Positions 1 through 26,718 of a DNA stretch of 26,718 nt are shown piece after piece. This DNA is from a virus, in IMG/VR virus record IMGVR_UViG_3300000228_000003, positions 91,992 through 118,709 of that record; one strand, given 5' to 3'. Position 1 is the stretch's first letter; every line of letters starts with the position of its first letter. The translations under genes and the position numbers were made by a program. The notes under the pieces were generated by a model. That model was not told where the DNA came from and searched no databases. It saw only the letters and a list, made by a program, of their open reading frames with translations.

Positions 1-1316
1 AAGCCGATATCCCTAACGGCTGGACTAATACACGTTTAATACTTGTGCTATATACACAAATAGAATATAACGATGGTACTAGAGGTGTAGAAATAGTACA
101 AGCATATAGTGAACACGCTGACCAAACATATAAAAACACATATGATGATAATATGTTATTTTATATAAACACAGTAACTACCATATTAATCACAACACAT
201 CCGGTTACAGGCGTGGAAAATTATAACTTAGTAGGCACGTACACTGTGCATAGTGATAACGATACTAACACAACGTTAAAAGATAAATGTCTATCTAGAC
301 CCAATGATATTTATACACAAATATTAGCTAATAGTTCTAATATTGCTTTAGATAACTATGGGTATCTTAACGACGGATATAGTTTAACACCAACATTAAA
401 AACAGCGTATACTGGTGAGCTAGGTAGTAGAATACCGCATCTAAGTAATACTGTCCACACATCACCGATGCACTCTGTCTCTGAGACCGTGAGTAAATAT
501 TTAGCAGCAGCTAACACTACGTCTTATAGTGTTAGTCTTACTGATGTGATAGATGAAGCAATTTCTACAACAGCTACACCTACGCCTAACACAGTGTTAT
601 TTATAAGAGCATTATCAACAGTACTTGGTGGGTTCTTATCACCAACTAAGTTTAGTTGGAATACGTTAAAGATGATTACCCCTAGTATCGCTAATAATAT
701 TACACAAGGGCCATCAGAAATAGGTGTAGTTAAGAACACTTACGCGACATCCGATGCCACGATACTTGATAGTAATATTACGCAAGATAAACTTCAGCCT
801 ACTATAGAGAATATTAAAGCACAACTAATCTCAACTACTATGCTAGGTATAGCTGCGGAGTGCGCTATCACCAGATATACTGTTACTATTGCGAATAATT
901 GGTTAAGTACTACTCCGCAAGTGTTTATAACTGACGCTGGTACTTTTCTACCAGCAAAGATGTTGCCGTTTTTAACAGATATGTTAAAAAGTAGAATAGA
1001 GAATGTGTTATGGCCAGTTGTGTGTAGTAATGGTCTTATAGATATAAAAGTAACTATACACGGATGCGTGACAGACACAACATTATTAATCTCTATTAAT
1101 AATGGTCCTGAGATACTATATCGTGACGCAGCATTTGCATCTAGCACATACACACCACTTATTAATAGTTCATTAGGTAGAAGTTATCTTACTGAAGAGT
1201 TTGGTAATGTTATTACAGCGATACAAGATATAAAGACAGCGTATCTTAATAATCAAAGTAACAACCAACCATTTAATGCTGGTGGTTTTTTAAACATTCA
1301 CGGTAATTATAATTAA
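1..1316 (+). CDS. Probable virion structural protein, 3' end (partial)
   Basis: The reading frame is open from base 3, with no stop upstream of the GTG at 45, so the gene very probably starts before the window and this is its C-terminal part. I do not recognise a catalytic domain. The visible protein is rich in Thr, Asn, Ser and Ile, with alternating hydrophobic stretches typical of beta-rich phage structural proteins, and it has no membrane segment or signal peptide. It ends in TAA at 1314-1316. Eighteen bases later the next gene starts behind a good Shine-Dalgarno site, so the two are probably co-transcribed. Assignment as structural rests on composition and on the tail-protein-rich region, not on a recognised family. 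Confidence 0.7.
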   Translation, partial: ADIPNGWTNTRLILVLYTQIEYNDGTRGVEIVQAYSEHADQTYKNTYDDNMLFYINTVTTILITTHPVTGVENYNLVGTYTVHSDNDTNTTLKDKCLSRPNDIYTQILANSSNIALDNYGYLNDGYSLTPTLKTAYTGELGSRIPHLSNTVHTSPMHSVSETVSKYLAAANTTSYSVSLTDVIDEAISTTATPTPNTVLFIRALSTVLGGFLSPTKFSWNTLKMITPSIANNITQGPSEIGVVKNTYATSDATILDSNITQDKLQPTIENIKAQLISTTMLGIAAECAITRYTVTIANNWLSTTPQVFITDAGTFLPAKMLPFLTDMLKSRIENVLWPVVCSNGLIDIKVTIHGCVTDTTLLISINNGPEILYRDAAFASSTYTPLINSSLGRSYLTEEFGNVITAIQDIKTAYLNNQSNNQPFNAGGFLNIHGNYN

Positions 1317-1333
1317 AGAAAAAAGGAGACAAT

Positions 1334-2710
1334 ATGAAATATGTAGATTTCTTAAAAAGAATGATAACAAGTTTAAATCTTGATGTAAATGATGATGGTG
1401 TACTTGTTACAGATACTAGTGAAAATGGTATCGTTATCACAAACAAAAGTTTACCTATGGTATTACCGACTAGGGAAAATATAGAGACTATGTTTGCTAT
1501 AGACCCTATATCTAGACAACCTAAGCCTGTTAAATCGTTATTCAACCCTGTACCAGAGAGCATTAGTAAAGGTACAAGTGCGTCCTTTCTTAAAGTAAGG
1601 TTAGCTATAGAAAACAACATAGGTTATGCACTAGGTGTAACCTTAGGTTTAATATTAAAAGCTACTATGGGTGTTGAGAACCAACAAAAACTATTATCTA
1701 CAGAATTAAAAATGGTAGTGGCCAGTTTTAATATTAGTACTAAAAAGAAAGCACTAGTAGAGTCTGTAGTAGACGAGCAAATGTTAAAAACTTGGAATAA
1801 ACTATTCCAAGCTAGCTTAACTGCTGGCGCTTCTAGTTTAATAGACGGTATGTACAGCTTACTTATTAAGAAAAGTTATACAGCACCAGATGGTAAAATA
1901 CACCCAAGGGTGCTAGTAGCTACTTGCCCGTTATTGCAACAACTGGTAGATAAAAATATGTTAATACACGGTGTTAAGCTAAGAGAAAAAGATGTAGTTG
2001 TATTTACTACATTGTTAGAATATATACTTAACCAAACAGAAGAAAAGAAAGAGACTGTTATTTATACAGAGGAGAAAACATATCCATCATTTACATTAGC
2101 GGTAACAGGCTACGTAAGGGTATTAAACAGAATTATGTTTTTGCTAGAAATGGTTAAAGATTTAGATTTAGAACTTTATGCATCTGCACGCATTGACTTA
2201 TCCATAACGGAAAGTGAAATATCTGAAATATATATGTTAGAAAAAGAGATTATCACTATACCAAATGAAAGTACCCCAATGGGAGTACCAAGTCAGCAAC
2301 AAGCTACGTCACCAGCGGCTACTATTAACACTGCGGTTAGCACTACACCAAAGACTATAACAGAACTGTTAAAAGTAGCAAAACCACTAGGTGGTGTATC
2401 TGGGTTCGAAGCAGAAGACAACAGCCCAGCGGCTATCATAGCTAGAAATAAAAGACCTAGTGCTGGTATTTTTATGCCTGGCGGTATGAATAATTACAAT
2501 GCACAACCGCAACCGTTTGGTCAGAACTATAATATGTACAGACAACAAGCAGTACCACAGTTATTAAATAATAACATGTTAGGGCAACAGCATCCACAAT
2601 ATCAACAACCAGCTATGAATATGTATAACACTAGATTAACTCCAGCACAATTAGACGCAGCTACGCCTCCTTGGGCTAGTTCTACTGTGGTTGGTACTCG
2701 TTTATGGTAA
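1334..2710 (+). CDS. Hypothetical protein with helical body and Gln/Asn/Pro-rich C-terminus
   Basis: I do not recognise the family of this 458-aa protein. Residues about 60-310 look mainly helical and mixed charged/hydrophobic, with no transmembrane run. From about residue 320 composition shifts to Ala/Thr/Pro and then, from about 395 to 445, to a low-complexity Gln-Asn-Met-Tyr-Pro tract with repeated QQ, NN and NMY units. That tail is probably disordered and could serve as a linker or interaction segment in the virion. The ATG at 1334 follows an AAGGAG Shine-Dalgarno at proper spacing. The gene ends just before a 15-bp perfect hairpin, so it is likely the last gene of its transcription unit. 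It lies between a probable structural gene and RNAP genes, which fits a virion component; this is inference. Confidence 0.75.
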   Translation: MKYVDFLKRMITSLNLDVNDDGVLVTDTSENGIVITNKSLPMVLPTRENIETMFAIDPISRQPKPVKSLFNPVPESISKGTSASFLKVRLAIENNIGYALGVTLGLILKATMGVENQQKLLSTELKMVVASFNISTKKKALVESVVDEQMLKTWNKLFQASLTAGASSLIDGMYSLLIKKSYTAPDGKIHPRVLVATCPLLQQLVDKNMLIHGVKLREKDVVVFTTLLEYILNQTEEKKETVIYTEEKTYPSFTLAVTGYVRVLNRIMFLLEMVKDLDLELYASARIDLSITESEISEIYMLEKEIITIPNESTPMGVPSQQQATSPAATINTAVSTTPKTITELLKVAKPLGGVSGFEAEDNSPAAIIARNKRPSAGIFMPGGMNNYNAQPQPFGQNYNMYRQQAVPQLLNNNMLGQQHPQYQQPAMNMYNTRLTPAQLDAATPPWASSTVVGTRLW

Positions 2711-2722
2711 ACTGATAATAGT

Positions 2723-2755
2723 TAAGAGTACATAGGGCGACCCTATGTACTCTTA
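2723..2755. terminator. Perfect hairpin between convergent genes (possible bidirectional terminator)
   Basis: Arms 2723-2737 and 2741-2755 pair over 15 bp without mismatch around a 3-base CGA loop. The GGG/CCC pairs sit next to the loop. A T-rich run (2757-2769) follows on the + side at short distance. The hairpin lies between a + strand gene ending at 2710 and a minus-strand gene ending at 2767, so it may stop transcription from both sides. Confidence 0.75.
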
Positions 2756-2766
2756 CTGTTTATTTT

Positions 2767-3111
2767 TTATAGATGTACCCAAGGCATATATCTATTTAGT
2801 ATGCTTGTATCTATTATCATAATTTTAGTTTCTTTACCTGTGTACTCTATACTGTGTTTAAAACCATTAATAAGTATATGTGGTAAAATAAATTGTTCTG
2901 GTATTTTTAAATACTTAAATAAACCAAACATATCACCTTTATATAGGTCTGCTGTTGCTACTGTAACGTCTGTAATTACATACAACCCACTGTCTCTTAT
3001 AGCGTCCACGATGTTTAACCATTTGATACTAGCACTATTTGGTATAATGTTAAGTTCATGTTTAGTTTGTAAATTTGTTATTATATTATCGGCAGATATC
3101 GTTAGTACCAT
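2767..3111 (-). CDS. Small hypothetical protein on the minus strand
   Basis: This is the only convincing minus-strand gene in the window, about 114 aa and of unknown family. I chose the ATG at 3111 (reading leftward) because an AAGG Shine-Dalgarno (CCTT on the + strand, 3121-3124) lies nine bases upstream of it. A longer version starting with GTG at 3171 would overlap the start of the RNAP beta-like gene. The protein has a normal soluble mix of charged and hydrophobic residues, and its codons (AGA, ATA, TTA, GGT, AGT) match those of the + strand genes. The opposing + strand reading frame is a hydrophobic run without a usable ribosome site. It is convergent with the 458-aa gene and divergent from the beta-like gene. 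An early or regulatory role is possible but nothing in the sequence shows it. Confidence 0.6.
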   Translation of the reverse strand: MVLTISADNIITNLQTKHELNIIPNSASIKWLNIVDAIRDSGLYVITDVTVATADLYKGDMFGLFKYLKIPEQFILPHILINGFKHSIEYTGKETKIMIIDTSILNRYMPWVHL

Positions 3112-3120
3112 TTTTTCTAG

Positions 3121-3124
3121 CCTT
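3121..3124 (-). promoter_or_regulatory. Shine-Dalgarno deciding the start of the minus-strand gene
   Basis: On the minus strand this reads AAGG, nine bases before the ATG at 3111. It is the reason for preferring the 114-aa form over the GTG-started 134-aa form, whose start would lie inside the first codons of the divergent RNAP gene. Confidence 0.45.
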
Positions 3125-3164
3125 ATATTATTAATTAGTAGCACATACTGACTAAGGAGAGTTA

Positions 3165-5282
3165 ATGTCACAAAATGATGAATACCAAATACTTAAAGAC
3201 TACGGTGTACCAGAACGCATAGTTGGCATCTCAGCTATAAATCCTTGGTTAAGACATATGTCATCACCAAGAGCTAACATGGCAGCTACGCAGCTAGCGC
3301 AAGCAGTGACACTGTGTAAAGGAGACCCTTGTATCGTACAATCTGGTGTAGAGATAGAATTAGGTAAAGCTATAATAGATATCAGTGTTAAAAATAATAC
3401 TGAGATACTTTATGAAACTACTAAATACGGTGGATTAAGTGGCGTGCCTGCTAGTGAGTTAACATTAATAGTTAAGGATAAGATTACTAATAAAATAGAT
3501 ATACTTACTATACCAAAATATCATAAGTTTCATCCATATTTTGGTTTTGAATATATATTACATCAAAACTTAGACAGGATGTTAACTAGCAGATTTATAC
3601 CGGCAGGTACAGTGTTAGCAACGTCACCACAGGTAGGGCACAATGGTAGTTATAATTATGGTGTTAACTTAAATGTAGCACAAATGTCAATACCGCCAGT
3701 AACAGAAGACGCTAAGCTTATAAGTAAATCTGCTTGCAATAAATTAGCCTTTAAAAAGTATAAGGAGTACAACATAAGTATATGTGCTAAAGATATGCCT
3801 GTAAATATTTATGGTGATGCTGAACTATATAAATTTATTCCGGACATAGGAGAGTGTGTTAGACCAGACGGTGTATTATACGCATCTAGAACGATACAAG
3901 AAAACGATATGTTAATATTGTCTAGTGTTTCTAACAACGACCTACGCGAAGTTGACCACACGTACGATAACATAATATACAGTGATGGTGCCCCGGATGG
4001 CACACACTGGGTATCTAAAGCTAAGGTTATAGATATATCAGTATTAGTGTCTCCTAAACACAAGCAAACTTTATTTAATGGTGTGTATGAAAGTTTAAAT
4101 AAGTACATTACTGGTACTAAAGAATACTCGGCACAAGTAACATCGGCGTATATAGACTTAGAACATAAACATGCAAAATCGCACAATGTTACTAACAGCA
4201 TATTACCTATAGATAACACTGTGTATAGGACGTTAAATACACATATGGCTATAGGCAATGTTGGTAATAAAAAAATAACATATTATGATAAAAAGTTACC
4301 TGTTGACACTATTCTATATCTTAAAATAATCGTAGAGAGTACGGTTATACCAGGCAATGGTGCTAAACTTACTAACCGATCTGGTTCTAAAGGTATGTGC
4401 GTGTGTGTTCCTGACGAGTGGATGCCTGTGGATGAAAATGGTGTTAGAGCAGATATAGTAGAAGATGGTAGTGTTACGTCTAGGATGAATGTATCCGTAA
4501 GTTACGAGCATAAATTTAACGCTTTTTCTAGATGGATTAAAAAAATGTGTAAAGATAAACTAAATGGTGTATCAGAAGTTAAACTATATGACCATCCAGA
4601 ACTTATAGACGAAGTATTTAATATTATACTAGGAGGAGTAAAGTTTTTAGGTAATGACCAGTACGCCGCATATTTAAACACAACGTTAGAGGAGAGATAT
4701 CATATTATATGTAATGATGTATATAATAATGAAGTGTTTTTAAAATATACTATCAATAACCCATTACAAGCAGATGAAATACTTAACTCGTTAATAGGTA
4801 CACCGTATGACCCAGTCAGTACACCTATAACATACGCCATAGGTAATAACACATATAAAACTAAGAAAGCTATTAGAATAGCTCCTATGTATATGACGTT
4901 ATTATCTAAATTACCAGATGAAGCATTAGCCGTATCGTCTGCAAGACTTAATCATTATGGATTACCAGTCGGTGTATCTATGGTTAATAAACATGGTGCT
5001 CCTTATAAGGCAAATCCAACTAAGATTATTTCCACAACAGAAGCTAGGCTATATCCAGCGTACGCGGGGTTAATAGGTGCTACAGAGTTGAAGCAGAGAG
5101 CTAATTGTAATGTATCACATACTATTTTATATTACAACATATTATCAGCCGCTACACCTACTAACATAAAATGTTTAATAGATAGAGTAAAACATCCTTA
5201 TGTACCAGATGCTGCGACTAAATTAGTACAAGAAATTTTAAAAACAGCAGGTATAAAAATTTCTTATAAAAAAGGAGTATAA
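3165..5282 (+). CDS. Phage multisubunit RNA polymerase, beta-type subunit, C-terminal part
   Basis: This 705-aa protein matches the second half of bacterial RpoB, which builds the polymerase active-site cleft. Residues 26-49 (NPWLRH...RANMAATQLAQAV) correspond to the IPFLEHDDANRALMGxNMQRQAV segment of beta, followed by a counterpart of PLVGTGME near 55-63. Around 164-190 the ED pair (E181-D182) fits the conserved NYEDAI segment. Residues 402-410 (LTNRSGSKG) match GRHGNKG, with K409 at the position of a catalytic-centre lysine. Residues 418-442 (EWMPVDENG...DIV...SRMN) match the [26 protein letters not shown] segment. The N-terminal half of beta is absent, as in phiKZ-like phages, where beta and beta' are split over separate genes. 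Start at ATG 3165 after AAGGAGA. It heads an operon with the 73-aa gene and the beta' part. Whether this is the virion-packaged or the non-virion enzyme cannot be read from the sequence. Confidence 0.9.
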   Translation: MSQNDEYQILKDYGVPERIVGISAINPWLRHMSSPRANMAATQLAQAVTLCKGDPCIVQSGVEIELGKAIIDISVKNNTEILYETTKYGGLSGVPASELTLIVKDKITNKIDILTIPKYHKFHPYFGFEYILHQNLDRMLTSRFIPAGTVLATSPQVGHNGSYNYGVNLNVAQMSIPPVTEDAKLISKSACNKLAFKKYKEYNISICAKDMPVNIYGDAELYKFIPDIGECVRPDGVLYASRTIQENDMLILSSVSNNDLREVDHTYDNIIYSDGAPDGTHWVSKAKVIDISVLVSPKHKQTLFNGVYESLNKYITGTKEYSAQVTSAYIDLEHKHAKSHNVTNSILPIDNTVYRTLNTHMAIGNVGNKKITYYDKKLPVDTILYLKIIVESTVIPGNGAKLTNRSGSKGMCVCVPDEWMPVDENGVRADIVEDGSVTSRMNVSVSYEHKFNAFSRWIKKMCKDKLNGVSEVKLYDHPELIDEVFNIILGGVKFLGNDQYAAYLNTTLEERYHIICNDVYNNEVFLKYTINNPLQADEILNSLIGTPYDPVSTPITYAIGNNTYKTKKAIRIAPMYMTLLSKLPDEALAVSSARLNHYGLPVGVSMVNKHGAPYKANPTKIISTTEARLYPAYAGLIGATELKQRANCNVSHTILYYNILSAATPTNIKCLIDRVKHPYVPDAATKLVQEILKTAGIKISYKKGV

Positions 5283-5283
5283 C

Positions 5284-5505
5284 ATGGTAGAAGATAAATT
5301 AATCGATGTTTTAGAGTATGATGAGAGTGTAGACGAGGTACTACCGAAAGCAATAGTATCAAGTGCGTATAAATACCAAGCGGTACACGATAGTGATAAT
5401 ACATCTACACCAATTTTTAGAATGGCTAAAGGTAAAACTGCTATAATTGTACTTTTAAAACAGCTAGAACAACAAAAAAAGAAAAGTGGTAAAATAAATG
5501 GCTGA
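5284..5505 (+). CDS. 73-aa protein between RNAP beta and beta' parts; weak omega-like pattern
   Basis: The ATG at 5284 follows the previous stop by one base, with an AGGAG site inside the end of the beta-like gene. The TGA stop lies 8 bases inside the next gene, so all three are translationally linked. Residues 1-20 are acidic. Residues 23-62 run AIVSSAYKYQAV, then a short linker, then GKTAIIVLLKQLEQQ, followed by a lysine-rich end. This order resembles bacterial omega (LVLVAARRARQM ... DKTTVIALREIEEG) with a similar distance between the two blocks. Omega binds and stabilises beta', and the position here suits an assembly subunit. The match is by eye over a short length and could be chance. 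As a gene it is well supported; as an omega homologue it is a hypothesis. Confidence 0.75.
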   Translation: MVEDKLIDVLEYDESVDEVLPKAIVSSAYKYQAVHDSDNTSTPIFRMAKGKTAIIVLLKQLEQQKKKSGKING

Positions 5506-7495
5506 GTACACAGGATTAAATAATGCTATTGGTGTGTATATAGAGGAGCTTATGTCTATACCATTACTAGATATGCTAGAAGGGTATCACACAGATAGTA
5601 ATGTCGTGTTTATAGACGGAGTTAGGTATTTAACTAGTAAGGAAATAGTAGTAAATAGATTATTGCTAGAGTCTACAAATATATATAATTTAAAAATACC
5701 TATAAAAGTTAGTTATAGTGTAGATAACCATTATACAAATGGTTACTTTACAAAAGGTACTATGCTTAGTTTGTTTTCAGCTGTGTTTAAAGATATAGTA
5801 ATAACGTATCCTGATATGGAATATGATAATTTCTTTAAAACACTACAAGAGATAAATGGTGATATGTATAGTATTATAGCACATCATTACGGAGAATATG
5901 CTAGTTCTATACAAATAGAAGACTTTTTAGAAATACAAAATAATAAAGAAATTCTAAAAGCTATAGATGTAGTGGAAAAAGAGAATACTTATACAAACGT
6001 GAAAAAAGCGTATAGTGTTGTAGATAGTGTAATGAGACTACCAGAATATAGTCACAACGCATTAGCTACTGGTTATGTGTGCGGTGCTTATAACAAATCA
6101 CAAGTACATAAACTTATTGGTCCAGCTGGTGCTAGGACAGAGTTATCCGGTCGTATGTATACGCACATGATACCTAATAGTATAACACAAGGATTAAAGA
6201 CAACACTAGATATGTATCAAGAGCAGCGTAGTGGTGCTAAAGCTATGCACGTTTCAGGTGCAGCTATAGCTGGTTCAGAATACGGTGGTCGTATAATTGG
6301 GTTAGTAACACAAAGGGTACATAAGCTGATTAGAGGAGACTGCGGTAGTACTGATTATATAGACTGGTATGTACGTCCTGCTGATGATATTAATAACTCA
6401 GACTTAGTAAGTCTTAGTGGTACCAGATACGTACTACCAGACGGAACTCTTGGTACTATTAATATTAAAGATAAGCATCTCGAGGGAATTATTATAAAGA
6501 TAAGAAATCCATTAAAATGTAAATTGCCTAATAAAGCACATTTATGTAGTACGTGCATGGGAGCTTTATCCAATCAAATTTTTGGTCATACCAACGTAGG
6601 ACTATTATCTGCAACCATACCAATCAGTACACTTACTAGTGGTATGCTAAGTACTAAACACGATAGCGGTAATGTGTCTGGTAATGAGTTAAAGTTATGT
6701 AGTAATGGTGAGAAGTTATTTACTATAAAAAGTGGTAATGTAATGTGTTTCATAGCTGGTAAGCTTAAACAGCGTTACACTAAATATACACTAATAGTTA
6801 ACCAACGGTTCATGAGCGGATTTAAAAGTATTAATAGTAGTACTAATACAGATTTACTTAACCCACTACGTGTCTCTAGAGTAGAAAGTGTTATTATAGA
6901 GGTTTTAGATTCAACTACAGGCGTTATTGAAACGTATGACATAAATACGCATAACGCTAGCTTCACACTTGTGTTCATAAGATATATATTAGACACAGGC
7001 TATACATTAGACCAGTTTGATAGATTTCATATAGACTTATCAGGTTGGCACACTACAGCTGGTGTTTTAATTAAACCTAATATGGAGTTTAGTTACACGA
7101 CAATAAGTAAAGCTATGAAGTCTTTACTAGTGTCTTCTAAAACTTCTAAGCATACACCTATAGGTATGTTACAAGCTATATTCGATTTATTAAATAATAC
7201 TAAGATGTCTACTAATATAGCTTGGGTTAGTATAATGGTGTATGCTTTTATAATGGAGAATAAAGAGAACCATCTTTTAGCTAGATTTACAGACGAGGAG
7301 GCTGCTGCTGTCGGTAATATAAGTAAAATATTAACACAGAGTAGTATAGGTGTTAGTTTAGGCTGGGAACGTATAGATTCTGTTGTGTACGGGCATAGTG
7401 TGTATGATGCAAGTAGGGACTTAGAAACATCTCCAATGGATATGTATCTAGACCCATATAACACAGCACGAGAACTTCGACCGCAAGCTTGGTAA
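5498..7495 (+). CDS. Phage multisubunit RNA polymerase, beta'-type subunit, C-terminal part
   Basis: This 665-aa protein carries the second half of bacterial RpoC. Residues 207-219 (IGPAGARTELSGR) match the SGARGS region, and 231-280 match the GLNVLQYF...[26 protein letters not shown] bridge-helix segment. C282 (in DCGS), C341, C350 and C353 reproduce the four cysteines of the second zinc site (C814, C888, C895, C898 in E. coli). Residues 366-390 (NVGLLSATIPIS...STKHDSG) correspond to the trigger loop, with H388 aligning to the catalytic trigger-loop histidine (H936). The NADFDGD magnesium motif belongs to the N-terminal half and is not here, so another gene outside the window must supply it. 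The gene starts inside the end of the 73-aa gene with only a weak ribosome site, implying coupling. Its stop codon lies in the arm of a 13-bp hairpin. Confidence 0.93.
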   Translation: MAEYTGLNNAIGVYIEELMSIPLLDMLEGYHTDSNVVFIDGVRYLTSKEIVVNRLLLESTNIYNLKIPIKVSYSVDNHYTNGYFTKGTMLSLFSAVFKDIVITYPDMEYDNFFKTLQEINGDMYSIIAHHYGEYASSIQIEDFLEIQNNKEILKAIDVVEKENTYTNVKKAYSVVDSVMRLPEYSHNALATGYVCGAYNKSQVHKLIGPAGARTELSGRMYTHMIPNSITQGLKTTLDMYQEQRSGAKAMHVSGAAIAGSEYGGRIIGLVTQRVHKLIRGDCGSTDYIDWYVRPADDINNSDLVSLSGTRYVLPDGTLGTINIKDKHLEGIIIKIRNPLKCKLPNKAHLCSTCMGALSNQIFGHTNVGLLSATIPISTLTSGMLSTKHDSGNVSGNELKLCSNGEKLFTIKSGNVMCFIAGKLKQRYTKYTLIVNQRFMSGFKSINSSTNTDLLNPLRVSRVESVIIEVLDSTTGVIETYDINTHNASFTLVFIRYILDTGYTLDQFDRFHIDLSGWHTTAGVLIKPNMEFSYTTISKAMKSLLVSSKTSKHTPIGMLQAIFDLLNNTKMSTNIAWVSIMVYAFIMENKENHLLARFTDEEAAAVGNISKILTQSSIGVSLGWERIDSVVYGHSVYDASRDLETSPMDMYLDPYNTARELRPQAW

Positions 7496-7521
7496 ATAGT
7501 GGGGGTATCCCACTATTTACC
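7491..7521 (+). terminator. Perfect hairpin overlapping the RNAP beta' stop codon
   Basis: Arms 7491-7503 and 7509-7521 pair over 13 bp around a GGTAT loop. The TAA stop of the beta'-like gene (7493-7495) is inside the left arm. The downstream sequence is A/T-rich but lacks a clean U-tract, so it may act as a terminator or as a 3'-end stabilising hairpin. Confidence 0.65.
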
Positions 7522-7547
7522 ATTTATAAAAATTAAAAGGAAATAGT

Positions 7548-8288
7548 ATGTTTTTTTATAAAATGATTTTATTATTAGTATTATGTGTTAATATAATAGC
7601 AGCCCCTAGTGGATACGTATTAACTTGGAACGATGAGTTTAATGGTAATAGCTTAAATAACACTAAATGGGAACATAGATATCCTGGTAGGCAATATAAA
7701 ATAGGTTACTTTACCAGCGGCGCAATTAGTGTTAGCGGTGGAACTATAAAAATTAAGACATACATAAAAAATGGTAAAGTGTGGACTGGTCAAATAGGTA
7801 CTGAAAATAAATTTCTAACTAAATATGGGTATTATGAGATAAGGTTCAAGTTACCTAAGATTTATGGACCACAATCTGCTTTTTGGTTACAGAGCCCAAC
7901 GTACGGACAAACCATTTCTAATCCTGGTATATCCGGCGTAGAGATTGACATACTAGAATATGTTAAAACAACACCTAATGAAGTGCATTTTACTCTGCAC
8001 TGGGACGGCTATGGCGTAGACCATAAAAAACAGCATTTTGGTTTTATATACCCAAGTATAGCTAATGGTAAATGGCACACAGTGGGTTTTTTATGGGAAA
8101 GCACTGGATATAAATTATATATAGATGGAACACTTAGATACACAACTAGCACGGCTATTTCTAATGTACCACAATACATGATACTAAGTGCGGGTGTAAC
8201 TGGCTGGGGTGGTGATATATTTAAAGAGGCAATACCAGAAGGTGTTTTTGAAGTTGACTATGTAAGAGTATATAAAAAGGGAGAATAA
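7548..8288 (+). CDS. Secreted glycoside hydrolase family 16 enzyme
   Basis: This 246-aa protein is a compact GH16 beta-glucanase-fold enzyme. Family members cleave beta-linked polysaccharides such as laminarin, lichenan, agar, porphyran or carrageenan. The catalytic signature EIDILE is at residues 132-137: E132 is the expected nucleophile, D134 the assisting residue and E137 the acid/base. Other family features are the opening WNDEFNG (27-33), GYYEIRFKLP (94-103), W113 after the edge strand, and the closing EVDYVRVY (235-242). Residues 1-19 form a signal peptide (K5, hydrophobic 6-18, Ala-Ala near the cut site), so the product should leave the cytoplasm through the Sec route. Start at ATG 7548 after AAAAGGA. 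It directly follows the RNAP operon and its last bases contain the ribosome site of the helicase gene. Substrate cannot be decided. A signal peptide is unusual for a phage depolymerase, which would normally be a tail part. Confidence 0.92.
   Translation: MFFYKMILLLVLCVNIIAAPSGYVLTWNDEFNGNSLNNTKWEHRYPGRQYKIGYFTSGAISVSGGTIKIKTYIKNGKVWTGQIGTENKFLTKYGYYEIRFKLPKIYGPQSAFWLQSPTYGQTISNPGISGVEIDILEYVKTTPNEVHFTLHWDGYGVDHKKQHFGFIYPSIANGKWHTVGFLWESTGYKLYIDGTLRYTTSTAISNVPQYMILSAGVTGWGGDIFKEAIPEGVFEVDYVRVYKKGE
8277..8283 (+). promoter_or_regulatory. Ribosome binding site for helicase inside the GH16 gene end
   Basis: AAGGGAG lies within the last codons of the GH16 gene, seven bases before the helicase ATG at 8291. 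Only two bases separate the GH16 stop from that ATG. This supports the chosen helicase start and indicates coupled translation of two functionally unrelated genes. Confidence 0.6.
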
Positions 8289-8290
8289 TT

Positions 8291-9796
8291 ATGATAAATT
8301 TATTAATTTATAACATATATTTTGTTATAAATTATACACCAAATAGTAAAGAAGGATCCATAGTCCTAGATTTTATTAGACACTATAAAACATTTCGAAC
8401 ACAAGCTAGTACTAATAAATCTAAAACTACACACGTAGAAGATAAACAATATTATGTCTTACTAGATAATACTATTTATCTACCTATAACATTGGTTACA
8501 CAGTTTGTAGAGTACTTGAAAGCCTATGGTGTGCAGAAAGAGCAGATTTCAGTAGAGTATAAGAATAGTTATAAAATAACTCATGTTGAGTATACCGTAA
8601 ATCCTGAAATTATACCAAGAGATTATCAAGAAGCATATATCGATATATTAACTAAAAGTACTGATATACCATTTATGCTTATAGACTTACCTACTGGTAA
8701 AGGTAAGTCTCTTATAGCAGCATATACTATCGCTAAGCTAAAATGCAGAGTAGCTATGTTCATTTTACCTATGTATATAGAAAAATGGACAGAAGACTTT
8801 AAAAAGTATTTAGGTTTAGAAAGTTATGATATCTATATCATATCTGGTGCGGAGTCTATCAATAGACTGTATGAAAACATATCTAGTTATAATAATGTCA
8901 AGTTATTTATATTTTCTATAAGAACTAGTTCTTTATATATAGATAATTATGATAAAGAACTAGTTAGTGTAGTTAAACCAGAAGAGATGTTGTCTAGTCT
9001 AGGTGTTGGCATTGCGTTTAACGATGAAACACACCAAGAGTATCACGCTTTATACACCATATTCTCTAGAGTTAACGTGAAGCGTGTAATAGGCTCTACC
9101 GCAACGCTAGACTCACACGATAGAACAACTAAGAATATGTATAACATATTATTTCCTATAACAGCTAGAGTATCTAATCTTGTGATTTTTACTAAATATG
9201 TTAACATAGTAGCTACCTCTTTTAAATTACTTAATGCTAAGAGAATAAGATGTAAGACTATGAATGGATATAGTCATATCATGGTAGAAAAATATATAAT
9301 GCGTAAACGTAGTCTATTAACAGAATATACTAATATGTTATTTTATTATATAGACGAAATTTATATAAATAGGTTAGACAACTATAGTCAAAAACTATTA
9401 ATATATGCTAATACTATAGATTTTTGCACATACTTGACTTCTGTTATAAAAGCTAGATATCCTGAACTGGATGTTAAAAGATATGTTGAAGCAGACAGTT
9501 ATGAAAATATTATGACTGCTAACATAACAGTATCAACTGTTAAGAGTGCTGGTACTGCACTAGATATACCTAATCTTATAGCTGTTATACAAACTGTTAG
9601 TATTAATAGTTTACAAGCTAATTTACAAACAGTAGGAAGACTTAGAGAGATACCTGGTAAAGAAGTTTACTTCTACTATTTATATACACCTGATATACAT
9701 TCACAAAGAGAATATCATAATAAAAGGAGAGAATTACTATCACCTCGTTGTAAAACATTTACTATTAGACAGTATGATAGGACACTAGTGGCGTAA
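8291..9796 (+). CDS. Superfamily 2 DNA/RNA helicase
   Basis: This 501-aa protein shows SF2 helicase motifs in order. An RDYQ element is at 110-113. Walker A is LPTGKGKS at 133-140. The DEAD/H-type Walker B is NDETHQ at 244-249 (DETH). Motif III is GSTAT at 268-272, motif IV is near LIYANT at 370-375, motif V spans about 414-428 (STVKSAGTALDIPN), and motif VI is QTVGRLRE at 446-453. ATP-driven unwinding or branch migration of nucleic acid is expected. The layout resembles phage helicases of the T4 UvsW type, involved in recombination and replication, although I cannot assign it to that subgroup with certainty. The first 100 residues are a non-motif domain. Expression is coupled to the GH16 gene. 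The region after it is an A/T-only spacer that may carry a promoter for the next gene. Confidence 0.92.
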   Translation: MINLLIYNIYFVINYTPNSKEGSIVLDFIRHYKTFRTQASTNKSKTTHVEDKQYYVLLDNTIYLPITLVTQFVEYLKAYGVQKEQISVEYKNSYKITHVEYTVNPEIIPRDYQEAYIDILTKSTDIPFMLIDLPTGKGKSLIAAYTIAKLKCRVAMFILPMYIEKWTEDFKKYLGLESYDIYIISGAESINRLYENISSYNNVKLFIFSIRTSSLYIDNYDKELVSVVKPEEMLSSLGVGIAFNDETHQEYHALYTIFSRVNVKRVIGSTATLDSHDRTTKNMYNILFPITARVSNLVIFTKYVNIVATSFKLLNAKRIRCKTMNGYSHIMVEKYIMRKRSLLTEYTNMLFYYIDEIYINRLDNYSQKLLIYANTIDFCTYLTSVIKARYPELDVKRYVEADSYENIMTANITVSTVKSAGTALDIPNLIAVIQTVSINSLQANLQTVGRLREIPGKEVYFYYLYTPDIHSQREYHNKRRELLSPRCKTFTIRQYDRTLVA

Positions 9797-9879
9797 TATA
9801 CTATTATTTAGATATAATATAATCTTATATTATTTATTAGAATACTAAAGATAGTATTACTATAAAAAAAGGATTTATC
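9797..9879 (+). promoter_or_regulatory. A/T-rich spacer with weak hairpins, possible promoter
   Basis: This 83-base spacer is almost entirely A and T. It holds two weak inverted repeats: 9814-9821 with 9826-9833 (8 bp, all A/T) and 9841-9846 with 9853-9858 (6 bp). It ends in the AAAAAAAGGA ribosome site for the gene at 9880. It breaks the otherwise tight gene packing, so a phage promoter is plausible, but I see no motif I can name. Confidence 0.3.
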
Positions 9880-10986
9880 ATGAACGTAGAAGTAAGACAA
9901 GAAAATGGAAAAGCAACTCTATACTTAGTTGTAAACGGCACAGAAGAACTAAATGCGAATAAAGCATTCTTGCTTGCGATGGACGCGGGCTTCTTTTTCA
10001 CTAACCCAAAACTAACTGTTATAGTGCACGCACCTGATTTAAATAAAAACGTATCAGATTTTATATTAGCCCTTTCTATAATACTTGTAAATTATGGGTT
10101 GCAACAAACTATAGCAACAGAAATAAAGCTACACGTGTTAATAGTGGGTGGTAAAAACTCAGAAACAAATGCGGAATTATTAACTGCGTTACGCATAAAA
10201 ACAAAAGATGATTTCGATAAACTTGGTGCTATTACTATTACTAGAAACGCACAAGTTAAAGGCGTGGCTTTACCTAGTAGCTGCCACAAACTAGACAGTT
10301 ACGTCTGGATAAATGCACTAACCCCTGATAAAAGTATCAGTATGAAAGAGATACTCACAAAGCATTGTCTACCAACCAATGTTACGACATTTGTGAATAG
10401 TAGCGACTTAAATGCTAATGACATAGCATACCTAAAGAAACAAGTAGCAAATATAGTGTTCATAGACAATAATAAAGAAGATAGCACTATTTCTAATGTT
10501 ACAGCATCGCGCGTGTTAATGGATATGTTAGATATCCCTAAAGAAGACATAAAACCGACTGCGCGGATATCAGAAGAGGACGTGCTATTTACTATTAGTA
10601 TAGATAAGCTAGGTAATAAATCTCTTGAAATAGATTTTGGTAATACTACTATATCTACAACCGATATTGACTTTGAAAATAATAAATTAGCATTCATGAA
10701 GTTAGTAGCAAAAACTGCGCTATACAGAATGTATCCTGATTTTATTTGGAGTATAGAGATAGTAAATAACAAACTGCATATAGCTAGCACTGGTGCAGAG
10801 AGCTATATGCTAGTACCTAGTAAAGACGTTAATAAACAGCAAATAGAATATATCTTAACTAGAACTGTATATTTTACTATGGCAATAGGTAGATATTTAA
10901 AAGGAGAAATAGAAAGTGACGCGATAGGCGATGCTGCTAGTATGTATAAATGGTACCATCGTAATGTTAAATACATTATAGAGTAG
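9880..10986 (+). CDS. Hypothetical protein, 368 aa
   Basis: I do not recognise this family. The protein looks soluble, with alternating beta and alpha stretches. Hydrophobic strand-like runs occur near residues 44-50 (TVIVHA), 63-72 and 87-92 (HVLIVGG). The second half has a mixed beta region (about 228-260) and ends with aromatic helices. There is no signal peptide, membrane segment or known catalytic motif. Start at ATG 9880 after AAAAGGA; stop TAG at 10984-10986, followed by a strong terminator, so it forms its own unit or ends one. Codons for residues 86-97 sit in a 37-base segment that recurs almost exactly, in the same reading frame, in the propeller region of the next gene (GGKNSETN in both proteins). 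No function can be given. Confidence 0.75.
   Translation: MNVEVRQENGKATLYLVVNGTEELNANKAFLLAMDAGFFFTNPKLTVIVHAPDLNKNVSDFILALSIILVNYGLQQTIATEIKLHVLIVGGKNSETNAELLTALRIKTKDDFDKLGAITITRNAQVKGVALPSSCHKLDSYVWINALTPDKSISMKEILTKHCLPTNVTTFVNSSDLNANDIAYLKKQVANIVFIDNNKEDSTISNVTASRVLMDMLDIPKEDIKPTARISEEDVLFTISIDKLGNKSLEIDFGNTTISTTDIDFENNKLAFMKLVAKTALYRMYPDFIWSIEIVNNKLHIASTGAESYMLVPSKDVNKQQIEYILTRTVYFTMAIGRYLKGEIESDAIGDAASMYKWYHRNVKYIIE
10135..10171 (+). repeat. 37-base near-identical repeat, copy 1
   Basis: This segment of the 368-aa gene matches 13357-13393 at 36 of 37 positions; the only difference is G at 10144 versus A at 13366. Both copies are read in the same frame and encode VLI(V/M)GGKNSETN. The flanking DNA and protein show no obvious further similarity. 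Confidence 0.8.
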
Positions 10987-11017
10987 GTATTAAAAAATAA
11001 CGTAAAAAACATTTATT

Positions 11018-11045
11018 GTAGTAGTAGGAACATTCCTACTACTAC
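11018..11045 (+). terminator. Strong intrinsic terminator
   Basis: Arms 11018-11029 and 11034-11045 form a 12-bp perfect stem with an ACAT loop. A run of eight T (11052-11059) follows after a short spacer. It separates the 368-aa gene from the first giant fibre gene and is the most classical terminator in the window. Confidence 0.85.
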
Positions 11046-11103
11046 GTATTATTTTTTTTGTTTTAAATAGCTTGATTGAAAATTTAAAAATAAGGACACA
11101 ACA

Positions 11104-14100
11104 ATGGCCATGATAGTCTTTGGTACTGCTGACGGCAAAATTAGTTTAAATGGTAAAATATATGACCCACAAAAGCAACAAACGCTAATCGAGGGAGATA
11201 GTCAATTATTTATACAAGAAAATCCACCATTAGTATTTAGTATAGGCGACGTTTGGATTAATCCAGTAACTTTAAAAAGAAGTGAACCAACTGTAGCTAA
11301 CGGTAGAGCCATTTGGGCAGAGCCGTATGTTCTAGAGAAAAAAGGTATTACAGACACTACTTTTAATAGTATATTAACTCCATTTATATCAGGTGTAAAT
11401 TTGGCACTAAGTAGAATACACAGTGCGCTAGGCGGAACTAATAGTGGCAGCGGTAGCGATACCACACCACCAACTATAAATAGTATATCGTCTCTAGATA
11501 CTAATAGTAACTCTAATGGCGTATACAGTGCTGGTGATAGAATAACTATTAACTTTAACGAACCTATAGATGTGTCATTATTAGCTATTACTGATATAAC
11601 ACTTAATAATAACCATAGCTTCGGTGCTGGTGCTACACTCGCACCTGTAAATATCGTAAATGGACATGCTAGCGCTTTTGATATATTACTAGGCACAGGC
11701 GCAACAGTAACTGGTGGTGATAGTATAACTATACCTATAGGTAAAGTTCGTGATATTAGTGGAAATAGTAATACTGATCCTATTGTTTTTCTTTTACCTG
11801 TGTTAGGCGGAACTATCATAGCAGGCGGTAGTGGCGTGAATACACCTAGTATTAATAATATATCTTCTACAGATATAGGAGGTAACTCTAGTGGACATTA
11901 TTCAGCTGGAGATAGAATAGTTATTAATTTTAGCGAACCTATAGATAGCACATTATTAACTATTTCTGGTGTATCCGTTAGCAACGGACATATACTAGGG
12001 ACAGGTGCCACATTAGAGCCAGTTAATCCAACTAATGGCTATGCTACAACATTCTATTTGACTCTAGGTACTGGTACAACAGTAGAACCGAATGATGTAA
12101 TTAGGTTTAATATAGGCACTATTAGAGATGCAGACGGTAATACTAATACTACTGTTGTTGAATATGTTTTACCTACACTAGGCGGTACTAATACTGGACC
12201 TAACGGTAGTACTGATATAGTTAATGTAAACATACCAGAAGAGTTTAAACCTATAGAGTTAAAAGCTATACCGTGCAACGACCCACTACCTAATGGCTTT
12301 TTAGAAACTACTGGTATCGATATAAGTAGAAGTGTATTTAGTGGTATGTTTTCTAAAATAGGCACAACATACGGTGCTGGTGACGGAGTTACAACATTTA
12401 ATTTACCTAATATACTTAGACTTGTGGATTATAAATTTATTATAGGTATAAGACAAGTGGTTACACCACCAGTTGCTGGTACTGTTTTATATCTAGTAGA
12501 TGACGCAGTAGTACCAGATGGTTGGATAATAACAGATGGTAGATGTTTAGTAAAAGAAGCTTATCCGGAACTATATACTATCACTGGGGATATGTATGGT
12601 ACATGCACTAATGATAGTAGCATGTTTAAATTGGCTGACCACACTAGTAATAGCACTGCTACTAAGTTTGCTATAATGGTTAGTAATAATACCATAGTAC
12701 CAACTACCGGTAGTGTGCTTATGCAATTATCTAATGAGGTTGTAGCTAGTGGTAATTTAGAACTAGACGGCGCTACTGTTGATAGAACTACGTATAATGA
12801 CATATTTAAAACTATAGGTATTAAATATGGAGCTGGCGATAACGCTAGTACGTTTAAGTTACCAACAAGCGCTAGAGAAAGTGATTACAAGTATGTTATG
12901 ACTACTACCGATACTACTCCTGATATAGGAGACATTTTTTGGATGGATAGCACTATCACACCGGCTGGGTACGTAAGATGTAACGGGCAATACATTAGTA
13001 AGTCTGCGGCTAACGCATTATTTATAAGAATAGGTAACAGGTTTGGAGAAAGTACAGATGGTTTAAAATTCAAAATGCCAACTATAAACCAGCCTGTTAA
13101 TAACAACAACCTACAATTTATAGAAACTAATATTATGCCGCTCATAGGAGACGATGCTAAAGATGTTAAAGTTGTTGATGTTGACAATGGTAGATTTTTA
13201 GTTAAATACCATAAGCTAGATGGTAGTATATATAAACCATATTTATATATAGGTAAAATACAAGTAGACAACAGTATAGTTTATACACTAAGTAATATCA
13301 CCTCTAGTGATGTATTACCAATAGATGCTGAATTTTTACTACTTAATGATGGTAGAGTGTTAATAATGGGTGGTAAAAACTCAGAAACAAATGTTGCAAA
13401 TTCTAGACTAATAGTTTTATCAATAGATAACGCAGACGCAGTAACGTCTGTAGAGTTACAAGATGTAGCTACTAACGCTTCGTACTATCAAGATAGTTTT
13501 TATACTAAATTTGGCATATCTACATTAATAGATGGTAGAGTAGTATGTTTAGGTGGTTTTTTAGAAAACGATACGGGCGTTAACCATAGTATGATATTTA
13601 CTATTAATGCTTCCAACGTGGCTGGTGTTGCGTCTACAAGTTATCCAACAGCTATCGCAAGCAATACTAAACTAAGAAGACTAGCTGATGACAGACTGTT
13701 GGCTTTAGGTATGGGTGTTATGGACGACAATAATGCTTGGCGTTCTGAATATAGATTTTTAAGTATATCAGGAGACAATATATCATATAGCACAAATGGT
13801 TTATTACCAGCAGACATCTTTGGTAGTGGTGAAATATCGTCTTTAGAGTATGCTCAAACACCAGATGGTAGTATATTAATAGTAGGTGGTTATTATCTAG
13901 ACGATTATCAAAACAATGTGTGCACAGGCATCGTAACTGGTGATAGTATTACCTTTACAGAAAACACTTATAACACGCCTTTTGCTGGTATTAATTATCA
14001 TTTGTTAAATATTCATAATAACAACGTTATATTAGCTGGTGGTCAAATTGTTAATACTAACGATGCGCTTGTTAGTAATAATAAAGTGTACGTTACAGGT

Positions 14101-14184
14101 ACAGCTATAGCTGATAACACTTCTGACTTTGTAATTAGACTAGGGGTTGGTACACCTGGATTATTAAATAAAACCATTTTATAA
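11104..14184 (+). CDS. Giant tail fibre/adhesin: two Ig-like domains, four tail-collar repeats, Kelch-like propeller
   Basis: This 1026-aa protein is a modular receptor-binding candidate. Residues 1-110 are an N-terminal attachment part, followed by a Gly/Ser linker (110-118). Two bacterial Ig-like repeats occupy about 121-232 and 246-357; each carries YSAGDRI-INF-EPID, a GTGAT strand and a closing RD.(S/D)GN. Four phage tail-collar-type repeats follow at about 384-435, 456-510, 535-587 and 606-660, each with a (P/A)xGxxxxxG core, a Y/F-rich middle and a closing TF-L-P. Residues about 680-1005 contain Kelch-like blades such as DGRVLIMGG (749-757), DGRVVCLGG (810-818), DGSILIVGG (921-929) and NNVILAGG (973-980). 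These indicate a beta-propeller, likely the receptor-facing end. It probably sits at the tail tip and binds surface glycans or proteins. ATG 11104 follows AAGGA. The next gene is a paralogue in tandem. Confidence 0.88.
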   Translation: MAMIVFGTADGKISLNGKIYDPQKQQTLIEGDSQLFIQENPPLVFSIGDVWINPVTLKRSEPTVANGRAIWAEPYVLEKKGITDTTFNSILTPFISGVNLALSRIHSALGGTNSGSGSDTTPPTINSISSLDTNSNSNGVYSAGDRITINFNEPIDVSLLAITDITLNNNHSFGAGATLAPVNIVNGHASAFDILLGTGATVTGGDSITIPIGKVRDISGNSNTDPIVFLLPVLGGTIIAGGSGVNTPSINNISSTDIGGNSSGHYSAGDRIVINFSEPIDSTLLTISGVSVSNGHILGTGATLEPVNPTNGYATTFYLTLGTGTTVEPNDVIRFNIGTIRDADGNTNTTVVEYVLPTLGGTNTGPNGSTDIVNVNIPEEFKPIELKAIPCNDPLPNGFLETTGIDISRSVFSGMFSKIGTTYGAGDGVTTFNLPNILRLVDYKFIIGIRQVVTPPVAGTVLYLVDDAVVPDGWIITDGRCLVKEAYPELYTITGDMYGTCTNDSSMFKLADHTSNSTATKFAIMVSNNTIVPTTGSVLMQLSNEVVASGNLELDGATVDRTTYNDIFKTIGIKYGAGDNASTFKLPTSARESDYKYVMTTTDTTPDIGDIFWMDSTITPAGYVRCNGQYISKSAANALFIRIGNRFGESTDGLKFKMPTINQPVNNNNLQFIETNIMPLIGDDAKDVKVVDVDNGRFLVKYHKLDGSIYKPYLYIGKIQVDNSIVYTLSNITSSDVLPIDAEFLLLNDGRVLIMGGKNSETNVANSRLIVLSIDNADAVTSVELQDVATNASYYQDSFYTKFGISTLIDGRVVCLGGFLENDTGVNHSMIFTINASNVAGVASTSYPTAIASNTKLRRLADDRLLALGMGVMDDNNAWRSEYRFLSISGDNISYSTNGLLPADIFGSGEISSLEYAQTPDGSILIVGGYYLDDYQNNVCTGIVTGDSITFTENTYNTPFAGINYHLLNIHNNNVILAGGQIVNTNDALVSNNKVYVTGTAIADNTSDFVIRLGVGTPGLLNKTIL
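13357..13393 (+). repeat. 37-base near-identical repeat, copy 2
   Basis: This is the partner of 10135-10171. It lies in the first Kelch-like blade of the giant fibre gene and encodes VLIMGGKNSETN, where the GG dipeptide belongs to the Kelch pattern. Confidence 0.8.
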
Positions 14185-14198
14185 AAAGGAAATAACGA

Positions 14199-17100
14199 AT
14201 GACTTGGCAAGAACGAATAAATAGAATGTTTGCAACAGCAGTAGATATTAAAACTGCGTTGATAAACAATTTTACTACTAGAATAAGTAATGGTACATTA
14301 AGAGAACATGAATTAATAGATGTACTAGAGGCGGAGATTAAGAAAACTTTACCAGTGACAACGCAACCGCTGGTGGAGGTAACACAAGCGCAAGTAACAG
14401 CTAATCCAGAGCTAGCTCTTAGTCCTAATGTGACTATATTATCAAGTACTAGTAACTTAACTAAAACAGTAAATAATACAATATTAGATTATAACCAGGT
14501 AACTGGTGCTTATGAACAAAGATATCATCCTGAGATAGCTAGTACTATAGTTGCGGCACAAGCATTACAAGGTGTTGTGTCCACTATTAACCAATTTAAT
14601 TATGGTACCATAGGTGGTGGCGGTGGTGGTGCGTCGCTTGACACACTTGCTCCACAAGCTAATGGTATTATGTCAATAGATAATAATAGCGACACTACTA
14701 ATGGATATCAAGCTAATGATGCTATATCTATAAACTTTAACGAACCAATAGCCACTGTGTTAATAACTATTAATGATATATCTATTAATAATAGTCACGT
14801 ACTTGGTACTGGTGCCACATTAGTGGCTAATAATCCTAGTAACGGACACGCGACTAGATTCGATATTACACTTGGAACTTCACCAAGTGTAGCTGCTAAT
14901 GATATATTGTCAGTTGGTATAGGTAAAGCTAGAGATATTGCTAATAATGCTAATGTTGTGCCTATTTCTTATATAGTACCAACTATTGGTACTAGTACAG
15001 GCAACGTCACTGCTCCTGCTGCGGCTAATATGTCTTCTATAGTAATAACAGATACTAATAATGATTCAACAGGTACTTATAATGTTGGGGATTTAATAGC
15101 TATTAGATTCACAGAGTCTATTAGCACTACATTACTAACTATTATAGATGTGTCTTTAAATAATGGACATAATCTTGGTAGTAACGTTACCATGCTTCCT
15201 AATAACGCTGTTAGTGGATATGCTAGTGAATTTGTTATTACGTTAGGTGGTTCACCAACTATCGCCACTGGTGATGTTTTATCTATTGCTATTAACAAAG
15301 CTAGAGGTATGAACAATAATTATAATACAGTTCCTATCAATTTTACAGTACCTGTTATCGGGGGTAATAGTACACCAGCAGTTATTTATTATGCTGAAAT
15401 AGATACAATAGCGCTAGCGGACCCAGTACCAAGTGGCTGGTTATTAGCCGACGGTAGCGCCGTTAGTAGAACTACTTATGCAGAATTATTTGCCGCTATA
15501 GGTACTACGTACGGTGCTGGTGATGGTAGTACAACATTTAATCTTCCTAATATACCTGATACTTCAACTGAAAAGAGCATAGTTAGAGCTACCACTAGTA
15601 CTAATACTACAAATAACACGGCACCTGGTACTACTATTATCATCCCAGCTAATGGTACTATTCCAGCTGGTTATATATTGCTGGATGGTAGTTGGCTTTC
15701 TATAGAAGCTTACCCTGCGTTATATAGTATATATGGTAGTACTTATGGCATAGATACTGTTAATGGATTATTTAAATTACCTAACGTCGATACGCCCACG
15801 GCAATAAAATACACTCCGGTAAGGGAGATTATAACAACTAATGTTTCTATAAGAGCATACTTACCTACTGATACTATTCCAGCAGGTTTTATATTAGCTA
15901 ACGGAGCAACTGTTAGTAGAGTTACTTATAGTAGTATCTTCTCGGCTATAAGCACTGCGTATGGCGTTGGTGATGGTAGTACAACTTTTAAGCTACCAGT
16001 ATTGCCAGATAGTGGTAGCTATAAAATGTATATAGGCATAAGTACGTCGCAGGCAACAGGTAGTGTTTTTTATCTAAGTGATGTTGACGCGATACCGAAT
16101 GGTTACTTAAGAACAACTGGTCAAGAGTTATCTAAAGAAGCATATCCTGCGTTATATAGTGCCATAGGTGGCAAATATGGTACAGCTAGTGATAATACTA
16201 AGTTTAAATTACCTAATCTAAGTAGTGGTACTGGTATACCAAGAATAGCAATTCTAGGGAGTTATAATTCAGCTGTACCTACCAATTTACATATAGTTGA
16301 TCGTGCGATTGGATTTAATCGTAACTTTACAGCAAATCCCGTTACGTTACACACATATAATGACGAGAATGGGCAAATACGTGTAATTAAGTCTATGTTT
16401 GCTAATGGGGAGTGTAGTGGTAGTGAAATTGGACACTATCCAGGTAGTGATGCTACGGATTGTGTAGTACTAAGTAAATTAGATAACTTATATGTAGGTA
16501 ATAGTAATATAAAAAGTTGTGTTATCAGCGAGAATGTACCATTTACGCAGTGTAGTGTTATGTCGGATATCTTTAAACGACAAACATCGCACATGTATTT
16601 ACAACAGGAGGTATACGATAAGTTTATAATTTTTACAGACGTGTCTAATCCGAGTGCGGTTCATGGTCTGGAAAACGATACTACAGACATTTACTTTATG
16701 TGTATGGATGAAGACAATATCCCATTATACGGAAGACTACATAATATTCCGACAGGGCACGTGAAATTCTTTATAATAGAAAATAATACAATGTATGTTT
16801 TTCACGGAGTAGCTAATAATTCCTCTATATACAGTAATACTATGACTGTAGAAGCTATACCTTTATATATAGACGGATATGTGCTTGCTACAGGTACTCC
16901 TTATTCGTGCACTAAAATTGTTCACATGCATGGTGGCACAGCCAGTAATACTACGTATGTATTATCCACGCTTATAAACTTTAAATCTGGACACAGAATG
17001 TTACTTGGAAATAGTGTCGTCTCTGCAGATATAAAGATAATAGATAGTTCTAAAACTGTTGTTATTTCAGAGATAGTACCAGACGACTGGCTTAATAATG

Positions 17101-17246
17101 GCGGATATTCTAATTTAATAATACCTAGTAGCACGGATAATACTTTTATTATTGCGATTGGTGGTTATGATAATAATAATACTAGTAGGGATAAAGTATA
17201 TAAATATCATCCAGGTATTACTTATGACTACGTAATAAAAATATAA
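14199..17246 (+). CDS. Second giant tail fibre/adhesin, paralogue of the upstream gene
   Basis: This 1015-aa protein repeats the upstream architecture. Residues 1-138 are an unrelated helical N-terminus, ending in a six-Gly linker (139-144). Ig-like repeats lie at about 150-262 and 272-385 (INFNEPI, LGTGAT, GKARDI). Four tail-collar-type repeats lie at about 396-451, 477-530, 548-603 and 621-673; the first reads PSGWLLADGS then YGAGDGSTTFNLPN. Residues 680-1015 are beta-rich and only the last part (FIIAIGGYDNNN, near 993-1004) keeps a recognisable Kelch blade, so the propeller here is degenerate or of another type. The different N-terminus suggests a different attachment point, and the diverged tip suggests a different receptor. 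It starts 14 bases after its paralogue's stop, behind AAAAGGA, in the same operon. The pair probably arose by duplication and then diverged at both ends. Confidence 0.86.
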   Translation: MTWQERINRMFATAVDIKTALINNFTTRISNGTLREHELIDVLEAEIKKTLPVTTQPLVEVTQAQVTANPELALSPNVTILSSTSNLTKTVNNTILDYNQVTGAYEQRYHPEIASTIVAAQALQGVVSTINQFNYGTIGGGGGGASLDTLAPQANGIMSIDNNSDTTNGYQANDAISINFNEPIATVLITINDISINNSHVLGTGATLVANNPSNGHATRFDITLGTSPSVAANDILSVGIGKARDIANNANVVPISYIVPTIGTSTGNVTAPAAANMSSIVITDTNNDSTGTYNVGDLIAIRFTESISTTLLTIIDVSLNNGHNLGSNVTMLPNNAVSGYASEFVITLGGSPTIATGDVLSIAINKARGMNNNYNTVPINFTVPVIGGNSTPAVIYYAEIDTIALADPVPSGWLLADGSAVSRTTYAELFAAIGTTYGAGDGSTTFNLPNIPDTSTEKSIVRATTSTNTTNNTAPGTTIIIPANGTIPAGYILLDGSWLSIEAYPALYSIYGSTYGIDTVNGLFKLPNVDTPTAIKYTPVREIITTNVSIRAYLPTDTIPAGFILANGATVSRVTYSSIFSAISTAYGVGDGSTTFKLPVLPDSGSYKMYIGISTSQATGSVFYLSDVDAIPNGYLRTTGQELSKEAYPALYSAIGGKYGTASDNTKFKLPNLSSGTGIPRIAILGSYNSAVPTNLHIVDRAIGFNRNFTANPVTLHTYNDENGQIRVIKSMFANGECSGSEIGHYPGSDATDCVVLSKLDNLYVGNSNIKSCVISENVPFTQCSVMSDIFKRQTSHMYLQQEVYDKFIIFTDVSNPSAVHGLENDTTDIYFMCMDEDNIPLYGRLHNIPTGHVKFFIIENNTMYVFHGVANNSSIYSNTMTVEAIPLYIDGYVLATGTPYSCTKIVHMHGGTASNTTYVLSTLINFKSGHRMLLGNSVVSADIKIIDSSKTVVISEIVPDDWLNNGGYSNLIIPSSTDNTFIIAIGGYDNNNTSRDKVYKYHPGITYDYVIKI

Positions 17247-17289
17247 TATCTAATATATGTATGAAAATAAAAATTAAAGGATAGAAAGT

Positions 17290-17763
17290 ATGACATTCGA
17301 ACGACAGCAAGCAGATATACTAGCTAAAATGGAACAAGAATTGTTATTTCCAGAATTGATAGAAAAGACACTGGATGGTGTAACTAAACAAGTGTGTTCT
17401 TTTAAAAATAATAATGGTGTAGAAAGAACATCTATTGTATTTAGAAGTAAAGAAGAAGCAAACGAGTTTATGCCAAGATATATATCAGAGTACCAAGCTA
17501 ATAATGTTATTTTAAAGAAAAGAGCTAAAGTCAAAATAGCACAACTTTATTTAGAAAATACAGACTGGGTAGAAGCATATATAATTAAGCATATGGCAGG
17601 TATAGAAACATTAGCTAGCACTAGTGGTAAATTAGTTATAGCTGATAATAGAACAGCCGCTAAAGCCTTTATAAAAAATAATACTGAAATCGCAGATACA
17701 CAAGTGGCTGGTGTAGAAGACGTAGCTAGTACACTTTGTTTCCTAGAAGCAGAAACAATATAA
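17290..17763 (+). CDS. Small hypothetical protein, 157 aa
   Basis: I do not recognise this 157-aa soluble, mostly helical protein. It has a charged N-terminal helix, an RTSIVFRSKEEANEF segment around 46-60 that could be a beta-strand followed by a helix, and an Ala/Thr-rich C-terminal half. There is no signal peptide or membrane segment. The ATG at 17290 follows AAAGGA. It is the last gene before an 18-bp perfect hairpin and so probably belongs to the fibre transcription unit. A small structural, chaperone or assembly role for the fibres would fit the position, but the sequence itself does not show it. Confidence 0.7.
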   Translation: MTFERQQADILAKMEQELLFPELIEKTLDGVTKQVCSFKNNNGVERTSIVFRSKEEANEFMPRYISEYQANNVILKKRAKVKIAQLYLENTDWVEAYIIKHMAGIETLASTSGKLVIADNRTAAKAFIKNNTEIADTQVAGVEDVASTLCFLEAETI

Positions 17764-17788
17764 TTTAGATAGCTATGTAACTAACTAT

Positions 17789-17828
17789 ATATCTTACACT
17801 TAGAGGATATCCTCTAAGTGTAAGATAT
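17789..17828 (+). terminator. 18-bp perfect hairpin at left border of the signalling cassette
   Basis: Arms 17789-17806 and 17811-17828 pair over 18 bp without mismatch around an ATAT loop, then TTTTAAT. It is the longest stem in the window. It should separate the fibre operon from the two-component cassette that follows. Confidence 0.8.
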
Positions 17829-17873
17829 TTTAATGATTTCGTAAGAGATTAATACTATTTACTAGGTATAACT

Positions 17874-18314
17874 ATGGGTAAAGGAACATTACACCGTTTT
17901 GAAAAACTTAAACAAGAATTAGAAGAGTTATCTAAGTTAGACACTGTTAATGGTGATGATAAGAATCTAGAAATCATACTATCGCTGACCTCACTAGACC
18001 ATGAACTATACAGCTGTATAATACTATTATATTCTCGTATAAAAGCAGAAGCCCAATTATCTAATGCCCTTAGAAGAAATGTGTTAATAAATATAGTAGA
18101 AGTATTAGAAGAGGAATACACTACTAACTTAAATAACAATAATACTTTTCTCAACACATTTTACAACATATTAAACGTAATAAATAGTTCGTTATTTTTA
18201 AAAAGTAGTACGATACTAGCTTTCTTGTCTATTTTTGTTATAATAGTAACAACTAATGAAAAAGCTATGCCTATAATAAATAAAATACTTACATTTTTAT
18301 CAGGAGGTAACTAA
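17874..18314 (+). CDS. Single-pass membrane protein, first gene of the two-component cassette
   Basis: This 146-aa protein has no family I recognise. Residues 8-85 are strongly helical with heptad-like Leu/Ile and Glu/Lys patterns (coiled coil likely), including LKQELEELSKL (12-22). An Asn-rich patch lies at 85-101 and one transmembrane helix at about 107-126 (LFLKSSTILAFLSIFVIIV), with a short tail after it. It therefore looks like a tail-anchored or single-pass inner-membrane protein with a cytoplasmic helical domain. Its ATG has only a weak AGG upstream. The ribosome site of the response regulator, AGGAGG at 18302-18307, is inside its last codons, and the stop is directly followed by the regulator's ATG. 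This tight coupling suggests the three products work together. It could be a sensor, scaffold or regulator of the kinase; that is inference. Confidence 0.75.
   Translation: MGKGTLHRFEKLKQELEELSKLDTVNGDDKNLEIILSLTSLDHELYSCIILLYSRIKAEAQLSNALRRNVLINIVEVLEEEYTTNLNNNNTFLNTFYNILNVINSSLFLKSSTILAFLSIFVIIVTTNEKAMPIINKILTFLSGGN
18302..18308 (+). promoter_or_regulatory. Strong Shine-Dalgarno for the response regulator
   Basis: AGGAGGT is a near-perfect anti-16S match, six bases before the regulator ATG at 18315, and lies within the upstream reading frame. It fixes the regulator start and couples it to the membrane-protein gene. Confidence 0.8.
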
Positions 18315-18962
18315 ATGGGCTTAAAAGATATGCTGTCGTTTATACGAAGATTCATATTACCAAGTAACATAAAAAAGCAACAAGAAGTAAATTATAGTAA
18401 ATATACTATAATAGAAGAAATACCAGCGTGTATAGATTATGATACGTTTACTAAACCTAATATTAAAGGTAATATAAGAACACCTAAAGTACTTATATTA
18501 GACGATATTAACTACACAGTTATACTTTACCGTAATGATTTATTGGAAATAGCTAAGTTACACAATAGAAACCCACTTATTGATTTTGAGATAGTAGAAA
18601 TTTTCGATGAAAATGCTGGGTTCATAGCGCATAAATATGTTACACTAGATAAAAACATAATAGACTATGCTATATTAGATTTAACATTAGGTGCAATCTA
18701 TAAAATAGCAGATGGTACGTGTATATCGTACGATGGTGTAGATATAGCTATAGAGATACTTAAACTAAACCCAGACGCTAAGATATTATTCGTAACAGCA
18801 CACACGATGGCTATACACTCACCATCATATGCACTATATGGTAATAAATTTAAACGCGCTACTGGTAAAGATATATTGGCACACACTGCCTCTAAAATAG
18901 ATAATAGACATAGAGCAAGTAGTATTTATAAGTTATTATATGGCGGTAACAGTGAAACATAA
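18315..18962 (+). CDS. Response regulator with receiver domain and no output domain
   Basis: This 215-aa protein has a 53-residue Lys-rich lead followed by a receiver domain at about 54-195. The strand PKVLILDD (57-64) supplies the acidic pair D63/D64. YAILDLTLG (118-126) places D122 as the expected phospho-acceptor. ILFVTAHT (157-164) gives the switch Thr at 161. DG-VDIAIEILK (139-150) fits helix 3 after the DG turn. K180 is the best candidate for the conserved lysine, but the usual Lys-Pro pair is missing. Spacings D64-D122 and D122-T161 are longer than in CheY, implying two loop insertions. No DNA-binding or enzymatic output domain follows, so signalling would go through protein contact. 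The last 23 bases overlap the histidine kinase gene, which strongly supports a cognate pair. Confidence 0.82.
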   Translation: MGLKDMLSFIRRFILPSNIKKQQEVNYSKYTIIEEIPACIDYDTFTKPNIKGNIRTPKVLILDDINYTVILYRNDLLEIAKLHNRNPLIDFEIVEIFDENAGFIAHKYVTLDKNIIDYAILDLTLGAIYKIADGTCISYDGVDIAIEILKLNPDAKILFVTAHTMAIHSPSYALYGNKFKRATGKDILAHTASKIDNRHRASSIYKLLYGGNSET

Positions 18963-19944
18963 TATTGTTATTAATTATATATTAGCTATGCTACCTGTAG
19001 TAACAATATATACTATACTAACCGTTATAGGTGTTAACATGTATGTTAATACGCACCCTGCTTCTAATATAAATCTTATTATAGTATTAGCTTTAACTAA
19101 CATTGTATGTTTCGCGGTATGTTTTTCTCTATATACTATATTAGTATTTATAAAGAAGATAATAATTGAGAAGAGTAAGCAACAACAAACTATGGAGATA
19201 CAACTCCAAGCAGAGTTAGTAGAATCAGTTAGGCATGAAATGGGTGCACCAGTTACAGTTATTAAGCTTATGGCACATCTAATTAAAGAAAATAAGAAAT
19301 GCTTAGTTTGTGATAACAAAGAGTATGATGAAGCAGAGACCACTGTCTTAGACTATATAGATAGACTGTCACTAGCTACTGACCAACTAGATGCTATATT
19401 ACAACAAATGTCGTCTAATAAAAGAATAAAGTATAGTAATGGGGATACTTCTATTATGAAAATAATAGAAACAGTAATAACTAATAAAAATAATAGTAAA
19501 TTAACAGCTAGCTACAGTGATGAGTTAAATATTTTAACTACGTTAGCTATTGGTGGTAAACTTAATAATGGTGATGTGTTAAATGTTTTACATAACCTTG
19601 TCACCAACTCTATAGAAGCTGGCAGCACTAAAATACATTTTACAGCTGAGTCCTTAGATGCTAAAAATGTATCTTTAATAATAGCAGACAACGGAGGCGG
19701 TATAAGAAATAGTAAAGGGGATATACTTAGTACTAAGGAAGTATCTAAAATATTTAAACCAGGATTTAGTACTAAAGATATCCATATTAATACTTATAAG
19801 TCATTACGTGGTGTTGGATTATATTTTGTTAAACACACATTAGAACAAGCAGATGGCAGTATATCGTTATTAGAAACATCTCTTAATGGTACTATATTTA
19901 AGATAGTTTTTCCTGTAAAAGCACTAGAACCACACATATCATAG
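18940..19944 (+). CDS. Membrane histidine kinase, intramembrane-sensing layout
   Basis: This 334-aa protein is a complete sensor kinase in miniature. Two transmembrane helices (about 11-32 and 45-71) are joined by only about a dozen residues outside the membrane, and a linker helix (72-95) leads to the H-box VRHEMGAPVTVIK (97-109), with H99 as phospho-acceptor and E100 beside it. The ATP-binding domain has an N-box HNLVTNSIEAG (218-228; N219/N223), G1 DNGGGI (250-255), an F-box-like IFKPGFSTK (271-279) and G2 GVGLYFVK (291-298). All residues needed for autophosphorylation appear present. With almost no sensory loop, input probably comes from the membrane itself or from a partner, such as the cassette's single-pass protein. 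The ATG at 18940 lies inside the regulator gene and lacks a clear ribosome site; GTG 18952 is an alternative start. The stop TAG is inside a 14-bp hairpin. Confidence 0.92.
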   Translation: MAVTVKHNIVINYILAMLPVVTIYTILTVIGVNMYVNTHPASNINLIIVLALTNIVCFAVCFSLYTILVFIKKIIIEKSKQQQTMEIQLQAELVESVRHEMGAPVTVIKLMAHLIKENKKCLVCDNKEYDEAETTVLDYIDRLSLATDQLDAILQQMSSNKRIKYSNGDTSIMKIIETVITNKNNSKLTASYSDELNILTTLAIGGKLNNGDVLNVLHNLVTNSIEAGSTKIHFTAESLDAKNVSLIIADNGGGIRNSKGDILSTKEVSKIFKPGFSTKDIHINTYKSLRGVGLYFVKHTLEQADGSISLLETSLNGTIFKIVFPVKALEPHIS

Positions 19945-19971
19945 ACATAAGGGTATACCCTTATGTCTATG
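19940..19971 (+). terminator. 14-bp perfect hairpin at right border of the signalling cassette
   Basis: Arms 19940-19953 and 19958-19971 pair perfectly around a TATA loop. The kinase stop TAG (19942-19944) lies in the left arm. No U-tract follows, so termination efficiency is uncertain, but together with the 17789-17828 hairpin it brackets the three-gene cassette. Confidence 0.65.
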
Positions 19972-20020
19972 TAAAATACGTGTAATTCAGTGAGAGTTAC
20001 TAGGTAAAAAAGGAAAATAC

Positions 20021-22510
20021 ATGGGAGCATGGGAGTTTGATAAGTATGGAAATATGTCAAATGGTATATACACTATAGCCTTTACAGACTTATTAATATA
20101 TAAAAATGGTGTAGCTACAAGTCTTACAGGACAACCAGTTGAAATACATGTTGCGGATATATCAACATTAGGTGGTAAGCCGGCTAGTGATTATTTAACT
20201 GTATATAATGCAGATGTAAAAGCTAGAAGTGATAATAGAACAGTTCTTAATAATTTAGTACTAACAGACGTAGACACTGAACTTATAGAGACAACACTTA
20301 CGTACATAGGTCAATCTTGTAATATAATTACAGAACCTGAGGATATAGAATATATACCTAATATAAGATTTCAAAATCTAGATTATGTAGAATCACATCT
20401 TGGTGCTAGATTATCAGTTAGCAACGGTACACTAGTAGTAGATAAACACATGGAAGAAAACCCTTGCGGTGTTCAGTCAGTGAATCTAGTACAAGGTAAA
20501 TATTATTTACTAACTACTAATATGTCTGGTGATGCACCACAAGTAGATATACTTAGACCAGACTGCACTAATCTAATAAGGCCATATATTAAGTTTGGTT
20601 TTAATAAAAGAGTAGTGTATGCAGATACTACTGGTGTTCATAAGTTAAGATTTATAATGGGGTCTAGAGCAGAAAATGGTAGAGCACATTTCTTAGCACC
20701 ATCTCTACGTGAGTTAGATATAAATAAACTAGGTTATGGTGAATACTACACTATAGAGTATGGTAGTAAATTAAAAACAGAAATCATCACTACCATTCCA
20801 TCCACAGATATAACATATTCTGTTAATCACGGTTATGAGTATAATGATGTAGCTTTTTTTAAAGATTCTTGTACTATGCTAAAGTACATTAATGCTACAT
20901 CGCACAAGATAGGTTATGTGTTTTTACAAGATGGTAGGTATAAGGAATTTTTTATGTCTTTATACGATACATATTCTGGTGATATAGATAACATAGACGA
21001 TTTATTGTACTTCGGTAAGACTGGTTATCTTAATATAAGTTATGAAGATAGTACAATAAATATAACTAGAACTTTAGATTATGGTCATTTAGAAATATAT
21101 TTTGATAATTTTACTATAGTACCAACTAGAACTTACATCTTTGAATTTTATGTTTACGATATAAGAGGAGAGTGGTGGGTACAACTAGATGATTTTACTA
21201 AGTATCTTATTCCTATTACAGGAGATAATCTAACAGATAAACGTAGACGCATGAGATTTACATATACAGCTATAAATAATACTATACGTTTTAAATTAAG
21301 ATGTGAAAGTATTAAATATGACGATTTTATTGCAGTGGGCGCGTTACACGGTTATGAATTAGACCCGACAGTTTGGGCAGATATAACACCTATGGAATTA
21401 GAAAGTTATTCTGAAGTTATAGATTGCAAAACATCGTCTATAAAAATATCAGCTACAACAAGTATACAAAATATTAATAGACACGATAGTGAGTATAACA
21501 GTATAATAGGTACTAAGTACAGACTAGACGGTATGTATGGCGGTTGTTTATATAGAAATAACTCTATATTAGATTTTACTAACCGTGGTATAATAATAGG
21601 TGACTACGACGTAGGGTCTAATCAGATAGACGTGTTACACTCGTTATATCAAGTATCTTATAATAGAGTAATGATGTACAGAGATAACACTAATATGGTT
21701 AATTTAATAGCTTTTGATACAACTGGTAATAATTCATTAGTTTATAGTAAAACACCAGCTTTTATAGAAACACCGCAGGTTTTACCTACCGGATTATACA
21801 CCACTAATGTAAGTAACATTACACAGTTTCCTTTGGATTATAAAGCTACGGTATTAAGATATATTACAAACGAACAAGGGGATATAAAATACAAAACTAA
21901 ACCTTATTATAACAACGCAGCTGAAGTAGCACCTAGTAATAATATAGGTATTACTGATATAAAGAATATGCACTTTACACAAAACATTAATCCTAAATTT
22001 TATGGTAGTGTACTATATCAAATAGTTGGTAGAACACCTTATCATAAAGATGTTATTTACTACACAGGACAACTGTATAAACATATAAAGACAGAAAACA
22101 CGTTTATATCGGCAATGTTTACACCACTGGATATAGAACATACTAAAATATTAATAGTAAACAAGATAGGTTATAGGAAATATTTACTGCTAGGTGACTC
22201 TGGTAATTACAATATTTATAGTAATGAAGTATTTCCTAGTTTACACTCACTGACACTAGTTGGTACTAACGATGGTGTCAGTACTATTAATCCTTCATTA
22301 CCATACCTATATTGTTGTAGCTTAAATATGGGTAATAGCAAAGTTTATAATGGTATCGTTTTACCCAGAGTTAGTACAACTAGTAAGTTAGTAGGTGATG
22401 CTAATGCTATGACGGCTAGAACCACGGTACAAGGAAGTATAGTAGAAACATTAAATATATTGTCAGCTAGTAATTTAGATAGTATTACTAGAATAAAGTT
22501 AAGAGGTTAA
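20021..22510 (+). CDS. Large tail fibre-like protein, 829 aa
   Basis: The N-terminal portion has features common in phage tail fibres: an early segment ending in the phrase LGGKPASDYLT (51-61), then a repeated hydrophilic stretch. The remaining 700 residues are beta-rich with many Tyr, Asn and Thr. At least two segments, about 140-230 and 345-430, look like beta-sandwich carbohydrate-binding modules (GKYYLLTTNM and RTYIFEFYVYD strands). I could not name a specific family. There is no signal peptide or membrane segment. ATG 20021 follows AAAAAAGGA. The gene opens a new unit after the signalling cassette and is followed after 2 bases by the lectin-domain gene. A role in the distal tail or baseplate, binding host surface sugars, is likely; a depolymerase function cannot be excluded. 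Confidence 0.72.
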   Translation: MGAWEFDKYGNMSNGIYTIAFTDLLIYKNGVATSLTGQPVEIHVADISTLGGKPASDYLTVYNADVKARSDNRTVLNNLVLTDVDTELIETTLTYIGQSCNIITEPEDIEYIPNIRFQNLDYVESHLGARLSVSNGTLVVDKHMEENPCGVQSVNLVQGKYYLLTTNMSGDAPQVDILRPDCTNLIRPYIKFGFNKRVVYADTTGVHKLRFIMGSRAENGRAHFLAPSLRELDINKLGYGEYYTIEYGSKLKTEIITTIPSTDITYSVNHGYEYNDVAFFKDSCTMLKYINATSHKIGYVFLQDGRYKEFFMSLYDTYSGDIDNIDDLLYFGKTGYLNISYEDSTINITRTLDYGHLEIYFDNFTIVPTRTYIFEFYVYDIRGEWWVQLDDFTKYLIPITGDNLTDKRRRMRFTYTAINNTIRFKLRCESIKYDDFIAVGALHGYELDPTVWADITPMELESYSEVIDCKTSSIKISATTSIQNINRHDSEYNSIIGTKYRLDGMYGGCLYRNNSILDFTNRGIIIGDYDVGSNQIDVLHSLYQVSYNRVMMYRDNTNMVNLIAFDTTGNNSLVYSKTPAFIETPQVLPTGLYTTNVSNITQFPLDYKATVLRYITNEQGDIKYKTKPYYNNAAEVAPSNNIGITDIKNMHFTQNINPKFYGSVLYQIVGRTPYHKDVIYYTGQLYKHIKTENTFISAMFTPLDIEHTKILIVNKIGYRKYLLLGDSGNYNIYSNEVFPSLHSLTLVGTNDGVSTINPSLPYLYCCSLNMGNSKVYNGIVLPRVSTTSKLVGDANAMTARTTVQGSIVETLNILSASNLDSITRIKLRG

Positions 22511-22512
22511 TT

Positions 22513-23865
22513 ATGACAAAAAAGTATATTAAAAAAATACACGGTATACCAGAACTGCAGATTATAACTAATAAACCTATCTGGAGTGAGTTAAAAGATA
22601 GTGATTTATATACTAATCGTAACTGGTGTGTTGATGGTATCTGGTATCAAAATATAGGTAGAAGTTTATCTACTGAAATATTACCATTTCCTAATACAGA
22701 AAATACATTATTTTGTAAATATCCGTTAAACAATAATGTAATAGATTTAATATCTAATACACCAGCTAATGTAGTGGGTGACTTAAGCTTTACTAAACAT
22801 AACTCTAGTTATGTATTAAATGGTAGCGATTATAGTAATGTTGTTAGCTATTGTACAACCAATCTTGTCTTTATACCTAAAGTAGAGTTAGGTTATAGTA
22901 TAAGTGTTTTTACAGGTTATTCAGAATATGGAGCTGATTACACTGGTAATATATGTACACTGTGTGGTGAACTTAATTCCGAAATAATTAACCAAAGATT
23001 ACAACTTACTAATAAAACATTAGAGTTTTTATATATAGATAGTATTAATAACGTTAATGTTTTAACTTATAATCATAATGGGAGTATATCTGAATTATCA
23101 CATATTTGTGTTACTGTTAGTAAATACGAAGTTAGACTATATATAAATGGTGCTTTAGTTAGTATATGGGAAGTCACAGTACCTATTGTGTTTAAAAGAA
23201 GTAGATTAATATTTGGAAATAATATATCTCCTAAAACTGTCAAAATTAAACAGCTAGAAATTTACCATGGCGAGCTAGCTATATCACAAGTTAGAGAGTT
23301 ATATAACCAAGAGAGTTATTTACCAGTAAAATGCGACGGTTTATTTAATACTGTAACTGGTAAGAACAACCCACCACATTTAGCTTACTTAGAAGATGGT
23401 GATAAGCTTATGTATTTATTAACAGATATACAAGGTAATATTGTTAGTAAAGGTTTAGAAGATAAAATAACTAACACTATGTATAGTACTGGTAATGATA
23501 ACTTAGAAATATTTAGAACAAACAATTTAAATATTATACAAAACTTACCTACTTTAGTTTCTAGTGTACAAGTAGATAAAATTGATACAGATTTATTAAT
23601 AGTAACTACTATAACACATCCAGAGTTACAATCTTTAATCTCTTGCGATTTTAAAGTAATGGCTAACCATCTACTGATAAAAAATATAAGTACTGCTATA
23701 AAAAGTAATAGTGTAGTGTTATCTGTAACACTGGAAAAAGAAAAACTATATAGATTAAAAAATAGTGATGCTGAATTAATTATTACTATTATAGCAGACT
23801 CTCCTATTAACATACCAGACTGCGATGTAACTACATTAAAATATAAAGGTAAAACACATGAATAA
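22513..23865 (+). CDS. Tail protein with LamG/concanavalin A-like lectin domain
   Basis: Residues about 64-268 of this 450-aa protein fit a LamG/ConA-like jelly-roll. They open with CKYPLNNNVIDL (68-79), continue with SYVLNGSDYSNVV (99-111), include HICVTVSKYEVRLYINGALV (197-216), and end with IKQLEIYHGELAISQVRELY (245-264). This sandwich commonly binds glycans. Residues 1-63 appear to be an attachment segment. Residues 270-450 form a second beta-rich part with no family I recognise. The start codon is two bases after the upstream stop with AAGAGG before it, and the end overlaps the muramidase gene by 8 bases. It is probably a fibre or baseplate accessory binding surface polysaccharide. The enzyme signature of GH16 is absent here, so binding rather than cleavage is expected. 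Confidence 0.75.
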   Translation: MTKKYIKKIHGIPELQIITNKPIWSELKDSDLYTNRNWCVDGIWYQNIGRSLSTEILPFPNTENTLFCKYPLNNNVIDLISNTPANVVGDLSFTKHNSSYVLNGSDYSNVVSYCTTNLVFIPKVELGYSISVFTGYSEYGADYTGNICTLCGELNSEIINQRLQLTNKTLEFLYIDSINNVNVLTYNHNGSISELSHICVTVSKYEVRLYINGALVSIWEVTVPIVFKRSRLIFGNNISPKTVKIKQLEIYHGELAISQVRELYNQESYLPVKCDGLFNTVTGKNNPPHLAYLEDGDKLMYLLTDIQGNIVSKGLEDKITNTMYSTGNDNLEIFRTNNLNIIQNLPTLVSSVQVDKIDTDLLIVTTITHPELQSLISCDFKVMANHLLIKNISTAIKSNSVVLSVTLEKEKLYRLKNSDAELIITIIADSPINIPDCDVTTLKYKGKTHE

Positions 23866-24511
23866 CATTGAAGAAATATTAAACCACTTGTATAAAGTGG
23901 AGGGAGGGGTTTTACATAGAAATCCTACTGAGAATGACGTTACGTCACCAAGAGGACTATATAAAACAGAGGATAGTAAATCTAAAATATGGAATTATTA
24001 TAATGAAGTAGCTGCGTCTTTAAATATAAAACCTGTGTCTAAAGAATGGACTGCTAAACATATTAGTGCTATTAATAATAAAGCAGATGCTAATATAGTA
24101 TTAGAACATGAACGAGAGTATTATATATCTTATTTTAAACACTTACCTATCGACATAACTATGTTAAGTCCTGTGCTAGCGGTGCTAATAACATCTCTTT
24201 ATGCTAATAGCCCGCAAGGTTGTGTTATATCTTTACAAGAAGCAATAATATATCTTAATAAAGCTGGCATTATAAATATACCAGCAGATAAATTATCTAA
24301 ACCAGATGGTATAATTGGTAACGACACTAGATACGCGATGCAGTCTATAGTAAACTTAGATAGTAAAGAACTTATGATTTTTAGTTTATTAATCATAGGT
24401 AGAATGCAGGAATATTATATAAATATAGCAGCAAGTAAACCTGATAAATATTTAATATATTTAAATGGTTGGAAAAACAGACTAAAAGAATTAAAAGACA
24501 CTATTTTCTAA
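23858..24511 (+). CDS. GH108-type muramidase (endolysin or virion lysozyme)
   Basis: This 217-aa protein has the pattern of glycoside hydrolase family 108 phage lysozymes, which cut peptidoglycan glycan strands. The N-terminal helix ends in VEGG (14-17) with E15 as expected catalytic acid. The loop TSPRGLYK (29-36) stands where GGxTxxGI usually occurs. The C-terminal part fits the PG_binding_3-like region: SLQEAIIYLNKAG (125-137), DGIIGNDTRYAM (150-161) and the closing YLNGWKNRL (201-209), which corresponds to FLxGWxNRV. No signal peptide is present; the only strongly hydrophobic stretch (104-113) lies within the fold. The gene overlaps the lectin gene by 8 bases and sits among tail genes. 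It could be the endolysin, or a tail-borne lysozyme for entry; no holin is recognisable next to it. Confidence 0.78.
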   Translation: MNNIEEILNHLYKVEGGVLHRNPTENDVTSPRGLYKTEDSKSKIWNYYNEVAASLNIKPVSKEWTAKHISAINNKADANIVLEHEREYYISYFKHLPIDITMLSPVLAVLITSLYANSPQGCVISLQEAIIYLNKAGIINIPADKLSKPDGIIGNDTRYAMQSIVNLDSKELMIFSLLIIGRMQEYYINIAASKPDKYLIYLNGWKNRLKELKDTIF

Positions 24512-24528
24512 TATAAAAAGGATAAATT

Positions 24529-25620
24529 ATGGTAAAACTAAAGATAGCCAGTTTTGATATACCTACCGGTAGTATATTAGAAGCTATGAACTGGCAAATC
24601 TCTTCTACTATGTTATTTAGAGCAGAAGATGTAGTAGCAGAGAGCCTAGGCGACAGTGTTAATCTTAATACTATAAGATTTAATTTAACACTTGACCCTA
24701 GTAGAAAATGGTATGGCAGAGCACAGCCTATATTAAGTACAGGCGCACAAAAATGGTCTAATATCGTTATGGTTACGCCTGAAGAAATTAACGATATAGA
24801 CCTAGACGCAGATATGCCGTCGCCTATCACCATACCTGTTATAACAACAGATAGCGACGAAAGTAACCATATTAATACACTATTTACTATTAATATTGCT
24901 AATTTTAATACTATAGGTACAGCTAAACACTTAGCTACTACTTATACTATAGAAGATATAAATGGCAATGTGCATTGGTATAGAGCTTATGTTACAGTAC
25001 AAAAAACAAGTATAACTGTTTCTGATATTATGTTACCGCCTAATAGAGTATTTAGAATAAAATGTTATACACACAGTACTAGTAATGACGCATCACCATT
25101 ACCAACATTAACTATTAGAACAGGTAATAATACTAATGTTAACTTTCTAGTTAATATAAACACACAGGATATAACATTAGATAATATTCTTAAAATAGCA
25201 TATACGCCAGGTGTTATAAATACTACTTGGAGTTTATATGGCGTTTCTAATGATGTTAGCTATAACTTATGGTCAGACTACAGAGATAATACTAATTTAG
25301 ATACTGATATATTTACAACAGTATTACCAGCTAATATACTAAAAAGAGGTGGCAGGTATATACTAGCTATACAGACTAATTTAGATGAAGTGCCTTATTA
25401 CAATGTGTTCGGAATAGGCACTTTACTTAGACCTATTATTGACCCTGACAACACAGTGGATGAAAATAGTGCTTGTTGTAACGGAATAGACCAAGCGGCG
25501 TTGTATATATCATCAGACCCTAATAATACTATAATGCTAGGTATGGACGGCGGTATATATGCACCGACACCAGAAGAACTAACTGGTAATTTTGTTATAT
25601 ATGAACCATCTGATTTTTAA
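24529..25620 (+). CDS. Probable tail/baseplate structural protein, 363 aa
   Basis: This 363-aa protein is beta-rich with high Thr, Asn and Ile content and no signal or membrane segment. The middle part, about 120-230, has strands such as TTYTIEDINGNVHWYRAYVTV (about 144-164) that resemble Ig/fibronectin-like modules of phage tail proteins. I cannot name the family. ATG 24529 follows AAAAAGGA after a 17-base gap from the muramidase gene, and the next fibre gene follows 18 bases after its stop. The general style is similar to the partial protein at the left end of the window, but I see no clear alignment between them. Confidence 0.72.
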   Translation: MVKLKIASFDIPTGSILEAMNWQISSTMLFRAEDVVAESLGDSVNLNTIRFNLTLDPSRKWYGRAQPILSTGAQKWSNIVMVTPEEINDIDLDADMPSPITIPVITTDSDESNHINTLFTINIANFNTIGTAKHLATTYTIEDINGNVHWYRAYVTVQKTSITVSDIMLPPNRVFRIKCYTHSTSNDASPLPTLTIRTGNNTNVNFLVNINTQDITLDNILKIAYTPGVINTTWSLYGVSNDVSYNLWSDYRDNTNLDTDIFTTVLPANILKRGGRYILAIQTNLDEVPYYNVFGIGTLLRPIIDPDNTVDENSACCNGIDQAALYISSDPNNTIMLGMDGGIYAPTPEELTGNFVIYEPSDF

Positions 25621-25638
25621 TTTTTAAAGGATTATTAA

Positions 25639-26259
25639 ATGTATCTTAGAATGAAAACCGTATCTGCATTGCCAGCTGCAATAGATAGAACTCCGCTTAC
25701 ACTATATATGGTTAAAAACGGCACAAGACTTGATACGTACTTTACAAGCGCGACTAGTGAACTATTTACAGGTATGGCGTATAACGAAATGTATGCTGCT
25801 ATTATGACAGATGTTAACACTGCTATAGGTACTGCGCTAACTACTGCTACTGAACTTAATGTTGTAGCGGACTTAACAGCATTGGCAGCCTATTCTACTG
25901 CTTCAGGTGCTACTAGTACACTTATAGCGATGGTAGTTAATCCAAGAGTAGGTGCGGCTAATGTTAATACTACGGCTTTAACTAGCGGCGATATGTCAGT
26001 CACTAGTGGTTCTGCTACATATATTTGGGACAGTGGTATCGCAACGTGGTTTAAAATATCTGAGCAAGAGTCTATGGACTTAGTACTATCTTGGGATAAC
26101 CTACAAGGTAAACCAACTAGTACTGTTGCGTTAATAGACCAAGCTGTTACTGATAGCCACACACACGCTAATATGCACATAATTAATTTATTTGGTATAG
26201 ACACCGATGGTGCACTTATGTACAATGGTAATAAACTAGTCATACACGAAGAGGTATAA
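25639..26259 (+). CDS. Tail fibre protein, 206 aa
   Basis: The layout fits a family of short phage fibre proteins. It opens with VSALPAAIDRTPLTLYMVKNG (8-28), a pattern often seen at fibre N-termini. A low-complexity Ala/Thr segment (about 58-108) follows. A short SATYIWDSGIATWFKIS strand pair comes next (about 125-141), then SWDNLQGKPTS (150-160) and DSHTHANMHIINLFG (172-186), ending with GALMYNGNKL (191-200). Equivalents of GKP, HTHAN and LxYNGK are frequent in tail fibre ends. No enzymatic motif is present. Start at ATG 25639 after AAAGGA. It closes the unit, with a 15-bp hairpin immediately after the stop. It probably forms a trimeric shaft or adaptor of a fibre. Confidence 0.8.
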   Translation: MYLRMKTVSALPAAIDRTPLTLYMVKNGTRLDTYFTSATSELFTGMAYNEMYAAIMTDVNTAIGTALTTATELNVVADLTALAAYSTASGATSTLIAMVVNPRVGAANVNTTALTSGDMSVTSGSATYIWDSGIATWFKISEQESMDLVLSWDNLQGKPTSTVALIDQAVTDSHTHANMHIINLFGIDTDGALMYNGNKLVIHEEV

Positions 26260-26263
26260 TATC

Positions 26264-26297
26264 AGTATAACACTGGGTTTTAACCCAGTGTTATACT
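26264..26297 (+). terminator. 15-bp perfect hairpin
   Basis: Arms 26264-26278 and 26283-26297 pair over 15 bp around a TTTA loop. It follows the 206-aa fibre gene and precedes a new gene at 26335. There is no U-tract afterwards. Confidence 0.65.
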
Positions 26298-26334
26298 ACC
26301 GTTAGATGAACCTATACTAGCATTAAGGAATATA

Positions 26335-26718
26335 ATGGGTACCTTAAAAATAATAACAACTGACCAACCACCTAGTGCGGAACATATAAATCCTAACACA
26401 ATGTATGTAGTTAAAGGCACTGATAATGAATTAAGTATAGTTATGTGCGACGCTAATAAAGTAGAATTTACATTTAAAAAAGCACCACAACGACTTAATA
26501 CATACACCGGTATTGGCGAATTACCGCCGTATCAATCTGAAGAAACACTTACAGAAAGAAGATATAATGGAAAGCCTGTTTATAGACGTTCTATAGAATT
26601 CTTAGGTAATCCATACACAGCGCTAGGTCTTTTAGAACTAGCTACTATACCAGATTTAGAAACACCTATTGGTAACTGGCTAAGAAAAACAGATGATATA
26701 GCAGCGACGACCACTTGG
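26335..26718 (+). CDS. Fibre-like protein, 5' end (partial, runs off the window)
   Basis: The frame starts at ATG 26335 behind AAGGA (26325-26329) and stays open to the last base (128 codons), so the C-terminus is missing. The first residues, MGTLKIITTDQPPS, lead into NTMYVVKGTDNELSIVM and then to LTERRYNGKPVYRRSIEF at about residues 73-90. The last phrase, a (R/Y)xNGKPVYR motif, is common in phage tail and fibre proteins near a receptor-binding module. There is no signal peptide. It opens a new unit behind a hairpin and continues the fibre cluster. Confidence 0.75.
   Translation, partial: MGTLKIITTDQPPSAEHINPNTMYVVKGTDNELSIVMCDANKVEFTFKKAPQRLNTYTGIGELPPYQSEETLTERRYNGKPVYRRSIEFLGNPYTALGLLELATIPDLETPIGNWLRKTDDIAATTTW

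Follow-up and report, generated by a model that had tools for sequence, protein, structure and literature searches.

The locus and its phage

The DNA analysed here, which we call the window, is a stretch of 26,718 nucleotides covering bases 91992-118709 of the 118,709-base virus record IMGVR_UViG_3300000228_000003. Profile searches were run with nine window proteins against Pfam and with ten against PHROGs. The gene of interest, which codes for a glycoside hydrolase of family 16 (GH16), lies among the following features:

3165..5282, + strand: phiKZ-type RNA polymerase beta part (phrog_3295, E=5.4e-130; matches in 292 phage records)
5498..7495, + strand: phiKZ-type RNA polymerase beta-prime part (phrog_3015, E=3.4e-92; matches PHIKZ074)
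7490..7522, + strand: perfect 14-bp hairpin that spans the beta-prime stop codon and may be a terminator or 3'-end element (RNA folding energy -22.2 kcal/mol with z -4.54)
7548..8288, + strand: GH16 glycanase gene, 246 aa (PF00722, E=2.6e-15; fold model; tree)
7548..7601, + strand: putative Sec signal peptide, residues 1-18 (heuristic; hydropathy 3.28, the top of 19 window ORFs)
7941..7958, + strand: catalytic motif EIDILE, residues 132-137 (E132, D134 and E137, from alignments)
8291..9796, + strand: SF2 helicase (phrog_16, PF04851; 28% to PHIKZ075)

The RNA polymerase beta part matched 292 and the beta-prime part 255 of 50,697 phage records, at about 20-30% identity among the matches listed, and the SbcD-like and gp68-like proteins upstream keep the phiKZ gene order. 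Split multisubunit RNA polymerase genes and this gene order, which together define the phiKZ type, were thus both found, and a megablast of window bases 1-25,000 against the phages collection returned no match. Because of the RNA polymerase and helicase matches, the gene order and the lack of a megablast match, the source is a divergent phiKZ-type phage. A query with phiKZ gp54 (chimallin), run without a positive control, gave no match in the phage record, which is probably a fragment.

The same order of RNA polymerase and helicase genes is found in PHIKZ073-PHIKZ075 of Pseudomonas phage phiKZ. There the RNA polymerase and helicase ORFs overlap without an insert, whereas in the window the GH16 gene stands between them, and the helicase starts 2 bases past its stop. 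The preliminary description had placed the gene between RNA polymerase and helicase and away from the fibre cluster, and both statements were borne out: phiKZ-type beta-prime lies upstream, the SF2 helicase downstream, and the collar-domain proteins at 11104-17246.

The latter region holds two consecutive, apparently paralogous proteins of about 1000 aa, the first with four tail collar domain stretches preceded by Ig-like-looking repeats. Further along, at 18315-19944, a receiver-like ORF is followed by a histidine-kinase-like gene (HATPase_c E 3e-13, with a hydrophobic N-terminal stretch), a possible phage-encoded two-component system. In locus L003, three tandem similar small ORFs at 11397-13264 share a VIIYDPKGCW-type stretch and look like a recent duplication.

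The GH16 domain and its active site

The GH16 ORF starts with ATG and is preceded by AAGG, a Shine-Dalgarno-like motif of the kind seen in 16 of the 19 window genes. Its product matched PF00722 over residues 82-239 with 56.8 bits against a gathering score of 22 (E=2.6e-15), and its top PDB sequence matches were GH16 endo-beta-1,3(4)-glucanases and laminarinase-type chains (best E 4.3e-15). The AlphaFold model, built with 31 sequences, reached a pLDDT of 83.5 and a pTM of 0.84 and was superposed on GH16 structures with a highest Z of 25.1 (227 residues, rmsd 2.9). In our alignments E132, D134 and E137 were invariant, and the ExDxxE motif is intact. The complete active-site motif claimed at the outset is therefore present, as EIDILE, and profile match, PDB matches and fold model agree with it; in CAZy terms the protein has the GH16 profile match, a beta-jelly-roll fold in the predicted model and the ExDxxE motif.

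The domain fills the ORF, and there is no fused tail domain. The reading frame is intact, the gene has a GC content of 0.344 (window: 0.328), and its codon score falls inside the range of the neighbouring genes. The gene is real and probably functional. Since GC and codon score resemble the phage, its composition fits the phage and its arrival would not be recent.

The putative signal peptide

A Sec-type N-terminus had also been claimed, and by heuristics the hydropathy and the -3/-1 positions would fit. Residues 1-19 read MFFYKMILLLVLCVNIIAA, in which K5 is the sole lysine and residues 7-17 form the hydrophobic core. The site after A18 is one that we take to be acceptable by the -3/-1 cleavage rule, and C13 presumably does not lie within a lipobox. 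The 11-residue N-terminal hydropathy of 3.28 was the highest among the 19 window ORFs, the runner-up being the histidine kinase with 2.41. From these features we infer Sec export of the GH16 protein.

In a Gram-negative host Sec export reaches the periplasm first, and the window contains a separate endolysin-like gene at 23858-24511. Both observations would suit a periplasmic lysis helper, or a superinfection-exclusion factor, that acts on envelope or periplasmic glucans. We consider such a role quite improbable: GH16 enzymes are not known as peptidoglycan hydrolases, and the endolysin-like gene lies about 15 kb from the GH16 gene.

Hairpins, possible promoters and a proposed transcription unit

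Perfect hairpins, their loops short and their stems 12-18 bp long, occur at ORF 3' ends in the window (2723-2755, 7490-7522, 11018-11045, 17789-17828, 19940-19971 and 26264-26297) and in L003 (685-718, 3939-3974, 6818-6849, 13904-13933 and 18114-18143). When every hairpin whose stem reaches 11 bp or more was counted in the two sequences, 11 of 12 lay at ORF 3' ends, as judged by reading the ORF ends; eight Markov-shuffled windows gave one such hairpin in all. The ORF-end hairpins are plausibly terminators or 3'-end elements, and perhaps they make up a regular punctuation system, the terminators of the phage. If the hairpin at 7490-7522 acts as a terminator, GH16 becomes the first gene after it, and GH16 and helicase would form a transcription unit led by GH16.

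Sigma-70-type promoters were discarded as a guide, with 53 matches found against 46.1 expected, which is near chance. An AT-rich 18-base motif, TTATATTATTAATTAGTA, was present with 0-2 mismatches at 3123-3140 and 9825-9842 of the window and at 4845-4862 and 18184-18201 of L003. Four genes, among them that of the RNA polymerase beta part, have it 40-60 bases before their start, and it is a possible early promoter; taken by themselves, its match counts do not exceed chance. This RNA polymerase-upstream motif was sought upstream of GH16 and not found there.

The beta-prime/helicase junction as an insertion site

The junction was compared in 26 loci, namely 7 isolate phages and 19 IMG/VR loci that a search with the RNA polymerase beta part had brought up; 25 of them could be evaluated, as L134 ends too early. 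In 21 of the 25, no more than 100 bases separated the beta-prime stop from the upstream limit of the helicase frame. After near-duplicate IMG/VR loci had been merged, RNA polymerase and helicase were adjacent in 11 of 14, plus 6 of the 7 isolates. When the distance was estimated anew from tblastn coordinates, the excess was at most 208 bases in 15 of 19 records, these being the records in the listed rows of both searches, with the phiKZ, Goslar, Caitlin and RisingSun rows taken from differing accession versions. In the junction sequence available, none of the 26 loci showed GH16. Because beta-prime and helicase are adjacent in 21 of 25 loci, the GH16 gene is an insertion at this junction. Other inserts at the junction were as follows:

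L127 12095-13492: HNH-type ORF (weak match, E 7.1e-4)
L132 12328-13134: GIY-YIG ORF (E 1.2e-9)
L128 12156-12455: small ORF (no Pfam match)
L070 5923-6735 (FLC8 gp219): insert with no Pfam match

Four loci with other inserts, together with the GH16 gene, therefore indicate that the junction receives inserts. The large RNA polymerase-helicase distance in KpSz_1 was rejected as an inserted gene and read instead as an intein-like insert inside the helicase ORF. That an endonuclease carried GH16 into the junction is a guess.

The substrate question

A WPA..WPx pattern around the active site is largely conserved in GH16_3, the laminarinase subfamily, according to excerpted text of a published subfamily account (PMC6827312). 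Before the active site this pattern was found in 0 of 28 rows of the window's clade against 32 of 41 other rows, and it is absent from the window protein, whereas H[WY]xGY or HWDG was found in 21 of the 28 and 0 of the 41. These counts use the 69 rows of the tree described below, and the H[WY]xGY/HWDG signature was picked after the closest matches had been viewed. The same excerpts give the licheninase subfamily GH16_21 an ExDxE motif, one residue shorter (PMC6827312); the window protein has ExDxxE and so falls outside it.

Laminarinases, agarases and carrageenases all scored Z 23-25 against the GH16 model, and since they lie within about two Z units of one another the fold cannot tell the substrate. 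A profile made from 12 clade members found the same general beta-1,3-glucanases in the PDB, and no solved structure from the window's clade stood out in that search. All NCBIfam matches of the protein were far below their cut-offs. The assignment as a laminarinase is not supported, as the protein is outside the WPA..WPx group both in the tree and by the missing motif, and the name should not be used. The suggestion that the enzyme acts on laminarin or algal polysaccharide likewise finds no support, the protein standing outside the laminarinase-type group in the trees.

Cellular relatives and origin

The best match among the cellular genomes searched was in G836 (52% identity over residues 19-243), which belongs to the same phylum as a Kiritimatiellae locus and so is a genome of Verrucomicrobiota type. 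Matches at E<=1e-20 were found in 62 of 387 genomes in the phylum of G305 (Kiritimatiellae locus; Verrucomicrobiota-type), 9 of 395 in that of G001 (Prolixibacteraceae locus; Bacteroidota) and 4 of 398 in that of G306 (Rhodobiaceae locus; Pseudomonadota). The sampling covered these three phyla, and the phylum names are a reading of locus titles. A Bacteroidota donor, the first reading, was given up when wider genome sampling shifted the donor towards Verrucomicrobiota. Within the order of G836 a relative at E<=1e-30 occurred in 1 of 137 genomes, so the close relative is patchy.

Phylogeny had been proposed as a check for bacterial donors. In the 69-row tree, which omits duplicates, short rows and L019, L020, L025, L041, L042 and L052, the window GH16 pairs with the G836 protein with support of 98/97. 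A 53-row tree, which omits duplicates and short rows, was also made. In a 38-row tree that includes the viral L098 and is made up of chosen window-clade rows, a small number of outgroups and 7 loci out of the 14 from the second IMG/VR GH16 scan, the pair weakens to 94/77 and the deeper branching is not settled. By these trees the window GH16 is placed in a Verrucomicrobiota-rich clade.

The G836 protein (L078/L096) shares the active-site region and an exported-looking N-terminus with the window protein. Unlike the latter, it is encoded by a cellular gene, with prepilin-like, GH20 and sodium-symporter genes close by, and it begins with a lipobox-like stretch. Close cellular relatives of the window GH16 adjoin GH20, GH29, GH39 and GH115 genes, and the gene was probably taken long ago from polysaccharide-degrading bacteria. 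The phage RNA polymerase gave weak matches in 9 of 337 genomes of the phylum of G836 and no phage-type gene; these matches were dropped as a host link, as all lie in frames of 1261-1415 aa that read as cellular RNAP genes.

GH16 genes in other phages

Two IMG/VR scans, which depend on short peptide patterns and do not amount to a census, yielded 13 and 14 GH16 loci. By ORF reading, L011, L014 and L100 are short phage GH16s with lipobox- or signal-like N-termini; L012, L022, L023, L098, L104 and L105 have GH16 inside larger proteins, several amid structural-looking genes; and L101-L103, L107 and L108 form a group with a different hydrophobic N-terminus. To account for the 9 virus rows of the 69-row tree, 5 or more changes are required on branches with good support; GH16 therefore entered phages repeatedly.

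The RNA polymerase beta part was found in 0 of 8 GH16 phage records and in 2 of 2 controls; an earlier set of 8 GH16 records, run without a control, had none either, and L011 belongs to both sets. Among the records tested, phiKZ-type RNA polymerase and GH16 co-occur only in the window's record. Single-protein scans of viral contigs, one with GH16 and one with beta-prime, yielded no confirmed relative. The only GH16 match in the phages collection, MT838766 (L002, MT838766.1, 'Bacteriophage sp.'), was set aside: its ORFs resemble bacterial secreted glycosidase genes, and the entry is possibly misassigned bacterial DNA.

The nearest viral GH16 found is that of L098, a 53.6-kb IMG/VR contig, with 42-45% identity and in the same clade. 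In that contig GH16 forms the C-terminal portion of a protein of 479 aa whose start does not resemble a signal, whereas the window GH16 stands alone; no phiKZ-type RNA polymerase was found in the L098 record. The preliminary description held that depolymerases are normally built into tails. Fused phage GH16s do exist, but so do short exported- or lipoprotein-like ones, and phage GH16 genes are in print, so the rule stands in part. A virion-associated enzyme, structural or particle-bound and aiding adsorption, with a hydrophobic N-terminus that is no signal, would follow the example of L098, L104, L105 and L023, in which GH16 is joined to other domains, in some cases close to structural-looking genes, and L098 brings such a fusion into the window's own clade. 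For the window protein this is unlikely. In a tail depolymerase the enzyme domain would be expected to share a protein or a gene cluster with tail structural modules; here a lone GH16 domain with a signal-like N-terminus lies beside RNA polymerase and helicase and not beside the collar-domain proteins at 11104-17246.

Published phage GH16s comprise 17 genes called laminarinase auxiliary metabolic genes (AMGs) in viruses of kelp, seawater and sediment (excerpts of PMC11126160) and laminarinase AMGs in 3 of 13 Bacteroidetes viruses (excerpts of PMC11019789). As described in these excerpts they share PF00722, viral flanks and a presumed cellular origin with the window gene, which is set apart by its phiKZ-type phage and its place outside the laminarinase-type group; the comparison is one of descriptions. 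The excerpted text of PMC6827312 mentions one viral GH16 that has been characterised, that of a Chlorella virus, and in PMC11652154 GH16 appears solely in a reference title. In the open-licence literature, represented mostly by titles and the openings of abstracts, we found no account of a phiKZ-type phage with an exported GH16.

The view taken in those excerpts (PMC11126160, PMC11019789) would make the window protein a metabolic enzyme, exported to free oligosaccharides from environmental polysaccharide and so feed the infected cell. Its cellular origin, the viral flanks and the glycosidase genes that adjoin its close cellular relatives all fit; yet of the window proteins run (9 against Pfam, 10 against PHROGs) none was recognised as serving sugar uptake or catabolism. 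We regard this role as possible, on the doubtful side.

Discussion

The reading that we favour, and to which we give an even chance, is that of a free, non-virion, Sec-exported GH16 endo-glycanase, old cargo at the junction, which trims polysaccharide around the infected cell. Its grounds are the domain, motif, fold model, location, insertion and clade; export, timing, activity, substrate and benefit are its conditional parts. A phiKZ-type phage would have acquired the gene, not recently, from a polysaccharide degrader of Verrucomicrobiota or Bacteroidota type, as cargo at the beta-prime/helicase junction, the site of homing-endonuclease-type genes in some related phages. The protein would be made together with the helicase unit and exported through the host Sec machinery with the loss of about 18 residues. 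In the GH16 family a retaining mechanism with the two motif glutamates is established, and the enzyme would cleave a beta-linked polysaccharide in this way via E132 and E137. The likeliest benefit would be that extracellular polysaccharide or matrix near the infected cell is trimmed and progeny spread; as a biological role, matrix trimming thus presumably ranks first and feeding of the cell second.

A bolder version goes further. From its own transcription unit beside the RNA polymerase, a phiKZ-type phage would make an exported non-virion polysaccharidase well before lysis, so that the matrix of the living host is remodelled, a pre-lysis clearing of the field; the enzyme would belong to an uncharacterised Verrucomicrobiota-rich clade and have entered via a homing-endonuclease hotspot, and the phage may infect Verrucomicrobiota. 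As a whole we think this rather improbable.

Phage GH16 genes are already known, and the window gene is an unusual example by its place and its clade. It puts a GH16 with a putative export signal as cargo inside the otherwise conserved RNA polymerase-helicase block of phiKZ-type phages, and it makes plain that inserts can settle at this junction. It further draws attention to a clade of GH16 enzymes that is common in the Verrucomicrobiota sample. If the enzyme is active, it could be used to test whether phages alter extracellular polysaccharide during infection, beyond adsorption.

Follow-up and report, generated by a model that had tools for sequence, protein, structure and literature searches.

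A putative phage-owned two-component signalling cassette in nucleus-forming jumbo phages

The DNA analysed here (the window, 26,718 nucleotides) is the end of a 118.7-kb IMG/VR contig (G000) and carries three adjacent genes. Their products are P1, a tail-anchored membrane protein, P2, which resembles a receiver, and P3, a membrane histidine kinase. The same triad is conserved in two other jumbo phages, in agreement with the proposal of an earlier note that this is a phage-encoded three-gene two-component cassette. Our overall explanation, which we favour without regarding it as settled, is that the triad is a phage-owned two-component relay of nucleus-forming jumbo phages, the output of which is exerted by protein contact on an envelope process. 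That P3 and P2 are a working kinase–receiver pair is probable, phosphotransfer itself being inferred. Phosphorelay signalling is usually treated as a cellular property; a co-evolving unit of kinase, receiver and membrane protein across a deep clade would mean that signal transduction at the host membrane is, in some viruses, run by the virus itself. The cassette thus offers a concrete entry point, open to mutation, to the question of whether infection by such phages is adjusted to extracellular conditions.

Gene order, flanks and phage context

The cassette and its flanking elements are as follows (window positions).

17789..17828, no strand: upstream of the cassette, a perfect loop-free 40-bp palindrome (20-bp arms) that probably acts as a terminator or processing element
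17874..18314, + strand: P1, 146 aa; helical cytoplasmic N-terminal part and one C-terminal TM segment (residues 107-125)
18303..18308, + strand: AGGAGG, ribosome-binding site for P2 predicted from sequence, within the 3′ end of P1
18315..18962, + strand: P2, 215 aa; probable divergent receiver domain at about residues 57-205, N-terminal amphipathic helix (residues 1-18), no TM segment and no DNA-binding domain
18940..19944, + strand: P3, 334 aa; membrane histidine kinase with two TM segments and a short periplasmic loop
19940..19971, no strand: perfect loop-free 32-bp palindrome (16-bp arms) that overlaps the P3 stop codon and probably acts as a terminator or processing element

The three open reading frames at 17874-19944 are present as the earlier note described them, with a 0-base junction between P1 and P2 and a 23-base overlap between P2 and P3. 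The perfect inverted repeats that it reported on either side are also there, albeit without a loop and with arms of 20 and 16 bp rather than 18 and 14 bp. They do not bracket the cassette in any special way, being two of 32 palindromes of this type in the contig, 24 of which are intergenic compared with 0-1 expected by chance. Given this excess, the flanking palindromes are ordinary intergenic elements of the phage, and all that they mark is a transcription unit; a special role for them was rejected, such palindromes being ubiquitous in this phage. Across the contig, the long intergenic palindromes (about 24) are perfect or loop-poor, with arms of 12-20 bp, and many lack a T-run (examples are found at window positions 2723-2755, 7490-7522, 11018-11045 and 26264-26297); we read them as terminators or processing sites that together form a system of this phage. 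The placement of the cassette between tail-fibre genes is only half supported: the upstream neighbours are indeed tail-collar/fibre genes, whereas the 829-aa gene downstream of P3 has no family match. The sequence TTACTAGGTA, a possible promoter motif, has just four copies on the contig's + strand; two of them are at window positions 17859 and 19997, which is 15 bases ahead of the start of P1 and 24 bases ahead of that of the next gene.

Judged by its gene content, the source is a phiKZ-like nucleus-forming jumbo phage that is far from the cultured ones. The contig encodes phiKZ-type virion and non-virion RNA polymerase subunits, a DNA polymerase, a RecJ-like nuclease, a terminase and a major head protein, together with a very divergent homologue of the nuclear-shell protein chimallin (G000:8668-10491, L002; phrog_4795, E 1e-12), which is also found in G001, G051 and G002. 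The criterion for a nucleus-forming phiKZ-like phage, a nuclear shell and two multisubunit RNA polymerases, is met (phrog_4795, phrog_3148, phrog_3295 and phrog_3015). The RNA polymerases are approximately 22-32% identical to those of cultured phages.

A search of IMG/VR with a vRNAP alignment gave 80 phiKZ-like records, and it was only through this alignment that the relatives were first reached. In the nearest record, G001 (222 kb; vRNAP 41%), P2 is found at 40% identity with the kinase adjoining it, and the full triad is present in the same order. The third carrier, G051 (205 kb), was found by a kinase alignment and again has the full triad; given this recurrence, the arrangement is not a product of chance. 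Between them, the two relatives show 40-46% identity to our P2 and 33-35% to our P3. None of the approximately 78 other phiKZ-like records, many of which are incomplete, contains P2 or an HATPase_c domain above the cut-off. In the vRNAP tree, the branches of which are long, the three carriers form one clade (SH-aLRT 95). Several other matches were rejected. A HATPase match in G066 (L127:1414-3099) is not a kinase: this 561-aa GHKL ATPase lacks kinase features and is an Hsp90/MutL-like protein on a phiKZ-like contig. Three tblastn matches proved unrelated to the triad: in MT835489 and MT835716 the locus is an ordinary two-component one of bacteria, and in MT837790 it is an element with a methyltransferase and a GHKL-ATPase.

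Two-component systems are bacterial and many histidine-kinase matches in phage records resemble host contamination, both of which would speak for bacterial DNA misjoined to the phage contig, the possible refuter named in the earlier note, or for a recent pick-up of host genes. This explanation is already refuted and we attach practically no weight to it, because the triad lies in the same order in independent, deeply diverged jumbo-phage contigs of one clade, with P2 and P3 at 33-46% identity. Moreover, the genes for the same RNA polymerase subunit and helicase precede the cassette both in G051 and in our window, and palindromes of phage type flank our cassette. The triad appears to have been kept in the carrier clade of nucleus-building phages through deep evolutionary time.

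The kinase, the receiver-like protein and P1

The catalytic features of P3 are located as follows.

19234-19236, + strand: phospho-acceptor His99 in the HEMGxP H box, invariant in the three kinases
19300..19311, + strand: CxxC (C121, C124), 22-25 residues past His99, at the expected HisKA hairpin loop
19603..19827, + strand: ATP-binding boxes: N box TNSIEA (222-227), G1 DNGGGI (250), F box GFSTK (275) and G2 RGVGL (290)

The kinase had been described as having all catalytic boxes, and this proved correct: besides His99, the N, G1, F and G2 boxes are found, and the H box HEMGxP, the N box TNSIEA and the G1, F and G2 boxes are kept in all three kinases. The suggested profile search of the cassette succeeded in part. 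The Pfam HATPase_c domain was recovered above its cut-off (50.6 bits against 26.4) and HisKA fell just under its own (23.1 bits against 26.9; E 7.7e-5), while Response_reg (PF00072) remained unmatched. By its HATPase_c match P3 meets the defining kinase domain of two-component sensor histidine kinases, its autophosphorylation being inferred. The TM segments span residues 14-32 and 46-64, and the region ahead of the kinase core varies: our P3 has a periplasmic loop of 13 residues there, the relatives about 100 residues with a CX4C pair.

The C121/C124 pair is invariant in the three kinases, the two relatives having 4-5 cysteines at this place, and this cluster could bind metal or sense the redox state. 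Many NCBIfam sensor-kinase models match P3 weakly, the best being that of the redox-sensitive RegB/PrrB kinase, far below its cut-off. Together with the periplasmic CX4C of the relatives, these observations are what can be said for an explanation in which the cassette senses redox state or metal through the hairpin cysteines, with P1 or P2 adjusting membrane physiology and not lysis. Our kinase, however, has no periplasmic domain and only two of the cysteines, and we consider this explanation unlikely.

The residues of P2 that bear on its assignment are the following.

18501-18506, + strand: acidic pair D63-D64, invariant in the three homologues
18678-18680, + strand: phospho-Asp D122, invariant in the three homologues
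18795-18797, + strand: Thr161, invariant in the three homologues
18846-18848, + strand: candidate β5 Lys178, invariant; the hhalign alignment ends before the β5 Lys position

P2 alone has no match in Pfam, NCBIfam or PADLOC and only trivial matches in PHROG. The receiver domain PF00072 has no match in the contig at E ≤ 1 and none by hmmscan, so that the curated cut-off is not met. Nothing came out of a PDB profile search with P2 or of scanning viral and genome collections with single sequences, and at the sensitivities used neither cultured phages nor plasmids nor bacterial genomes gave a match to P2. As no library recognises P2, its assignment needed a family profile. A profile built from the three sequences was compared by hhalign with an alignment of twelve receivers from E. 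coli K-12 and other loci, giving a probability of 78% and a score of 37.7; in the controls, 100 column shuffles reached at most 3.3% and a score of 21, reversal gave 0% and P1 gave 0.2%. In this alignment D63-D64, D122, a DG motif and T161, all of them invariant, are in register with the bacterial receiver active site, which supports the acidic pair, phospho-Asp and switch Thr claimed for P2, within the limits of a three-sequence profile. Past the phospho-Asp, P2 has roughly ten inserted residues. Structure prediction contributed less. The AlphaFold2 (AF2) model from the three sequences is poor and of low confidence (pLDDT 53, pTM 0.60), and that from the single sequence is useless (pLDDT 33). 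Foldseek with the former listed many response regulators among its top PDB ranks, none of them with a significant E-value, and was not used as proof. With strong profile support, P2 can be described as receiver-like, below the Pfam receiver threshold yet with the active-site residues kept, and it stands for a receiver family that present libraries miss.

Divergent receivers have been described in jumbo phages: cREC (Pfam PF20274) is tied to NAD and RNA-repair enzymes and never occurs with histidine kinases (Iyer et al., 2021; PMC7824862). P2 resembles it in its conserved aspartates, in its jumbo-phage genomes and, as far as the profile comparison supports it, in a divergent receiver fold, and the G051 P2 has a sub-threshold cREC_REC match (E 0.17, the best obtained). 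P2 might then be a phosphoesterase-like relative of cREC and not a phospho-receiver, the neighbouring kinase forming a separate unit. Yet P2 adjoins a kinase in all three phages, our contig has no cREC match at E up to 10 and no NAD or RNA-repair gene was recognised in the operon. We therefore hold this reading to be very improbable, and P2 has not been shown to be a cREC.

In each of the three homologues the hydrophobic moment of P2 peaks at the N-terminus or no more than three residues from it. Since the strongest amphipathic segment is N-terminal in all of them, P2 probably sits close to P3 and the tail-anchored P1 on the inner membrane. P1 is less well conserved than its partners: its homologues (L107:8166-8594 and L110:5331-5771) are 35% identical to each other (G051 versus G001; E 5e-20), and our P1 is only 21-25% identical to them (E 0.019 in one comparison), so that its homology, weak at the level of residues, rests on position, size and predicted topology. 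P1 was rejected as a histidine phosphotransfer protein, no His being conserved among the three.

A proposed relay at the inner membrane

In the phage-owned relay that we favour, P3 would be an inner-membrane sensor that autophosphorylates on His99, and the phosphate would be passed to Asp122 of P2, kept at the membrane by its N-terminal amphipathic helix. Since P2 has no DNA-binding domain, its output would be by contact with a protein, the likeliest being the tail-anchored P1 encoded beside it, and an envelope process would be changed late in infection, for example the timing of lysis or the response to superinfection. In phages of this group, the phage nucleus is expected to enclose both the viral genome and the viral polymerases, at a distance from the membrane. 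Protein contact, for which P1 is the first candidate, fits better as the mode of output than direct control of transcription. The scheme builds on the kinase boxes, the receiver active-site residues, gene order, membrane topology and clade-restricted conservation, all read from sequence, while phosphotransfer, the membrane binding of P2, P1 as the output and the envelope role are inferred.

The main rival, which we find doubtful, places the target in the host: P3 would phosphorylate or dephosphorylate host response regulators and P2 would draw phosphate from host kinases as a sink or decoy, so that envelope or stress signalling of the host would be rewired. For a sink, a receiver that lacks an output domain is the natural shape, and with the kinase facing the cytoplasm and the phage genome within the nucleus, host signalling is within reach. 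Nevertheless, the kinase and receiver are always co-encoded and diverge together, as expected for a cognate pair, P1 always accompanies them, and a membrane tether on P2 would be needless.

What a phage-owned relay might control is suggested by the genes that directly follow the triad in G001 and G051.

L107:10646-12120 and L110:7828-9305: two genes immediately following the triad, one for a small secreted protein and one for a secreted protein of 396-398 aa

The small secreted protein (93 and 96 aa) comes first, followed by the larger one, which ends in Phe and is 42% identical between the two phages; only after both genes does the next downstream intergenic palindrome occur. The larger protein has no library match and, of 50 records searched, is found in no other. 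Its signal peptide and C-terminal aromatic residue, and these alone, suggest an outer-membrane barrel; a β-strand alternation score was discarded because it failed to separate even E. coli OmpC from other proteins. Both genes are absent from our contig, which is incomplete. A phage-encoded outer-membrane protein within a signalling operon would be unusual in itself. Endolysin-like genes lie approximately 4 kb downstream of our cassette and just upstream of that in G001. Because these genes are close, and because the operon of the relatives spans the periplasm and probably the outer membrane, sensing of the envelope or of superinfection with an effect on lysis is our leading guess; a lysis or superinfection output remains tentative, the link to lysis being one of gene neighbourhood only. 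A fuller version, in which a trans-envelope operon of outer-membrane and periplasmic proteins, sensor kinase, tethered receiver and P1 senses the outside, for example superinfecting virions, and sets lysis by phosphorelay, is speculative.

Comparison with known systems

With its membrane kinase with all boxes, encoded in one operon with a P2 that has the acidic pair, phospho-Asp and Thr and no output domain, the cassette resembles bacterial two-component systems with a stand-alone receiver of the CheY/Spo0F type. It differs from them in being encoded by nucleus-forming phages, in its fixed partner P1 and in the cysteine cluster of the HisKA hairpin, and P2 differs from bacterial receivers in falling below every library threshold, in the insertion past the phospho-Asp and in its N-terminal amphipathic helix. 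Lysis inhibition in T4, involving RI and the holin T, is a case of phage-encoded envelope sensing late in infection, although the analogy is functional only: it is not known to use a phosphorelay, and no holin or RI homologue has been shown for our cassette.

Our literature search gave no description of a phage-encoded two-component kinase–receiver pair, and a survey of huge phages mentions none as far as its main text goes (PMC7162821). A typical histidine kinase query matched 178 phage records; among the matches listed, most were short or unannotated and resembled host DNA. The clear exception among them was LR756501, an uncultured phage of 735 kb whose hybrid kinase (L020:3924-6137) likewise puts kinase and receiver functions on a giant phage genome. 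This kinase is, however, a single PAS-HisKA-HATPase-REC protein of 737 aa with no evident TM segment, without a separate receiver or P1, in a phage lineage different from that of the carriers. Finally, the window also encodes a secreted GH16 glycoside hydrolase (7548-8288; E 3e-15) between the non-virion RNA polymerase and helicase genes, and a similar-looking enzyme adjoins the LR756501 hybrid kinase (L020:6436-7386).
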